Below are positions 1 through 64,000 of a stretch of 64,000 nt of DNA, piece by piece. Position 1 is the stretch's first letter, and each line of letters opens with the position of its first letter. The DNA lies in contig JABHRS010000005.1 of NCBI GenBank assembly GCA_018670085.1, forward strand, positions 1-64,000. The letters are read 5' to 3'. The notes below the pieces were generated by a model. That model saw only the letters and a list, made by a program, of their open reading frames with translations, searched no databases and was not told where the DNA came from. Both the position numbers and the translations under genes were made by a program. Source of the stretch: an archaeon (GTDB lineage: Archaea > Nanobdellota > Nanobdellia > Woesearchaeales > GW2011-AR9).

Positions 1-1608
1 TGCAGTGTTTGAGACAGCTGTATTTGTAAGAGCATCATAACAAGTAAGATATGTTGTGAACTCATCTGCAGTATTGGGTGCGTTTAATCCACTATCAGTC
101 CAATCATCACTTGTGATTGCAACAGTTGATTCAACGTTTGGTGCATAAGCTGTGTATGTTCCAAGACCAGTTGAATCTAAACTTACTTCACAAAAGATGT
201 AGTCAGAAACTGCTTCAACATTAGTAAATGAAAGAATAGCTTCTGAAAAACTTGACCAAACATATGCTTCACTGGTTAATTCTACAACAGGTGCTGTAGT
301 ATCAATTGTAAAGTCAATCTCACTAGTTGCAGTGTTTCCACTTAAGTCAGATGATTCTACTACAATTGTGTAAGTCTCATCTGGAACATCACTGGTTGTT
401 ACAGTGTCAGTATATGATCCGCTGAAACCAGAGGCAATTGAAGAATCTTCGACTATATTACCTTGGCTATCTGTGATAGTTATACTAAAACTATCTGCGC
501 CAATGTTATCAGTCACAGTCACATCAATATCAAAAGTAATTGTACTAGCACTCATTACAACATTATCATTTGGTGAATTAAAAGTAATGGTAGGCGCTAA
601 TGTATCAATTACTGAAAAAGTATAAGTTTCTGAACTTACTGTATACATCTCATCATAACAATCAATTTGATAACTGTAATCACCTAGTTCATCATAAGTG
701 CTTGCTGATTCAAAAGCTGTAGTTGTCAATTCAGTAATTTCAAATAAGTAATCCACAACTGAGGTGTCTGGTCCAGTTATGTCTAAAAGACAGTATAGAG
801 TTAGACTATCAACAAAGTTATCATCAATTGTAGCTTGAATTGTATATGAATTTTCGAATACAGTAGCATCAGTTACAGCAACAATAGTTGGTGCAACAGT
901 ATCATAGTAGATTGAGTATGCTAAGGTTTCAACATTTCCTACAATATCAGTTGCTGTGATTGTAGCATCAATTGTACCTTCATCAAAACTAGATGGATCA
1001 AAATCTGTAACCCAAATATCTACCCCGTTTTCATCCACAGAATCAAAACCTAAGGGACTTGTTTGTGTATTTGAACCGTCATCAAAGAAAATTGAAACTG
1101 AGTCTACTGCACTATTATCAGACACATAAACACTAAGAGTTGATACAGCACTTAGAGTGTTTGGAGTAATAGCATAGTTTTCTTCAACAATGTTATCTTC
1201 AAAACTTGGACTACTTGCATCTATAATTACATCAGAGAAAGTTGAACTTGATAATATATTACCTGACATATCTTGGACAGCGATAAAAAATGAGATTGTG
1301 TCGCCGTCATTATATTGACTAAGGATAGATAAATCACCTGTTGTGAAATAACCATTCTCTTCTTGTAGGCTATCACTTGACCAACTGATAACTGCTGGTG
1401 TGATCCCATCAGTTGTTTGCAGTGTCACGCTAAAAAGTAAATCATCGGCATATACATGCATGATAGACTCTTCGGATAAATATCCACTTTCAGTTGAGAT
1501 ATCATAATTTCCATTTTCAAATTGGATATCATCAATTGTGATCGCAGCTACCGATGGTAGTGCAATCATTAATACCATAAATACTAACAACATTTTAATT
1601 ATATTCAT
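1..1608 (-). CDS. Large secreted/surface protein with repeated Ig-like/cadherin-like domains (partial, C-terminus beyond window)
   Basis: Minus-strand reading frame from ATG at 1608 (MNIIKMLLVFMVLMIALPSVAAITIDD..., signal peptide) preceded by AAGGTGA SD; open to window edge; Thr/Ser/Asp-rich beta-repeat composition. Not in the ORF track because it runs off the edge. Confidence 0.8.
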   Translation of the reverse strand, partial: MNIIKMLLVFMVLMIALPSVAAITIDDIQFENGNYDISTESGYLSEESIMHVYADDLLFSVTLQTTDGITPAVISWSSDSLQEENGYFTTGDLSILSQYNDGDTISFFIAVQDMSGNILSSSTFSDVIIDASSPSFEDNIVEENYAITPNTLSAVSTLSVYVSDNSAVDSVSIFFDDGSNTQTSPLGFDSVDENGVDIWVTDFDPSSFDEGTIDATITATDIVGNVETLAYSIYYDTVAPTIVAVTDATVFENSYTIQATIDDNFVDSLTLYCLLDITGPDTSVVDYLFEITELTTTAFESASTYDELGDYSYQIDCYDEMYTVSSETYTFSVIDTLAPTITFNSPNDNVVMSASTITFDIDVTVTDNIGADSFSITITDSQGNIVEDSSIASGFSGSYTDTVTTSDVPDETYTIVVESSDLSGNTATSEIDFTIDTTAPVVELTSEAYVWSSFSEAILSFTNVEAVSDYIFCEVSLDSTGLGTYTAYAPNVESTVAITSDDWTDSGLNAPNTADEFTTYLTCYDALTNTAVSNTA

Positions 1609-1746
1609 ATTATTCACCTTTTGTTTATTTTGGAGAATTATGAATTTTATCAGCTCTCCAAAATTACTTTTTGAGAGCTGTTTTAAGAAATTCGATGATT
1701 CCAGGTTGTTAATGCAGCTAACCTAGTTGTAAAAAAACTTACGACA

Positions 1747-1784
1747 TTTATAAACTTTTCGGTGTATTTGTTACTATCAAGTAG
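1747..1784 (-). promoter_or_regulatory. Inverted repeat CTACTTGATAGTAA + 17 bp + TTATAAA box
   Basis: Minus strand CTACTTGATAGTAA-CAAATACACCGAAAAGT-TTATAAAT upstream of the Ig-like protein gene. Confidence 0.6.
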
Positions 1785-1917
1785 TTTATTTCTGGATTTG
1801 ACACTATGTTGCTAAATATTATAGAAGTGATAACATGTTTCTCTAATCAAAATTTGTTTAAATAGTTTGTGGAAATTTGAGATATTACTAAGTTAATAAT
1901 AGTTAATATGCACAGAA

Positions 1918-4317
1918 TCATTGATTCTGGCTGGAGTCGTAGGAGATAGCATCTTGAACAGTATCGAAACCTACTGACTGAGACAATGAGTTTAAAGCAA
2001 ATAGATTCTTTATCATAAGCGACATTTTTATTGGAAATTTTAAGTTTGATTGGCGAATATATCTTACTACATCTCCTAATTGCTGCACACCCTCAGACTC
2101 ATCTATAATTCTTTCAACCTTATTTTTGAATCCCTGCCCAACATGATCATTATATTGTTGTAAATACGTTGCAATAGTTTCTGCTTTGGCCACACTTGGA
2201 ACATCTTGACCCATTGTATAAAGTAATGCTTGATCTTGGAAGTCTAATTCTAGGAAATAGTTACGATCTAAAATTGCAACTTCTCCATCGTCAGTTATTC
2301 TAAAATTTCCTGGATGAACATCTGAGTGTACATGACCGCTTGCAATTTGACTTAAATAGTTTTGAGCAAGTAATGAGACTATTGCTTTTGTATCATGACC
2401 TCGGCTTGCAAGTTCTGCTTCTTGAGTTAGATTTACTCCGTCAATATATTCTTCACGTTTAAAATATTTATTTTCAACTCCAGTTGATATTGGAACCCTA
2501 ATCTTGTATTCTAGGGAACTCTCTGAGGCGGTGGGATTGGTACTTGTGAACCCATGATTTTGGTCGTAGAACTTTTTATCTTTTTCCAAAAAATTAGTGA
2601 AACTAATGTCTTTGAGAATCCACTCTCTGATGTCATCCAAAAGAGGAATTGCAATTTTGTATGCAGGATCTTTTTCTGCTTTTGCTTGAATAATTTCTTT
2701 CATCACGTTAAAAGAAACTTCTGTATGAAAATCAGCATTTGGATTTAATACTTTTACAACTTCAGTTTCACCGCTTGCTGTTACAACTTTGTAAACTGTC
2801 ATTAAAGATCCACCACCTATTGCTGGTAAGAACTCTACAACTTCATCTTTGAAACCATCCCATTCTCTTTCAAGTAACATGTAAGCTGCAAGTTTACTTT
2901 GTCCTGCAACGCCGTCATAAACTTGGTTAAACTCTTGTTGGTATTCTTCTGGGATTGTTACATATTGACCAAGCATTTGTAAGAACCTTACTCCAGGGGC
3001 CCCTAGGTTTTTTGCTGCTGTTACAATGAATTCTAGAACAGATAGTTTACCTTCTGATCTGGATTTTGGTTTTCCAATAATTTTGTCAAGTTTACTTGAG
3101 TTAGTTTTTCTTTTTCTGGATTTAGTACTTTTCCTATTACTCTCCAACTCCATTTCTATTTGACCTCTTATGTTATCATTGGTTTGATTAAAATCAAGTA
3201 CTTCTTTCCAGGAATCCCTGATGCCATATTCATCAAGTATATACTGAGTAAATTCATCTTCTACATCTTCACCTCTAACCATTCTTAGCTGTAATTCGGC
3301 TTCCTCATCTGAAGGGATGAAACTTCTGTTTGTTTTAACAACTTGGGCTTCGATCAAAGTTTTGATGTCTGTACTATCTTTAGGTGGATTTAATATTTGA
3401 TCCATTAATAGAGGCACAACTACAAAATATAAATTTTCAATATCAGCGTTTAACACAAATTCTTCAGTAATACCTGAAATGTTTTGATACCAGGCAAGAT
3501 CGGTTTTTCCAATTGGCTCTTCTAATACTTCACTCATCATCGCTGAATGGAGATCTCTTCTACCCACAGGAGATGTTAAAATACCTTTTTCCCCTGTTAA
3601 GACTGCTCTAATTATGGAGTATCTTTGATGAACTGGCGCTCTATAAAGTGACTGAGCTACTTCATCAACACTTCTTAATTGACCAACAGTAGAATATAAT
3701 ATTTTCTTTAGAGGGAGTTCATCGTGTTGTGATTTTAACATTGCTGAAAAAAGATTAAACATGGATTTATTGGTATCGACTTTTTGCATTAATTCTTCAA
3801 AAATAACTAAATTTTTTAAACTAGGTGTTTCCTCTTGTAGATTTAGAATACGATCAATTCTAGTAGATAATTTTTCAAAATCCGCATGAGTTGTTGCTTT
3901 TTCTTCAACAAATTTTATCACAGGAACACTAGTTCTTAAATTTTTTTGAACATGCTCATTCATTAAAAAATCATAACCTTGATCAAATGAAGTATCTAAT
4001 AATCTTTCCAAAGTCATTTCTTGCAAGCTTGAGCTTTGAGAACCGTTTGGGATAAAATAAGATAGCTGAAATAAACAACTTGTATGTTCTAGATCAGATA
4101 AATCAAATTTTGAGCCTGATAAAGTTTCTTTGACAATTTTCCACCTATCTTCGCCAGATCCTTTGATAGTTGTTTTACCGTAGAGCCCTAAATAATCTTT
4201 AAATATCTGGTTTTTTTCAGATATGCTAGTAGCAGCTTTTAACTCGTGGAGTAGATAACTGTCACGTAGTTTTTCAACCATAGTATGTTCTACATTAATT
4301 CTTGATGTCTGCGTCAT
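1918..4317 (-). CDS. AarF/UbiB (ABC1)-family kinase-like protein
   Basis: 799 aa ORF; SGHVHSDVHPGNFRITDDGEVAILDRN matches the UbiB/ABC1 catalytic segment (HxDxHPGN...DxG-like); GGGSLMTVYKV...EVVKVLNP N-lobe. Confidence 0.75.
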   Translation of the reverse strand: MTQTSRINVEHTMVEKLRDSYLLHELKAATSISEKNQIFKDYLGLYGKTTIKGSGEDRWKIVKETLSGSKFDLSDLEHTSCLFQLSYFIPNGSQSSSLQEMTLERLLDTSFDQGYDFLMNEHVQKNLRTSVPVIKFVEEKATTHADFEKLSTRIDRILNLQEETPSLKNLVIFEELMQKVDTNKSMFNLFSAMLKSQHDELPLKKILYSTVGQLRSVDEVAQSLYRAPVHQRYSIIRAVLTGEKGILTSPVGRRDLHSAMMSEVLEEPIGKTDLAWYQNISGITEEFVLNADIENLYFVVVPLLMDQILNPPKDSTDIKTLIEAQVVKTNRSFIPSDEEAELQLRMVRGEDVEDEFTQYILDEYGIRDSWKEVLDFNQTNDNIRGQIEMELESNRKSTKSRKRKTNSSKLDKIIGKPKSRSEGKLSVLEFIVTAAKNLGAPGVRFLQMLGQYVTIPEEYQQEFNQVYDGVAGQSKLAAYMLLEREWDGFKDEVVEFLPAIGGGSLMTVYKVVTASGETEVVKVLNPNADFHTEVSFNVMKEIIQAKAEKDPAYKIAIPLLDDIREWILKDISFTNFLEKDKKFYDQNHGFTSTNPTASESSLEYKIRVPISTGVENKYFKREEYIDGVNLTQEAELASRGHDTKAIVSLLAQNYLSQIASGHVHSDVHPGNFRITDDGEVAILDRNYFLELDFQDQALLYTMGQDVPSVAKAETIATYLQQYNDHVGQGFKNKVERIIDESEGVQQLGDVVRYIRQSNLKFPIKMSLMIKNLFALNSLSQSVGFDTVQDAISYDSSQNQ

Positions 4318-6233
4318 TTTACAAAAGGATATTTTTCTATTAATTTATCATCTGAAGTCATAGCTTCTTGAATTTCAAAGAGTGTTCTTTGATAATTTTT
4401 TGATTTAGGTTTATTTGATTCACGTTCAATTACATCATCAATATTACCTGCTAAACTTGGTGGTACACCATAAGGGAATACTGCTCTATAAGTAAGAATT
4501 TGATCACTAATGTTTTCAATGGTACTTTTTCCAGTTAAACCACTAACAATTTTTGTAATTAAACCAATAGTTATTCGGTATTCCCTCAAATTCTGACCGT
4601 CAATTAAGGGTATTTCATCACCTAACATATGTTCTCTTAATCTTTGATAAATTTGTTTTTTATCTCCAGCAAATGAGTTAACATATCTGTTAATCTTTCT
4701 TCTTCTTCTTTTTAACCAATTTGTATGTATCTCAGTTTGCTTTCTGTGTAAACTCCTTTTCTCTCCATCTTCATGGTCACGATATGATAAATCGGCAGGA
4801 GGAGGGATGACATCACTGAGTAATTCTAATAAGTCTCCTCTTCCTTCAGCAAGTTTTGGTTTCAAATGATGGTAACTCTTTCCGGCACTCTCAATGCAAA
4901 TTTGATATTGCATTTTGGAAATTTTGGATTTAAACTGATCAGAATATTCTTTCAGTTTTGGGTCGCTTGTTCTAAAATTATACAGACCTGCAACAAAGAA
5001 TTTCGCCATTATTTGATCTTTAACCTCTTCTTGACTATAAGAGATAAAAATTGATGAAAAAGCATTTGAAACACGTTCTGAATATTCAAAATATCTTGTT
5101 GAATTAAAAGACTCATCAATAAAATAATCATCTTCTGAAATGTCTGCTGCAAGGGATTCAACTAGTTTGACTGTTAGATCAATTTTTGTTCCAGCTATTG
5201 ATAGTTCTGATAATTTATCACTATCAATTATTGAAATAATACGATCCATAGTTTCAACAGGATTATCAAATTCATCAAAAAAACCATTTGTTAGATCGTG
5301 CTCCCCATAGTTGTCTGCCGTGATGTCAACGGCACAGGTTGCTGCTTGGATGATTCCAGAAAGTAGTTTTGAATCAGAGTTTGACATACCGGAGAGACTG
5401 ATTTTCTTTGGGATTATTTTTGAAATATCTTCTAACACTTCTTCTATAAATTCTATTTTATTTGAACTTGGTGAAGCATTTTTTACTGCATGATACTGAG
5501 TTATTAATGAAGTGTTTATTGCAATTAATTGATGCAAAGTAAAATCTTCTAAATAATTTCTAGATCTGAGAAACTGATCCATATCTTTGATGTCAAATGA
5601 TTCAACAACATTTTTTTGATAACCCTTAGAAGCATATTTACTAACAAAGCCAGGCAAATCAGTTGTTGCATATTCTAAACCAGCAATATCAATTATCTTT
5701 GTGCTCCAAAATACGTTTAACAGACGATCTAAACTACTGCCGTGAACTGTAGCAGATTCATTTTTTTGATGTGATAATTTTTTCAAAAATATGATCCCAC
5801 CATAAGGGTTTTCACCTTCTTCAACATCTAAAAGTGATCCTTGGTCCGCACGATATTCTAAGTATCTGGCAACTCCAATTTCACCACCTGCAGCATTGAT
5901 TCGAGCTAGATGCCCTTCTTGAAGATGCTTGAATTCATGACCTAAAACAAAACGTAATTCTTCTTCAGATTCAATGAAATCTAATAGTCCACGTGAGAGT
6001 GAAATGTTTCCACTTAGTGATGCCAAAGCATTTACTTGTTTCCAGTTATCATTAATTATAACTTCAATATCTTCAGCACCGTCTTTTTTGCCAAAATTTT
6101 GTTGAAAGAATTCATTTACCCAAACTGATACTTGATGCTCTGGATCTAATTTCCCATATCTAGCTTCATGCTGTTTTTCAGCAAATTGGCCTACAAGTGA
6201 GTTTGCTTGGTCATTACCCGCACCAGATACCAT
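4314..6233 (-). CDS. M48-like metallopeptidase, soluble
   Basis: FVLGHEFKHLQEGHLARI (HExxH) followed by EYRADQGSL (downstream E ligand); stop overlaps next start as ATGA. Confidence 0.75.
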   Translation of the reverse strand: MVSGAGNDQANSLVGQFAEKQHEARYGKLDPEHQVSVWVNEFFQQNFGKKDGAEDIEVIINDNWKQVNALASLSGNISLSRGLLDFIESEEELRFVLGHEFKHLQEGHLARINAAGGEIGVARYLEYRADQGSLLDVEEGENPYGGIIFLKKLSHQKNESATVHGSSLDRLLNVFWSTKIIDIAGLEYATTDLPGFVSKYASKGYQKNVVESFDIKDMDQFLRSRNYLEDFTLHQLIAINTSLITQYHAVKNASPSSNKIEFIEEVLEDISKIIPKKISLSGMSNSDSKLLSGIIQAATCAVDITADNYGEHDLTNGFFDEFDNPVETMDRIISIIDSDKLSELSIAGTKIDLTVKLVESLAADISEDDYFIDESFNSTRYFEYSERVSNAFSSIFISYSQEEVKDQIMAKFFVAGLYNFRTSDPKLKEYSDQFKSKISKMQYQICIESAGKSYHHLKPKLAEGRGDLLELLSDVIPPPADLSYRDHEDGEKRSLHRKQTEIHTNWLKRRRRKINRYVNSFAGDKKQIYQRLREHMLGDEIPLIDGQNLREYRITIGLITKIVSGLTGKSTIENISDQILTYRAVFPYGVPPSLAGNIDDVIERESNKPKSKNYQRTLFEIQEAMTSDDKLIEKYPFVK

Positions 6234-6257
6234 AATGAGATAATTTTGTGCCTGTTA

Positions 6258-6295
6258 GTTATAAACTTTTTGGGCAGTTTACTACTAAGCAGAAG
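6258..6295 (-). promoter_or_regulatory. Degenerate inverted repeat CTTCTGCTTAGTAG + 17 bp + TTATAAC
   Basis: Minus strand CTTCTGCTTAGTAG-TAAACTGCCCAAAAAGT-TTATAAC upstream of M48-UbiB pair. Confidence 0.5.
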
Positions 6296-6350
6296 TAATC
6301 TGGTTTCTGACTACTATTTTTGTTTTTGGACAAACTCATTACTTAGAGTG

Positions 6351-6388
6351 TCACTATCAAGTGATTAATTGACCAAAAAGCTTATAAA
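6351..6388 (+). promoter_or_regulatory. Inverted repeat TCACTATCAAGTGA + 17 bp + TTATAAA; second palindrome TCACTGTACAGTGA (6392-6405) between TATA and ATG
   Basis: Direct reading; TTATAAA starts 28 nt before ATG 6410. Confidence 0.6.
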
Positions 6389-6409
6389 TGGTCACTGTAC
6401 AGTGATACT

Positions 6410-7246
6410 ATGTACAACTTAGCCAATATTGTGATGAAAAATCAGGACAATGATAGTTCTAGAGATGAGAATCCAGTGAAGTTGTACTCTGACAATCCTG
6501 CTGGAAATTTGGATTCAAATTATGTGGAATCTAATGACTTGTTTGACATTACAGACAGATTGGCAGGAGCAGTTGGTGAATTTTTTTCAGATTCTAATCC
6601 CAGTAATACTAAAGATAGAATTGCTAGATTTCAGGAAAATATGTATGTCTATCACAGTGATTTGAATGCTAGATTAAAATTTTTGCCAGAAAGTTTGAGT
6701 GAAGATCACTATAAGTTAGGATTATCCGATGATAGACTAATACTGCAAGCAATTGAGAATTATGTTGAAGCTCATGATGATTTCTCTGGTCATCAAAAAG
6801 AAATTATGTATGCTGCTATTGAAGGTAGAAGTATTGATATGAGGGTATTCATGGGATCAGATGAAGTTCAAACGCTTCTGAGGTTGTTTGTTAAGGAAAA
6901 GGTTGATCCTTCGCTGGTTGTAGTTCCAACTTATGCTGAGATATCTGAGTGGCAGTCATGTGCAGATGGAACAGAAAGTATTGACCATGAATTGGAAACT
7001 CAGTGGCAAAAGGATATCTTTAATAGACCCGAAGAGATGGAAACCACTCGTATTCTTCCTGCATCCACAGATGAGATTGAGACTGCTTCTATCTTGGTCG
7101 CAGCTGATCCTGAATTAGAGGTAGAGACAGCTGAATTCCTCTATGGAACTGTTCCATTTAGCGATCATAAAAAGACTGTTGTGGAAGGTCCTATGGATGC
7201 TGTTGCGGCGTTAGATTTGCACACTAAATATTCATTTGGTGGATAA
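6410..7246 (+). CDS. Hypothetical protein
   Basis: 278 aa ORF, TATA-box spaced for leaderless transcript. Confidence 0.7.
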   Translation: MYNLANIVMKNQDNDSSRDENPVKLYSDNPAGNLDSNYVESNDLFDITDRLAGAVGEFFSDSNPSNTKDRIARFQENMYVYHSDLNARLKFLPESLSEDHYKLGLSDDRLILQAIENYVEAHDDFSGHQKEIMYAAIEGRSIDMRVFMGSDEVQTLLRLFVKEKVDPSLVVVPTYAEISEWQSCADGTESIDHELETQWQKDIFNRPEEMETTRILPASTDEIETASILVAADPELEVETAEFLYGTVPFSDHKKTVVEGPMDAVAALDLHTKYSFGG

Positions 7247-7307
7247 TAATTTTACTAAACATTTTAACATTCTAAGTATTTCTCTTTTCAAGTGACTACA
7301 AATGTTT

Positions 7308-7446
7308 TTATACTAGCTAGGATCTTACGATATTACCTTTTACGAATTCGTAAGAAGAGGTTTTCGTGCTAGAAAAACCAGCTGGTTGGGGTTTTCGAAC
7401 CTTGTAAAAACCTGTCTCGAAAGTTTCGTAAAAGGTATCTTTTTTC
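7308..7446 (+). ncRNA. Candidate structured small RNA or leader RNA upstream of PIG-L/GT4 genes
   Basis: TATA-like TTATACT at 7308; 13-bp perfect terminal helix 7334-7346/7425-7437 (TACCTTTTACGAA/TTCGTAAAAGGTA); internal hairpin GGTT-TTCG-AACC 7390-7401; T6 run 7440-7445. Confidence 0.55.
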
Positions 7447-7513
7447 TGAATTGTGGATTTTTGAAGTAAAAAAATACAAAGTTTTTTGAAGCAATCTATC
7501 GTTTCTAATATCT

Positions 7514-8254
7514 ATGAGTCAAAAGTTACAAAATGCTACAAAAAATCAAGAGACAGTATTTGTTTTCAGTGCGCACTCTGATGATTTTGTGATTGGTTGC
7601 GGTGGAACTATTGCAAAATATGCCAAGCTTGGAATTAACGTTCGATGTTATGTATTCAGCTATGGAGAAAAATCACACCCATGGATGGCTGCTGCCGAAG
7701 TTAAAAAGATGCGAGCCGATGAATGCTACGCTGCCAGTGAAGTTTTAGGGTGTAATACCAAAATTTTTGATTTAATGGAACTTAGCATTCGCTCAGATGC
7801 CAAATTGAAAGGCACAGTTAAATTTTTAGAAAAACAAGTTGAAAAGTATAGACCAAGTAAAATATTTGTGCACAGCAAAGAAGATCCCCATCCTGATCAC
7901 AAGGACGTTCATGCACTAAGTATGCAACTAATAAAGAGAATTGATGAAAAATTAATCCCTGATGTTTATGTATACTCTGTATGGAACCCTTTTGAGTTTA
8001 AAACTACTTATCCTTCAATGTTCGTTGATGTGAAAGATAATTTTGAAACAAAACTTGAAGCTATGCGAAAATTTCCAAGCCAAACAGTTCATGTAATCTT
8101 TCCAGTGTTTTTATTGCTTTTTAGAGGATTCAAAGATGGATTTTTCAGTGGACATAAACTTGCAGAGAAATTCTTTTTAGTTAAAACAAGTAGTATTACA
8201 GCAGTCACAGCAGTTAAAAAAAAGATTAAATTAAAAGAAAAAAGATTAAAATAA
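7514..8254 (+). CDS. PIG-L/LmbE family deacetylase
   Basis: FVFSAHSDDFVIGCGGTIAKYA (AHxDD) and HSKEDPHPDHKDVH (HPDH). Confidence 0.85.
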   Translation: MSQKLQNATKNQETVFVFSAHSDDFVIGCGGTIAKYAKLGINVRCYVFSYGEKSHPWMAAAEVKKMRADECYAASEVLGCNTKIFDLMELSIRSDAKLKGTVKFLEKQVEKYRPSKIFVHSKEDPHPDHKDVHALSMQLIKRIDEKLIPDVYVYSVWNPFEFKTTYPSMFVDVKDNFETKLEAMRKFPSQTVHVIFPVFLLLFRGFKDGFFSGHKLAEKFFLVKTSSITAVTAVKKKIKLKEKRLK

Positions 8255-8312
8255 CATTCAGAGAAAAATAACAATTAATAATTAACAGTAGATATAGGAA
8301 AATGGTGCTTTA

Positions 8313-9503
8313 ATGAAATCAAAAAAGATTGCGAATAATGGATCCAAACATCAATCCAAAAAGCACATTAAACCAAAATTATTGATTGTAGCTGATACTT
8401 ATGAACCTAAAGTTGATGGGACTTATATTTTTATGAAAGAATTTATCAAACGTACAACAAATGATTTTGATATTTCTTTACTTGTACCACGCTATCGGAA
8501 TCAGAAAGACACAAAACATTTACACTTTGTTGATGTATCAAAAAGGTTTGTTTTATCTGGCTACTCAAACGTTGCTATTAGTTTTCGAAACCTGCGAAAA
8601 ACTATCAAGGCGATCAAAGAAAATGAGATTATATTTATTCAAGGTCCTGCGTTACTTAGTTTCTTTTCAATGTTTTTGGGTCGACGTTATAAAAAAAAAG
8701 TTGTTAGTTATTTACATGTGTTAGGTTGGGAACTGTTTGAAAAATTTCTACCAATAAAATTTTTTGATTTCTTTTTAAGAATGACACGTAGAATGTCAAT
8801 GTGGTTTTATAATTTCAATGATATTGTTTGTATCCCATATGCTGGTGTTAGACGTGAATTAGTTAAAAGTGGTTTGAATTGTAGAGCAGAAGTTGCAAAT
8901 TTAGGGGTTGATATCAAACGCTTTTCACCAAGTACACACAAAGCAAAAAGTAAAACTGCAATTGGAATAGCTGAACATATCCAAGTTATCGGATATTGCG
9001 GCCGGGTATCAAAAGAAAAAAATGTCTTAACCTTACTTGAAGGATTTAAGAAATTGCGTGGACAAAGTGATTTAGTTTTGTTAATTGTAGGAGATGGTGA
9101 TCCTGAAATTATGGATGAACTCCGTCGACAAAGTAATTGTGTTTGCACTGGTTTTGTAGATGATGTTGAAAAATACATGCAGGCAATGGATATTTTTGTA
9201 ATGCCTTCATTAACTGAAACAACTTCACTTGCAACACTTGAAGCAATGTCTTGTGGATTGCCAGTAATTAGCAGTAAAGTTGGATTTATTGCCTCATACT
9301 TAGAGAAAGGATTTAATGGTGAATTTTTTCCTCGTGAAAATTCTACAATGCTCTCTATTAAAATTGAGAAATTTTTACGTGAACCATTGTATGCTGGTGG
9401 CCTTGGCCATAATGCTCGTAGGAAAGTTGCATATTCATTCTCTTGGGATCGCAGTGTGAAAAAGATTTCACGGATTCTGAAGAAGGTTCTTGGAGAGACT
9501 TAG
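8313..9503 (+). CDS. Glycosyltransferase family 4 (GT-B)
   Basis: GYCGRVSKEKNVLTLLEGF... LLIVGDG... FVMPSLTETTSLATLEAMSCGLPVISS (E-x7-E motif region). Confidence 0.88.
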   Translation: MKSKKIANNGSKHQSKKHIKPKLLIVADTYEPKVDGTYIFMKEFIKRTTNDFDISLLVPRYRNQKDTKHLHFVDVSKRFVLSGYSNVAISFRNLRKTIKAIKENEIIFIQGPALLSFFSMFLGRRYKKKVVSYLHVLGWELFEKFLPIKFFDFFLRMTRRMSMWFYNFNDIVCIPYAGVRRELVKSGLNCRAEVANLGVDIKRFSPSTHKAKSKTAIGIAEHIQVIGYCGRVSKEKNVLTLLEGFKKLRGQSDLVLLIVGDGDPEIMDELRRQSNCVCTGFVDDVEKYMQAMDIFVMPSLTETTSLATLEAMSCGLPVISSKVGFIASYLEKGFNGEFFPRENSTMLSIKIEKFLREPLYAGGLGHNARRKVAYSFSWDRSVKKISRILKKVLGET

Positions 9504-9612
9504 GTTCTTGTGTTTTATTTTATTTCTGATTTCATTTGTTGATGTTTTGATCCTGTAGAGGTATATACCTTATAGGCATAAGTCTTAAAAGCAAACTGAA
9601 AAACCAAAAGTA

Positions 9613-9852
9613 GTGATGACATACTATACAAACGAAGGGGAAAATGCTGAGGAGAAATTTTCAGCTGAAGATGGAGAGATTAGCAGCGAAGAAGAAGGCT
9701 TTATCAAAGGTTTTGAAGATGAAGAAGAAGCTGAAGAATGTGCTGAGTGCGGAAGTGCAATGCATGAAGAAATTGTCACCAAAATAATTGATGGTGAAGC
9801 TGTGAAGTTCTGTGGTAATGCTTGTGCTAAGGATTATGAAGATAGTATATAG
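9613..9852 (+). CDS. Small acidic TRASH-like metal-binding protein
   Basis: 79 aa; ECAECGSAM...VKFCGNACAKDYE (CxxC...CxxxC). Confidence 0.55.
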   Translation: MMTYYTNEGENAEEKFSAEDGEISSEEEGFIKGFEDEEEAEECAECGSAMHEEIVTKIIDGEAVKFCGNACAKDYEDSI

Positions 9853-10007
9853 GTGTTAATTTTTTTCTTTTTATATTTTATTTTTTTCTTGTTTTTGGGA
9901 GTATTTAGTTCATTTTGGATCTGTCTTGTGATTGCCAAAAATTACTAACTGAGTTGAACTTCATTCTTAATGTAGGAGGGAAAGCTTCTGACTGTTGAAT
10001 ATTTAAC

Positions 10008-10045
10008 TACCTCTAGGTAGTTTTTCTAAAGATAATCTTATAAAT
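10008..10045 (+). promoter_or_regulatory. Inverted repeat CTACCTCTAGGTAG (arms extend to AACTACC/GGTAGTT) + 17 bp + TTATAAA
   Basis: Direct reading; TATA starts 27 nt before ATG at 10066. Confidence 0.6.
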
Positions 10046-10065
10046 ATACTGTGATCTGGACTCAT

Positions 10066-11034
10066 ATGGCTTTTTTTGCGCGAAAAATATCTGAAATTGA
10101 TGACAGCCTTAGTAACTTAAGGGAAAGTTGCCTTTATGATGAAGGTTTAACTCGCAGAATTACTGCTGCCTTAATTGGTGATTCATTATCTCATTCCGAT
10201 GCAATTGAAGAAAATTCTAGCTCTCAAGTGACTTTAAAAAGATTAGAAGAAGCTTGGAACTTTGCTGTAGTTAATATAAATGAAGATTTATCCCATTCAT
10301 CCATATGTGATATTGCAGCAAAAGTTGAGCCAATTAATCATAGTTATAGAACTGACAATGTTTTGATACCAGGTTTTGATAGGGTGGTTAGATCAGGTGT
10401 TAGACCGATAAAAATTAGGCGAGAAATGAATAACCTAATTTATCACATCAAAGACGAATCTAACCAAGATGCACCTAGTCTAAAGGCAGCAGAGATAAGT
10501 CTGTATGGCCTGTTTATTCACCCATTTCAAGATGGAAATGGAAGGACATTTAGGTTACTTCATAATTTGTTATTGTACAAAAATGGTATTCCACCAGTTG
10601 TGATTAGAAAGTCTGAGAAGAGACCCTATAAGATGTTAATTGCTGCAGCACAAGATGGTTTCAATGAGAGAGTGGGCCAGGCAGATATGTTCTCAGCAAA
10701 TAGATCTTTTGGAGAGATGAATTATTTTGGATTTATGTTGGACAAAGTACAAGAGAGTATAGAAGAGTTATCAGGTAGGTACACAAAATTTAGGATGTAT
10801 GATGTGGAGTGCTATTTTAAAGGCAATGGTAAACAACTGCATGGTGTTCGTGAAATGCTTCGCCGTGGTTGTACTGCAGGTGGTTGGGTATTTAAATCAT
10901 CACTGGATTTGCCAAAAAGAACTGTTCGAGTTGTCACTGATGCACCGTTTGGAATTGTTAATTCAAACATGTTAAACTACACAAAAGATAGATCATGGTT
11001 TAAAGGATATGAACTAATTAAAAGGAGAAAATAA
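10066..11034 (+). CDS. Fic/DOC family protein
   Basis: HPFQDGNGRTFRLLHNLL is the Fic motif HPFxDGNGRxxR; N-terminal SDAIEEN resembles the inhibitory helix of class II Fic proteins. Start moved from 10051 to in-frame ATG 10066 on TATA spacing. Confidence 0.88.
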   Translation: MAFFARKISEIDDSLSNLRESCLYDEGLTRRITAALIGDSLSHSDAIEENSSSQVTLKRLEEAWNFAVVNINEDLSHSSICDIAAKVEPINHSYRTDNVLIPGFDRVVRSGVRPIKIRREMNNLIYHIKDESNQDAPSLKAAEISLYGLFIHPFQDGNGRTFRLLHNLLLYKNGIPPVVIRKSEKRPYKMLIAAAQDGFNERVGQADMFSANRSFGEMNYFGFMLDKVQESIEELSGRYTKFRMYDVECYFKGNGKQLHGVREMLRRGCTAGGWVFKSSLDLPKRTVRVVTDAPFGIVNSNMLNYTKDRSWFKGYELIKRRK

Positions 11035-11045
11035 TTCTAGAATTT

Positions 11046-12122
11046 TTATTTCAACACAACTGTCTCTGCCATCTCAACTTCAAGCTCATCTGCATCAACT
11101 CCCCGGTCATGTTTTAGAATGGTCCCACACATTTTACAGTGCACAGCATCTAAATCATGGGCTTCGGTACCACATTTCTTACAAGTGATGTTTTGCTTGT
11201 GGCCTGAAGTAACTAATACTTTTAGCAATTTTCCAAGTTGCCAAGGAATAAGTGCAATACCTGAGAGGATCATAAAAACAGTTACAACCTTACCAAGGCT
11301 AGAAAGCGGTGTAATATCCCCATAGCCAACAGTTGATAAGGTAACGATTGCAAAGTATAGTGAATCAAAAATTGTCCCAAATCCACCTGGATTGATTTTG
11401 TTCTCAACTGCCCAAATTAAGCCTGCAAACATGAAAATGATAGTAAAAACTGTTAAGACAATTCTGATTACAACAATCTCAGTATCTGAAAGTACCCCAA
11501 ACAAAGTCTTCTTAGATTTGAACATTCTTTGAAACCTTAAGACCCTAAGTAGTCTGAAAATTCTTAAAATTCTAAATATCCTAAAAAAAGTTAGGTTAAT
11601 GAAGTTTACAACTACAGGCAAAATTGCAATCAAATCTATTAGGCTGTAAATATTAAAGAAATGTTTAGTTTTGTTTCTGGCAACCCACATCCTTAAGGTA
11701 TATTCTACAATAAAAATTGCAACTAAAATTAATTCAGCTATTAGTAAATATCTGGCAGCTGGACCTTCAAATCCATAAGTTTCAACCATAAATAAAACAA
11801 TTGCCAAAAAGTTTGCAAAAAATAAACCACCTTCAATCCAAATACCATACTGAGATTCATAGTTATCTAAATGGGTTGCAAAGAATCCTTTGGTTTGATG
11901 AAATATAGAATATTCAATATCATCTTCATCGTCATTCATTCTTTCAATGGTTGATTTCTTTGGTCTAATTTTTCTTTTAGAAGATTTTGATTTCTTAGTG
12001 TGAGTTGCAGCTGACTTTTTGCTTTTAGATTTCTTGGAAACAGTTCTTACTTGCTTTTTGGACTTGACAGTAGCTTTTGGTTTACTATTAGACTTAGAAC
12101 TATTCTTTTTCAATCCAGCCAT
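11046..12122 (-). CDS. Voltage-gated K+ channel with basic N-terminus and C-terminal zinc ribbon
   Basis: S4-like FRIFRILRIFRLLRVLRFQR; selectivity filter TLSTVGYGD; C-terminal CKKCGTEAHDLDAVHCKMCG. Confidence 0.9.
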   Translation of the reverse strand: MAGLKKNSSKSNSKPKATVKSKKQVRTVSKKSKSKKSAATHTKKSKSSKRKIRPKKSTIERMNDDEDDIEYSIFHQTKGFFATHLDNYESQYGIWIEGGLFFANFLAIVLFMVETYGFEGPAARYLLIAELILVAIFIVEYTLRMWVARNKTKHFFNIYSLIDLIAILPVVVNFINLTFFRIFRILRIFRLLRVLRFQRMFKSKKTLFGVLSDTEIVVIRIVLTVFTIIFMFAGLIWAVENKINPGGFGTIFDSLYFAIVTLSTVGYGDITPLSSLGKVVTVFMILSGIALIPWQLGKLLKVLVTSGHKQNITCKKCGTEAHDLDAVHCKMCGTILKHDRGVDADELEVEMAETVVLK

Positions 12123-12263
12123 CCATGTAAAAAGACTATTTTTTAGTTTATAAAAGTTAGCTTATTTATTTGGCTCAGATCGAGTAGTTTTGCACTTTTG
12201 TATATGATCTGCTGTGGTAATAGGAGGCCCTGTGTGCGCCCTTTTCCAAGTTGTTTGGAATGA

Positions 12264-12896
12264 TTATTCTCTTAAAACTGCATGCACCCTTGGAGCACGA
12301 TTAATATCAAGCACAGTTACAATTAGTTCTTCAGTAACCGAATATGCATTCTGATCTTCACAAATAACTTTTACACTATACTCGCCAGCATCAGTAAAAT
12401 CAGCTTGCCTAATACTACCTTGCATCCAACCTTTAAACGCAATTGAGCCAACTCTGCCTTTACTATCAGTACAAGATGCTGTAATCTCGATCCTTTCACC
12501 CTCACTAATTGTAAGAGTAGAATAATCTAAGCTTAAAGTTGGGGCAACAGGACACTCGAAACATTCATATTGGTATTTGGTACCAACTGAATATCCAGTA
12601 ATTCGCTCTAAAGTTCCATCAACTTTATTTGCACTCAGTAAATACTGTTTTTTGGAACATGTTCCATCTTGACATTCATAAAGCTTCAAATTTGCATTAT
12701 CTGCACACCAAAGACCAGTATCAATGATAGAAGATGATGCAATAAAAGTTTTTGTTTCAGTTTTTTGAGGCTGACAATCAAGTACTAACTCTTGATTTGA
12801 TTCAACCTGAACTGTAGCAAAGACAATACCTGAAACTATAATTAGGAAAATAGAGATTATAGTTATATAAATTGCAATCTTGGATTTTGTGACCAT
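12264..12896 (-). CDS. Membrane-anchored/secreted hypothetical protein with Ig-like C-terminal domain
   Basis: N-terminal TM/signal; LSLDYSTLTISEGERIEITASCTDSKG...GEYSVKVICED. Confidence 0.55.
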   Translation of the reverse strand: MVTKSKIAIYITIISIFLIIVSGIVFATVQVESNQELVLDCQPQKTETKTFIASSSIIDTGLWCADNANLKLYECQDGTCSKKQYLLSANKVDGTLERITGYSVGTKYQYECFECPVAPTLSLDYSTLTISEGERIEITASCTDSKGRVGSIAFKGWMQGSIRQADFTDAGEYSVKVICEDQNAYSVTEELIVTVLDINRAPRVHAVLRE

Positions 12897-13040
12897 GTAG
12901 CTTAGAATTGTGAATTATTGTTTTAAGGATTTGGAGCTTAGAGAATAATGATTAGAACAAAATGGTTGAAAAAATAGCTAATTGATAATTTGGGACATGT
13001 TTTGAATATATTTATAAAGCCGAATTTGTTTCTAATAGAT

Positions 13041-13862
13041 ATGGTATCAGTATGGTTTTATGCAATTGGAAGTGTCATTTTAGTTAGTTTAATCTCACTT
13101 GCTGGTTTATCGTTCTTCGCGTTAAGAAAACAACAAATTTCAGCAAAAACATTGTTGTTACTAGTTAGCTTATCAGTTGGTACATTAATTGGAGGAGCAT
13201 TTTTACATCTACTCCCAGAAGCTGTTGAAAAAAATGGATTTGGAATTGATGTGTCTCTTGCAGTACTTGCTGGTTTTGTAGTGTTTTACATTTTAGAATC
13301 ATTTGTTCATTTGCACCACAGCGATGTATCAGGTGTTAAAAAATCAAAAAAGAAGTCACAGAAACATAACGATAATAAACATGCATTAAAACATCATCAC
13401 CACCACGCATACCACTTAGGTATTATGAACTTAGTTGGAGATGGAGTTCACAACTTTATTGATGGGCTAGTAATTGCTGGGAGTTATTTTGTTAGTATTC
13501 CTGTTGGAATTGCAACTACAATTGCAGTGATTGTTCATGAGATCCCACAAGAGATGGCAGATTTTGGAGTTTTATTATATTCAGGCTTAAGTCGAATGCG
13601 AGCTTTGTTTTACAATCTAGGATCAGCTGTTCTGGCAATTGTTGGCGCAATTGTTGGCTTACTGATTGGGAATGAAAGTTCTTATCTTGCAACTTTTTTG
13701 TTACCGTTTGCAGCTGGTGGATTCATTTATATCGCAGCTGCTAATTTAATTCCAGAACTTCAAAATGAGAGAGGACTTAAAAGTTCAGTTACTCAGCTTG
13801 GAATGATTGTTTTAGGGATTGGATTAATGGTAGGATTATTGTATTTAGAAGTTGGTGCTTAG
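13041..13862 (+). CDS. ZIP family metal transporter
   Basis: His-rich loop HHHHHAYH; HNFIDGLVIAGSYF and HEIPQEMADFGVLL (ZIP TM4/TM5). Start moved from 12990 to ATG 13041 on TATA at 13012. Confidence 0.88.
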   Translation: MVSVWFYAIGSVILVSLISLAGLSFFALRKQQISAKTLLLLVSLSVGTLIGGAFLHLLPEAVEKNGFGIDVSLAVLAGFVVFYILESFVHLHHSDVSGVKKSKKKSQKHNDNKHALKHHHHHAYHLGIMNLVGDGVHNFIDGLVIAGSYFVSIPVGIATTIAVIVHEIPQEMADFGVLLYSGLSRMRALFYNLGSAVLAIVGAIVGLLIGNESSYLATFLLPFAAGGFIYIAAANLIPELQNERGLKSSVTQLGMIVLGIGLMVGLLYLEVGA

Positions 13863-13940
13863 AATTTTTTTAATTTTTTTTCGTTCTTTTTAAATTAAAA
13901 GTTAGAAAATTTATATTTATTAAATGTATAATAATAATTC

Positions 13941-14393
13941 TTAGAAACAATCCCATAAAGGTTTTTGTAGCTCAATTGTTTCTGGACCTATAGCTACCAT
14001 TTTAGCAATTGCAAGAGAAGAGTTCCAATATTTATCATCATGATCTACTTCGTTTCCATCATGATCGGAAATTACAAACCCATCTTCATCAGTTAATGGA
14101 TAAACACCATCAGTTGGTTCGCCAACACCATCAGACAAAAGACATAATGCTTCAACCATAGCATACCCTCTTAATGATTTTTGATTTTCTAAGTTATATT
14201 TTCTTGATCCTGCATTGATTAAAGAAATATCATCAGCTGTTACAACACCAAAACTGAAATGATCTTCGGGAGAATTAATCTCTTGATAATTGTTTAAAGC
14301 AATTGGTCTCTCTCGATCTGGATTTATCCCAATTACAAAATATTCCTTTTTACGAAATTCAACAGTGTCTCCTATAAAATATTCAATTGACAT
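13941..14393 (-). CDS. Hypothetical protein
   Basis: 150 aa ORF. Confidence 0.55.
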   Translation of the reverse strand: MSIEYFIGDTVEFRKKEYFVIGINPDRERPIALNNYQEINSPEDHFSFGVVTADDISLINAGSRKYNLENQKSLRGYAMVEALCLLSDGVGEPTDGVYPLTDEDGFVISDHDGNEVDHDDKYWNSSLAIAKMVAIGPETIELQKPLWDCF

Positions 14394-14451
14394 GTTAAAA
14401 TGTTAGAAATGATTGTTTTTAAATATTTTGGTGTTTAATTGAGAGAGAGAT

Positions 14452-14748
14452 TTATAGTTCAAACTCTTCAATGAAATCTAAAATGATAGAATACTTCTCT
14501 AGAAATTTGAAGCCTTTTTCTGACAAAGAAATATGTTTGCGACCCTTGCGATCCAATTCCTCAACCAGTAAACTTTTCTCAAGTAACTCCTTGTAATAAC
14601 CTTGGAAACTTTGGCTTGAAATGTTAGAGTATCTAAGTAGTGGAGTTGGTTTAATCTTATTGTGATGTTTTTGAACTACTTTTAGGATTGAGTAGATGAT
14701 CTCTAGTCGATCGCGACGTTTGTTTGGTTTTGTTGAGATATCAATCAT
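14452..14748 (-). CDS. Winged-helix DNA-binding protein (ArnR-like)
   Basis: 98 aa; RRDRLEIIYSILKVVQ...TPLLRYSNISSQSFQGYYKELLEKSLLVEE...ISLSEKGFKFLEKYSIILDFIEEF. Confidence 0.7.
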   Translation of the reverse strand: MIDISTKPNKRRDRLEIIYSILKVVQKHHNKIKPTPLLRYSNISSQSFQGYYKELLEKSLLVEELDRKGRKHISLSEKGFKFLEKYSIILDFIEEFEL

Positions 14749-15452
14749 TTCCCTTCCAACCTCTGATGCACACGATGATAAATAATTGCGAATATGCTAA
14801 TTGATGCTAAGTAAATTAATATCTTAGACTCAAAGTGAATAATGATTCTCTGTGAAACTAACAAATTTAAAATCCAGAAAACTGAAATCAGAAGGTATAA
14901 TAATTTTGGACTAAAAAATGAGCTCTTTCTTTTATTTTCTGCCTTATGTTTGCTAGTCATAATATGAACTCCAGCTGCTAGAATCAAAGCTAATTGTGCT
15001 GCAATCAGAACTGTTTGAGTTCTAAAATAAATAGTTGGAATCATTAATACAATTGAAGCCACTACAAAAAAGACAAATATTTTCTCTTGAGTTAATTTGA
15101 ATTTTTTTAGATGTTTAATTAACATGGTTGCAAGTAAATACAACAAAGCAATTGTACTGAATATTGAAACTACCAAAAGTACCAACCTTTGAAGTCCAGG
15201 TATGGCCCTTAACTGACTTTTTCCAAGGTAGAGAATAAAACCCATATGAATCATTCGAACTAAAAATGCGAATGAAAAAAACAAGAATATTTTTCGAAAT
15301 AAAGAAATTCCTTGATGATTTGTTAACTCTTCAATTTCTTTTGTCTTAAAATATGTTGCCAAACAAAAACCAAGAATCAGAATAAAATATAAAAGTTCGA
15401 CGATAAGATGAGTTAGTCTTGCTGGGATTCCAAAGATTAACGGTGGTGGCAT
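14745..15452 (-). CDS. Seven-TM membrane protein, translationally coupled to the wHTH gene
   Basis: Seven hydrophobic segments; ATGA overlap with 14748 start. Start moved from 15494 to 15452 on TATA (TTATAAA starting at 15481). Confidence 0.65.
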   Translation of the reverse strand: MPPPLIFGIPARLTHLIVELLYFILILGFCLATYFKTKEIEELTNHQGISLFRKIFLFFSFAFLVRMIHMGFILYLGKSQLRAIPGLQRLVLLVVSIFSTIALLYLLATMLIKHLKKFKLTQEKIFVFFVVASIVLMIPTIYFRTQTVLIAAQLALILAAGVHIMTSKHKAENKRKSSFFSPKLLYLLISVFWILNLLVSQRIIIHFESKILIYLASISIFAIIYHRVHQRLEGK

Positions 15453-15606
15453 ACTGCTAATAACGGATTTTCCCTTTATAAAATCTGTGGACAAATGATG
15501 TACATTATTACTGCTTTTTGTTTTTATATCAAAGTGGTATTTCTATTGCTGTGACATAGAAAATCTATGTTGTGAATAAAAAAGTTGTATCCGAGGTACA
15601 AATAAA

Positions 15607-16392
15607 ATGGTAATGAAAAAAAGTTTTAAAAAAATTATGGCAGCAGGAATTTTAGCTACACTTGCAGTTGGAACAATTGGTGCAACAGCGGCTTTTGCAG
15701 ATGATGGATCTGATGATGAGTATAAACAGAACATGGACTTGCTACGCGATGCAATTGATTCAAACGACTACGATGAATTCATTTCAGTATTATCTGAAAT
15801 TGATGAACTAGCAGTTGAGCGAATGACAGTGGAAGCATTTGACCAGATGGTTGAGATGCATGAATTAAAAGAAGAGATTAAAGATACAGTGGAAACTGGA
15901 ACTTACGATGAATGGGTCGCACTTGTTTCAGAACTACCAGGTGGTCAAGGTTTAATTGATACAATTGATGAAAGCGAGTTTGATACTTTGCGTGAATTAA
16001 ATGAAGCACATGAAAACCGTGATAAAGAAACCGTTAGAGAATTATCTGATGAATTAGGTCTTACTGAACTTCGCGATGAAAGACGTGAAAACCGAGAAGA
16101 GAGACAAGAGCAACGCAAAGATGATAGGCAAAACAGAAGATCAGCTTTGCAATCAGGAGATTATGAAGCATGGGAAGAAGCTATTGCAGGAACTCCAGCT
16201 GAAGAAAAGCTAGGAGATATAATTAACGAAGATAACTTTGATGAATTAGCTGAGGTACATGAACTACACAAATCTGGCGAGCATGAGGAAGCAAAAGCTG
16301 CAGCTGAGGAGCTAGGCTTACCTGAGAAGGAAAGTTCAGTTAGAAATGTAATTCGTGGATTTCGAGCACGGTTTGTTGGATTGTTTAGGTAA
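15607..16392 (+). CDS. Secreted acidic protein with three degenerate repeats
   Basis: Signal peptide KIMAAGILATLAVGTIGATAAFA; repeats around NDYDEFISVLSE / GTYDEWVALVSE / GDYEAWEEAIAG. Confidence 0.7.
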   Translation: MVMKKSFKKIMAAGILATLAVGTIGATAAFADDGSDDEYKQNMDLLRDAIDSNDYDEFISVLSEIDELAVERMTVEAFDQMVEMHELKEEIKDTVETGTYDEWVALVSELPGGQGLIDTIDESEFDTLRELNEAHENRDKETVRELSDELGLTELRDERRENREERQEQRKDDRQNRRSALQSGDYEAWEEAIAGTPAEEKLGDIINEDNFDELAEVHELHKSGEHEEAKAAAEELGLPEKESSVRNVIRGFRARFVGLFR

Positions 16393-16484
16393 GTAATTGC
16401 CTTTTTTTCTTTTTTATTCATTTTTGGAATATTGTTTGTTTCAGAACTTAGTAGAATAATATTTGATAATTAACAACCTCTTTT

Positions 16485-16540
16485 GGAAGGGCTGCAAACC
16501 TCTATGCACACATATGAATCAAGTGGCCCTTCCTTTTTTT
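16485..16540 (+). terminator. Hairpin + T7 (terminator or 3' end of a short RNA)
   Basis: GGAAGGGC 16485-16492 pairs with GCCCTTCC 16526-16533, followed by T7. Confidence 0.5.
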
Positions 16541-16640
16541 CTAAGCTTTTGCTGGATTAATTTAATTTTAACGGAAGCTTTTGGCTGTGTAAACCAGTAG
16601 ATTTATAAAGGAATCCGGTTACGTAGTGTTTGATGTCCTT

Positions 16641-16835
16641 ATGGAAGGAAAAGTAAAATTTTTTAACGACAGCAAAGGCTTCGGCTTTGTTACAGCTGAC
16701 GATGGGAACGAATATTTCGTTCACATTTCAGGTGTTGCAGAAGGCGTAACTTTGAGAGAAAATGATCATGTCTCATTTGATGTTGTTGAAGGCGATCGTG
16801 GACCAAAAGCAGAGAATGTACAACTGATTGAATAG
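16641..16835 (+). CDS. Cold-shock domain protein (CspA-like)
   Basis: MEGKVKFFNDSKGFGFVTADDGNEYFVHISGV (RNP1/RNP2); ORF-track start 16626 is probably too early. Confidence 0.93.
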   Translation: MEGKVKFFNDSKGFGFVTADDGNEYFVHISGVAEGVTLRENDHVSFDVVEGDRGPKAENVQLIE

Positions 16836-16953
16836 AATCTTCTAATCATATCGTATTAATACAATTAGCTTATTAAATAAACAATTTTTTTCTTTTTTTT
16901 TAATATTTCTGATTAATAATTTTTAGAATGTTAATTTCTGATTTTAGAATTAA

Positions 16954-17178
16954 TTAATCAATAACTTTAATGATACTAACTGGGCAATCTTTTGCGGCAC
17001 GTTTGTTCTCTTCAATCTCATCTACTGAAATTTCTGCAATATACACTTCTTTTTTTTGAATGGAACCTTTAAGATCGCTCTTTCCATCTTCATCTGAAAT
17101 ACTCCAACGGCTAGGGGCTTGTTCCACACAGCTGTTACAACCAATGCATTTATTTCGATAATGAATTATCTTTGCCAT
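16954..17178 (-). CDS. [4Fe-4S] ferredoxin
   Basis: CIGCNSC...CP motif, 74 aa. Confidence 0.85.
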   Translation of the reverse strand: MAKIIHYRNKCIGCNSCVEQAPSRWSISDEDGKSDLKGSIQKKEVYIAEISVDEIEENKRAAKDCPVSIIKVID

Positions 17179-17470
17179 CTAACTTTTCCTTCTTAAACTT
17201 TTTATTCTGAAGATGAAATTCTTTTTTACTTAAATCAATAACTGAAGTGAAGTGAGTTACGATCTCTGCACTAATTAAAGAGCTATTTTCTTTGACAAAA
17301 TTTATAGTTGCCCGCTCTTGATTCAAATCAACCAAAGGTAAATTAGTTCTTTGTTTTAAATCTTGAATTTTTATGGATTTCTTTACCCTTTTCTCAATTA
17401 AGGAAAGTAACTTACGGTCAATAACTTGTAATTCTGTTCTCATCTGTTGAACTTTTTCTTTATTATTCAT
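17150..17470 (-). CDS. Chorismate mutase, AroQ type
   Basis: 106 aa; VQQMRTELQVIDRKLLSLIEKRVKKSIKIQDLKQRTNLPLVDLNQE has the AroQ helix-1 RxxIDxxLLxLxxxR and K-x-x-L/P-x-x-D-x-x-R/E pattern. Confidence 0.8.
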   Translation of the reverse strand: MNNKEKVQQMRTELQVIDRKLLSLIEKRVKKSIKIQDLKQRTNLPLVDLNQERATINFVKENSSLISAEIVTHFTSVIDLSKKEFHLQNKKFKKEKLDGKDNSLSK

Positions 17471-18815
17471 TTTTTTCCTCTGTCACTTGTGTCTTGGATT
17501 TTTCACTATTAGTATTATGCTGGCCATCAGTTCGCTGTGCATCAACTATTTTATACAATTTGTCGTTTGCTCTAACTTTTTCTGGTAATGGAATAGTCAC
17601 CACATCGCCCTTTTTTGCGGTGTCTGATTTTTGATCGTTAACTAAAATTTCTGTGACTTTGGAATTCAAAGCACCAGTTGTAGGTCCAGTGATTAAGATA
17701 TCATCGCCGACACTTAGAGTATTTGCTTCTAGATGAAATTCAGCAACTTGGACTTTATTAAAATAATTCTGCGCTCGACCCAAGTAAATTTTTTCTTTAG
17801 TTGCTTTGGATCCGTAAGCTGCACTCCAATCACCAAGTTCTTTTCCAAGGTAATAACCGCCATGCCAAAATCCACGATTAAAAACAGTCTCTAAACGTTT
17901 AATCCACGCGTCAATTTTTTCTTTAGTATAAGTCCCATCTAAGTATGCTACAATTGCTTGATTGTAACAAGAAACAACAGTATCAACATAATCAGGGCTA
18001 CGTCCACGGCCTTCGATTTTTAAAACTGAAACGCCAGCATCAATAATCTTATCGATGAACCCGATAGTACAGAGATCTTTTGGACTCATGATGTATTTGT
18101 TATCAATTCTAAGTTCATCGCCAGTTTCTTCATCAATTACTTTGTAACTTCTACGGCAATTTTGCAGACAAGCTCCCCTATTTGCGCTAGAGTTATAAGT
18201 TGCTAAACTCATATAACACTTCCCAGAAACCGCAACACAAAGAGCTCCGTGTACAAAAAGTTCAATCTCAACAAGCTGTCCACTTGGTCCAGTGATATTC
18301 TCTTCTTTAATTTTTTCTGAGATATATTCTACTTGTTTGATTGTAAGTTCACGGGCAAGGACTACAACGTCAGCAAAGCTTGCGTAAAATTTTAAGGTTT
18401 CAAAATTACTAACGTTAGCCTGCGTTGAAATATGTACTTCTAAATTAATTGATCTTGCATAGCTCATAGCAGCAACGTCACTACAAATAACTGCAGTTAC
18501 GCCGTGTTCTTTTGCTACGTCGCATATTTTTTTCATTAAATTCATATCATGATCATACATGATAGTATTTAGAGTAAGATATGTTTTGATTTTGGCTTCT
18601 TTACAAATTTTGACAATTTCTTTCAAATCTTCAGTTGAAAAGTTATTCGCAGCACGTGCACGCATGTTCAATTGTTCGATACCAAAATATACTGAGTTAC
18701 AACCTGCGTTGATGGCAGCTCTTAAAGATTCAAAGGATCCAGCTGGCGCCATTATTTCAATTTTGTCTCTGGTTCTTGATGCTGTTTTATCGGCAGCATT
18801 ATTGTTAATTGTCAT
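17463..18815 (-). CDS. Peptidase U32 family protein (RlhA/TrhP-like RNA hydroxylase)
   Basis: IMAPAGSFESLRAAINAGCNSVYFG N-terminus; GKCYMSLATYNSSANRGACLQNCRRSY Fe-S cysteine cluster typical of U32. Confidence 0.9.
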   Translation of the reverse strand: MTINNNAADKTASRTRDKIEIMAPAGSFESLRAAINAGCNSVYFGIEQLNMRARAANNFSTEDLKEIVKICKEAKIKTYLTLNTIMYDHDMNLMKKICDVAKEHGVTAVICSDVAAMSYARSINLEVHISTQANVSNFETLKFYASFADVVVLARELTIKQVEYISEKIKEENITGPSGQLVEIELFVHGALCVAVSGKCYMSLATYNSSANRGACLQNCRRSYKVIDEETGDELRIDNKYIMSPKDLCTIGFIDKIIDAGVSVLKIEGRGRSPDYVDTVVSCYNQAIVAYLDGTYTKEKIDAWIKRLETVFNRGFWHGGYYLGKELGDWSAAYGSKATKEKIYLGRAQNYFNKVQVAEFHLEANTLSVGDDILITGPTTGALNSKVTEILVNDQKSDTAKKGDVVTIPLPEKVRANDKLYKIVDAQRTDGQHNTNSEKSKTQVTEEKNE

Positions 18816-18912
18816 AGAAGTGACTATTTTTGTTGTGATTTTTAAATGTTAGGCTCCCAGATTCAAAAGTGTTGGATAAGGTTTATAATATGGATTTTTG
18901 AAAAATATATAT

Positions 18913-19530
18913 ATGAAAAAAGGTTATGAAATTAGTTCAAGAGAAGTTGTGTTATCTTACTTGGAAAGGCTATCCTTGGGAGTAATTGCTCCAGATAAAT
19001 TTGAAGTTTCAAAGTTAATTGATCCGAATATGTATTTTTCAGCCAATTTCATTCTAAAAGCTATACCAGGGGCATTTGGAGGAAGGCGAATACAGAATAG
19101 AAGCAGTTGTGAACGTAGCAAATTATACCCAAGAGATGTTTACAAGTTAATCGAATTTCCAGCAGTTCCAAAGGATGTAACATTTGCCTTGTATAAGGCT
19201 GGTAAGTACCTTCGAAAGCTGTACAGGAACACAGTTGATTTGACTGAAAAGCAAAGGAACTACAGATTGCCGGAGTTTAGTTTTGGTTTCGCGATAACTC
19301 AAAGAGATTCAGTTTTGGCAGCATTGAGTGCTGTTGCTGAGAATTCTCTTGAGAAACAATATATTCTCCCAGAGGAACTGGTTAAATTGGGAAGGAAAGA
19401 TTTGGATAGAGGAAATATAGTGATCGCAACATTACAAACCTTAGCATTTGAAGAAGAGGTTGAATATATTTTGATGCCTAAAGCAACAGGTGGTATTAGT
19501 AATTGGGCATTTAGACCAAAACAAGTTTAA
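18913..19530 (+). CDS. Hypothetical protein
   Basis: ORF; start ATG 18913 chosen about 30 nt downstream of TTATAAT (18883). Confidence 0.6.
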   Translation: MKKGYEISSREVVLSYLERLSLGVIAPDKFEVSKLIDPNMYFSANFILKAIPGAFGGRRIQNRSSCERSKLYPRDVYKLIEFPAVPKDVTFALYKAGKYLRKLYRNTVDLTEKQRNYRLPEFSFGFAITQRDSVLAALSAVAENSLEKQYILPEELVKLGRKDLDRGNIVIATLQTLAFEEEVEYILMPKATGGISNWAFRPKQV

Positions 19531-19600
19531 TTATCTATTGGTGCTGTGGTGAAGTTTGTACCCACAGGGATTTATATCTATTTTGAGCATAAGGAGTAAT

Positions 19601-20074
19601 ATGGCAAACGATACATACCGAGAAGGAAATATTAGAAAAATGATTGAATTGGATTCAGCTGTTCCAAATACCATTGCGGAAGCTTATGTTGCTTGGGCTG
19701 ACAATTTGGCACCAAGAAGAAATCCAGACTTTTTCCCAGAACAGTATTTACAAAATGCCCAAGATGCTGTTAATCCAGCAGAAAAAAGTTTACAATATGT
19801 ATGGGCAGCTTCAGCATTTTTATCTCAAACTAACTATGTTGGAGGCGCTGAACCGATTAAGAGTTTGTTATCAAAGGCTGCAAATTATCGCGTTGAAGCT
19901 GGATTGGATCATGAAGCAAGAGAGTTGGAGTCTTTGGCTAACGGGGCTGAGCACATAGTTCGAATCTCATCTATGTATCGAAGTGAAGTGTTGGGGCTTG
20001 AGAAAAAAGTTGCAACAGCAAGAAAAGTGCCGGATTTTTCTGCGAATTGGTGGCTTAGAGGAGCTATATATTAG
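19601..20074 (+). CDS. Hypothetical protein
   Basis: MANDTYREGN... preceded by AAGGAG SD; ORF-track start 19556 likely too early. Confidence 0.6.
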   Translation: MANDTYREGNIRKMIELDSAVPNTIAEAYVAWADNLAPRRNPDFFPEQYLQNAQDAVNPAEKSLQYVWAASAFLSQTNYVGGAEPIKSLLSKAANYRVEAGLDHEARELESLANGAEHIVRISSMYRSEVLGLEKKVATARKVPDFSANWWLRGAIY

Positions 20075-20135
20075 TTACTTGCAGCTGAAAATTTCTACGA
20101 ATAAACTGGCAGATGCATTACTGGCGTATTAGTTG

Positions 20136-20162
20136 TTACTTTGCAGTAAGTTTATATATAAA
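20136..20162 (+). promoter_or_regulatory. Inverted repeat TTACTTTGCAGTAA abutting TATA (TTTATATATAAA)
   Basis: Same 5-4-5 repeat as elsewhere but different spacing to TATA. Confidence 0.45.
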
Positions 20163-20180
20163 TAGTCCTCCTGATATTGA

Positions 20181-21314
20181 ATGTCAGAGCGGACCCCACC
20201 CAGTATTTTGTTGGAATCTATTCTAAACACTATGCCAACTGCGGTTGTGGTAACTGACATTTCTAAAGAACAGATCATTGAAATTGCAAATCCTGCTTTT
20301 CTTAGACTCAGTAGATATTCTACAGAACAAGTGATTGGTAAATCAATTTCATTGTTACAACCTGATGATTTGTCGCGGACACTAAGAGAAGAAATTTATG
20401 ATAACACGATGAGTGGAAATGAATATAACGGAAGAGTAATGATTGAAGATTCAACTGGCGATCGGTTTCCAGTTTTGCTACACACATCTAGAATTTGTGC
20501 ACGCGATGATGATAGCAAGGTGATTGCACTGCAGGCTACAATGGCAGACTTACGTCAAGTTGAAAGACGACAGCAACTTTACACTATGGGTTTGGCTGCT
20601 GCAGGAATCGGACATGATTTAGGAAATAAATTACAGGGCATTTTGGGAAATTTGGAGCTTTTGGATACAATCAACAATCTTGATGAGAAAGGAAAATTGG
20701 CTCTTGCGCGGGCTTTGAACGCTACTATGGAAATGCGAGGAATATTTTCTGAGTTTAATTCTGTTGGTAGTGCGCAAAAAAACAAACATTCAAAATTAAG
20801 ATTGAATGAGTTAGTTGCATCTGCTATACCAGAAATATTTAGAAACTACATATATTTTGGGCATCAAGTCAAAATTACAGAAGTTTATTCTTCAAATGGA
20901 AATATTTTTGCAGATGAGGTTGGTGTTAAACGCGTTGTCGATAATATTGTTAGAAATTCAATTCTGGCTATCTGTTCATCCAAAAAAGGAGATGAAGTTT
21001 TACTTAGAACTTATGATATGGTAGTGGATGATCTAATTAAATCTTATACAGGTGAAATGGTCAAATTGAGAGGAGATTATGCAATTTTGGAAATTGAGGA
21101 TAATGGTCCAGGAATTGAAAAGAAGGTATTGCATAAAATATTCCAACCTCTCTACACAGGTAGAGCCACTGCTGATGGGGAGTTGAAAGGAACTGGGCTG
21201 GGTCTTAGTATTGTAGACAGAGTGATTCAAAATCATAGTGGAGTATACATGAGTATTGAAAGTGAAGTAGATAATGGGGCACTGTTTAAAATATATTTTC
21301 CTAGAACCGTTTGA
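20181..21314 (+). CDS. PAS-domain sensor histidine kinase (orphan)
   Basis: N-terminal PAS; GIGHDLGNKLQGILGNLELL H-box; EIEDNGPGIEKKVLHKIFQPLYTGR... GTGLGLSIVDRVIQNHSG HATPase_c. Confidence 0.9.
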   Translation: MSERTPPSILLESILNTMPTAVVVTDISKEQIIEIANPAFLRLSRYSTEQVIGKSISLLQPDDLSRTLREEIYDNTMSGNEYNGRVMIEDSTGDRFPVLLHTSRICARDDDSKVIALQATMADLRQVERRQQLYTMGLAAAGIGHDLGNKLQGILGNLELLDTINNLDEKGKLALARALNATMEMRGIFSEFNSVGSAQKNKHSKLRLNELVASAIPEIFRNYIYFGHQVKITEVYSSNGNIFADEVGVKRVVDNIVRNSILAICSSKKGDEVLLRTYDMVVDDLIKSYTGEMVKLRGDYAILEIEDNGPGIEKKVLHKIFQPLYTGRATADGELKGTGLGLSIVDRVIQNHSGVYMSIESEVDNGALFKIYFPRTV

Positions 21315-21360
21315 GATTATTTGCTGATGGCCATTTAGAATTTTTTAAAAAATAAAAAAT

Positions 21361-21381
21361 AAAAAAAAAAAAAAAAAAAAA
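21361..21381. repeat. A21/T21 homopolymer
   Basis: Direct reading. Confidence 0.9.
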
Positions 21382-21393
21382 TGAATTTGGTAG

Positions 21394-21563
21394 TTCAAAA
21401 GTAAGGCTTCGCAAAGTTATACTTTGCTCGGCACACGGCCTACCCACGACCCAGCTTCTCCGCGTTCGCTTTGAGAAAAGCAAAGCTCAGGTCGAATAGT
21501 AAGGTTCTTTCGAATATTATTTGCCGTGCCAAGATTGGCCATGTATGCGCCCTTACTTTTGAA
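21394..21563 (-). ncRNA. Candidate structured RNA downstream of copA
   Basis: 13-bp perfect terminal helix 21394-21406/21551-21563; GGCAC(AC)GGC/GCCGTGCC 21430-21439/21523-21530; hairpins GCAAAG/CTTTGC, CGACC/GGTCG, GCTTTG/CAAAGC; minus strand is followed by a T21 tract. Locally GC-rich. Confidence 0.5.
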
Positions 21564-21577
21564 TCAATAAGTGTAGT

Positions 21578-23827
21578 TTACAACTTCTTAAACTTCAGTA
21601 ACAATGAATTTGTTATCACGCTAACGGAACTAAGTGCCATTGCACCACCAGCTATCATTGGATTCAAAAGCCACCCAGTCCAGGGATAAAGGAGTCCTGC
21701 TGCGATTGGGATTCCAAGCGAGTTATACGCAAGTGCCCAAAACATGTTCTGCCTAATTTTACTCATTGTTTGCTGACTTAACTTAATTGCTTTTGGCACA
21801 CTCATCAATGAAGATTTCATGAGTACAATTTGGCCAGCTTCCATTGCAACATCAGTACCTGTGCCCATTGCGATTCCTATGTCAGCTTGTGCGAGTGCAG
21901 GTGCATCATTAATACCATCACCTACCATCGCAACCTGATGATTGAGTCTGTGAAATTTATTCTGTAATCTTTTAACATGTTTTGATTTATCTTCTGGTAG
22001 AACTTCTGCGAATACATTTTTTGCGGGAATTCCTGCAAGCTTTGCTATTGCTCTTGCAGTGCGGACATTGTCTCCTGTAATCATGTATGATTCGATCTTC
22101 ATCCGTTTTAAAATTGCAATTGCTTTTGCTGAATCGTCTTTGATCGCATCAGCTACTGCAATGATCCCAATTATTTGTTTCTTAGGTTTCATTGCTCCAA
22201 GTAACATGGCAGTTTTACCTTGTTCTTCTAATCGCTCAATTTGATGTTTAACAATTGTTGGGGTTGGAATTTTGTGCTTTTGCATTAGTTTGATGTTCCC
22301 AAAGTAGTACTGGTTTCTTGATATCTTAGCTTGGACTCCATGACCAACAATTGCCTTGAAATCTGTTGATTTTTTTAGAGTTACTTTTTTTGATTTTGCA
22401 TAGTTAACTATTGCCTCAGCGAGTGGATGTTCTGAAACTTTCTCAATGCTAGCTGCGATTTGTAGTATCTTTTCTTTACTGTTTTCACCAATACTGATTA
22501 AGTTAGTTAGTTCAGGTTTACCTTTAGTGATAGTCCCTGTTTTATCAAAAATAATTGCTTTGATTTTGTGAGCTGTTTCCAATGCTTCACCGCCTTTGAT
22601 TAAAATACCATGCTCTGCTCCCTTACCAGTTCCAACCATGATAGCAGTTGGAGTTGCTAGACCTAATGCGCATGGACAGGCAATAACAAGTACTGCAACT
22701 GCTGCGATAATTGCAAAACCTAGGTCTGCGTGAACTAAGGAAAACCAAGTTGTGAATGTAAGTAACGCTATGAAAATTACAGCTGGTACAAAATAACTTG
22801 AGATTAAATCTGCGTATCTTTGAATTGGGGCTTTACTTGTTTGCGCATCTTCAATTAATTTTACAATTCTTGCTAAGGTAGTATTAGCCCCAACCTTAGT
22901 TGCTCTAAATTGGAAAGCACCAGTTTTGTTAATAGTAGCTCCGATGACAGTATCACCTTTTTGTTTGGTAGTTGGAATACTTTCACCAGTTACCATACTC
23001 TCATTAATTGTGGAATGTCCTTGAGTGATGACACCATCAACTGGAATTTTTTGTCCAGGTTTTACTAAAATTATGTCACCAACTTTTACTTCATCAATTG
23101 GAATTTTGATTTCTTGTTTTTTTCCTTTAACTGTTCGAATCACTGTTGCTGTCTTTGCACCAAGTTGCATCATTTTTTGAATAGCTTGACTTGTTTTTCC
23201 TTTAGCAATTGCTTCCATATATTTTCCCAAGATTACTAAAGTGATTAGTACAGCTGAAGCTTCGAAATATTGATGCGCGGCATTTCCATGCATCAGTACG
23301 ATAACAACCGAGTAAAAGTAAGCTGCACTGGTACCCATAGCGATAAGTGTGTCCATGTTACTAGTTTTGTTTTTGAGCGCAGCCCAAGCACCCCTGTAAA
23401 ACTGAGCTCCAACGTAGAATTGAATTGGAGTAGCTAAAGCGAATAGGATATAATTTTGAAAAGGAATTGGGTTATTCATAAAACCCATACCAAGGATGAG
23501 AGCAGGTGTTGCCAGAATTGCGCCAATTAATAGTTTGAGTTTTAATGTGCGCATTTCACTTTCTTGAATTTTTTTGATCTTCTTTGCAGCGTCACCTTGG
23601 ATCAAAGTTGCCTGATATCCACGGTTTTTTACAGCTGCTTGAAGTTTTGGGATAATTTCTTTTAATTGAATTTTTTCACTGAATGTAACGTTTGCTTTTT
23701 CAGTTGCGTAGTTTACGGTTGCATCAATTACACCAGGTACTTTCATAAGAGCTTTGCTGGATACTTTCACACAGCTTGCGCAGTGCATACCTGAAATTTG
23801 TAGTTGGACTTTTTGTGGTTTTGTCAT
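21578..23827 (-). CDS. copA: Copper-translocating P1B-type ATPase
   Basis: HMA GMHCASC; CPCALGLATPTAIMVGTG; DKTGTITKGKPE; GDGINDAPALAQADIGIAMG. Confidence 0.93.
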   Translation of the reverse strand: MTKPQKVQLQISGMHCASCVKVSSKALMKVPGVIDATVNYATEKANVTFSEKIQLKEIIPKLQAAVKNRGYQATLIQGDAAKKIKKIQESEMRTLKLKLLIGAILATPALILGMGFMNNPIPFQNYILFALATPIQFYVGAQFYRGAWAALKNKTSNMDTLIAMGTSAAYFYSVVIVLMHGNAAHQYFEASAVLITLVILGKYMEAIAKGKTSQAIQKMMQLGAKTATVIRTVKGKKQEIKIPIDEVKVGDIILVKPGQKIPVDGVITQGHSTINESMVTGESIPTTKQKGDTVIGATINKTGAFQFRATKVGANTTLARIVKLIEDAQTSKAPIQRYADLISSYFVPAVIFIALLTFTTWFSLVHADLGFAIIAAVAVLVIACPCALGLATPTAIMVGTGKGAEHGILIKGGEALETAHKIKAIIFDKTGTITKGKPELTNLISIGENSKEKILQIAASIEKVSEHPLAEAIVNYAKSKKVTLKKSTDFKAIVGHGVQAKISRNQYYFGNIKLMQKHKIPTPTIVKHQIERLEEQGKTAMLLGAMKPKKQIIGIIAVADAIKDDSAKAIAILKRMKIESYMITGDNVRTARAIAKLAGIPAKNVFAEVLPEDKSKHVKRLQNKFHRLNHQVAMVGDGINDAPALAQADIGIAMGTGTDVAMEAGQIVLMKSSLMSVPKAIKLSQQTMSKIRQNMFWALAYNSLGIPIAAGLLYPWTGWLLNPMIAGGAMALSSVSVITNSLLLKFKKL

Positions 23828-23875
23828 TTTTTTCTCCTGTCTTTCTTTTATTCTTTTTATTTTGTATTGTTATTC

Positions 23876-24031
23876 TTATTTCTCTGCGTAATTGATAATA
23901 TCTATCTTACACGCATTATGTTCTTTGCAGTGAGCTTCGCATTCCTCTGCGCGGGATTGGTCTTTGAATTTTAAGTGACACTCATCACATTCGAAAAGTG
24001 CTTTGTTCTCATTAATTGTTTTTGTTACCAT
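23876..24031 (-). CDS. 51-aa Cys/His-rich small protein between copA and arsR-type regulator
   Basis: MVTKTINENKALFECDECHLKFKDQSRAEECEAHCKEHNACKIDIINYAEK*; below ORF-track length cutoff. Confidence 0.7.
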   Translation of the reverse strand: MVTKTINENKALFECDECHLKFKDQSRAEECEAHCKEHNACKIDIINYAEK

Positions 24032-24046
24032 TTTTATGCGTCTTAA

Positions 24047-24355
24047 TTAGTTCTTTTTATGTACTACATGCTCACAATATTCATGCATATGTTCATCAAT
24101 CATTTTCATTAATGGTCTAATAGTTTTTTTGTTCAATGCATAATATTTGTATTTACCAACTTTAGTTGCAAAAACCATCCCACAAGTTTCTAGACGCTTG
24201 AGGTTGTGAGAGACCATGGTTTGCTCAAATCCAGTGTCCTGACAGATCTCAGTTACATTCCTTTTACCTTTTCTGAGTAGGTTGATGATTTGTAGTCGGT
24301 TGGGGTTGGATAGTGATCCAAAGAATAGTTGATATGTATCTAGGCTGTGTTTCAT
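24047..24355 (-). CDS. ArsR-family winged-helix metalloregulator
   Basis: LFFGSLSNPNRLQIINLLRKGKRNVTEICQDTGFEQTMVSHNLKRLETCGMV; start moved from 24376 to 24355. Confidence 0.85.
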   Translation of the reverse strand: MKHSLDTYQLFFGSLSNPNRLQIINLLRKGKRNVTEICQDTGFEQTMVSHNLKRLETCGMVFATKVGKYKYYALNKKTIRPLMKMIDEHMHEYCEHVVHKKN

Positions 24356-24369
24356 CTTATATGATAGAA

Positions 24370-24390
24370 ATATCATATGATATATAAATC
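24370..24390 (-). promoter_or_regulatory. 14-bp palindrome ATATCATATGATAT (24370-24383) adjoining a TATA box
   Basis: Direct reading; probable autoregulatory operator of the ArsR-type gene. Confidence 0.55.
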
Positions 24391-24487
24391 TTGCGTATTT
24401 TGATGGATAGTTTAAGTTATATTAGAACTAGAAAATATGAATTAGAAAATTTAGATTTAAAAAAAATAAAAAGAATTGTATTTTGAT

Positions 24488-25006
24488 TTATCCTAGAACC
24501 ACCAAGATGCCATCCATACTAGAATGCCCAGAACCACAGAATATACTACAATAGTATCGGTAGTCTCCAGCAGCTGGTGCAATGAACTCCACAGTTTCAG
24601 TATCTCCTGATTTAATGGAAGATATAGCAACATCAAGGTCTTCAAATTTTAACCCATGGCTGCCTTGAGTCCCAGTAACTTTTATTTGGACAGTGTCACC
24701 CTCATGGATTTCATCAGCCGAAGTGACTTCAAATTCCCAGTTGGAAGCTGTAAGTTCGATTACTTTAATTGTTGATTCATCTGATTCTGTTCTTGTATCA
24801 GCATCTGCTAATTCATCTTGTTCAACTATTGTCTCTGCAGTTCCTGGATCTGCATCTTCAGTTAGTTGAGCTGATTCAACTTCAGTGTCAGTTGTTTCTT
24901 CGTCGTTGTGGTCTCCCTCAACCTCCATACTATCTTCAATTGCATTAGTACAAGACACTATGAAAATCGCAAATATAAGCAAACTAATTATTAGTATTTT
25001 TTTCAT
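24488..25006 (-). CDS. Lipoprotein with cupredoxin/CuA-type copper site
   Basis: Lipobox IFIVSCT; C-terminal YYCSIFCGSGHSSMDG matches CuA CxxxCxxxHxxM; GAGGTG SD before ATG 25006. Confidence 0.82.
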   Translation of the reverse strand: MKKILIISLLIFAIFIVSCTNAIEDSMEVEGDHNDEETTDTEVESAQLTEDADPGTAETIVEQDELADADTRTESDESTIKVIELTASNWEFEVTSADEIHEGDTVQIKVTGTQGSHGLKFEDLDVAISSIKSGDTETVEFIAPAAGDYRYYCSIFCGSGHSSMDGILVVLG

Positions 25007-25177
25007 GTTTACACCTCTATTCAATTATTAGATCTAAGGTAGAATTTACTTTTAACTTTTTTGGTATAATTTTAAAAACATGAAGATGTTACTATAGATT
25101 TAGCACAGGCATTTTTTGAGTTTATGCTGTGTTCATTTTGAATAGTTTGTTGAGATAAAAAAAGAGGTTTACTGAAA

Positions 25178-25429
25178 ATGGCGAAATCTATGAAATTAAA
25201 TGAAATGGCACTAGGATATACAGCAGCAGCACTTTCAGCAGTTTGTATGTTCTTACTTGGAATTGGGTGGAATTTAGGGTATTACACTAGCGCTGCTATT
25301 GCAATGTCAAATTGGCACATCTTCTTTGGGCCAAGTATTGGTGGGATTGTTGCTGGAATGATAGAAGCTGGATTTTGGAGTTTCATTGGGGCATATTCAT
25401 TTGCTTGGTTCTATAACAAATTGGCTTAG
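25178..25429 (+). CDS. Small two/three-TM membrane protein (possibly DUF5676-like)
   Basis: 83 aa hydrophobic ORF, in copper island. Confidence 0.6.
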   Translation: MAKSMKLNEMALGYTAAALSAVCMFLLGIGWNLGYYTSAAIAMSNWHIFFGPSIGGIVAGMIEAGFWSFIGAYSFAWFYNKLA

Positions 25430-25437
25430 TTTTTTTT

Positions 25438-25980
25438 TTATTTTTTGTTTATATTTTTGAAACACTTAATTAGATCATTTCTGTATAAAAAGCAGATTGC
25501 AAATATCATCATTGCATAATTGATTTTCATAAACAGAGGATTCGACCACTGAATTCCACTGAAAGTGATCTCTGAAACTGGCCAGAGAAATGGTGTTGGA
25601 TAAAAGGCACTGGTATGGGTTGGTATATCAAGTAGGATATGTAGTGGCCATGCAAGTAATACAATTGGAATTTTTTTTAACACAATGAAGATGACCAATA
25701 TAATTATACCAATGACAACTAGGCTGTGGCTAAAGCTGTACAAAACTTCTGAAATGGTACTCAAAGTAGGTCCCAAGGTACCAATCATTTCGGCACCATG
25801 TTTTTCAGGATGGATTAATCCAAAATTGAAAAATGACCAAATAGTAAGAAATGTAAAGGCTATAATGTCTGGGAATATCCCAAAGAAAAATGCCTGCCAT
25901 AATTTTGCTTTTATTTTGAATTGATCTTTAATGAACTTGATTAATATTATGGCCCAAACTCCATGTGCTAAGATATCCAT
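25438..25980 (-). CDS. Integral membrane protein, YdjM-like putative metal-dependent hydrolase
   Basis: MDILAHGVWA...FGIFPDIIAF...FSHSLVV...PLHILLDIPTH spaced H/D motifs. Confidence 0.55.
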   Translation of the reverse strand: MDILAHGVWAIILIKFIKDQFKIKAKLWQAFFFGIFPDIIAFTFLTIWSFFNFGLIHPEKHGAEMIGTLGPTLSTISEVLYSFSHSLVVIGIIILVIFIVLKKIPIVLLAWPLHILLDIPTHTSAFYPTPFLWPVSEITFSGIQWSNPLFMKINYAMMIFAICFLYRNDLIKCFKNINKK

Positions 25981-26053
25981 AGTTTATTTGAGGATCCTCT
26001 ATTAAAAAAGTTATTGGTGGTAGTGTAATAAGTTTATACCGAAAAATGATGTT

Positions 26054-26065
26054 GAAACTAGTTTC
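26054..26065. promoter_or_regulatory. Palindrome GAAACTAGTTTC with a further GTTTCAA half-site near 26084
   Basis: Intergenic between divergent membrane-protein and HMA-chaperone genes. Confidence 0.4.
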
Positions 26066-26120
26066 ACGTAATTCTTAAAAGCTGTTTCAAGCATATTTAT
26101 TTTATTGAAAAGGTGATAAC

Positions 26121-26333
26121 ATGAAAAAAATAAAATTATACATTAAAGGTATGCATTGTAAAAGCTGTGAGATGCTTCTTGAAGATGCCTTCGAAGATTT
26201 AGGCGTTGTAAGTTCTAAAATTGATTTTGCTAAAGGCCAAGCTATTGTGGAATTTGATGAAACAAAGGTCAGTTTAGAGCAGTTAAAAAAAGCAGTAGTT
26301 GATGAAGATTACACTGTAACTAAGGTTGAATAA
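26121..26333 (+). CDS. HMA-domain copper chaperone
   Basis: YIKGMHCKSCEMLLEDAFEDLG; AAGGTGA SD. Confidence 0.85.
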   Translation: MKKIKLYIKGMHCKSCEMLLEDAFEDLGVVSSKIDFAKGQAIVEFDETKVSLEQLKKAVVDEDYTVTKVE

Positions 26334-26373
26334 ATATAATTATGATATTGATTTGTAAATGGAGGAAAAAGAG

Positions 26374-28131
26374 ATGAAACGAATAGAATGTCAAGTGGAT
26401 GGGATGACTTGTAACAGCTGCGAAGTTCTAATTGAGAGAAAACTGATGAAGGTTGAAGGAATCAGAATGGTAGCTGTTAGCAATAAAGACAAAAGAGCTA
26501 CAATTGAATGCGATGAAAATGTGGAATTTTCTACTATTCAAAATGCGTTAAACGAAAAAGGATACACTTTACATGAATTAGATGAGGAAGTTAATTTAAT
26601 TAGAAAAAAAGGAAAATTGTTTTCAGCACCAAAAGGTAAACTAGAAGAAATTGGGGCTGTCCTACTTGTTTTACTTGGAATTTATGTAGTATTCACACAA
26701 TTTAATTTAATGCCAGAAGGAATTGGCGTAAAAGAAGGAATGAGTTTTGGATTCATTTTTGTAATTGGTCTAGTTGCTGCAACCTCAACATGCCTTGCAG
26801 TGGCTGGTGGATTATTACTTGCAGTTGCACAAAAGTACAATGATAAACATCCAAACATCACTGGCTGGCAAAAATTCAAACCACATATTTCATTTAACAT
26901 TGGAAGAGTTGTTTCATATGTATTACTAGGTGGAGCAATTGGAGCACTTGGGTCCATTATTGCAATAACGCCAAAAATGACTGGAATTATTACAATCATT
27001 GCTAGTCTGTTAATGGTAATTATGGGTTTACAATTACTTGGAATTTTTCCATGGCTTTCAAATATTCAATTAAAGATGCCAAAATTTATTGCACACAGAT
27101 TGTATAAAAGTAGTGAATCAAATGAAGGAAGTGAAAAATCAACAGGAATGATTTCAAGTTTCTTTTTTGGTGGTTCTACCTTCTTTTTACCATGTGGGTT
27201 CACGCAGGCTCTGCAATTATATGTTCTTGGGACTGGAAGTTTTGTAACTGGTGCATTGACTATGCTAGCTTTTTCACTTGGAACACTACCTAGTCTTGCT
27301 GGAATTGGTGCATTTACTAGTTTTGTTAAGAAAGGAAATTTGCAAAAATATTTTATGACATTTTCTGCGATCCTAGTAATTGTCCTTGGAGTTTGGAATT
27401 TACCAAATGGTCTTTCACTAACTGGAACTGTAATTGATTTTGGTTCTGGAAGCGATGATGTTGTTGCATTAGGAATTGAGAATATAAAAATTGTTGATGG
27501 AGTACAAATTGCAGAAATGACTGTAAAGGGATACGAATATTATCCGTCAGAGTTCACAATCTTAGCTGGAGTGCCAGTTGAGTGGAGAATTGATGGCGAT
27601 GCTGCAGCTGGATGTGGTCAAGTAATCACAGCACCAGCAATTGGAGTTACTGAATTTTTACCAAAAGAAGAAATCAAGGTAATCGAATTTACTGCAGACG
27701 AGGTTGGTAAAATTTCATTCTCCTGTAGTATGGGGATGATGACACCGGGAGCTGGATTTACAGTAATTGAGAATACTGAGGCCAGTGATTCTAGTCTGAG
27801 TGGAGCTGCTGTTGCAGTTGTTGCAGTGAATGAAGGCACAGAAGAAACAATTGATTCCAGAATTATGCAAGAAATGTTTATGGAAGTATCTTACGAAAAA
27901 GGATATTACCCTGAAACACATTACGTAGATGTTGGCGTACCAGTTAAATGGACCATTGATTCCAAAGATGTTCCTGGAGGTTGTATGGGAACTATTGTGA
28001 TACCTGAATTTGATGTTGCTCACACATTGTCTAAAGGTGAAAGTTCATTGGAGTTTACACCAACTGAGGCAGGAGAATATATCTACACTTGTAGTATGGG
28101 AACAATTCTTGGAAAAATAATTGTAGTGTGA
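26374..28131 (+). CDS. HMA - SafE/DsbD-like membrane domain - two cupredoxin-like domains fusion
   Basis: VDGMTCNSCEVLIE; multi-TM with GFIFVIGLVAATSTCLAVAGGLLLA and FLPCGFTQALQ; two repeats ending SFSCSMGMMTPG and IYTCSMGTILGK. GGAGG SD fits ATG 26374 rather than 26359. Confidence 0.85.
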   Translation: MKRIECQVDGMTCNSCEVLIERKLMKVEGIRMVAVSNKDKRATIECDENVEFSTIQNALNEKGYTLHELDEEVNLIRKKGKLFSAPKGKLEEIGAVLLVLLGIYVVFTQFNLMPEGIGVKEGMSFGFIFVIGLVAATSTCLAVAGGLLLAVAQKYNDKHPNITGWQKFKPHISFNIGRVVSYVLLGGAIGALGSIIAITPKMTGIITIIASLLMVIMGLQLLGIFPWLSNIQLKMPKFIAHRLYKSSESNEGSEKSTGMISSFFFGGSTFFLPCGFTQALQLYVLGTGSFVTGALTMLAFSLGTLPSLAGIGAFTSFVKKGNLQKYFMTFSAILVIVLGVWNLPNGLSLTGTVIDFGSGSDDVVALGIENIKIVDGVQIAEMTVKGYEYYPSEFTILAGVPVEWRIDGDAAAGCGQVITAPAIGVTEFLPKEEIKVIEFTADEVGKISFSCSMGMMTPGAGFTVIENTEASDSSLSGAAVAVVAVNEGTEETIDSRIMQEMFMEVSYEKGYYPETHYVDVGVPVKWTIDSKDVPGGCMGTIVIPEFDVAHTLSKGESSLEFTPTEAGEYIYTCSMGTILGKIIVV

Positions 28132-28170
28132 GATTATTTTTTATTTTTTTGTTTTTAAATTTTAATTTTT

Positions 28171-29307
28171 TTATTCTTGATATTTAGGATCTTTATCTTT
28201 TGGATTCAAAAAGGTCTTAAGATAATTAGGCAGTTTTTCAATCATTTGTTCTTTGTATTCTTTGGTAATAGTTAATTTGCTAATTTCTTCTTCAAAATTG
28301 ATATCTTTGAGAGTTGTAAGGTTGCTGATAAAATCCCGTTTCTCATCTTTAATTTGACTTGTTAAAAGTTCTGCTTTCTTAGTTGCAAACTGCTTGGTTG
28401 CAGGGAACTTAGTGATAGCGTTAGCACCTGCTTGAATCAAATATTTGACTTCTTCACTTCTTCTGAGGTTAGTGCCAGCAATAATTTCTAAATTAGGGAA
28501 TTTAATTCTTATTCTAGCTAACCACTCAATGTATAATTCTGGTGTTGGTGCAGTTTGAAACATTCCTCCCTTAATTGGTTTAAGAGCGTAAAGAGTAATT
28601 CTATCTAAGTTGTGTTTTTCGATAAAATTGAATAAGTAATGCATATCGTTTATCTGGTCACCCATACCAACAATCACTGCGATACTTTTTTTGAATGCTT
28701 CATTGTTATCAGTGATCTCTTGAAACATGTTATCGTAAGGTGCAATTGGTTTACTTGGGCAAACTTTTTTGTGTAATTCTGGGTGAAGGGTTTCCATGCT
28801 TGCGCAAATTCCTTTAACATACGGTTGTAATTTATCTCTACGTTTTTTTGGAATTACTCCGATATTAAGCCAAATCTTTTCTCCATATACTTCGCTGACG
28901 GTTTTTACGAATTCTACCAGTTCAGTATCTGGCATCATCCCATAACCACCAGTAAGAAATTCAATTCTCCAGTTGAATATTTTACAGAAAAGGGCTTCTA
29001 AGAGAACTGATCCCATTGATCTGCGACTGTTCTTTGCATGTTTAATTTGATGTTTTTGAGTTGACCTAAAACAAAAAGTGCAATCTCCAAGTGAGCAATA
29101 CCAGGACAAGAAGATGCACCTACCGTACCAGGTTTTGTTAGTTTGATTTTCCTTGAAAGTAATTGTTGCTTGATCTAGAAGAGTCTGAAGTTCCTTTGTG
29201 ATTGTGATGTCAGATTCATGAAGGAAAGTTGAGGGATCGTAACCGTTGGAGTTTGTAGGAACTTGCTTCTTTGATTCAGTTGAATCTTGATTGAATGCTG
29301 CTGACAT
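28171..29307 (-). CDS. Radical SAM-like protein with non-canonical CX4CX2C
   Basis: CIFLSWYCSLGDCTFCFRST; LTGGYG; TIM-barrel-like downstream segments. Confidence 0.75.
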   Translation of the reverse strand: MSAAFNQDSTESKKQVPTNSNGYDPSTFLHESDITITKELQTLLDQATITFKENQTNKTWYGRCIFLSWYCSLGDCTFCFRSTQKHQIKHAKNSRRSMGSVLLEALFCKIFNWRIEFLTGGYGMMPDTELVEFVKTVSEVYGEKIWLNIGVIPKKRRDKLQPYVKGICASMETLHPELHKKVCPSKPIAPYDNMFQEITDNNEAFKKSIAVIVGMGDQINDMHYLFNFIEKHNLDRITLYALKPIKGGMFQTAPTPELYIEWLARIRIKFPNLEIIAGTNLRRSEEVKYLIQAGANAITKFPATKQFATKKAELLTSQIKDEKRDFISNLTTLKDINFEEEISKLTITKEYKEQMIEKLPNYLKTFLNPKDKDPKYQE

Positions 29308-29447
29308 GCATCTTTGTTTTTGTGGTGCTTATTTAAGGTTTGTTAGAAGTAGAGTTACTTAACATTGTTAATTCAGAAATGATTGGTGGAAATGAGTTTT
29401 AACTACAGCGCAGGAAGTTTTTTATAGAATATTCTAAAAAAGTATAT

Positions 29448-30074
29448 ATGTCAAGAATATTAGATTTGATTGAAAGGCTTTTTGATCCAATTATACCTAA
29501 CTATTGCGTTGATATGTCTGGAGAAATATTGGATGATCTTGATGTGTTAGTTGAACAATTACCAATTGATTCTAGGGAAAGTGCGATTAGTAAATCTTTG
29601 ACATTTTATAAAAATGTTTCAAATTTGATTGATGTTGATCAAGAGAGTATCTTGGAATGTTATGGCAAGGAGTTAAACATCACAGAATACTTTCAATTTT
29701 CGGATTCATCTGATCAGGTGTTGGAGGGAATTAGTACTCGTTTTTTTAGATTTTCTAAATGTGATGAGGAAGCATTTAGGGCTGGTTTTGATTATAGTGG
29801 CAAGAAATTTATTGATGAAATGGTTCAAAAATTGTCCTCGCCTAATAGAGAAATGATTGTTGTTAGATCACTCAGTCTTTATCATATAATACATGAGAGG
29901 TTCGAATTTGCTGCAGATGTCAATTTATTCAATGGAAATAATAAGTATAGAGTTCTACTTCAAAGAAATACTGAACCTGACAATAATGAAGCTGACTATA
30001 GAAATGGTGAAGTGATAGATATGTCTGATCACTTCAAAAATAAGCAAGAGATTAACTTGCCTGGTTATAAGTAG
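29448..30074 (+). CDS. Hypothetical protein
   Basis: 208 aa ORF with upstream TATA-like box. Confidence 0.6.
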   Translation: MSRILDLIERLFDPIIPNYCVDMSGEILDDLDVLVEQLPIDSRESAISKSLTFYKNVSNLIDVDQESILECYGKELNITEYFQFSDSSDQVLEGISTRFFRFSKCDEEAFRAGFDYSGKKFIDEMVQKLSSPNREMIVVRSLSLYHIIHERFEFAADVNLFNGNNKYRVLLQRNTEPDNNEADYRNGEVIDMSDHFKNKQEINLPGYK

Positions 30075-30082
30075 TGTGGAGA

Positions 30083-30889
30083 CTATTTTAATTTTTTAAT
30101 GCTTTTATGACCGATAAGTAATTTCATCTGACTAATGGCAATCTTGTTTAATTTAATCAATCGTTCAGGCTGTGAGATCTCTTGGCGAATAAATTCGGCG
30201 TTCAAATTTTCTAGATTAGATAAACAAACTAACTGAGTGACGTTTGCGTAATCCCTAATGTTTCCTTGTTTTTGGTTATTTTTTTCGCGCCAATCCTTAG
30301 CAGTCAATCCAAACAAAGCAAGATTCAAGATATCAGCTTCACTAGCATATATCTGCATTGTTTGATTTTTGGTGATTTGTTTTGGAATAAGGTTTTGTTT
30401 GATTGCCTCGGTATGAATTTTGTAGTTGATTTTTGCAAGATTTCTTTTGATGTCCCAACCTAAGTTTTTTCTCTGATTTTCATCATCTTGCAATCTTTGA
30501 AATTCTTTGATAAGATATATTTTGAACTCAGCACTGATCCACATACCAAATTCAAATGCAATATCCTTATGTGCGTAGGTTCCTCCATATCTTCCTGATT
30601 TTGCTCTTAATCCAATACCGTTGGTCTTTTTAACCCATTCTTTCACACTAATTTTATAACTATTCAATCCCGCTTTACTTTTAATTATGGCATATTCGCC
30701 ATAGTTAAAATTTGGATTGTTTAAACTTTCCCAAATCCCTAAAAATTCAACAGTATTTCTATTCCTTAACCAGTCTGAAATAAAAAATTCACCGTCCTTA
30801 GCGTTAATCATATCTGTTATAGAAAGATAATCTTGAGTATTTACAGAAATTATCGAAATTTCTGTTCCCTTTACTTCAATCTTTTTCAT
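30083..30889 (-). CDS. KilA-N domain protein
   Basis: YLSITDMINAKDGEFFISDWLRNRNTVEFLGIWESLNNPNFN...KTNGIGLRAKSGRYGGTYAHKDIAFEFGMWIS. Confidence 0.88.
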   Translation of the reverse strand: MKKIEVKGTEISIISVNTQDYLSITDMINAKDGEFFISDWLRNRNTVEFLGIWESLNNPNFNYGEYAIIKSKAGLNSYKISVKEWVKKTNGIGLRAKSGRYGGTYAHKDIAFEFGMWISAEFKIYLIKEFQRLQDDENQRKNLGWDIKRNLAKINYKIHTEAIKQNLIPKQITKNQTMQIYASEADILNLALFGLTAKDWREKNNQKQGNIRDYANVTQLVCLSNLENLNAEFIRQEISQPERLIKLNKIAISQMKLLIGHKSIKKLK

Positions 30890-30951
30890 TGAAATTTCTA
30901 GAAATCATCAATATTTAAAATCTATGTGTAGATGACCAGTGGCCAGTGGGA

Positions 30952-31500
30952 TTAATACTTCAACACCACAACATTGGTCATCCCACGGCGCTTACGTTCT
31001 ACTAGACCTTTCCCTTCAAGCTTATCTAGAATTCTTGTGACCTTCACCTTACTAAGATTTAGTTCTTTGGTTAGGTCACTTTGGTACATTGAACCTTCTT
31101 TGTTAATAATAAGTTGCATGATTTGTTTCTCGCTACCTTCAACTGAATCTAAAATCTGTTGTTTTTTGGCGTCAGTTAAAGCGTGATCTTGAACAGTTGC
31201 GTTCTTGATTGCAGTTTCTTCTACTGCAGCTTTCACAACTTCAGTTACTTGCTCCTTCGATACTTGTGGAACTTTATCTTTTAGAAAAAAGGTGATTGCA
31301 GCTCCAACCAAAATTAGTATCGCAATTAAACTGTAACTGATTGCTTTTTGGATATCTAAGGTTGCGTACATCGGACATGATTCTCCATGCATGCAAGATT
31401 CGTTAGTGATGGATTCAAGTGTCTGGTTAAAAGAAAAAACTAGTAAGAGGAAAACTATGCTGATTGCAATGACTAAAATCCCTACGTGTTTGTTTTTCAT
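30952..31500 (-). CDS. Membrane-anchored winged-helix transcriptional regulator
   Basis: Two N-terminal TM segments; C-terminal MQLIINKEGSMYQSDLTKELNLSKVKVTRILDKLEGKGLVERKRRGMTNVVVLK. Confidence 0.8.
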   Translation of the reverse strand: MKNKHVGILVIAISIVFLLLVFSFNQTLESITNESCMHGESCPMYATLDIQKAISYSLIAILILVGAAITFFLKDKVPQVSKEQVTEVVKAAVEETAIKNATVQDHALTDAKKQQILDSVEGSEKQIMQLIINKEGSMYQSDLTKELNLSKVKVTRILDKLEGKGLVERKRRGMTNVVVLKY

Positions 31501-31601
31501 GTAAGACTTTGAGAAGTTGTAGTTTTAAACTTTTTGTGATAGAAGATCATTTTCAAAATAAACAGTTACACAAATACAATTCATTTGTTGACATTTCTAG
31601 A

Positions 31602-32183
31602 TTACTCTACACTGGATTTGGCTTTTCTAGCTTCAATTTTTTTCAATACTTCATTAAAATTGAAAATATATTGTGTACGAAATGAATCTCCCACCACACT
31701 ATCTGTTTCACTCTTTCTCTTTTTAAGAATATCATAAAGTGGCATAAGTACTTTTTCTTGTCCAACAGCTGTTACCCAATCTGTTCGAAACATTGAAGGA
31801 GGGAAAAGCCGAAGTCTGGTAAATTTTTCTGTCTTAAGAGTATCCACCAAATTTTCTAGTGCAGTATTCAATACGCCTTGGTGTTGACCACTAGAATTCC
31901 TATATTCTTGAGTTAGATATGCTGTTGTGATATACACTGGTTTATCACCTTCAAACTGAGAAGAAATACCGAGATTAGATGTTGTCATAAACCCAATCAT
32001 TTGATCATTTGGACCGTGTATTGAGTAAATATGTTCAGTGCCAAGGACCAACATTGATTCAAAACCTGAATCAATACCTCCAATATCATCCTCATAATTT
32101 TTACCCAGTTTTCTGAGTTGTGCTAAATCAGTTCCGGAAATGTTAAGCTTATGTTGGAATTTGTAAGTGATATCTGTGTTCAT
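31602..32183 (-). CDS. Hypothetical protein (possibly acetyltransferase-like)
   Basis: 193 aa ORF; weak GNAT-like AYLTQEYRNSSGQHQGVLNTALENL. Confidence 0.5.
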   Translation of the reverse strand: MNTDITYKFQHKLNISGTDLAQLRKLGKNYEDDIGGIDSGFESMLVLGTEHIYSIHGPNDQMIGFMTTSNLGISSQFEGDKPVYITTAYLTQEYRNSSGQHQGVLNTALENLVDTLKTEKFTRLRLFPPSMFRTDWVTAVGQEKVLMPLYDILKKRKSETDSVVGDSFRTQYIFNFNEVLKKIEARKAKSSVE

Positions 32184-32205
32184 CGATTCTTATTTATGAG
32201 AGTGA

Positions 32206-32243
32206 TTTATAAATGTTCTGGTGAATTCATTACTTAAGAGTAG
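32206..32243 (-). promoter_or_regulatory. Inverted repeat CTACTCTTAAGTAA + 17 bp + TTATAAA
   Basis: Minus strand CTACTCTTAAGTAA-TGAATTCACCAGAACAT-TTATAAAT. Confidence 0.6.
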
Positions 32244-32298
32244 TTTATTGTTGAGAATATGATTGATGAAAAAAGGAAAAAAATAAAAAAATTAATAA

Positions 32299-33735
32299 TT
32301 ATCCACGTTGGTGAGCTCTTGCATGACTACGTCCAGTAGTTGGTGCTTGAGTTCGTGTTCTGTTTCCAGATCCACCAGTTCGTGGTCCGCTGGACCTAGA
32401 TCCACCAGAATCATTTCCACGTCTTGGTCCACGACTAGATCCATTACTAGATCCACCAGAACTTCGACCACCATAGCTAGATCCGCCGCGACGATCTCCA
32501 TCTCGGCCACCACTACGTCCGCCTGAACGACCACGGCCTCCACCGTAACCGCCACGTCCGCCATTTCTGCCACCACGTCCGCCGCCGAAACCGAAGTCAC
32601 GCTGCGCAGGTGCCATTGCAATGTATGGAACTTGTGGTGTTTCTAAATGTTTAATGTTTAACTCAGAAAAGTCACGCATTACACGTCCGAAGTTATCGTG
32701 ATCTCTTGCGGACAAAATGTTAATTACTAATCCGTCAGCACCAGCACGAGCAGTTCTTCCAATCCGGTGAACATAATCCTTACTGTTAATTGGAATGTCA
32801 TAGTTAATAACGTGAGACACACCTGGGATATCTAATCCACGTGCAGCAACATCACTACAAACTAACATATCAATTTTACCTTTCTTCAAAAGTTCTAAAG
32901 ATTGCATTCTTTTTTGTTGAGTAAATCCACCATGAATCGCAGCAACTTTGAAACCCTGTTCCTTCAAACTTTGAGTTAGTCTAGTTGCGTGATGTTTGGT
33001 ATTACTAAAGATAAGAGTTAAGTCAGTTTTTTCTTTGTTAAGTAAATGACAAAGTAAAGAGAACTTGAATCTGTCTTCAACATCTAAGTAAACTTGTTTT
33101 AACTTACTTGGATCAACTTGTTGTGTTGCTTCAATTTTTACATAGTCACGCATGTAACGGGTTGCTACTTGCATAATATCGTATGAAAAAGTTGCGGAAA
33201 ACAAAAGCATCTGTCTTTCTTTTGGAAGTTGTGACATAATTTTTTTAATGTCATCAATAAAACCCATATCAAACATCTTATCTGCTTCATCTAAAACGAA
33301 CATCTTAATGTTCTCAAGGCTTAATGTTCCACGTTCCATATGATCCATAATTCTTCCTGGAGTTCCAACAATAACATGAGAATTTCGCATAGCATCAATT
33401 TGTGGGTTTAAAGAAACTCCACCATAAACTGCGCAAGCTCTAGTTCTCTCAATGTTACCAGCATCATTAATTACACCAGTTACTTGATGTGCAATTTCAC
33501 GTGTTGGGGTTAAAATCAAAGTACATCTTTTATCGTATTCAGCTGCGTTTTGTAAAACTCCAAGTCCGAATGCTAATGTTTTTCCAGAACCAGTTGCTGA
33601 TTGACCTAAGATATCTTTACCTTCGATAATCAATGGAATTGCTTCTGCTTGAATTTGTGTTGGTTCGACGATACCGTCGCGTTTAATTGCGTCAATTAAG
33701 GTTTGACGTAGACCTAATTTTTCAAAGTTACTCAT
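32299..33735 (-). CDS. DEAD-box RNA helicase with long RGG-rich tail
   Basis: SATGSGKT, DEAD (VLDEADKMFDMG), SAT, ARGLDIPGVSHVINYD, HRIGRTARAG; C-terminal GGGRGGRNGGRGGYGGGRGRSGGRSGGRDG... Confidence 0.95.
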   Translation of the reverse strand: MSNFEKLGLRQTLIDAIKRDGIVEPTQIQAEAIPLIIEGKDILGQSATGSGKTLAFGLGVLQNAAEYDKRCTLILTPTREIAHQVTGVINDAGNIERTRACAVYGGVSLNPQIDAMRNSHVIVGTPGRIMDHMERGTLSLENIKMFVLDEADKMFDMGFIDDIKKIMSQLPKERQMLLFSATFSYDIMQVATRYMRDYVKIEATQQVDPSKLKQVYLDVEDRFKFSLLCHLLNKEKTDLTLIFSNTKHHATRLTQSLKEQGFKVAAIHGGFTQQKRMQSLELLKKGKIDMLVCSDVAARGLDIPGVSHVINYDIPINSKDYVHRIGRTARAGADGLVINILSARDHDNFGRVMRDFSELNIKHLETPQVPYIAMAPAQRDFGFGGGRGGRNGGRGGYGGGRGRSGGRSGGRDGDRRGGSSYGGRSSGGSSNGSSRGPRRGNDSGGSRSSGPRTGGSGNRTRTQAPTTGRSHARAHQRG

Positions 33736-33762
33736 TTTATATTTCTCCGTTTATATATTTCA

Positions 33763-33900
33763 AAAAAACCAAAGGCATTGGCGCGCGTGTCCCTTGCCGG
33801 AGTATCAAGAAAATCTAGTGATCTTCAACTAGCATTTTATTTACGCGAAGCATATTAAAATCCCTGCGTAGTTGAATGTAGTAGCCCGGCCTTGACCTGC
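33763..33900 (-). ncRNA. Candidate structured RNA / attenuator-like leader upstream of the helicase gene
   Basis: Minus-strand TATA (CTTATAAAAAA, about 33914-33924); 8-bp helix 33824-33831/33869-33876 with inner 6-bp and 4-bp helices; CCAA-UGCCU-UUGG hairpin followed by U7 (33763-33769). Confidence 0.5.
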
Positions 33901-34187
33901 GTCAAAACTTAAGTTTTTTATAAGAAAATAGGTGGTAATTCCTCATCACCCATTAGGTAAATTAGAATTTCAACAATTAGCTTTTTGCTAATTCTTGATT
34001 ATTTATTGCATATCACAAATAAATGTGAAATACAATAAATATTTGCAAATATTTTCTTGTCGAGAATAACAGCCAATTTTGCATGTTATCCTAATATAGT
34101 GAGTAATATGTAGGCTGCTTTATAAGCGTTTGGGATGAGAATGAGTAGATCTGATAAGATTAGAATGGATACAAAAACCAAGGACAG

Positions 34188-34223
34188 TCACTGGATAGTG
34201 ATGATCGCAGAAAGTTTTATAAC
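34188..34223 (+). promoter_or_regulatory. Inverted repeat TCACTGGATAGTGA + 15 bp + TTATAAC
   Basis: Same repeat family, 2-bp shorter spacing. Confidence 0.5.
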
Positions 34224-34270
34224 TTAGTGTGTCTTTTTATGGACATACATTGATTTGAGAGGAGATTAAC

Positions 34271-35017
34271 ATGAATATTAAAATGAATTTGAGTGCAATT
34301 TTACTGTCCTTAAGCAGTGGATGTACATCAATTAGGGGAAAGAAAGTTACAGGAGAAGTTGGATCCGTTGAGAGTGGAACAGATGGAAACGCGGAATATG
34401 GATCAGTTGGTTCAAGTGTACTTGATATAGATGATATTGACACAGTGAATATCGATACTGGTAGCTATGACACTGGAAGTTCAGATACTGGTGAAGTTGA
34501 AACAATTGAAGCACTTGGATGTACAAACTTTGCAGATTACGCAGCATGCTTTGGAACCGAAGGAGCTTTTAATGGATACTTTGTGATTGGAGAGGATGCG
34601 TCCTCAATGGATAACCTAGCAATGACAGATATTGCAACAAACATGTTTTACACTAATGACAGTGGGGAAGCTGATTTTTTACGGGTTGTTGATGCTACAA
34701 AACTAGACTCAGAGATTACAGATTATAGTGCACAGAATTTGATTGTAATTGGCCGTGCATTAGAAAATAGAGTTACTGGTGAGATTTACTCAGACCAAGG
34801 ATATGCACGTGCACTTGCAGATGATCAATCAAGCGCAGAGTTCATTACACACGATACTGGTTATACATCGTTAATGGTTTTTGGAGTTGATCCAGAACAC
34901 ACAAGAGTTCTTGCAAGAGTAATTGCACAACGTGCTGATGAATTAACTGGAGAGAGAATTCTGGTTACAGGGAACGATTATGCAACTGCAACAATTGTAA
35001 ATTATGATGTAGAATAG
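34271..35017 (+). CDS. Putative secreted lipoprotein, hypothetical
   Basis: N-terminal LLSLSSGCTS lipobox; GAGAGGAG SD. Confidence 0.65.
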   Translation: MNIKMNLSAILLSLSSGCTSIRGKKVTGEVGSVESGTDGNAEYGSVGSSVLDIDDIDTVNIDTGSYDTGSSDTGEVETIEALGCTNFADYAACFGTEGAFNGYFVIGEDASSMDNLAMTDIATNMFYTNDSGEADFLRVVDATKLDSEITDYSAQNLIVIGRALENRVTGEIYSDQGYARALADDQSSAEFITHDTGYTSLMVFGVDPEHTRVLARVIAQRADELTGERILVTGNDYATATIVNYDVE

Positions 35018-35101
35018 ATTCTTTTTTGTTCTTTTTTTTTATTTTGTTAGTTTATTATTTTATTATTTTATTTCTTCTTAATCCCTATTTCCCCAGTTTA
35101 A

Positions 35102-36022
35102 TTAATACTCATAGCCAAAATTTTCACAGCCATAATAATCACTTTCTGGACCCAGAATTATCTCAAATGTTTCAACTAAAGCTGAGTAGAGTGAATAATT
35201 TTCTTGAAACGCTGTAATGTACGCTTCGCGAGGAAGGTTGCGACGTTCAAGAAATTTAGGGTAAGTTTCATCAGGAATAGTATCTTGAATCGTTTGCTGC
35301 CACTCTGAAAAACTACCAGGATGTTCATCATAAATTAATTCACAAGCTTCTTGGTCATCATCTGCATACCACTCAACAAAGTCCCTTGTTTGTTGCAATT
35401 TTTTGGGATAATTTGAAGGATTGCTTATTGTGTATGGTTGATCCAAACAATCATATAACTCCACAAAATCATTACTCTTTTCTGCTGCCCTGCCATAATA
35501 ATCACAACCTGTCTTGACTTTTCCTTTGGCCAATAAGTTATCATGTTGTCTACGTAATCTCTCAATTTTATCAGAATGTTCACCCAAAAAGGGATGACCT
35601 GGTTCATGTTTCATTAAGCTAAGACTTAATTTTGTCTCACCTTCATCATTCATTGGAAGATAAAATACCCCATAGAGGTAACTCCCAGAAACCTGGTACT
35701 CATGGTCATCATAAGCTGATTCTGGAATTTTTACAACGTTATCTAAACGATAAATATCCCATGCAGACCTTAGAGTCATGAGTAGGGTTCTGGAAAAATT
35801 TCGAAGACCACAACCATTGCTTCCAAAAACAGATTCAGTTGGCATCTCAGAAGCTAAATCTTGCAAAGTTGTCATTGAAGCTGTGCCAATTGAATGCAGA
35901 AACTCGTATTGCTGCTCATCATCATAGTTTAATGGTACTCTTTCTCCCATACAGGCAATAGGTGCAATTGAAGCAAGAATTACACTAAGCTTCTTTGCAA
36001 TATTTGATTGATATTTTGACAC
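35102..36022 (-). CDS. Hypothetical secreted protein with HEPGH motif
   Basis: 306 aa; SLMKHEPGHPFLGEH. Confidence 0.55.
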   Translation of the reverse strand: MSKYQSNIAKKLSVILASIAPIACMGERVPLNYDDEQQYEFLHSIGTASMTTLQDLASEMPTESVFGSNGCGLRNFSRTLLMTLRSAWDIYRLDNVVKIPESAYDDHEYQVSGSYLYGVFYLPMNDEGETKLSLSLMKHEPGHPFLGEHSDKIERLRRQHDNLLAKGKVKTGCDYYGRAAEKSNDFVELYDCLDQPYTISNPSNYPKKLQQTRDFVEWYADDDQEACELIYDEHPGSFSEWQQTIQDTIPDETYPKFLERRNLPREAYITAFQENYSLYSALVETFEIILGPESDYYGCENFGYEY

Positions 36023-36143
36023 AGTTGCTTATTACATAGTTGTTTTTTAAAGTTAAGTGTCTTTTTTATGACAAAGGAGCGTCTGTTTTATTAGAAAGAT
36101 GTTTTAGATATGAGCTGACTTAATTAATTCCTAAGATAATACA

Positions 36144-36365
36144 TCATACTAAACTTTCCATATGGGATTCTAATCTGATAACCCATGCAGTAGTACTTAA
36201 TTTAGCATACAAAGAATGGGCCAGTAAGGACGCTATCACACTGACAATTGAAAATAGCAGTAACAAGTTGATCATTTCTGGTGGAAAAGTAATTGCTAAC
36301 TTGAAAGATAGGAAAAAAGTTACCAAAAATGGCATCAATGAAAATGAAAGAACAGAGGCAATCAT
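36144..36365 (-). CDS. Small membrane protein (or 3' part of a frameshifted gene)
   Basis: 73 aa hydrophobic ORF overlapping the preceding ORF by ATGA. Confidence 0.4.
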   Translation of the reverse strand: MIASVLSFSLMPFLVTFFLSFKLAITFPPEMINLLLLFSIVSVIASLLAHSLYAKLSTTAWVIRLESHMESLV

Positions 36366-36871
36366 TGTTTGCAGAAATAAAATGTCAGTCCTCTCTTTGG
36401 AAAACCAAAACCTAAAAAGAAAGTTAGTAAACTTGCAAGTAAAAAAATTCCTGCTGCAAGAGTGTAAACATTAACTATAACTTCACTGTACACAATAGCA
36501 ATTGCAACATATGCAATCAAATTTACTGGCAATGGAGAAGAAATAAAATAACTAATACGTTTAGGCAAATAGTGAGTGAAATTTACAAATAATAGCATAA
36601 TACCTAATAATAATAATATGGACGATAAAATGATTGTAGCAACTTGTATACCAACAACATATACATGTTGAAATAAGTTCAAAGAAACGAAAATTAAAAC
36701 TAAACTGTTTCCCAAAGCAGTGTTCCAGCCCAGCTCTTCATTTTTGTATTTTGCAAAATAGATTGTCATTAAAGTGAGTGCAATTAGGAGAGGCACCACA
36801 ATCCAGACCATAGAGGGGTGTCTTAAGGGAGCATAAAGTAAATCAAGAAATCTCTCGAGTATGATAATCAT
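36362..36871 (-). CDS. Multi-TM membrane protein
   Basis: 169 aa hydrophobic ORF. Confidence 0.55.
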   Translation of the reverse strand: MIIILERFLDLLYAPLRHPSMVWIVVPLLIALTLMTIYFAKYKNEELGWNTALGNSLVLIFVSLNLFQHVYVVGIQVATIILSSILLLLGIMLLFVNFTHYLPKRISYFISSPLPVNLIAYVAIAIVYSEVIVNVYTLAAGIFLLASLLTFFLGFGFPKRGLTFYFCKQ

Positions 36872-37017
36872 AAGTTGATGAAATCAATTGTAGAATTTAA
36901 ATGTTACTGATTAATTTGAAACGACATAATACAAATCCATCACTCTGAATTACTCCATAAAAGGAAAAAACTGATATTAGAAGAGAAGAGTTATAAATAT
37001 GAAAGACATTATAATTA

Positions 37018-37911
37018 GTGTTAAGTAGAAATTTGAATACAAAGATTTGTTTTTTAATTGGAAGTTTATTTAGTCAAAATAGTTATGCTAAAAAAAATAA
37101 CGAAATTTATTCTGATTCACAAAAATGTAAAATTGGATTAATTGGAATTGAAACCAGGATGATTGGCGTTGAAGGACTAGTTCAATATGCCAAAAGTTCA
37201 CCAAGGGGTTCTTCAGAAATTGATGATGCAGTTGAAGGATTAGATAGATTACCCTTTCCAGTTCTCTCAACAGAATACAGACATTGTTTAAAGAAAAATG
37301 AGAAGATTGCATTATCTGCAAAATTGAATATAGTCTCAACAAAACCAGTACAATACTTCTTAGATGGAACAGAACAATTTATCCAAAGAGAGTTAAATTT
37401 TAAAAGTTATTTTGGAGTTGCATGGGGAGCAAAAGCTAGTTACATTAACCCACAAATTGGAATTGGATACAAAGTGCACCCATTTGTGACATTAACATCA
37501 CAGATTGGTTATTCAAGGATAAGCGCGGCAGCAGACCTTGCAGTCGATGAATTAATTTTACAAGAAGAATATAGTGGATTAAGAAAGAAGATTAACTCAG
37601 TTGATGATTTGGGTTTAATTGAGCTGCGTGAAAATGGAGATGGATTCACATTTGATGCTGCTGTTGCAATACGTAACGAGAGAAGATTGGAAGTTAGTTT
37701 TGGATTATCACTACAAAAAATGAGAATGACTAGAAAATTATATGTTCCAAAAAAAACTAAAGATGAATTAAACAATATCCAGTCAACTGCTGACGATGTT
37801 GAAGAAAGAACAACAGTTAGCCTTGGAATTTCAGAGGCACAGACGTCATGGGCACACCAAGAGGACATTATAATGAATGGGTGGAGTATGGGAATGAGGT
37901 GGTGGTTTTAG
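37018..37911 (+). CDS. Secreted protein with beta-barrel-like C-terminal region
   Basis: GTG start 27 nt after TTATAAA; alternating hydrophobic strands (FKSYFGVAWGAKASYINPQIGIGYKVHPFVTLTSQIGYSRI) and terminal SMGMRWWF. Confidence 0.55.
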   Translation: MLSRNLNTKICFLIGSLFSQNSYAKKNNEIYSDSQKCKIGLIGIETRMIGVEGLVQYAKSSPRGSSEIDDAVEGLDRLPFPVLSTEYRHCLKKNEKIALSAKLNIVSTKPVQYFLDGTEQFIQRELNFKSYFGVAWGAKASYINPQIGIGYKVHPFVTLTSQIGYSRISAAADLAVDELILQEEYSGLRKKINSVDDLGLIELRENGDGFTFDAAVAIRNERRLEVSFGLSLQKMRMTRKLYVPKKTKDELNNIQSTADDVEERTTVSLGISEAQTSWAHQEDIIMNGWSMGMRWWF

Positions 37912-37949
37912 TTAGTTTATGTACAAAATGAGTGAATCTGCTCTGATTG

Positions 37950-37989
37950 TCACTAAATAGTGACGACAATACCCAAAAGTTTATAAATA
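37950..37989 (+). promoter_or_regulatory. Inverted repeat TCACTAAATAGTGA + 17 bp + TTATAAA
   Basis: TCACTAAATAGTGA-CGACAATACCCAAAAGT-TTATAAAT. Confidence 0.65.
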
Positions 37990-38043
37990 GGGACAGTATG
38001 TAGAGAGTATAGCTTAAACCAAGTAAATAATGAGGTAATTAAG

Positions 38044-38460
38044 ATGACAAATGAATTAGAAAGGGCAGAATTAGAAACATTAATTGGAAATAAACTCCCA
38101 AGCATGTTATACAACGCAGATGGTAGTGCATTAGAACCTGGAAGATGGGAGAAACAAGGACTAGATGAGCATAGAATCAAATTTGAGTTTCCTCAGATGG
38201 TAGGCGATGTTGACAGTGGAGTAGATTTAATGGTTTGGTCATGTATTGATCAAATGGGAAGACCAGTTACATCATATGTTGTAGCACCACGTGAAGGAAA
38301 ATCAGAGTTAGGGTATAAAAGTCCAGTTGGATTAATTGTTGAAGGTGGAAACCCAGCAGTTCTTAAACAAAGTTTATTTGATTATGTAAAACCAATGGAA
38401 GCTGCAAATGTGCAAACATATTCTACTTTAGCTAATGCACTTAATACTGGCACAAAATAA
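38044..38460 (+). CDS. Hypothetical protein
   Basis: 138 aa; GAGGT SD. Confidence 0.65.
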   Translation: MTNELERAELETLIGNKLPSMLYNADGSALEPGRWEKQGLDEHRIKFEFPQMVGDVDSGVDLMVWSCIDQMGRPVTSYVVAPREGKSELGYKSPVGLIVEGGNPAVLKQSLFDYVKPMEAANVQTYSTLANALNTGTK

Positions 38461-38509
38461 AATTTATTTTTTATCTTATTTTTTTACTATTTTTCTAATT
38501 AATTTATTT

Positions 38510-41197
38510 CTACCAACTCAAATACTTAACTGCAAACTCATAATCTTTTCTGATCAAGAATTTTCTGAATTCATCTCCAACTAGAATCAACAGAGCAAAT
38601 GGTAGAGCTAAGGATAACTCAACTAATGAAAGTGGCGCTGTTCCAAAAAAAGTGTTCACAGCTGGCTGATATACAATCAATGCTAAGATCACAAGCTCAG
38701 TTAAAATTCCCCAAAGCAATAACCGATTTGAAAAAAAGTTTAGTTTAAAAATTGATAAACGCCTAGCACGGCAAACCCAAACATCAGCTACTTGACAAAT
38801 AATGATTGCAGCAAAAAAGGCAGTGATTGCAGTTTGATACAGAGGATTGGAAATTGCTAAACTTTGACCCCAAACCCAGCCGCCTTGAAACAATACATAA
38901 AAATAAGCAAAGAAACCTGCTGCTGCTTGAACCATTCCAACTAAAGCATAAGAGCGAAAAAGTAATTGAGGCGTTAGTAACCTTTCTTTAGATGACCGTG
39001 GTTTCTTCACCATCACATCACCCTCAGGCTTTTCTGTACCAAGACCAATTGCTGGCAATATATCAGTACCCAAATCAATTGCTAAAATTAAAACGATAGT
39101 TATTGGAAGTGGAATACCAAGTAATACAAAAGCAATGAAAGGTAAAATTTGAGGAACATTACTAGTTAAAATATAGGCAATAAATTTTTTGATATTTTCA
39201 AAAATAGTTCGACCTTCTTCTATTGCATTCACAATGGTTGCAAAGTTGTCATCCATTAAAACCATATCACTAGCTTCACGCGCAACCTCAGTTCCAGTTA
39301 GACCCATAGCAACACCCATATCAGCATTCTTTAAAGCAGGTGCATCATTAACACCATCACCAGTAACAGTTACAACTTCACCCAAAGATTGCAGAGCTTG
39401 AACTATTCGAAGTTTTTGGTTAGGATTACTCCTGGCAAATATTAAGTTGTCTTTTTTCAAATGTTTCTTCAAAATGGTATCACTCATTCTTGCTAACTGT
39501 TCAGAATTGATGATTGTGGCTTTACCACTAACTAAACCAACTTTTCTGGCAATTGATTCTGCCGTTAAACTATAATCACCAGTGATCATAATCACACGGA
39601 TCCCAGCAGATTTACATTTCTTAATTGCAGAACTGATTTCTTTACGAGGAGGATCAAGCATGCCAACTAAACCAATAAAAATGAATTCCTGCTCTTTTGC
39701 CTTATTAGTTGTAGTTTTTTTGTAGGCTAAAGCTAAGACTCTTTCACCACGCGAAGCTAGATCCTTGTATGCAGTTAGAATTTTTTCTTGATCTTTTTTT
39801 AGCAAATTTCTAGTCTTACCATTCACTGTTATTTTACTACATTTTTTTAGAACAACTTCAGGGGCACCTTTCATGTATGCAATTTTTCCCTTGCTATTTT
39901 TGTTGGTTGTAATCATCCTCTTAGTCTGCGAATCAAAAGGAGATTCATGAATTCTTTTCTCTTTGGATGTGATGTTTCTGACACTGATGATTTTACTTGC
40001 AAAATGCATTAAAGAAGTTTCAGTCGGGTCGCCAGTATAAATTCCATTTTTTTGATAATGAGAATTGTTACACAAAACCATGGTGCTAGTTAACAAACTG
40101 ATACCCGGTATCTTTTTGATATTTTTCTGACTGCTAGTTATTTCTTCAAAATTAAGATACAAAGAATTGACAGACATTTTATTTTGAGTAATGGTTCCAG
40201 TTTTATCAGTGCAGATCACAGTTGTGGATCCCAAAGTTTCAACGGATTCTAAATTCTTAATGAGAGCATTACGCTTGGCCATGCGTTTTGATGCGATACT
40301 TAGGCAAAGAGTTACTGTTGGTAGTAACCCTTCTGGAACATTAGCTACAATGATCCCTATTGCAAAAATAATACTACCGATTAAAGGGTTTCCAAGCAAA
40401 ATACTGATGATGAAAAAAACTGCACCTAAAAAGATTGCAATACTAGAAATTACCTTGATGAAATGTTTTAACTCTTTTCTTAATGGAGTTTCAACTTCCT
40501 CTGTTTCTTTAGTTAACCGGACAATTTTTCCGATTTGAGTATTCATTCCAGTTCCATAAACTAAAGCTTTTGCATTACCGGATTGAACTAAAGTTCCAGA
40601 AAAAACCATGTTCCTTGATTCCAAAATATTCTTATGAGTAAATTCTAACTTTCTTAATTGTGGTTCAGATTCACCAGTGATTGAAGAGTTATCAACTTTT
40701 AGAGAATTGTGAGTGATTAATCTGGCATCAGCTGAAATTTTATCACCTTCAGAAAGGATTAGAATATCACCTGGAACAATGTTAATAGAATCAATTTCAA
40801 TTATTTTTCCATCTCTTTGCACTTTGGATCTCTTTGGGATCATCTTGTTGAAAGTTTGCATGATCTTTTCTGATTGATATTCTTGAATGAATGTGAAAAT
40901 GGAGTTTAAAATTACAACAGCAAATAAAGCAATACCAATATAGAGATAACCTTCATTTGGTTCAACATAGTCTGCTAAAAATGCTAGCGCGGATCCCACG
41001 ATGAGTAATAGTGCGAAAAAGTTTTTGAACTGATTTAGAAATTTGAAAATTATATGAGTTTGTTTTTTGGTTTCTAAAAAATTATTGCCAAATTTTTGTA
41101 ACTTGTTTACTGCTTGTTTTGAAGATAAACCTTGCTCAGTTGATTTTAGCTCACTGAATAACTTGCTTAAAGTTTTTTTGTGTTCATCCATCACCAT
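38510..41197 (-). CDS. P-type cation ATPase, type IIC-like (Na,K-ATPase alpha-like)
   Basis: IGIIVANVPEGLLPTVTLCLSIASKRMAKRNALIKNLESVETLGSTTVICTDKTGTITQNKM; GDGVNDAPALKNADMGVAMG. Confidence 0.9.
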   Translation of the reverse strand: MVMDEHKKTLSKLFSELKSTEQGLSSKQAVNKLQKFGNNFLETKKQTHIIFKFLNQFKNFFALLLIVGSALAFLADYVEPNEGYLYIGIALFAVVILNSIFTFIQEYQSEKIMQTFNKMIPKRSKVQRDGKIIEIDSINIVPGDILILSEGDKISADARLITHNSLKVDNSSITGESEPQLRKLEFTHKNILESRNMVFSGTLVQSGNAKALVYGTGMNTQIGKIVRLTKETEEVETPLRKELKHFIKVISSIAIFLGAVFFIISILLGNPLIGSIIFAIGIIVANVPEGLLPTVTLCLSIASKRMAKRNALIKNLESVETLGSTTVICTDKTGTITQNKMSVNSLYLNFEEITSSQKNIKKIPGISLLTSTMVLCNNSHYQKNGIYTGDPTETSLMHFASKIISVRNITSKEKRIHESPFDSQTKRMITTNKNSKGKIAYMKGAPEVVLKKCSKITVNGKTRNLLKKDQEKILTAYKDLASRGERVLALAYKKTTTNKAKEQEFIFIGLVGMLDPPRKEISSAIKKCKSAGIRVIMITGDYSLTAESIARKVGLVSGKATIINSEQLARMSDTILKKHLKKDNLIFARSNPNQKLRIVQALQSLGEVVTVTGDGVNDAPALKNADMGVAMGLTGTEVAREASDMVLMDDNFATIVNAIEEGRTIFENIKKFIAYILTSNVPQILPFIAFVLLGIPLPITIVLILAIDLGTDILPAIGLGTEKPEGDVMVKKPRSSKERLLTPQLLFRSYALVGMVQAAAGFFAYFYVLFQGGWVWGQSLAISNPLYQTAITAFFAAIIICQVADVWVCRARRLSIFKLNFFSNRLLLWGILTELVILALIVYQPAVNTFFGTAPLSLVELSLALPFALLILVGDEFRKFLIRKDYEFAVKYLSW

Positions 41198-41346
41198 TTG
41201 TTAAAACTTAAGGGTATATATTTGTTTGGAGAAATTTTGGTTTTAGAAAGATAGATGAAAAAGCATTATTAGCTCTCTTGAAAAAACTGAGTCATGAAGA
41301 ACATAGAACCGAAAAGCTATTATAAGTAAAAAGACCAATAATTATT

Positions 41347-41832
41347 ATGGACATTGACTATAATCTGATTAAAGAACAAATAGATTTTTTACACAGTGGT
41401 TTAAGCGAACTTGGAAGAAATTTAGGGCTTGCTGATACATCAAAAGAACTCTTACTTGACAAACGTATTGCTTTGTATGAAGTTCCAAGATTTCCTCGCT
41501 GGAGTGGGTATAGAGCAATTGCTGAGATTAGAGGTATGGATACTTATGATGGACACACAAGAGTCGAATTAAGAATTGATAGCACTGATAATGAGCTAGC
41601 AGAATTAACCAATCAGTTAATAGACCAGTTTCCTAAAACTCACTTAGAAAAAGAATATCTTAGACTAGCAGATGTTAGTCCAATTGGATTAAAACAGTTT
41701 ATTCAGTTATACGCTCCACTAGTTGAAAGTGATGAAAGATATTTGAGAGTTCCAAACAGTTGGTTTATGAACGGAGAATTTACACAGATAAATTTACAGC
41801 TACTTAGAAATAGAACTACTTGTCCAAAATGA
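41347..41832 (+). CDS. Hypothetical protein
   Basis: 161 aa; TTATAAG 27 nt before ATG. Confidence 0.6.
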   Translation: MDIDYNLIKEQIDFLHSGLSELGRNLGLADTSKELLLDKRIALYEVPRFPRWSGYRAIAEIRGMDTYDGHTRVELRIDSTDNELAELTNQLIDQFPKTHLEKEYLRLADVSPIGLKQFIQLYAPLVESDERYLRVPNSWFMNGEFTQINLQLLRNRTTCPK

Positions 41833-41926
41833 TCTGAGTTAAGTTCTAATTGTTTAAGATTTGTTTCTTTAACTTTTTATTTCTTTAACTTAAAAAAAGA
41901 AAAATAATTCTAAGCTGAGTTAGCTA

Positions 41927-42577
41927 TTAACTTTCACCAGGTCTTGATTGTTTGGAATAACTAAGTCGAAGATACATTTCTTCACGGGCATTCATTTTTT
42001 TTTCAAAATGTAACTCAGGATTTTTTTCACCAAGCATTTCAAAAATCTTACGCATTGGTGAATCTGCTGGAGAAAAATGTTTAGTTATTAATGAATTGTA
42101 AAAACCACTAGCTAGTGCGCCAAAATGATCTATGTCAGATGCACCCAAATCAGTTAAAGAAGCACCGTCTAAATATAGCCGCTCTCTTTGTGCAAACCCA
42201 CCATCATAACAAGCAATAATATTATCAGCAATGGACCCATCTTCTGGTCCGGATCCCAAATAAGTGTTTATTTTTTGAAGAATAACATCATCAGGCTCAT
42301 TAAATTTTGCTCTATAAGGAAAACCTAAAACTCTAACCATCTCACCTAAAGGGACTAGGCCTTCAGGTAAATCCCTGCCACTAAGAAATCTTTTCTCACG
42401 AGAGTTTAATTCTTCAACCGCGATATTACTAAGATCTTCAACATAGAGTGGGTGAGCTCTTCCACTAAGAATTGCATCATTGAATGCACTTTGCTCTTCA
42501 GTTAGACATCTAAATAGACCACCAATTGACCTAGCTTTGATCATATGTGTTAGCATTTCTGGAACTTTTTTTATCAT
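41927..42577 (-). CDS. Hypothetical protein
   Basis: 216 aa ORF; AAGGTGA SD; TATA upstream. Confidence 0.6.
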   Translation of the reverse strand: MIKKVPEMLTHMIKARSIGGLFRCLTEEQSAFNDAILSGRAHPLYVEDLSNIAVEELNSREKRFLSGRDLPEGLVPLGEMVRVLGFPYRAKFNEPDDVILQKINTYLGSGPEDGSIADNIIACYDGGFAQRERLYLDGASLTDLGASDIDHFGALASGFYNSLITKHFSPADSPMRKIFEMLGEKNPELHFEKKMNAREEMYLRLSYSKQSRPGES

Positions 42578-42700
42578 GATTATTCACCTTTTGAATTTAA
42601 TGAGATTCTAATAACTGAGATTATTTATAAAGGTTACCATTGATTAGGAGTTAATCTGATAGAGAAAGGTTTTTTAAATTTGAACATTGTTCTTTACATT

Positions 42701-43729
42701 ATGGTCAAAAGAATATTACTCCTAACTTTGTTAAGTTTATTTTTAATTCTAATAATTGGTTGCAGTGGAACAGTTGAAGAAATTGATACAAATGAGTCAA
42801 TTGAAGAAGAACCAGTAGTTGAAGAGATTATTGAAGAAGTTTCTAAAGAAGATCTCTTATGTGGAAACGATGTTTGCGATGAAGGCGAAATTGAAAGCTG
42901 TGAAAAAGATTGTATTGTGCTTTGCAGTGAGAACACTGATTGTTTGGATGATGAAGTTTGTGGTATTGGAAGATATTGCGAGACAGCTGAAACCATAACA
43001 ACTGAACTTGCAAGTACAATGAGTAATTGGACTTACAGTTTTGAAGAAAAATTGTCATCAATAGAATTTAAGGAAGGGAAAATTCAAGACATACTAGATT
43101 CTTATGTGGAAATAATTGATGCAAGTGAAATTGAAGATTTAAATAATGAAATTTCTGAATTTTTCAGTACAGTAGAAAATGAAGTTGACGTTTTACAATT
43201 TGGAATTGAAGATTTGAATGATGAAATTCCCACATACACTACACGAAGTTCAGATGAATTTTTTGAAGAATACTCTGAGTTAGAGGATGATTATTTGAGT
43301 TTACTGAACAGAATTGAAAAAGAATTTTATGATTATTACACCCAAATGTATGAACTAGCTGACGAAGATGATACAGATTTATTTATCAAAGGGATTAGTA
43401 TAACTGAAAAAACTGAATCAAAAATAGTATTTGCAATTACTGTTGAAAATATTGGAACACTAGTAGCCCAAGATCCATTTGATGTAAACGTTGAAATTGA
43501 TATTGAAAATGAAGACTCACAAAGTTGCAGTGAGGAATTTGATTCATTGGATTCTGGGGATGAAGTTGTAATCACTTGCTCAATTAATTTACCTAGTTTA
43601 TCTGAGAATAGTGGGATCAGTTTAGTGATTAATGCAGATGTAGATTATGATAGCGAAGTTGATGAAATTTCTGAAACTAATAATAATTTTGATTTTGAGA
43701 TGATTGTGAGTTCTGTTGATTTGCAATAA
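42701..43729 (+). CDS. Lipoprotein with CARDB-like domain
   Basis: Lipobox LILIIGCSG; CGNDVCDEGEIESCEKDC; ITVENIGTLVAQDPFDVNVEI...DEISETNNNF. Confidence 0.72.
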   Translation: MVKRILLLTLLSLFLILIIGCSGTVEEIDTNESIEEEPVVEEIIEEVSKEDLLCGNDVCDEGEIESCEKDCIVLCSENTDCLDDEVCGIGRYCETAETITTELASTMSNWTYSFEEKLSSIEFKEGKIQDILDSYVEIIDASEIEDLNNEISEFFSTVENEVDVLQFGIEDLNDEIPTYTTRSSDEFFEEYSELEDDYLSLLNRIEKEFYDYYTQMYELADEDDTDLFIKGISITEKTESKIVFAITVENIGTLVAQDPFDVNVEIDIENEDSQSCSEEFDSLDSGDEVVITCSINLPSLSENSGISLVINADVDYDSEVDEISETNNNFDFEMIVSSVDLQ

Positions 43730-43894
43730 GTCAAGAATTTTCTAGGTGATTGAGAAATTTTTGTAAGATAATTCTTTAGTAGATTTCAAACTCATCAAGT
43801 AGACTTGATCATGTAATAACTCCTAATGAATTTCTTGGTTTGCTCCTTGATAGTAAGAACATTTATATAACTGCTACTGCGAGCAAGTAATGTA

Positions 43895-44992
43895 ATGAAT
43901 ATTAGAGAAACCGAAAAAGGAATTTATACTGCAGTAAGTGATCCAGCAGTCAGATCACGAGACCAATCATCAGGAACACTGAATTTAACAAGTTTATGTA
44001 GAATCCCCATACTGACATATGGGGGATTAAACACAGATATCTTAGCACCAGATTTGGCTAAAGAAGGATACAGAGTAGAAAAAGAAGAACTTTGTCCAAG
44101 AGATGATGAAGATATAGGTCTTAGAATGCCAAATGTTTGGTATCTTAACAAAGGAGCGCATTGTATTAGTATCCCCATGTATTATAATTTCATGCAGCTT
44201 AAATCAGGAATAGTAGATGGAAATTTATATTCTAGAAATCCAGAAATAACTTCAGAATTTGGTAAAGTCGCTATGATTGAAGTTTATTTTGGAGATAAGT
44301 TGTTTGAGAAATTTGATGATGAAAAAGTAAAATATTTCGGAACCCCAAAAACACTGACAGAATGTATGAGAGTTTTGGAGGGGTGGGATATATCACGAGT
44401 TCCAAGACTAGCAGACTATGTTGAATTTTCAGACAAAATCAGATCATGGAGTGAAGATCATTTTCCAGGATATGACGAATCAAAATGGTTCTTAGGAAGA
44501 GAAGCTACAAACATAATTAGAGAAGAATCTGGTAGCACAAATGTTAGGGATTGCATAAGATTCTTTTGGGAAAATTACTTGCTCAAAAAATCCCCGACAA
44601 TTAGTGAACAGGATATCGAGATTGACATTATTGACCCAAATTTCTCCACTCAAAGAGAACCAGATCTGCTAATTGTAGGAGAGAACCCTTTTGATTATGA
44701 ATCACTAAGTGACGAATGTCCAGATTACATATTGTCAGCTGAGTTAAAATCTTTTTCAAACAGTAGAGTCAAATATCTAAATCATTTAATTAAACCAGAT
44801 GGAAAGGCACTACTCAATGCGAGGCTTGCAAGAAAAAGATATCCAAATACACCAGTAGTCTTAATTGAAAATGTCCCAGGAGTCAAAAGGTTCTCATTAA
44901 TGCGAGAAGACGAAGTTAAAGAAAGCTTTAGTCCAGATGTTGCAGTAGTAGCAGATGTAATTAGATCATGTATTGACCAATCAATGCAGTAA
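43895..44992 (+). CDS. Hypothetical protein with possible PD-(D/E)XK nuclease core
   Basis: 365 aa; REPDLLIVG...DYILSAELKSF. Confidence 0.45.
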   Translation: MNIRETEKGIYTAVSDPAVRSRDQSSGTLNLTSLCRIPILTYGGLNTDILAPDLAKEGYRVEKEELCPRDDEDIGLRMPNVWYLNKGAHCISIPMYYNFMQLKSGIVDGNLYSRNPEITSEFGKVAMIEVYFGDKLFEKFDDEKVKYFGTPKTLTECMRVLEGWDISRVPRLADYVEFSDKIRSWSEDHFPGYDESKWFLGREATNIIREESGSTNVRDCIRFFWENYLLKKSPTISEQDIEIDIIDPNFSTQREPDLLIVGENPFDYESLSDECPDYILSAELKSFSNSRVKYLNHLIKPDGKALLNARLARKRYPNTPVVLIENVPGVKRFSLMREDEVKESFSPDVAVVADVIRSCIDQSMQ

Positions 44993-45027
44993 TCTTTTCA
45001 TTAATACAGAAATTAATTATTAAATTC

Positions 45028-45576
45028 TTAATTTATTACTTTTTTTAATAACTCTTTTGAGATTTTATCGTCTATTTTTTCAGTGGTGTTAATAACTTTT
45101 GCTGCAACTTCAAGAAAATGTTTAACACCCCTACCTTTAGCCCTTCCAGCTTCAGTATGCATATCTAAGGCATAATCAGGAATTTCTAATTTAAATCCTT
45201 CTTTACGTTTAAGTGAAAGTAGATCATATAGTTCACTAATTATCCTTCCTTTTTTAGCTTCACATAAAATTTTTATAGCCCGAAGTCCCTGCATTCCCTT
45301 GTCCCATTCTTTTGCGTGTTGTAGATCAGCATAATTATCTTTAAGAGTTTTGATGATAGGAATTACAGAATCATCATTAATATCTTCAACACTAATCACA
45401 ACCATCCTTTTCCAAAATTTTTGTTCAAATTCAAGACCAGATTCTAACAATTCTAAACCAAAGTAACAAGCAGATTCAACGTTGCCCCTACGAATTTCTT
45501 TTTGTAGAGCGGAAACTACTTCGTCTGCATTAAACCCACTTTTGGTCTTTTTTTGTTTGAATGATTGATATGCCAT
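45028..45576 (-). CDS. Stand-alone RarA/MgsA C-terminal-like protein
   Basis: EIRRGNVESACYFGLELLESG...RMVVISVEDIN...DYALDMHTEAGRAKGRGVKHFLEVAAKV resembles MgsA_C; no AAA+ core. Confidence 0.65.
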   Translation of the reverse strand: MAYQSFKQKKTKSGFNADEVVSALQKEIRRGNVESACYFGLELLESGLEFEQKFWKRMVVISVEDINDDSVIPIIKTLKDNYADLQHAKEWDKGMQGLRAIKILCEAKKGRIISELYDLLSLKRKEGFKLEIPDYALDMHTEAGRAKGRGVKHFLEVAAKVINTTEKIDDKISKELLKKVIN

Positions 45577-45702
45577 ATTACTAAACTTGTGAGAAGAGTG
45601 GCCTAGTTAAAAACTTTGTTAAAAAATAGAGAAAATGTTCAAATCGATGGTGAAAATTGGACCTGGTTATTTTTTGACCACTAGAAGTCAATGAGTAAGT
45701 AG

Positions 45703-45981
45703 TTAAATTAAAATATAAATAATAATGATTATTAGTAGTGGGTAGGCAAAAAGTAATTGTGGTTTCAAACATTGCAATGGGCTTTCACTTTTGTTTTTAG
45801 TTTTGTAATATTGATAAAAGTGGCCCATTTCTTGAAAAATTGCTCCGATGATTAGTAAGTAAATATTCTTTTGAAAAATTGAAGTTAGAATTAGTGCTAA
45901 CCCAAGGACATGCAGAAACCGATTTACTTTGCCGCCATGGCAGCCGATGAATTCTAAGAATAAATGTTTGATGTTGACCAT
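45703..45981 (-). CDS. Mpo1-like (DUF962) small membrane protein
   Basis: CHGGKVNRFLHVLGLAL (HxxxNRxxHxxG) and QEMGHFY. Confidence 0.55.
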   Translation of the reverse strand: MVNIKHLFLEFIGCHGGKVNRFLHVLGLALILTSIFQKNIYLLIIGAIFQEMGHFYQYYKTKNKSESPLQCLKPQLLFAYPLLIIIIIYILI

Positions 45982-46341
45982 AAGTTAGGGAAAGTTGTTT
46001 AGTTTTTAATATCTTGTGGATTTGCAACAATGGCGAACAACAGATTATCTTTTTTATTACCATGCCGTGATGCAAAGCCACGTAGTTTCAAACTAAAACA
46101 GAATCTCTCGACTTAGAACATAGTTTAGAATTGGCAAGTGGCGTTGATTTGATAAACATATAATTTTGAGAATTTTTGACAACAAAGCACTCACCACATA
46201 AACGCAACAGATGTTAAAATATTTGCTATTTTTTTTTAATAATTGTAACTATTTAAGTAGATTATTTTATTAATCTGGCGTTCACTACTTATACATAAGA
46301 AACTTCTCTGAAGAAGTTATTGTAATTGAAAACCAACAAAA

Positions 46342-48111
46342 ATGAACTCCAGAAATACAAACATGTTTAATCAAGGTGACGTTATTAACACTTGGAGGAT
46401 TGAAAGACTATTGGGTCGTGGTGGTTTCGCAGAAGTATATTTAGCTGAAAATACGTATACAAGGGATCAAAAAGCATTAAAGGTGATGGACCCTTCAAAA
46501 TTTGATCGAAAATCTAGATCAAGACTTAATTTGAATGATTTCTTTGAGAGAATTAAAGCAGAGACAAGTATTGCTAATTTGTTTGATCACCCGAACATTG
46601 TTAAAACAGATCAACCGATAATAGATACATTTAATGATAAAAAATTAGTCATCTTGCCGATGGAATTTCTGGAAGGAGGAAACATAACGAATTTAGCTTC
46701 AACACCATATGAAGTAGATAAATCAGTTGAAATCTTTGAAGGAGTATTAGATGGAGTATCTCACATCCATGAGAGAGGTTTTGTTCACAGAGACCTAAAA
46801 CTTGCAAATATTTTCTTAACAAAAAAAGGCCAAGCAAAAGTTGGAGACTTTGGGATTACAACACTTATGGATGAAGATTTAATTTCTGGTAAATATGATG
46901 AAGAGAATAAAATAATTGGCAGAATTGTTGGAATAAGAAGTAGAGAAATTAGTGATAAAATCGTTTTTGGATCTAGAAGATACATGTCAGATGAATATTT
47001 ATACAACGCAGTAGCAAATGAAGGAGTTGATATTTACGCAGCAGGGATGATATTTTACCAGTTACTAGTTGGAAGAATGAACGTTGCATACCTTCCTGCT
47101 GAAGGCAATATTGATTTACAGAGAGTTTCTGTTAGAAGAATAGAAGAGACTATGAACAGATATTGTCATGATGCAAGACATCTATCTCCAATTATAGCAA
47201 AATCATTAGCTCCAGCTGGAGAAAGATTTGAATCTGCAAAAGATTTTAAAAAGGCAATTCAGTGGGTTACAAGTCTTAGAAAATCCAGAGACAGGTTATA
47301 TCTTACACACGATGGCCAAGGGTTAGCTACACACAATCAAGGACCGAGTGCAACTATTTATCAAATAACTGAATTCTATGCAAATAGTTTCTCTGCTGGG
47401 AAAAATAGACATATCATTAGGTCTGCGCTTGAACACCCAGAAGAAAGTGATCAAACAATTGTGATGAGTTTACAGGACGATATTGAACTAACAAAAGCAT
47501 ATGAAGATAATAGTGAAGAAGTAGCTGATGAAAACACATTAAATTTTCTGTTAGAAAATGAAGAAGCTACAGGCGAAGTTAATGTTGAAGCTGGAATAAA
47601 TGGAAAAAAAGGAACAAGGTACAAAGGGAGAAGAAATTCACCAGGACTAATTGCAATTGCAGTAGCGGCGGGATTTGTAGGTGTGGTAGGGTTAGGTGGA
47701 GTCGGTTTAGCATTAGCAAATAACACAGGATACCTAGCGAAATCAGACAATGGAGATTACACAGAGAACTGTGAAGAGATTCTAGGGATGAGTTCATTAG
47801 ATAATAATGTTGCTCCAGAAAATATGATTGCGCTTTATGATCAACAGATAAATTGTGCAATGCAACATGGAGACATGGCAAGTTTAGATACAGCACTCCA
47901 AGGATATTTTGCAATCAGTGGAGAATCAGATGTTCAACTTAAACTGCCAGAACCAATGAATTGTGATGGATATTTGCAAAACCTAATTGTGATTGAAGAT
48001 TTAGCAAATGATGGAGTTAACGATGGAATTCTTTTTGGTAGTAATCTTGCCAAAGAACGAAGACTAATTTATGAACCAACTGGAGGATTATTATGTACGG
48101 AGCAGTATTAA
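46342..48111 (+). CDS. Hanks-type Ser/Thr protein kinase with single C-terminal TM and external domain
   Basis: LLGRGGFAEVYLAEN, HRDLKLANIF, VGDFGITTLM; TM GLIAIAVAAGFVGVVGLGGVGLALA. Confidence 0.92.
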   Translation: MNSRNTNMFNQGDVINTWRIERLLGRGGFAEVYLAENTYTRDQKALKVMDPSKFDRKSRSRLNLNDFFERIKAETSIANLFDHPNIVKTDQPIIDTFNDKKLVILPMEFLEGGNITNLASTPYEVDKSVEIFEGVLDGVSHIHERGFVHRDLKLANIFLTKKGQAKVGDFGITTLMDEDLISGKYDEENKIIGRIVGIRSREISDKIVFGSRRYMSDEYLYNAVANEGVDIYAAGMIFYQLLVGRMNVAYLPAEGNIDLQRVSVRRIEETMNRYCHDARHLSPIIAKSLAPAGERFESAKDFKKAIQWVTSLRKSRDRLYLTHDGQGLATHNQGPSATIYQITEFYANSFSAGKNRHIIRSALEHPEESDQTIVMSLQDDIELTKAYEDNSEEVADENTLNFLLENEEATGEVNVEAGINGKKGTRYKGRRNSPGLIAIAVAAGFVGVVGLGGVGLALANNTGYLAKSDNGDYTENCEEILGMSSLDNNVAPENMIALYDQQINCAMQHGDMASLDTALQGYFAISGESDVQLKLPEPMNCDGYLQNLIVIEDLANDGVNDGILFGSNLAKERRLIYEPTGGLLCTEQY

Positions 48112-48920
48112 CATTACTCACAGGGATTTTTTCTGGAACATCAGCACAGGCTAATGAGCCTGCGAGAGAGCAAGTTGAACAGAGTCAATTAGAAGGATTG
48201 TCACAAGTAAGAAAAGATATCCCAAGTAAATTGTCAAAGTTAGTTCAAGAATCTGATGTAATAATGTTTAGAGGAGGAGAAAATCCTGCAGCACAAACAC
48301 AGTACTTGGCAAATATTTTACCAGACCTAGGTGATGGAAAAATTACTGTTGCAATTGATTTGGATCGATATACTCAAGGCAAGACAAGATATAGTCATAA
48401 AAATGATGATGGAAGTTTTCAATTTGGAGATAGGCTAAAATTACCAATTACTTCACTTTCAGTTTTAGCACAAAGATTCTACCAGCAACCAAGCAACAGG
48501 TTATTAGATAATCAAATTGAATTCTTAGAAAAATATGGATCAGTTGAAAAAGCTCAAGTTTACAAAGCAACCAGGAAATTGGTGGAGAGAGTTTTAACAA
48601 GAGAAAATATTGACTTAGTTTTTATTGATGATTTCTCGGCAGTTCAAGGTGGTTTTCGTGATGATGCAATGTACAAACATCTTTTGGAACAAGTTCCAAG
48701 TTTAGAAGAGGATCATAAATTAATTGTTCTAGTTGCAAGACAGAAAATCCCAGGTGAATATTCAGCATCAAATGACAGAGCAGTTGATCCAGCATTGGAA
48801 GAAATGTTAGCTGGGACTTATGGCGCGAACATTGGTACTGTAGGATTGGATATCGTTTACAATAATCCACGAACAAATCAAGTTAGTGATTACTCATTAA
48901 GATTAAACACTAGAAAATAA
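48093..48920 (+). CDS. Secreted hypothetical protein, overlaps kinase gene by 19 nt
   Basis: Signal peptide; DVIMFRGGENPAAQTQYLANILPDL weakly ChaN-like. Confidence 0.6.
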   Translation: MYGAVLTLLTGIFSGTSAQANEPAREQVEQSQLEGLSQVRKDIPSKLSKLVQESDVIMFRGGENPAAQTQYLANILPDLGDGKITVAIDLDRYTQGKTRYSHKNDDGSFQFGDRLKLPITSLSVLAQRFYQQPSNRLLDNQIEFLEKYGSVEKAQVYKATRKLVERVLTRENIDLVFIDDFSAVQGGFRDDAMYKHLLEQVPSLEEDHKLIVLVARQKIPGEYSASNDRAVDPALEEMLAGTYGANIGTVGLDIVYNNPRTNQVSDYSLRLNTRK

Positions 48921-48938
48921 TTATGGGGAAAAAATAAA

Positions 48939-50444
48939 ATGGTTAAAGGTACATCACAAAGTCAAGATACAAGCGTAGGTTATGATACAAAAAAAACTTC
49001 AGCCTCAGCTGAAACTGGAATTAGTGGATCAGGAAATAGTAGCATAGTTATCCCAGATGTTCCAATTTATAACAACACAGAACCAATGGATGAAAATGGA
49101 ATTTATATAACAATGAAAAATTTGTTATTTTCTGCAGAAGGAGATGAACCAATCCCAGGCGTCGGTGGATTTCAAAAAGAAAATGGTGGGAGTAGATTAA
49201 ATGCTGCAATAGATAATGAATTAATTACAATCAAAGCATACCTTAATGGACTTGGCCCGAGTGATCAAAAAACTGAATTTATTTCACATGTAAGTTTATG
49301 GAATCGATCAGCAAGAGATGCTGTATTAGCTGTTTCAGATTATAAAAAATCACTGGACCCTGCGGATTATGACAATATTGGAACATTTGGACTTAGCAAT
49401 CAAGCAGCACTCCCATCGTATCTTAAAACTGTCTTTGTAGAAAATGCTGAAGATTTAATTAAAACAGTTGCAGTTTATCTAAATGAACAAGGTAGAAAAG
49501 AAGACGCAGTTAAGTTCTACAGTTTATACGGACCAGCACTCGTAGACGAAAATCAAGTTCAAGCAATGGTTACAGATTATCAAAATTTAAATATTAACGT
49601 GGCATTAATTAATGCAAACGCATCCCCTATTCTTAATGAAGGCGTAGCAGTAGTGTTAGAATCAGTTGGAACACCTTATTGGATTGCAACAAGAAACGCA
49701 GTTCCAGAGGGTAGAAATGGCACTATGCCAACAACTGCTGATGGAAATGTTAGTTGGTCAAAAGGTAGCCCTTCTGAAACATCTGCAGCAGCTGACGAAT
49801 TATTACAAGACCACATTAGACAAATTAGTGATTCTTATCTCATGGTAATTAACGCAGAAGGAAGTCATGAAGATGCACTCGAAGCAGCTAGAACATCTGC
49901 AAGGCAACTTATTGATGGAACAGTTGGAGTAGATTGTTCTGGCTTTGTTGTGAACACAGTTAAGCAAACTGAGGAAGGAGCAGAATCATTAGAAGAGCTA
50001 ACTGGAACAGACGATCACGATCGAATTTTAGTTGACAGAACTGGTGTTAGTAATTTAGCAACTATGATTGTTGAGAGGGATTCAATTCATTTAGCGAAAG
50101 TAGGAGACTTACTAATAAACGCAGGATTGTCACATGTGGGAATGGTTGCAATGATTGAAACCGGCCAATCACTAGACAGTTTGATCACTGGCGGATACAT
50201 TACAAATGATGATAAAACAACATACCTTGAAGAAAATCCAGAAGGTACAAACCACCTATTTACTGGAATGAGTTACGCCCAATCAAGTCCAGATAATTTA
50301 GGCGATGGAACAGATGTAGGTGTTAAAATCGAATATTCTGTTTTTAGAAATGGCGAAGAACTTGCAGATGGCCCAACTATGATGAGAACTTCTTGGGAAA
50401 ATTGGGTGACAGTTGGACCATTGAAAAGGAAGGGACCAGATTAA
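48939..50444 (+). CDS. NlpC/P60-like cysteine peptidase/amidase
   Basis: VGVDCSGFVVNTVKQ and AKVGDLLINAGLSHVGMV (Cys/His of NlpC/P60). Confidence 0.72.
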   Translation: MVKGTSQSQDTSVGYDTKKTSASAETGISGSGNSSIVIPDVPIYNNTEPMDENGIYITMKNLLFSAEGDEPIPGVGGFQKENGGSRLNAAIDNELITIKAYLNGLGPSDQKTEFISHVSLWNRSARDAVLAVSDYKKSLDPADYDNIGTFGLSNQAALPSYLKTVFVENAEDLIKTVAVYLNEQGRKEDAVKFYSLYGPALVDENQVQAMVTDYQNLNINVALINANASPILNEGVAVVLESVGTPYWIATRNAVPEGRNGTMPTTADGNVSWSKGSPSETSAAADELLQDHIRQISDSYLMVINAEGSHEDALEAARTSARQLIDGTVGVDCSGFVVNTVKQTEEGAESLEELTGTDDHDRILVDRTGVSNLATMIVERDSIHLAKVGDLLINAGLSHVGMVAMIETGQSLDSLITGGYITNDDKTTYLEENPEGTNHLFTGMSYAQSSPDNLGDGTDVGVKIEYSVFRNGEELADGPTMMRTSWENWVTVGPLKRKGPD

Positions 50445-50562
50445 ATATTTAACGTGGACTATGGGTTTTGGAGAGTTAATTAGTTCTTGATAAATTGTGA
50501 ATTTAGTTTATTGTCTGAAAATAGACACAATGTTTATAAAAAACTCATTTTCAAGAACTAGT

Positions 50563-50835
50563 ATGAGCTTAGATAATATAATCACAGAAGAGATATCTGT
50601 TACTTTAATAAATGGAATTGATGAAGACGCAGCACGAAGAATTCAAAAGTCAATGTTCCCAGAACTGTACAGGATAGTTGAAAGTGAAAGAACAGGTGTT
50701 CCGCGAGACTATAAAGCAGAGTTAAAAGAAGACTTGTATCACGCTGCTGGTGGGTTAGCATTTGCTGCCACATTGATTGGCGGATTTGTAGGATTAGGTA
50801 AAGTAGCAGATTTAGTTATGCCTTATTTGAGTTAG
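50563..50835 (+). CDS. Small membrane-anchored hypothetical protein
   Basis: TTATAAA at 50534 is 29 nt before ATG 50563. Confidence 0.55.
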   Translation: MSLDNIITEEISVTLINGIDEDAARRIQKSMFPELYRIVESERTGVPRDYKAELKEDLYHAAGGLAFAATLIGGFVGLGKVADLVMPYLS

Positions 50836-50842
50836 GATAAAG

Positions 50843-51781
50843 TTACTTCTGCCTGAAAAACAAAGGAACTGCTTCAGGTCCATTGTTTAATAGGTAGACA
50901 CCTTTTTCGGTTGGATGAAACAGTACACGATACAAGCCGCTTGTTTTTCGTAAGTCATCTGTCGCTTCCATATTTTTTGGATATGGGTTTTCAGTAAGAC
51001 CCATCCCTGGGACAGTTGCATATTCATTTTTCACACGTAGGCGAAAATCAAAATCGTAGGCACCTGGTTTATCTAATCCAAAATTTATTTGCATAAAATG
51101 GTGGTTGCTTGCTACATGGCCAGATTGCATACGCAAATCAATTCTTCCGTCCTTGTAACTAATGTCCCTGGTAATACTCCCATGAGGATAACTGGACGCC
51201 ATACGGATAGAATATTTTGCTAAAGTTTCATGAGGAAGATGCACTGAAGTTTTATCTGGAACTATTACAATGGCAGTTTCACTTTGTTTAGCAACGGTTC
51301 GTAAAAGTTTTGTCAAAGTTTCGTGAGAAACATGTATTGAAGTTTTATCTGGAACTATTACAATAGGAGATTCACTTTTTTTGACAATTGATTGTAAAAG
51401 GTTTGGAGTCAAATTCATTTTTGAATCTGCTATTCTACCCTTATATTGTAACCGGATATTTGCAACAACTGCTTCATCGTAGAAACTTCTTCTGACAGTT
51501 AGTTCAAAGAGTTCTTTGTTTTCGATAAATGACGCATATTTTATTCTGATTGCGCCAGGCAATCTTCTGAGGTGAATACCTGCGCTAGTTTGTACTTGTC
51601 TGATCATATCTACTCCAAATGATGCAGGGTCATCTAACATTACATCTAGTAATTGATTTAAGTTTTCAGGTGCTCTGTGTTCTTTGAAAGTTCCTTCTGG
51701 GAAAATAGAAAGTAATGCACCAGCATCAACTGCTGCAAGTGGTTTTGGATCCCTTGGGTCTTTTCCGTGCCAGTCTGCCAT
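50843..51781 (-). CDS. Hypothetical protein with internal 31-aa tandem duplication
   Basis: SESPIVIVPDKTSIHVSHETLTKLLRTVAKQ / SETAIVIVPDKTSVHLPHETLAKYSIRMASS. Confidence 0.65.
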   Translation of the reverse strand: MADWHGKDPRDPKPLAAVDAGALLSIFPEGTFKEHRAPENLNQLLDVMLDDPASFGVDMIRQVQTSAGIHLRRLPGAIRIKYASFIENKELFELTVRRSFYDEAVVANIRLQYKGRIADSKMNLTPNLLQSIVKKSESPIVIVPDKTSIHVSHETLTKLLRTVAKQSETAIVIVPDKTSVHLPHETLAKYSIRMASSYPHGSITRDISYKDGRIDLRMQSGHVASNHHFMQINFGLDKPGAYDFDFRLRVKNEYATVPGMGLTENPYPKNMEATDDLRKTSGLYRVLFHPTEKGVYLLNNGPEAVPLFFRQK

Positions 51782-51844
51782 GAGTTGTTTGTGGTAGGGG
51801 CTGTTTTAAAAGAGTTGTGTGGTTGAGTGAGGTAGAGATGAGTA

Positions 51845-52057
51845 TTAATCATTCTCAGTGATTCTATACCTTGCACTACATTTATTAGCGATTCGTTCAA
51901 GATCAGATAGAAGATTAGATTCATGAATAGTGACAGTTGAACCAGCGATTTTGATATGAGATAACATACTTTCATCCGCTCGCCGGTATTTGCTGGTCAG
52001 ACCACGATAAACAAACCACGCTTTTCCTCTTTCCCGAAACTTTGCTTCATATGTCAT
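51845..52057 (-). CDS. Small hypothetical protein
   Basis: 70 aa ORF with TATA-like sequence upstream. Confidence 0.4.
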   Translation of the reverse strand: MTYEAKFRERGKAWFVYRGLTSKYRRADESMLSHIKIAGSTVTIHESNLLSDLERIANKCSARYRITEND

Positions 52058-52192
52058 AGTCTGAAATTCACTACTTTTTTTAAATACTTTTTCTATAGTT
52101 TAGAACATTTTTATGAGATAATGAGGTTTTTAGAGAGGGAATGTTCCACAGCCCCTAAAGATTCTTAAACAGCAAGCTGGTTCATAACTTCT

Positions 52193-52957
52193 ATGGACTA
52201 CATCGCAGAAGCAAAACAACTACTACAAAGATTCATAGGGACCAGAGCAATACCAGAGGCTCAACCTGAACCCGAACCTACTACAGAATACATGGCAAAC
52301 ATGTACACAGTAATGAACACATTCAAAGGATCACAATTAGAAGCAAAAGCAATAGACATTGCAACAAGAAAACCAGAAGCAGATTACACAGGAAGTTCCA
52401 GAGCAGTACATTGCATTGGAGAACTTGCAGGAACAACAGTTGCAGTCAAACGATGGAAAGGTAGATCACCACCAAAAGAGATTGCAATGTTCGAAGCAGA
52501 CTACTTACGCACTGCAGCAGAGAGACGAAAAGCAAAAACACCAGAATTCACTTTTGGAATGGAAATTAACGGAGAATACGTATTAATTACAGAAGACTTA
52601 AGCCAAGGTGGAAAATATCAATTAGTAGATTTATATGACTTACATGAGATACATGGATTCAACGATGAGTTGGAAGAACAGATACAAATGCATCTAATGG
52701 GCGTTGCAGAAGTCTATGGAAACATAGGATTGAACCCAGAACTCTGCTGGAGACTACATATGTTGGCAGGAGAAACTCCACCGCCACCAGTAATTGCATC
52801 GAACAGTTTCGCAGTTATGGAAGGAGACACAGTAAGAAACTTAGTTTGCGCAGACGTTGATCAACTGTTTGAATTAGAAAAGATGAGAGCAGAAAATGGA
52901 TACTTAGCAAGAGTTGCTAGATTCCCAGAACTTCTAGATGATCTGCTTCTAAAATAA
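52193..52957 (+). CDS. Divergent protein-kinase-like fold protein (tentative)
   Basis: TGSSRAVHCIGELAGTTVAVKRWKGRSPPKEIAMFEADYL...EYVLITEDLS...NLVCADVDQL. Confidence 0.5.
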   Translation: MDYIAEAKQLLQRFIGTRAIPEAQPEPEPTTEYMANMYTVMNTFKGSQLEAKAIDIATRKPEADYTGSSRAVHCIGELAGTTVAVKRWKGRSPPKEIAMFEADYLRTAAERRKAKTPEFTFGMEINGEYVLITEDLSQGGKYQLVDLYDLHEIHGFNDELEEQIQMHLMGVAEVYGNIGLNPELCWRLHMLAGETPPPPVIASNSFAVMEGDTVRNLVCADVDQLFELEKMRAENGYLARVARFPELLDDLLLK

Positions 52958-53014
52958 AGATCAATTGCCCAAATATAGATAATCTTTATAAAAAAATGGC
53001 AAATATGTTATTAG

Positions 53015-53353
53015 ATGGAAAATGAATATTTTGTAACCTTTAGAAATTTACATGGACAACCGAGTAGAACTAGTTTTGATTCAGAAGCAGAATTCGATGT
53101 ACACTATGCCAGCGCTATGGAAGATGGGAGCGGCCAATTAGTATCCCAAGCGTACCCAGAGATCTTGTATCAAGGATTAGATGAAAAAGCTTCCAAAGAT
53201 GCGTGGGAGAAGGATTTTCATGCAATGATATCAGATACAGACAGACTTGAATCACACCTTAGTGCTGAACTTCCGCCGTTCTTAGATATTGATCTTAGTG
53301 ATCTGGCTGTTGACACAGCACGTGCATGTGCAAATAATTATAGATATCAATAA
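53015..53353 (+). CDS. Hypothetical protein
   Basis: 112 aa; TTATAAA 29 nt upstream. Confidence 0.6.
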   Translation: MENEYFVTFRNLHGQPSRTSFDSEAEFDVHYASAMEDGSGQLVSQAYPEILYQGLDEKASKDAWEKDFHAMISDTDRLESHLSAELPPFLDIDLSDLAVDTARACANNYRYQ

Positions 53354-53522
53354 TTTTTTTTCTTGATTTAATTTTTCTAATCTCTCTTCAGAATTGTTTA
53401 AACTGCTGGAAGATGTTTTAACAAAGTAAGAGACAAATGATTGAATAAAATGAAAAAATATACATCATTTTTATAAAACACAGGCACTTTAACGCATTGT
53501 TCTAAACAATTCTAGTACTCAA

Positions 53523-55331
53523 ATGAAACAAATAGTAAACCGGATACAAGCAGAGGAGTTAAGCAAAACTCCAATTGACAACTACGCTAGCGCTAAGCAT
53601 TGTAGATTATCACAACTAGTACAGTACAACTGTTTTGAATCATCAATAAACGAACTACTTGCTAAACCAACATATTCCGATAATATCCAAACACTAGATT
53701 TTCAAGTTAACAATGCCCTCAAAGTTTTACAAGACTTCCAAAACAGAGTGATTATCGCAGATGAAGTAGGTCTTGGAAAAACTATCTCAACGGCAATGAT
53801 CATTAAAGAACTATTAGTTAGAAAAATGGTTCATAAAGTAATAATTTTAGTTCCATCCTCATTAAAATTTCAATGGCAAGAAGAACTACGCTCCAAATTT
53901 GGCGAAGAGTTCACAATTGCTAGTGATCCAGCTGATTACAAAGATAACGATTTAATCATCGCATCAATTGACACTGCAAAAACACCAAGACACCAATTGG
54001 CAATTAACAAAATCACCTGGGATTTGCTAGTAATTGATGAAGTACACAAACTCAAAAATCCTCAAACTAAAAATTACAAATTAGTTAAGAGCATGACAGT
54101 TAAAAGAACAATTGGTCTTTCCGCAACACCAGTACAGAACAATGCGTTTGAATTATGGTCACTGCTAAACTTATTACACCCAGGATTTTTAGGTACCAAA
54201 AAAGTATTTGAAGAATCATATTTAGAAGATAGTAGAGGGCTAAACTTGAAAAATAATTCTGCACTCAAAGAAAAACTTAAAAAAATTATGATCAGAACCT
54301 TGCGAAAAGAAACTAAGATCAAATTTGCGAAACGTAAAATTAGTAGCCATTATTTAGATTATAGCATAGATGAAAAAAAGTGGCATGAACAAGTTTTCTC
54401 CTTTATTAAAAAAAGATACAACGCTCTGCAAAACCTGGAACCTGCAGGTTCTTTGAAAACAAAAGGAGATACGGATACAGAAGACGCAGACCTGAGTAGT
54501 GAAGACTTAGCTAAAATGGCAAAGGACTACAAACGTCGTGGTCTCTTAACTTTCTCACTCATAATGTTATCAAGACAAATGACTAGCGCAAAATACACAG
54601 GAATTAAAGCATTAGAGAGATACAAACTCACCTTAGAAGAAGAAGAAGATATTAGAATGGTTGACTACCTACTAGAGATGGGAAACAAAGTAGGGTTGGA
54701 CTCCAAAATTGAAAGATTACTGAAGGTTCTTAAAAAAATTGGTAAGGATAAAGTAGTATTATTCACCAGTTTTCTAGACAGTCAAAAGGTGCTTGCAATG
54801 GAACTTGCTGTCGCTGGATACTCAGTATCACTGTTTAATGGAAAAATGAATCCAACACAGAAAGAACAGGCAATAGATGAATTTCGCTCTAACAAACAAG
54901 TCCTAATCTGTACTGACGCAGGAAGTGAAGGACGTAACTTACAATTCGCACACATCATTGTTAACTATGATTTGCCATGGAATCCAATGCGAGTTGAACA
55001 AAGAATTGGACGAGTACACAGAATTGGACAAACTGAAACTGTACAAGTACACAACATTGCAGTTAAAGACACAATTGAAGCTTACATTTTGGATCGTCTG
55101 TATAGTAAGTTAAAATTGTTTGAACTTTCAATTGGAGAAATGGATTTAGTACTTTCACAAATACCTGAAAAATCCAGTGTTGAAAAAACAGTGTTCAGTA
55201 GCTACATCGAACAGTTTGGAGATGTTCCAAAAAAATCTAAGAAAAGCATATTTGTTGAAATTGAAGCTGCGCGTAAAAAAGTTGATGAGGTAAAAGCATT
55301 TGATACAATGCTGTTTGATAAAGATGATTAG
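53523..55331 (+). CDS. SNF2-family (RapA-like) ATPase
   Basis: DEVGLGKTISTAMI, DEVHKLKNP, GLSATPVQNN, TDAGSEGRNLQFAHIIVNYDLPWNPMRVEQRIGRVHRIGQ. Confidence 0.93.
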   Translation: MKQIVNRIQAEELSKTPIDNYASAKHCRLSQLVQYNCFESSINELLAKPTYSDNIQTLDFQVNNALKVLQDFQNRVIIADEVGLGKTISTAMIIKELLVRKMVHKVIILVPSSLKFQWQEELRSKFGEEFTIASDPADYKDNDLIIASIDTAKTPRHQLAINKITWDLLVIDEVHKLKNPQTKNYKLVKSMTVKRTIGLSATPVQNNAFELWSLLNLLHPGFLGTKKVFEESYLEDSRGLNLKNNSALKEKLKKIMIRTLRKETKIKFAKRKISSHYLDYSIDEKKWHEQVFSFIKKRYNALQNLEPAGSLKTKGDTDTEDADLSSEDLAKMAKDYKRRGLLTFSLIMLSRQMTSAKYTGIKALERYKLTLEEEEDIRMVDYLLEMGNKVGLDSKIERLLKVLKKIGKDKVVLFTSFLDSQKVLAMELAVAGYSVSLFNGKMNPTQKEQAIDEFRSNKQVLICTDAGSEGRNLQFAHIIVNYDLPWNPMRVEQRIGRVHRIGQTETVQVHNIAVKDTIEAYILDRLYSKLKLFELSIGEMDLVLSQIPEKSSVEKTVFSSYIEQFGDVPKKSKKSIFVEIEAARKKVDEVKAFDTMLFDKDD

Positions 55332-56316
55332 TGCAAACGAATTTCGTCAACTGTTTGAAGCGTATTTAGATATGCACAGCATCAATTTTACGATGAAGTC
55401 CTACAAATATTCAATTCAGTGGGATGATAGCCACAAAAAATCATTGGAATTGAAAAGCAAGAAAAAAACCTATTCATTAATTAATGAAGATTTGAGTGAT
55501 TTGCAATCTGAACTAGGAGATGTACTGTATAACAAAGTGATTGAATTTTTTCGAGAACCAATTGTTAGTAATTTAAAATTTAATAATCAAAATAGTGATT
55601 TGGATTTGGTGCATGATCGTTTTTCAGAGATTAATCCTTCAGGCAAAGAGTTCCGATTACATGAAGCAGAAACACAAATCAATTACGTTTTATTTGAACT
55701 TGCAATTCAGGGTGAACATGGATCAACTAAAAAACTGTTAGGTTTGACATTTGCTAAAGGCTGGTCTATTGTTAGTGATGAAGTATTATTCAAACGATGT
55801 TCTGAAATTGTAGAAGAAGAAGTACCAGTTAAAAAAATTGTTAGCTTAGCATCAAGTCATGTTAAGGTTGCTGCTAAAAAGATGTTAGATGCAGAAGAGA
55901 TCTTACATTTCAAACGAATCAAAGAATTGATGGGCATTCGTGAGACACACGCTGCGCAAAAATACAAAGAGTTACATGACAAAGAATATAATATTTCATT
56001 CAAAATTGGGTCTTGTGAATCTAAAGAAAAAAATGCTAAGACATTTGATAGTAAGTATAAATGGGCGCAAGAAGTAAAATCCTTAACCAAAAAGTTGATT
56101 GCTTTACAAGAAAAAAATTTAGTGAAAAAGAAAAAAATCAAAGAAGAATTTAGCGTTGAGGATGTTAGTAACTATAAAGAGTTGCAAGTCAAATTGACAC
56201 CGTTAATAGTTTGTTCTATCTCATCTGTGTTGTATGAAATAATGCTGGGCGAGGATGAAGAAAGGTTTGCGTATGTGCCTTTTTGTTCTGCGTTTGTTAA
56301 GAGAAAGAAGAAGTGA
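55324..56316 (+). CDS. Unknown SNF2-linked partner protein
   Basis: Starts inside the SNF2 stop (ATGATTAG overlap); start moved from 55300. Confidence 0.7.
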   Translation: MISANEFRQLFEAYLDMHSINFTMKSYKYSIQWDDSHKKSLELKSKKKTYSLINEDLSDLQSELGDVLYNKVIEFFREPIVSNLKFNNQNSDLDLVHDRFSEINPSGKEFRLHEAETQINYVLFELAIQGEHGSTKKLLGLTFAKGWSIVSDEVLFKRCSEIVEEEVPVKKIVSLASSHVKVAAKKMLDAEEILHFKRIKELMGIRETHAAQKYKELHDKEYNISFKIGSCESKEKNAKTFDSKYKWAQEVKSLTKKLIALQEKNLVKKKKIKEEFSVEDVSNYKELQVKLTPLIVCSISSVLYEIMLGEDEERFAYVPFCSAFVKRKKK

Positions 56317-56325
56317 GAAGTGTTC

Positions 56326-56736
56326 CTACACACTTAATCTGAATTTAATACCACAAGGAACAGGACTATATTTTTTGAGAGTAAACAATAAATCCCTCAT
56401 TCGAGTTAATCGTTTTAATAATGCATGACCTTTTCCTTTTCCAATAACATCCAGTGAAGGACAACCAAAATTTAGGTCAACCCCAATTATATTTATAAAA
56501 TCAATCTTCTGAAGCGCTTTTTGTAAAACAGCTGGTTTACTCACTAGTAATTGAATTCCTTGTTTTAGCGGGATGTGTGTATCAATTAAAGAGAGAGTCA
56601 CTTTGTTGCCACGAACAATTGCATCAGCACGAATCATCTCAGTGAAAGTCATATCAGCACCATGATTAATGCACAGCTTTCTAAAAGCTAAATCAGTAAC
56701 TGCTTCCATTGGAGAGAGCCATACTTCTTTGTTCAT
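56326..56736 (-). pseudogene. Truncated tRNA-dihydrouridine synthase (Dus N-terminal half)
   Basis: SPMEAVTDLAFRKLC...FTEMIRADAIVRG...VDLNFGCPSLDVIGKGKGHALLK with catalytic-Cys motif, but ends at 136 aa. Confidence 0.65.
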
Positions 56737-56804
56737 GTGTTGCTTAAGAAGGAGCTGAGTTAAAATGCATGTAGGGAAAAATGAAGTAAGAATAAAATAA
56801 AAAA

Positions 56805-58109
56805 TTAATTTGATCTATATTCTGGATCCAACCTTTTAAGAACTTCTCCTGCAAATTCTTTTGGTGTTTCAGTTCCAGGGTAAACATCTAACATCACTTC
56901 AAAATTATCAATGAAACTTGGTCCCCTGCGATACAACCATTTTGATAGTAAAGATTCTTTCTCCCATTTTTTAGGCAAAACCATACCTCCTCGAACATGA
57001 ATTCCACCATCTTTGGAATATGTTAACTCACCATTTTCATAACGAACAGGCTGTAATATTTCACCATTTTCACTAAGGTCACGTTCTGTACCCCAATACT
57101 TATCTCTTTGGAAGACAGATGAATAATGCATTGGATCTGATTCAATTATTCTTCTTGCAGTTTTAATATCTGCTTCAATTGCACCTTGAAGAAAAGCTTC
57201 AACAACAAAATCTGGCACGGAATCATCTAACATTTTGTGTAATTTAATTAAATCTCCTTCAGTTGGATTTCTAATACTTTCATAAAATGGAGCCATTTCA
57301 ACACCTCTTAACTGTTGAACTAATGGATTTTCATACAAACCAAGGCCACTGGATGAATCTCTAAGTGCATCTTTATACTTCCTTAGTGGCGTATCACTGC
57401 CAGTAACAGATATATCTAAAGAGAATGAATCAGGATTTTCAAAAATACTAACTCTTGGATTAGTATGATTTACTGGACGAGAAACAAAAAGGTAATCTCT
57501 TGGTCCAACTCTGAATTTCTGATTTGGGTTAAACTTGTCTATAAAAGCTAATGTTGTTGGAAGGTTATCCAAAACAGATAGTAATGAAGCTTCTCCTGTC
57601 TGTGTAAGTAGCGTATCATATAATTGATCTCTTTGAATTCTTTCAAATGATTTAAACTGATCTAGTGCTGTTGCGTCAACTTGTGGCGCAGCTTCTATTG
57701 GTGATCGAACGTTTTCTACAATTGGAGTAGCTGTTGTCACAGTTGTTTCTGTACCAGAGGTCGCAACCCCAAATCCAATAAGTAATGTAGCTGCCGCTCC
57801 AGCTATTAGAAGCAAAGGTTTAGTAGATGATGCTTGCTGGCGAGTTCCAACATGGCTACTTTCAACAACCCCATCATTAAATCTTTGATATACTTGTTCA
57901 ATTCCATTTCGGGATAGGCCCATTTCTACAGCAGCAGCAAATAATGAGTTAACATTATTTGTTAATTCACCGCGTTTTTTATCTTTTACAATTTGAACAT
58001 CTTCCTCTAAGACTACTTGATCTAAACATTCACGAAGACGTTCCTGTTCTTCTTGTCTTAATCTACGTCCTAATTGATTTTCTAATTTACCTAAATATGT
58101 ATTTTTCAC
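56805..58109 (-). CDS. Hypothetical protein with internal TM
   Basis: 434 aa ORF; TM PLLLIAGAAATLLIGFGVA. Confidence 0.65.
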   Translation of the reverse strand: MKNTYLGKLENQLGRRLRQEEQERLRECLDQVVLEEDVQIVKDKKRGELTNNVNSLFAAAVEMGLSRNGIEQVYQRFNDGVVESSHVGTRQQASSTKPLLLIAGAAATLLIGFGVATSGTETTVTTATPIVENVRSPIEAAPQVDATALDQFKSFERIQRDQLYDTLLTQTGEASLLSVLDNLPTTLAFIDKFNPNQKFRVGPRDYLFVSRPVNHTNPRVSIFENPDSFSLDISVTGSDTPLRKYKDALRDSSSGLGLYENPLVQQLRGVEMAPFYESIRNPTEGDLIKLHKMLDDSVPDFVVEAFLQGAIEADIKTARRIIESDPMHYSSVFQRDKYWGTERDLSENGEILQPVRYENGELTYSKDGGIHVRGGMVLPKKWEKESLLSKWLYRRGPSFIDNFEVMLDVYPGTETPKEFAGEVLKRLDPEYRSN

Positions 58110-58211
58110 TAAATGTCACCAATGTTCAAAAAAGACTCATTCTTTATAAATTTTATTGAATATCACTACTGTAAAGGGATAATTTATAAATATGCCTGAG
58201 AATTAAACACT

Positions 58212-58859
58212 ATGCAATATCAAATTAGTGATAAGAGATATTTCCATTCAGAAACAGTATCTATGATAAAAGATACATTAGCTGATCCCACCAGTAGACG
58301 CCCATTAGTTCAATTGGATACACAGTTACGTCCTGTTGTAATTGATGTAGCAAAAGTACTTGGCTTTGCTTCTTTAGAGCGAAAAGACTTACTAATGCTA
58401 GTGGATTCTGGAAGTAACGAGAGAGCTATGTTTAGCTACATGCAACATTTGCATGGGCAGAGATCAGCTGCGTATAGAGAAACCTTTCCAGACCTGCTTT
58501 CTGTAAAATATTACCCACATGTTGGTGATACAGAGATAGCAATTTGGATAAAAATGTCGCACGCTCCTGATCTTGATGTTAGCTTGTATTTTGGAATAGA
58601 TGCTGATCCTAGTTCTGTGTTAAACAGATATGTAGATGTTCCAAACCCAGAAGACCTATGTTTAGAATCTAGATTTTATCGTGAGCTACGAAAGATCACA
58701 ATAGAACCAAGTTTGAATAATGGACCTTTTGTTTCGTTGCAAACGTCCAATACGATAGGAGTTAATTTTGTTCCAAAAGAAATTGGATCTGCATTAGAAT
58801 TGTTTGTTTCTGAATGCAGACGAATTGATTCGATTGTTGAAAGAATTGTAAGTGAGTAA
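58212..58859 (+). CDS. Hypothetical protein
   Basis: 215 aa; TTATAAA exactly 28 nt before ATG. Confidence 0.65.
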   Translation: MQYQISDKRYFHSETVSMIKDTLADPTSRRPLVQLDTQLRPVVIDVAKVLGFASLERKDLLMLVDSGSNERAMFSYMQHLHGQRSAAYRETFPDLLSVKYYPHVGDTEIAIWIKMSHAPDLDVSLYFGIDADPSSVLNRYVDVPNPEDLCLESRFYRELRKITIEPSLNNGPFVSLQTSNTIGVNFVPKEIGSALELFVSECRRIDSIVERIVSE

Positions 58860-58900
58860 GAAGTGATGGGCATTTGCCAATTACCCCACGACAATCAATG

Positions 58901-60619
58901 TTACAAAGCTGACTCACAATCTTGTCCTAGTTCACTGGAAACAGAAACTACAGCTTCTTGAACTTCAATAACTGGATTAGCTGAAAGTAAATTCATAACA
59001 AGATCAGGAGTGAGTGTTATTTTTTTATCTTCAGCAAATTTGCTTGGATCATAAATTATCTCCATAAACAAATTACTACAAACTGCATTGAGGTCTCTTG
59101 CACCAGTTCTTTCTGGGCACTGTCCTGCGATTACACTCAAAACAGAATTATCATAAATCATACCATAACCTTTTATCTGCATTAGATTTTCATACTTTTT
59201 TAGAATACTAGATTCAGATTCTCGAAGAATACGAACTTTGTCAGCAATACTTAACTCACTTAAAGTAGCTCTTGCTGAAATTCGTCCAACTAATTCAGGT
59301 TTTAGACCAAAGTTGATTAAATCTTCTGGTAAAACATATGATAACAAATCTTCTTCTTCAGGTTTACTTTTTGACCTTGTAAAACCAATTCTACTCTCAA
59401 CACCAATTCTTTTTGAGATTATTTTTTCTAAAGATTGAGCCTCATCTGGTCCATGGAATGCTCCTGCCATTACAAATAATATATTAGAAGTATCCAACCA
59501 TTTTTCATCTCGATTTCCTTCTTTCTTCGTCTTCAAAAGTATTTTATCTCCTTCAAGCCAGCCGATCATTTCTTGTTGTAATTTTGGTCCATAATCATTT
59601 CCAAGACTTTCAGAATTAATTGCGACTTTATCAACTTCATCAAGAAATACAACAGCATAAGGAGATTCATCGTCAGTAACTTCACTAATTTGTTTAAACA
59701 CATCAGATAATCTGTGACCTACATAACCCTCTGATGCCTTACCACTTAGAGAAGCTTTTGCGTAAGGAATTCCTGCAGCTTGTGAAAGTGTTTTCATAAT
59801 CATAGTTTTTCCAGAACCAGTTGGGCCAATTAGGATCATACAATCTTTTGGAAGATTTGAATCTTTATTCTCCATGTTAATCATGTAATTTGAAAATGTT
59901 ACAGCTGATGCTTTTTTTGCTCTTGTTTGACCAATAACAGTTTTATCCAAATAAGCAACAATTGATTTTGGATCATGCCAATTAATTTCACTGATTGACG
60001 AACCTTGCATAGATACTTTTTCTTCTAATGCGTTAGTTTTTGGTTCTGGGTTAGATCCCTCTTCTATGAGAGCAAGACTAGAATAGTAATTTTTTAAGAA
60101 AATTCTTACCTTGTCAGCTTTATCATTTGTTCTTGTACAAAAATCTAGCTCTTTTTTTTTGTCTTGATAAAACCCGCGAAGAATTAGTCCTTTATCTGTT
60201 TCTTCCACAAGATATAAGGGATGATCCCCAGATGCTCCACCAACTCCATATCTTAAAAATGGGCCTTCATCACCTACTTTTCCAGCAAAAGAAGTTAACT
60301 CTAGAGGAATATACATTGTATCAGTACCTGGAGATTCAGTTTTGGAGATCCCAGATGGAGTCAATTTAAAGTATTCAGTTTCCCAGAATTCTCTTCTAAT
60401 TCTAAAGCCAAGAGGGACTTCATTTAGCTTATCACCAATTTTGAACAGTCCTAATCCAGTACCTTCAAAAGATTGGATAGGTAAAAGATAAGGTTTTACA
60501 CGCTCAGTGCTATCTCCAACAATATAACGAAAGGTAATTTCGGGATCATAATGTAATCCAGTTAACGCCTCAGCAATGAGTTTGTTTTGGTCTCGAAACC
60601 AAGTACTAAATGTTGGCAT
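58901..60619 (-). CDS. ClpX/HslU-type AAA+ unfoldase-like protein
   Basis: GPTGSGKT, pore loop EGYVGHRLSDVF, VVFLDEVDK, LVGRISARATLSELSI, ERTGARDL sensor-2; no N-terminal C4 zinc domain. Confidence 0.82.
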   Translation of the reverse strand: MPTFSTWFRDQNKLIAEALTGLHYDPEITFRYIVGDSTERVKPYLLPIQSFEGTGLGLFKIGDKLNEVPLGFRIRREFWETEYFKLTPSGISKTESPGTDTMYIPLELTSFAGKVGDEGPFLRYGVGGASGDHPLYLVEETDKGLILRGFYQDKKKELDFCTRTNDKADKVRIFLKNYYSSLALIEEGSNPEPKTNALEEKVSMQGSSISEINWHDPKSIVAYLDKTVIGQTRAKKASAVTFSNYMINMENKDSNLPKDCMILIGPTGSGKTMIMKTLSQAAGIPYAKASLSGKASEGYVGHRLSDVFKQISEVTDDESPYAVVFLDEVDKVAINSESLGNDYGPKLQQEMIGWLEGDKILLKTKKEGNRDEKWLDTSNILFVMAGAFHGPDEAQSLEKIISKRIGVESRIGFTRSKSKPEEEDLLSYVLPEDLINFGLKPELVGRISARATLSELSIADKVRILRESESSILKKYENLMQIKGYGMIYDNSVLSVIAGQCPERTGARDLNAVCSNLFMEIIYDPSKFAEDKKITLTPDLVMNLLSANPVIEVQEAVVSVSSELGQDCESAL

Positions 60620-60640
60620 AACTATTATTTCAGCAAACGA

Positions 60641-60678
60641 TTTATAAGTTTTTCGTAACTATTACTACACGTAAGTTA
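60641..60678 (-). promoter_or_regulatory. Degenerate inverted repeat TAACTTACGTGTAG + 17 bp + TTATAAA
   Basis: Minus strand TAACTTACGTGTAG-TAATAGTTACGAAAAAC-TTATAAA; TATA 28 nt before ATG. Confidence 0.5.
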
Positions 60679-60758
60679 TTACACTTTACAGATTAAATTA
60701 TCTAGTAGCAATTTGTAAGTACAAAGTATCAACAGAACTGCCAAAATATTGTAAAAAA

Positions 60759-60971
60759 CCTATAAAAGCCAACTAATACACCGACTGAGTGTATTTGTGG
60801 ATGCTGCAATTGTCGTAACTTTCCCACATAAAGCTTTTAAACACAGCTGATTCTGAGAATCTACACACAAAGGTTGACTGCATTAACAACCTGAAAATCA
60901 GATTAATTTTCTAAAAACAGTCCGAAAATAGAATTAAAAACTATTGGAGGGCGAGTATCATTGTTCTCCAA
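60759..60971 (+). promoter_or_regulatory. TATA box plus long hairpin-rich leader
   Basis: CCTATAAAAG then hairpin AATACAC-N7-GTGTATT (60775-60795), GATTC/GAATC, TTGGAG/CTCCAA (60944-60949/60966-60971). Confidence 0.35.
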
Positions 60972-60995
60972 AGTTGAAAAAACAGGAGAAAGAAT

Positions 60996-61499
60996 ATGAA
61001 AAAAAATATTATACAAACAATAATTATTCTGGCTGCAATACTACTAAGTACAATAGTAATTGCAGATACACCAGTAATACCAGGAGATGCAACAACAACT
61101 ACCACTCCAGGTGAAGATGGTGGCGAAGAAACAGAAGATGATGAGATTGAAGAAATTGAAGAAGAGTCATCAAATAGCGATGAATGTAAATTGCAAGAAC
61201 GCCTATTAACTAGAGCAGAATCTAATTACCAAAGCGATTTATCCGCAGCTACCACAAGATATGAACATTGTATTGGTTGCGTTACTTATTACGTTTCATA
61301 CAATAATGAAGATGTGACTAACTGCAAAGATTTTGAAGTAAGTTCTGCTGTAAAAGAAGCATGTTATGAACAGTTCGAAAAAGATCTTGATGACGCTAGG
61401 ACAAACTATAATGAAAGGATGACTGAGATTCTTGAAGAAACATCTGCTTGTTTCTCATTGGAAAATCCAGGTTCATTCCTTAATTGGGTATTTAACTAA
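60996..61499 (+). CDS. Secreted acidic Cys-containing protein
   Basis: Signal peptide; linker TTTTTPGEDGGEE; coiled-coil-like; CxxC. Confidence 0.65.
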   Translation: MKKNIIQTIIILAAILLSTIVIADTPVIPGDATTTTTPGEDGGEETEDDEIEEIEEESSNSDECKLQERLLTRAESNYQSDLSAATTRYEHCIGCVTYYVSYNNEDVTNCKDFEVSSAVKEACYEQFEKDLDDARTNYNERMTEILEETSACFSLENPGSFLNWVFN

Positions 61500-61550
61500 T
61501 GAAACACTTTTTCTTTATTTTTTTTTAATTGTTTAACACGAAAGACTATG

Positions 61551-62120
61551 ATGAATAAAAAACATACAATGCTAGCTGGATTAACAGCTCTGACGTTAGG
61601 AATTGGAAGCACCTATTTATTAGTTGATTGCGATAATTCACGTTCTAATGAATATCAAAGACCACAACAAATTGATGAAAGTTCAGAACCAGTTGATTAT
61701 AACAGGAGTAAAAGCACAGCAGTTGATCCATACAACACTAGAGTTGAAGATACTTTGCTCGAAGATGATAGTGAAATAAGATATGAGTTTAAAGATATAT
61801 TAAAAATTGTTAGCGATGATAAGGATTTAATTCATGCCTACGAAGAAGAATATGATGATGGATCCATGTATTGTGATGAGAATATTGGAACAACAGCAGA
61901 ACTTTGTGATTTAATGTTTGATCAATTTGCAGTAGCAAAATACGTATGCGAAGAGATTGGTGATAACAAAAGAGCAATTGAACTTGCATCTGAATCTCAG
62001 ACCGTTTTTAGAAATAATAGAAAATCATTAGCACCAGAAATTCCAATATATATTCCAATGTTAGAAGTGTGGAATTGTGATCCAAGAGGAGTGTTTGGAG
62101 TAACACCTTATTCCAGATAG
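61551..62120 (+). CDS. Secreted/lipoprotein-like hypothetical protein
   Basis: N-terminal hydrophobic segment LTALTLGIGSTYLLVDCD. Confidence 0.6.
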   Translation: MNKKHTMLAGLTALTLGIGSTYLLVDCDNSRSNEYQRPQQIDESSEPVDYNRSKSTAVDPYNTRVEDTLLEDDSEIRYEFKDILKIVSDDKDLIHAYEEEYDDGSMYCDENIGTTAELCDLMFDQFAVAKYVCEEIGDNKRAIELASESQTVFRNNRKSLAPEIPIYIPMLEVWNCDPRGVFGVTPYSR

Positions 62121-62204
62121 CTATAGTAGATAAAGGAACCAGTTCAGATGTAGAATCCTCCCTTAGAAGATTATATTCAAATTTAAAATCGTAGTTGAAA
62201 TTGT

Positions 62205-62242
62205 TACTGGCAAGTAACTAGTTCTGCAAAATATTTATAAAT
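62205..62242 (+). promoter_or_regulatory. Inverted repeat TTACTGGCAAGTAA + 17 bp + TTATAAA
   Basis: TTACTGGCAAGTAA-CTAGTTCTGCAAAATAT-TTATAAAT; TATA 28 nt before ATG 62264. Confidence 0.65.
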
Positions 62243-62263
62243 ACACAACAATTTAGTACACAA

Positions 62264-63640
62264 ATGGACAATCAAGAAGACCAACATATAATTCAGAGTG
62301 GCACGGCGCCATATGATATTAATTTAAGAAAAATACAACCGTTTGAAGGATCAGATTTAGGGACACGTTATAACATATCAGTAAGCCCATTTGAATATAA
62401 ACCAGGAGCGGTTAAACTTTCTATTGACAACTTCAGTTCAGGAAATAAAAGTTGGCGCCAATTAATTAGAGGGCAAGGAAGATCTCCAGCAATTTTTAGA
62501 GCCCATGCTAGAGATGCTGAGGACATAAGTCACACTAGTAGAGTTTTTGGTAGGAATACTCTAGAAGATCAATACCTAATATCTGCAAGCAATTTTACAA
62601 TGAGTATGATAAATTATTTCCGAGCTGCAAAAATTAATGCAAGGACAATTGGAAGAGGTCTTGCATGGGAAATATTACCAGGTGAAGATACCACATCCCA
62701 TCCATTAAATCAGTATGCAGCTCTTTTGTATTCAAAGGGAGTTAAACAAGTACAAATAGGAAGTACTCTTGGAGGAGGAGCATTTTTACCAAAGGAGAAC
62801 ATTGTTTGTATTTCAGCTAAAGCGATGGTGGCTGAAGATCCAGAATGGACTGTTGGTACTATTTATCATGAAGGAATACACGCAGTAATGCATAACCTCG
62901 AGAGTTATGGAGATGAATTAAAACCATTTAGATCTAAACGTAGAAATAAAGCATATGCAAATCACTGGGATACATACAAAGGGTACTTGTCATTTGATGA
63001 AATACTAGCTCATTGTGTAACAGTATTGTTTGATTCGTTTAGACCAACATCACCAGAAGAAGATCATTTTTCAATTAATCTGATGAATGATATAATTAAA
63101 AATTCTGATTTTGATGAATTAATCCTCTCCCAGTATAATTTTCAGGATCACATATTTTCTAATAATCGGAAGGGATTTTCAGGCGAATGTAGAGGTAGTA
63201 TTTATTTAGGAAAATCCATAGAAGCTCAGGACCCTGATGGTGAAGCAAGAGTAACCATTAAAATTGGAAGTAGTACTGAAACTTCATTTGCTTTTCCAAA
63301 AATTTTAGGAGAAGATATCAAAGGAACCCAAAAACTGGACCAAGAGATAAATTTGATAGATTTGAATACAAATAATCCTGGACTTGCTCAAAGAATTTTG
63401 CAGGAAGTTAAATCCCAAACTCGAGACCACAATGTTGCAGCTTCAAAGGCTAGAGATTTTATGCAAACACTGGATTCACTAGACAGACCAAAAGTTGAAT
63501 CAGATAAAAAATTGTATGATGAAATTTATAACAGGTTCCAAATTATGCACGAGGTTCCAGGAATTACTGCATTGACTAAACATATAGAAGACCTTGATGA
63601 TGCATGTAAAAAACTTTATTTACAGTTTTTACAGGAATGA
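62264..63640 (+). CDS. Predicted zincin-like protein, otherwise unknown
   Basis: TIYHEGIHAVMHNLESYG (HExxH). Confidence 0.6.
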   Translation: MDNQEDQHIIQSGTAPYDINLRKIQPFEGSDLGTRYNISVSPFEYKPGAVKLSIDNFSSGNKSWRQLIRGQGRSPAIFRAHARDAEDISHTSRVFGRNTLEDQYLISASNFTMSMINYFRAAKINARTIGRGLAWEILPGEDTTSHPLNQYAALLYSKGVKQVQIGSTLGGGAFLPKENIVCISAKAMVAEDPEWTVGTIYHEGIHAVMHNLESYGDELKPFRSKRRNKAYANHWDTYKGYLSFDEILAHCVTVLFDSFRPTSPEEDHFSINLMNDIIKNSDFDELILSQYNFQDHIFSNNRKGFSGECRGSIYLGKSIEAQDPDGEARVTIKIGSSTETSFAFPKILGEDIKGTQKLDQEINLIDLNTNNPGLAQRILQEVKSQTRDHNVAASKARDFMQTLDSLDRPKVESDKKLYDEIYNRFQIMHEVPGITALTKHIEDLDDACKKLYLQFLQE

Positions 63641-63661
63641 GATTTTAATTAATTAAATAAG

Positions 63662-64000
63662 ATGAATTATAATCAATGGATTGGGCCAACCCTACTTACT
63701 ACAGGACTCTTAGCTAGTGCTGCTGCGATAAGAGGATGTGATTCCAACAGAATTGAACCGCTAACTGCAGCAAAGGCAAAGGAACGAATTGAAGGACTAG
63801 CTGTCTTAACAGATGCTGAACATGAAGAAAGAAGAGCATATGCAATTATTATCAATGGATCAACTGATGGAGACATGTTGGAAGATGTGGTCTTTGCTTA
63901 TAATGATCTAAGAAGAGTGGGGTTTCAAGAGGAGAACATCTTTGTTCTTGCTGAAGTAGCTCCAAGGAATGATGGACCAGGCCTGATTACAGCAGAGGCA
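63662..64000 (+). CDS. Legumain/caspase (clan CD)-like protein, partial
   Basis: Lipoprotein-like N-terminus; RAYAIIINGSTDGDMLEDVVFAYNDLRRVGFQEENIFVLAEV resembles the first strand-helix-strand of C13/C14 peptidases; runs off window end. Confidence 0.5.
   Translation, partial: MNYNQWIGPTLLTTGLLASAAAIRGCDSNRIEPLTAAKAKERIEGLAVLTDAEHEERRAYAIIINGSTDGDMLEDVVFAYNDLRRVGFQEENIFVLAEVAPRNDGPGLITAEA

Follow-up and report, generated by a model that had tools for sequence, protein, structure and literature searches.

What is the element at positions 7334 to 7437 of the window, which here means the whole 64,000-nucleotide stretch of archaeal DNA that was analysed? On the plus strand, the TATA-like sequence TTATACT (7308-7314) lies 26 nt 5′ of position 7334. 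Two perfect 13-bp arms occupy 7334-7346 and 7425-7437, and a run of six T residues follows at 7440-7445. A preliminary description had placed these elements correctly and offered two readings of them, either a free-standing small RNA or a leader with switch-like behaviour ahead of the PIG-L deacetylase gene at 7514. The first reading stands and the second is not supported; the bulge-helix-bulge (BHB) splice motif, the tRNA-intron core and the palindrome of the predicted dimer had been missed. The locus is a real small-RNA gene, and computation identifies the gene itself, its structure, its BHB motif, its kinship to tRNA introns and its self-complementary sites. It is probably a promoter-driven gene derived from a tRNA T-loop intron, from whose transcript an endonuclease would release a 71-nt, probably circular core that would form a dimer. 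The features of the locus are as follows.

7291-7314, plus strand: promoter, AGTGACTACAAATG (BRE-like) and the TATA box TTTTTATACT, seen in the sequence, with about 20 nt between its end and the start of the first helix
7334-7346, plus strand: 5′ arm of the outer (host) helix, pairs with 7425-7437 and replaces the tRNA T-stem position; compensatory changes in every counted pair
7347-7350, plus strand: 5′ strand UUCG of the 4-bp BHB central helix, pairs with 7418-7421; covaries
7351-7352, plus strand: 5′ bulge UA, predicted 5′ cut after 7352; a 2-nt bulge and then a covarying helix in most rows of the alignment
7353-7423, plus strand: predicted intron or core RNA, 71 nt, from in silico splicing at equivalent sites
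7353-7355, plus strand: AGA, pairs with UCU at 7415-7417; AGA/UCU, AGG/CCU, GGA/UCC or AAC/GUU in relatives
7358-7363, plus strand: 5′ strand AGGUUU of P2, pairs with AAACCU at 7408-7413; covariation
7366-7369, plus strand: site 1, a self-complementary tetramer, GUGC in the window (including a G-U pair)
7376-7387, plus strand: site 2, the 12-nt palindrome AACCAGCUGGUU, predicted intermolecular pairing site; contains the top covarying pair of the alignment
7388-7403, plus strand: P4, a variable hairpin GGGGUU-UUCG-AACCUU; compensatory changes in 3 of 3 counted pairs
7404-7411, plus strand: conserved GUAAAAAC, partly within P2; near-invariant across relatives
7418-7421, plus strand: 3′ strand CGAA of the BHB central helix; covariation
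7422-7424, plus strand: 3′ bulge AGU, predicted 3′ cut after 7423; AGN in 41 of 43 sequences
7425-7437, plus strand: 3′ arm of the outer helix; sequence and covariation
7440-7445, plus strand: T6, probable U-rich terminator, from the sequence; 24 of 33 free-standing copies have a T4 in the 25 nt that follow

The element is present as a single copy in the genome of the window. When related genomes were searched at the DNA level, the core turned up in G002 (79% identity over 151 bp, promoter included) and in four further genera, where it lies away from PIG-L. The window's archaeal family is represented by 51 genomes; a first covariance model, built from six copies, detected the element in 38 of them and in 23 of the 26 good ones. 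Roughly one family genome in four had no match, through incompleteness or divergence. Broader models added at least six genomes outside the family, five from other families of the same order (G150, G044, G043, G049 and G050) and one from another order (G442), a set from which more remote members may be missing since large searches score few candidates per genome. Left out of the family were L081 and L067:1793, which are T-loop introns that differ in sequence, and a match at G442:C12 that looks like coding sequence. The family contains two paralogues, type A (that of the window) and type B, which separate on the RNA tree (bootstrap 96, SH-aLRT 92); the tree was built from short sequences and is weak apart from this split. 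Each type occurs at most once per genome within the family, and the core is nearly invariant over about 30 genera. In G009 the type-A copy is followed downstream by a fragment of a further copy, from its 3′ half (CTCGAAAGTTTTGATTGCTGAAA; L005, around 505-530, minus strand). Variant type-A copies in G026 and G062 (L075 1473-1577 and L076 1482-1585) have the 5′ half of the host hairpin further upstream, with extra sequence inserted.

Searches of the window against Rfam 15, at gathering and relaxed thresholds, returned nothing credible. In the loci of 12 relatives only tRNAs were matched, with zero matches to the free-standing element or the intron core. Archaeal RNase P RNA (RF00373) was considered and rejected, its match lying elsewhere in the genome (G000:C18:15413-15798, archaeal type). 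RNase P RNA of this type and the archaeal splicing endonuclease mark the genomes as archaeal, and their small size may point to DPANN. A remnant of a group I intron was also rejected: the element is too short and has no match, and the 39 published archaeal group I introns, which likewise occur in small-genome archaea such as Woesearchaeota and Pacearchaeota, are much longer and are all in rRNA (PMC6125680).

The RNA of 7334-7446 folds at -32.4 kcal/mol (z -2.8), and the minus strand of the element also folds (z -5.2). As the folding energy beats that of shuffled sequences on both strands, energy alone settles neither the strand nor the reality of the structure. A minus-strand RNA was considered for its better fold and was rejected on the orientation of the host tRNAs in relatives and on the TATA boxes, both of which assign the element to the plus strand.

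Covariation among homologues, which the preliminary description had proposed as a check, is strong. In an alignment of 43 sequences, both sides change in 17 of 21 pairs and 88.6% of cells pair; the covariation score is 0.613, versus 0.232 after shuffling and at most 0.151 with the partner slid. With 39 sequences including other families, the values are 0.641, 0.215 and 0.174, respectively. The outer helix, the 4-bp central helix, the 3-bp helix after the 2-nt bulge, P2 and the P4 hairpin are supported, which bears out the 13-bp terminal helix and the GGUU-UUCG-AACC hairpin noticed earlier. The other internal hairpin proposed then, GGUUUUC/GAAAAACC (7359-7365/7372-7379), is replaced in the family consensus by pairing of GGUU with AACC at 7409-7412. 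Two suggested alternative folds, a 14-bp palindrome at 7340-7353 and pairing of 7324-7330 with 7348-7354, are absent even from the same-genus relative G002 and thus look like chance by-products.

The outer helix, a 3-nt AGN bulge, the 4-bp UUCG/CGAA helix and the 5′ bulge together constitute a BHB motif. All four central pairs are formed in 33 of 43 rows, in variants such as UUCG/CGAA, UGCG/CGCA, UACG/CGUA, UGUA/UACA and CGUG/CACG, and compensatory changes are found in free-standing copies. The 5′ bulge of 2-3 nt (2 nt unless an A-U pair opens) makes this a relaxed BHB, and in a few rows (G062B, G026B, G001A and G030C) the motif is partly degraded or misaligned.

The kinship of the element was revealed by 14 relatives, in which the core is an intron at position 59/60 of a tRNA T-loop, 56-77 nt long and once 122 nt. 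Position 59/60 is a known tRNA intron site (PMC4090602). In silico excision of the core between TTCGAA and T (C in place of T in one G003 copy) restores a 7-nt T-loop and a tRNA recognised by ARAGORN in G008, G019, G003, G035, G066, G027, G150, G050, G049, G043 and G442, with three tRNA-hosted copies in G050. The cut in the 5′ bulge of these copies is at the site equivalent to that predicted in the window. The restored tRNAs are Gly(UCC), Gly(GCC), Glu(CUC), Lys(CUU), Arg(CCU) and Arg(UCU). Copies in G016, G069 and G015 were recognised as tRNA-hosted by visual inspection; the caller assigns them another isotype or none, probably because of further introns. Without removal of the core, ARAGORN reported zero tRNAs in L006 and L009. 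The tRNA-Gly genes on the minus strands there (L006 around 1480-1645 in G008 and L009 around 665-850 in G016) have two or three introns, in the D-loop, anticodon loop and T-loop, and are invisible to ARAGORN when unspliced. The 122-nt version (L083 1310-1468, G035) carries an extra long hairpin inserted beside the palindrome. Introns at the same T-loop position, unrelated in sequence or shrunken, are also observed in tRNA-Gly-like genes at L081 1482-1556 (G022) and L067 1793-1910 (G013). The window copy, spliced in silico, yields only a hairpin with a 7-nt loop and not a tRNA. Of 41 genomes, 40 encode the archaeal-type tRNA-splicing endonuclease, that of the window among them (PF01974 match at G000:C27, E = 2.6e-30).

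In the window and in more than 30 other copies the element is free-standing, with no tRNA found at the element by ARAGORN. The free-standing small RNA proposed earlier is confirmed by the promoter: of 33 free-standing copies, 31 have a TATA-like motif, with the peak at -26 relative to the helix, whereas control windows contain one in 4-9 of the 33 and shuffling gives a mean of 8.75. In most type-B copies, AGTGGTAAGAAA directly precedes the TATA box. This box (e.g., L079, around 1420-1445) is longer than the usual BRE and may mark co-regulated RNA genes. No genome of the family has type A in both settings: it is tRNA-hosted in 9 genomes and free-standing in about 13. Free-standing copies lie directly downstream of tRNA-Gly in G034, G031, G009, G012, G030 and G062; in G034, type A and type B form a tandem array with tRNA-Gly(UCC). 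Because free copies adjoin tRNA-Gly and this tRNA-Gly has no T-loop intron in G034, G021 and G001, it is likely that the T-arm of tRNA-Gly was duplicated with its intron, gained a promoter and was then separated from the tRNA.

The palindrome shows a distinct pattern. By background-corrected mutual information, the adjacent columns 61-62 rank first in the whole alignment (1.47, versus 0.83 for the best helix pair), and neither covaries notably with any other column. They are the central dinucleotide of site 2 (CCANNUGG), self-complementary in all 43 sequences if the single UG is counted (GC 21, AU 12, UA 6, CG 3, UG 1). It has changed at least 17 times on the RNA tree, as between AU in G074 and UA in G012 of the same genus. 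Outside the family the flanks of site 2 change too and palindromes are kept (AACCGUACGGUU and AACCUUAAGGUU). The site 1 tetramer, which precedes site 2, is AGCU, ACGU, CGCG, GCGC or GGCU in relatives; it is self-complementary in G001 by a one-base shift, needs a G-U pair in the window, and loses self-complementarity in G044. Adjacent nucleotides cannot pair with each other within one molecule. The predicted partner is therefore a second molecule, and we infer from the sequences that the working form would be an RNA dimer, while self-complementarity could reflect another constraint. In G050, some copies are not self-complementary; at each of the two sites, the intron of its tRNA-Gly is the exact reverse complement of the intron of its tRNA-Lys. 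At site 2 the duplex of Gly with Lys has an energy of -17.4, against -8.6 and -11.2 for the self-pairs. This one genome is only suggestive of heterodimer pairing between the two introns.

Together, these data are best explained by the following course. The gene at 7334-7437 would descend from a position-59/60 T-loop intron, probably of tRNA-Gly, and its transcript would fold into a 13-bp host hairpin, the BHB splice motif and the conserved core. The archaeal tRNA-splicing endonuclease would cut both bulges, after 7352 and after 7423, and the freed 71-nt core would probably be ligated into a circle; we infer both splicing and circularity from established archaeal tRNA splicing. Segments 7366-7369 and 7376-7387 would pair with the same segments of a second molecule, giving a two-fold symmetric RNA dimer. 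Selection would keep the core and not the host, whether the core sits inside a tRNA or has a hairpin gene to itself. The same core in either host, at most once per type per genome in the family, speaks for the core as the product. A bolder version, which we hold tentatively as quite possible, is that the intron itself is the functional product, a small, probably circular dimer with two contacts that left the tRNA and kept its splice sites, with a heterodimer of the Gly-UCC and Lys-CUU introns in G050.

Two alternatives, both unlikely and about equally so, concern splicing and function. The elements could be a selfish lineage of BHB introns spreading among tRNA T-loops, the free-standing copies being functionless dead-end landings or duplicated tRNA remnants. 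Related introns do occur in different isotypes, three of them in G050 alone, free-standing copies adjoin tRNA-Gly, and transposition of tRNA introns is known in Thermoproteales (PMC4090602). However, the positioned promoters, the compensatory changes in helix, BHB and hairpin of free-standing copies, the limit of one copy per type in a family genome and the near-invariant core are at odds with dead ends. Alternatively, the free-standing RNA could remain unspliced, the BHB-like bulge serving as a protein-binding site and as a splice site only when tRNA-hosted. The complete promoter-to-terminator unit of the hairpin, the weak BHB of a few copies and the conserved arm CCAG...CUGG of type B itself fit such an RNA, but types A and B both keep the 59/60-type geometry, the AGN bulge and the covarying central helix, and the splicing endonuclease is present.

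It is very improbable that the palindromes act on DNA, as a site for a dimeric protein inside the gene. Dimeric DNA-binding proteins typically recognise self-complementary sites, and the reverse-complement variants of G050 would be one DNA site, yet a protein would favour particular bases, whereas all four self-complementary dinucleotides occur, others being absent except one UG, and the sites fall where a covarying RNA is unpaired. Least probable of all, to the point of being negligible, is a riboswitch or attenuator for PIG-L. The element lies about 70 nt upstream of this gene on the same strand and is also upstream of PIG-L in G001 and G005, but it is far from PIG-L in G017, G008, G009 and G016, the alternative folds are not conserved, and the homologues are tRNA introns. 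It thus has neither the fixed position upstream of one gene family nor the conserved alternative folds of a riboswitch or leader, and the shared location by PIG-L is attributable to descent from a tRNA-Gly-linked locus. Also in the window, and in the same archaeal genome, a Fic/DOC-domain protein (PF02661) is encoded at 10051-11034.

The intron-derived small RNA gene resembles several known systems in part. A box C/D guide RNA is encoded in the archaeal pre-tRNA-Trp intron and is likewise a functional RNA in a tRNA intron; no C/D boxes are seen in the core of the element. The non-canonical BHB introns at position 59/60 share with it the position, the BHB motif, the predicted endonuclease substrate and the presence in several tRNA isotypes (PMC4090602). 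By the features tested the element falls under these BHB introns, and it would deserve more if the released dimer is the working product. In Thermoproteus, BHB cleavage and circularisation produce the SRP RNA, a functional RNA other than a tRNA, which is a precedent for circularisation here (PMC4731332), although the element is a different RNA without an Rfam match to SRP RNA. GOLLD, ROOL and OLE form homo-oligomers through intermolecular contacts, similar to the predicted dimer, but they are large bacterial RNAs (PMC12286853), whereas the element is archaeal, about 71 nt and intron-made, and its dimer is a prediction. In the literature searched, no 59/60 BHB introns were found that share a single conserved structured core across dozens of genera, have self-complementary sites or exist as free-standing promoter-driven versions, and a text search found no description of such an RNA within the papers searched. 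Examples are known of each of the three kinds, BHB introns, circular RNAs and RNA homo-oligomers, and we know of no conserved RNA predicted to be all three while alternating between tRNA intron and independent gene.

The element would add a new RNA family to those of little-known archaea, and would be an instance of a tRNA intron as a conserved functional RNA and not a by-product. The stages from intron to gene would be visible in it: in the tRNA, beside the tRNA and free. Covariation of adjacent nucleotides would be a sequence-only signature of RNA dimerisation, directly testable and searchable elsewhere.
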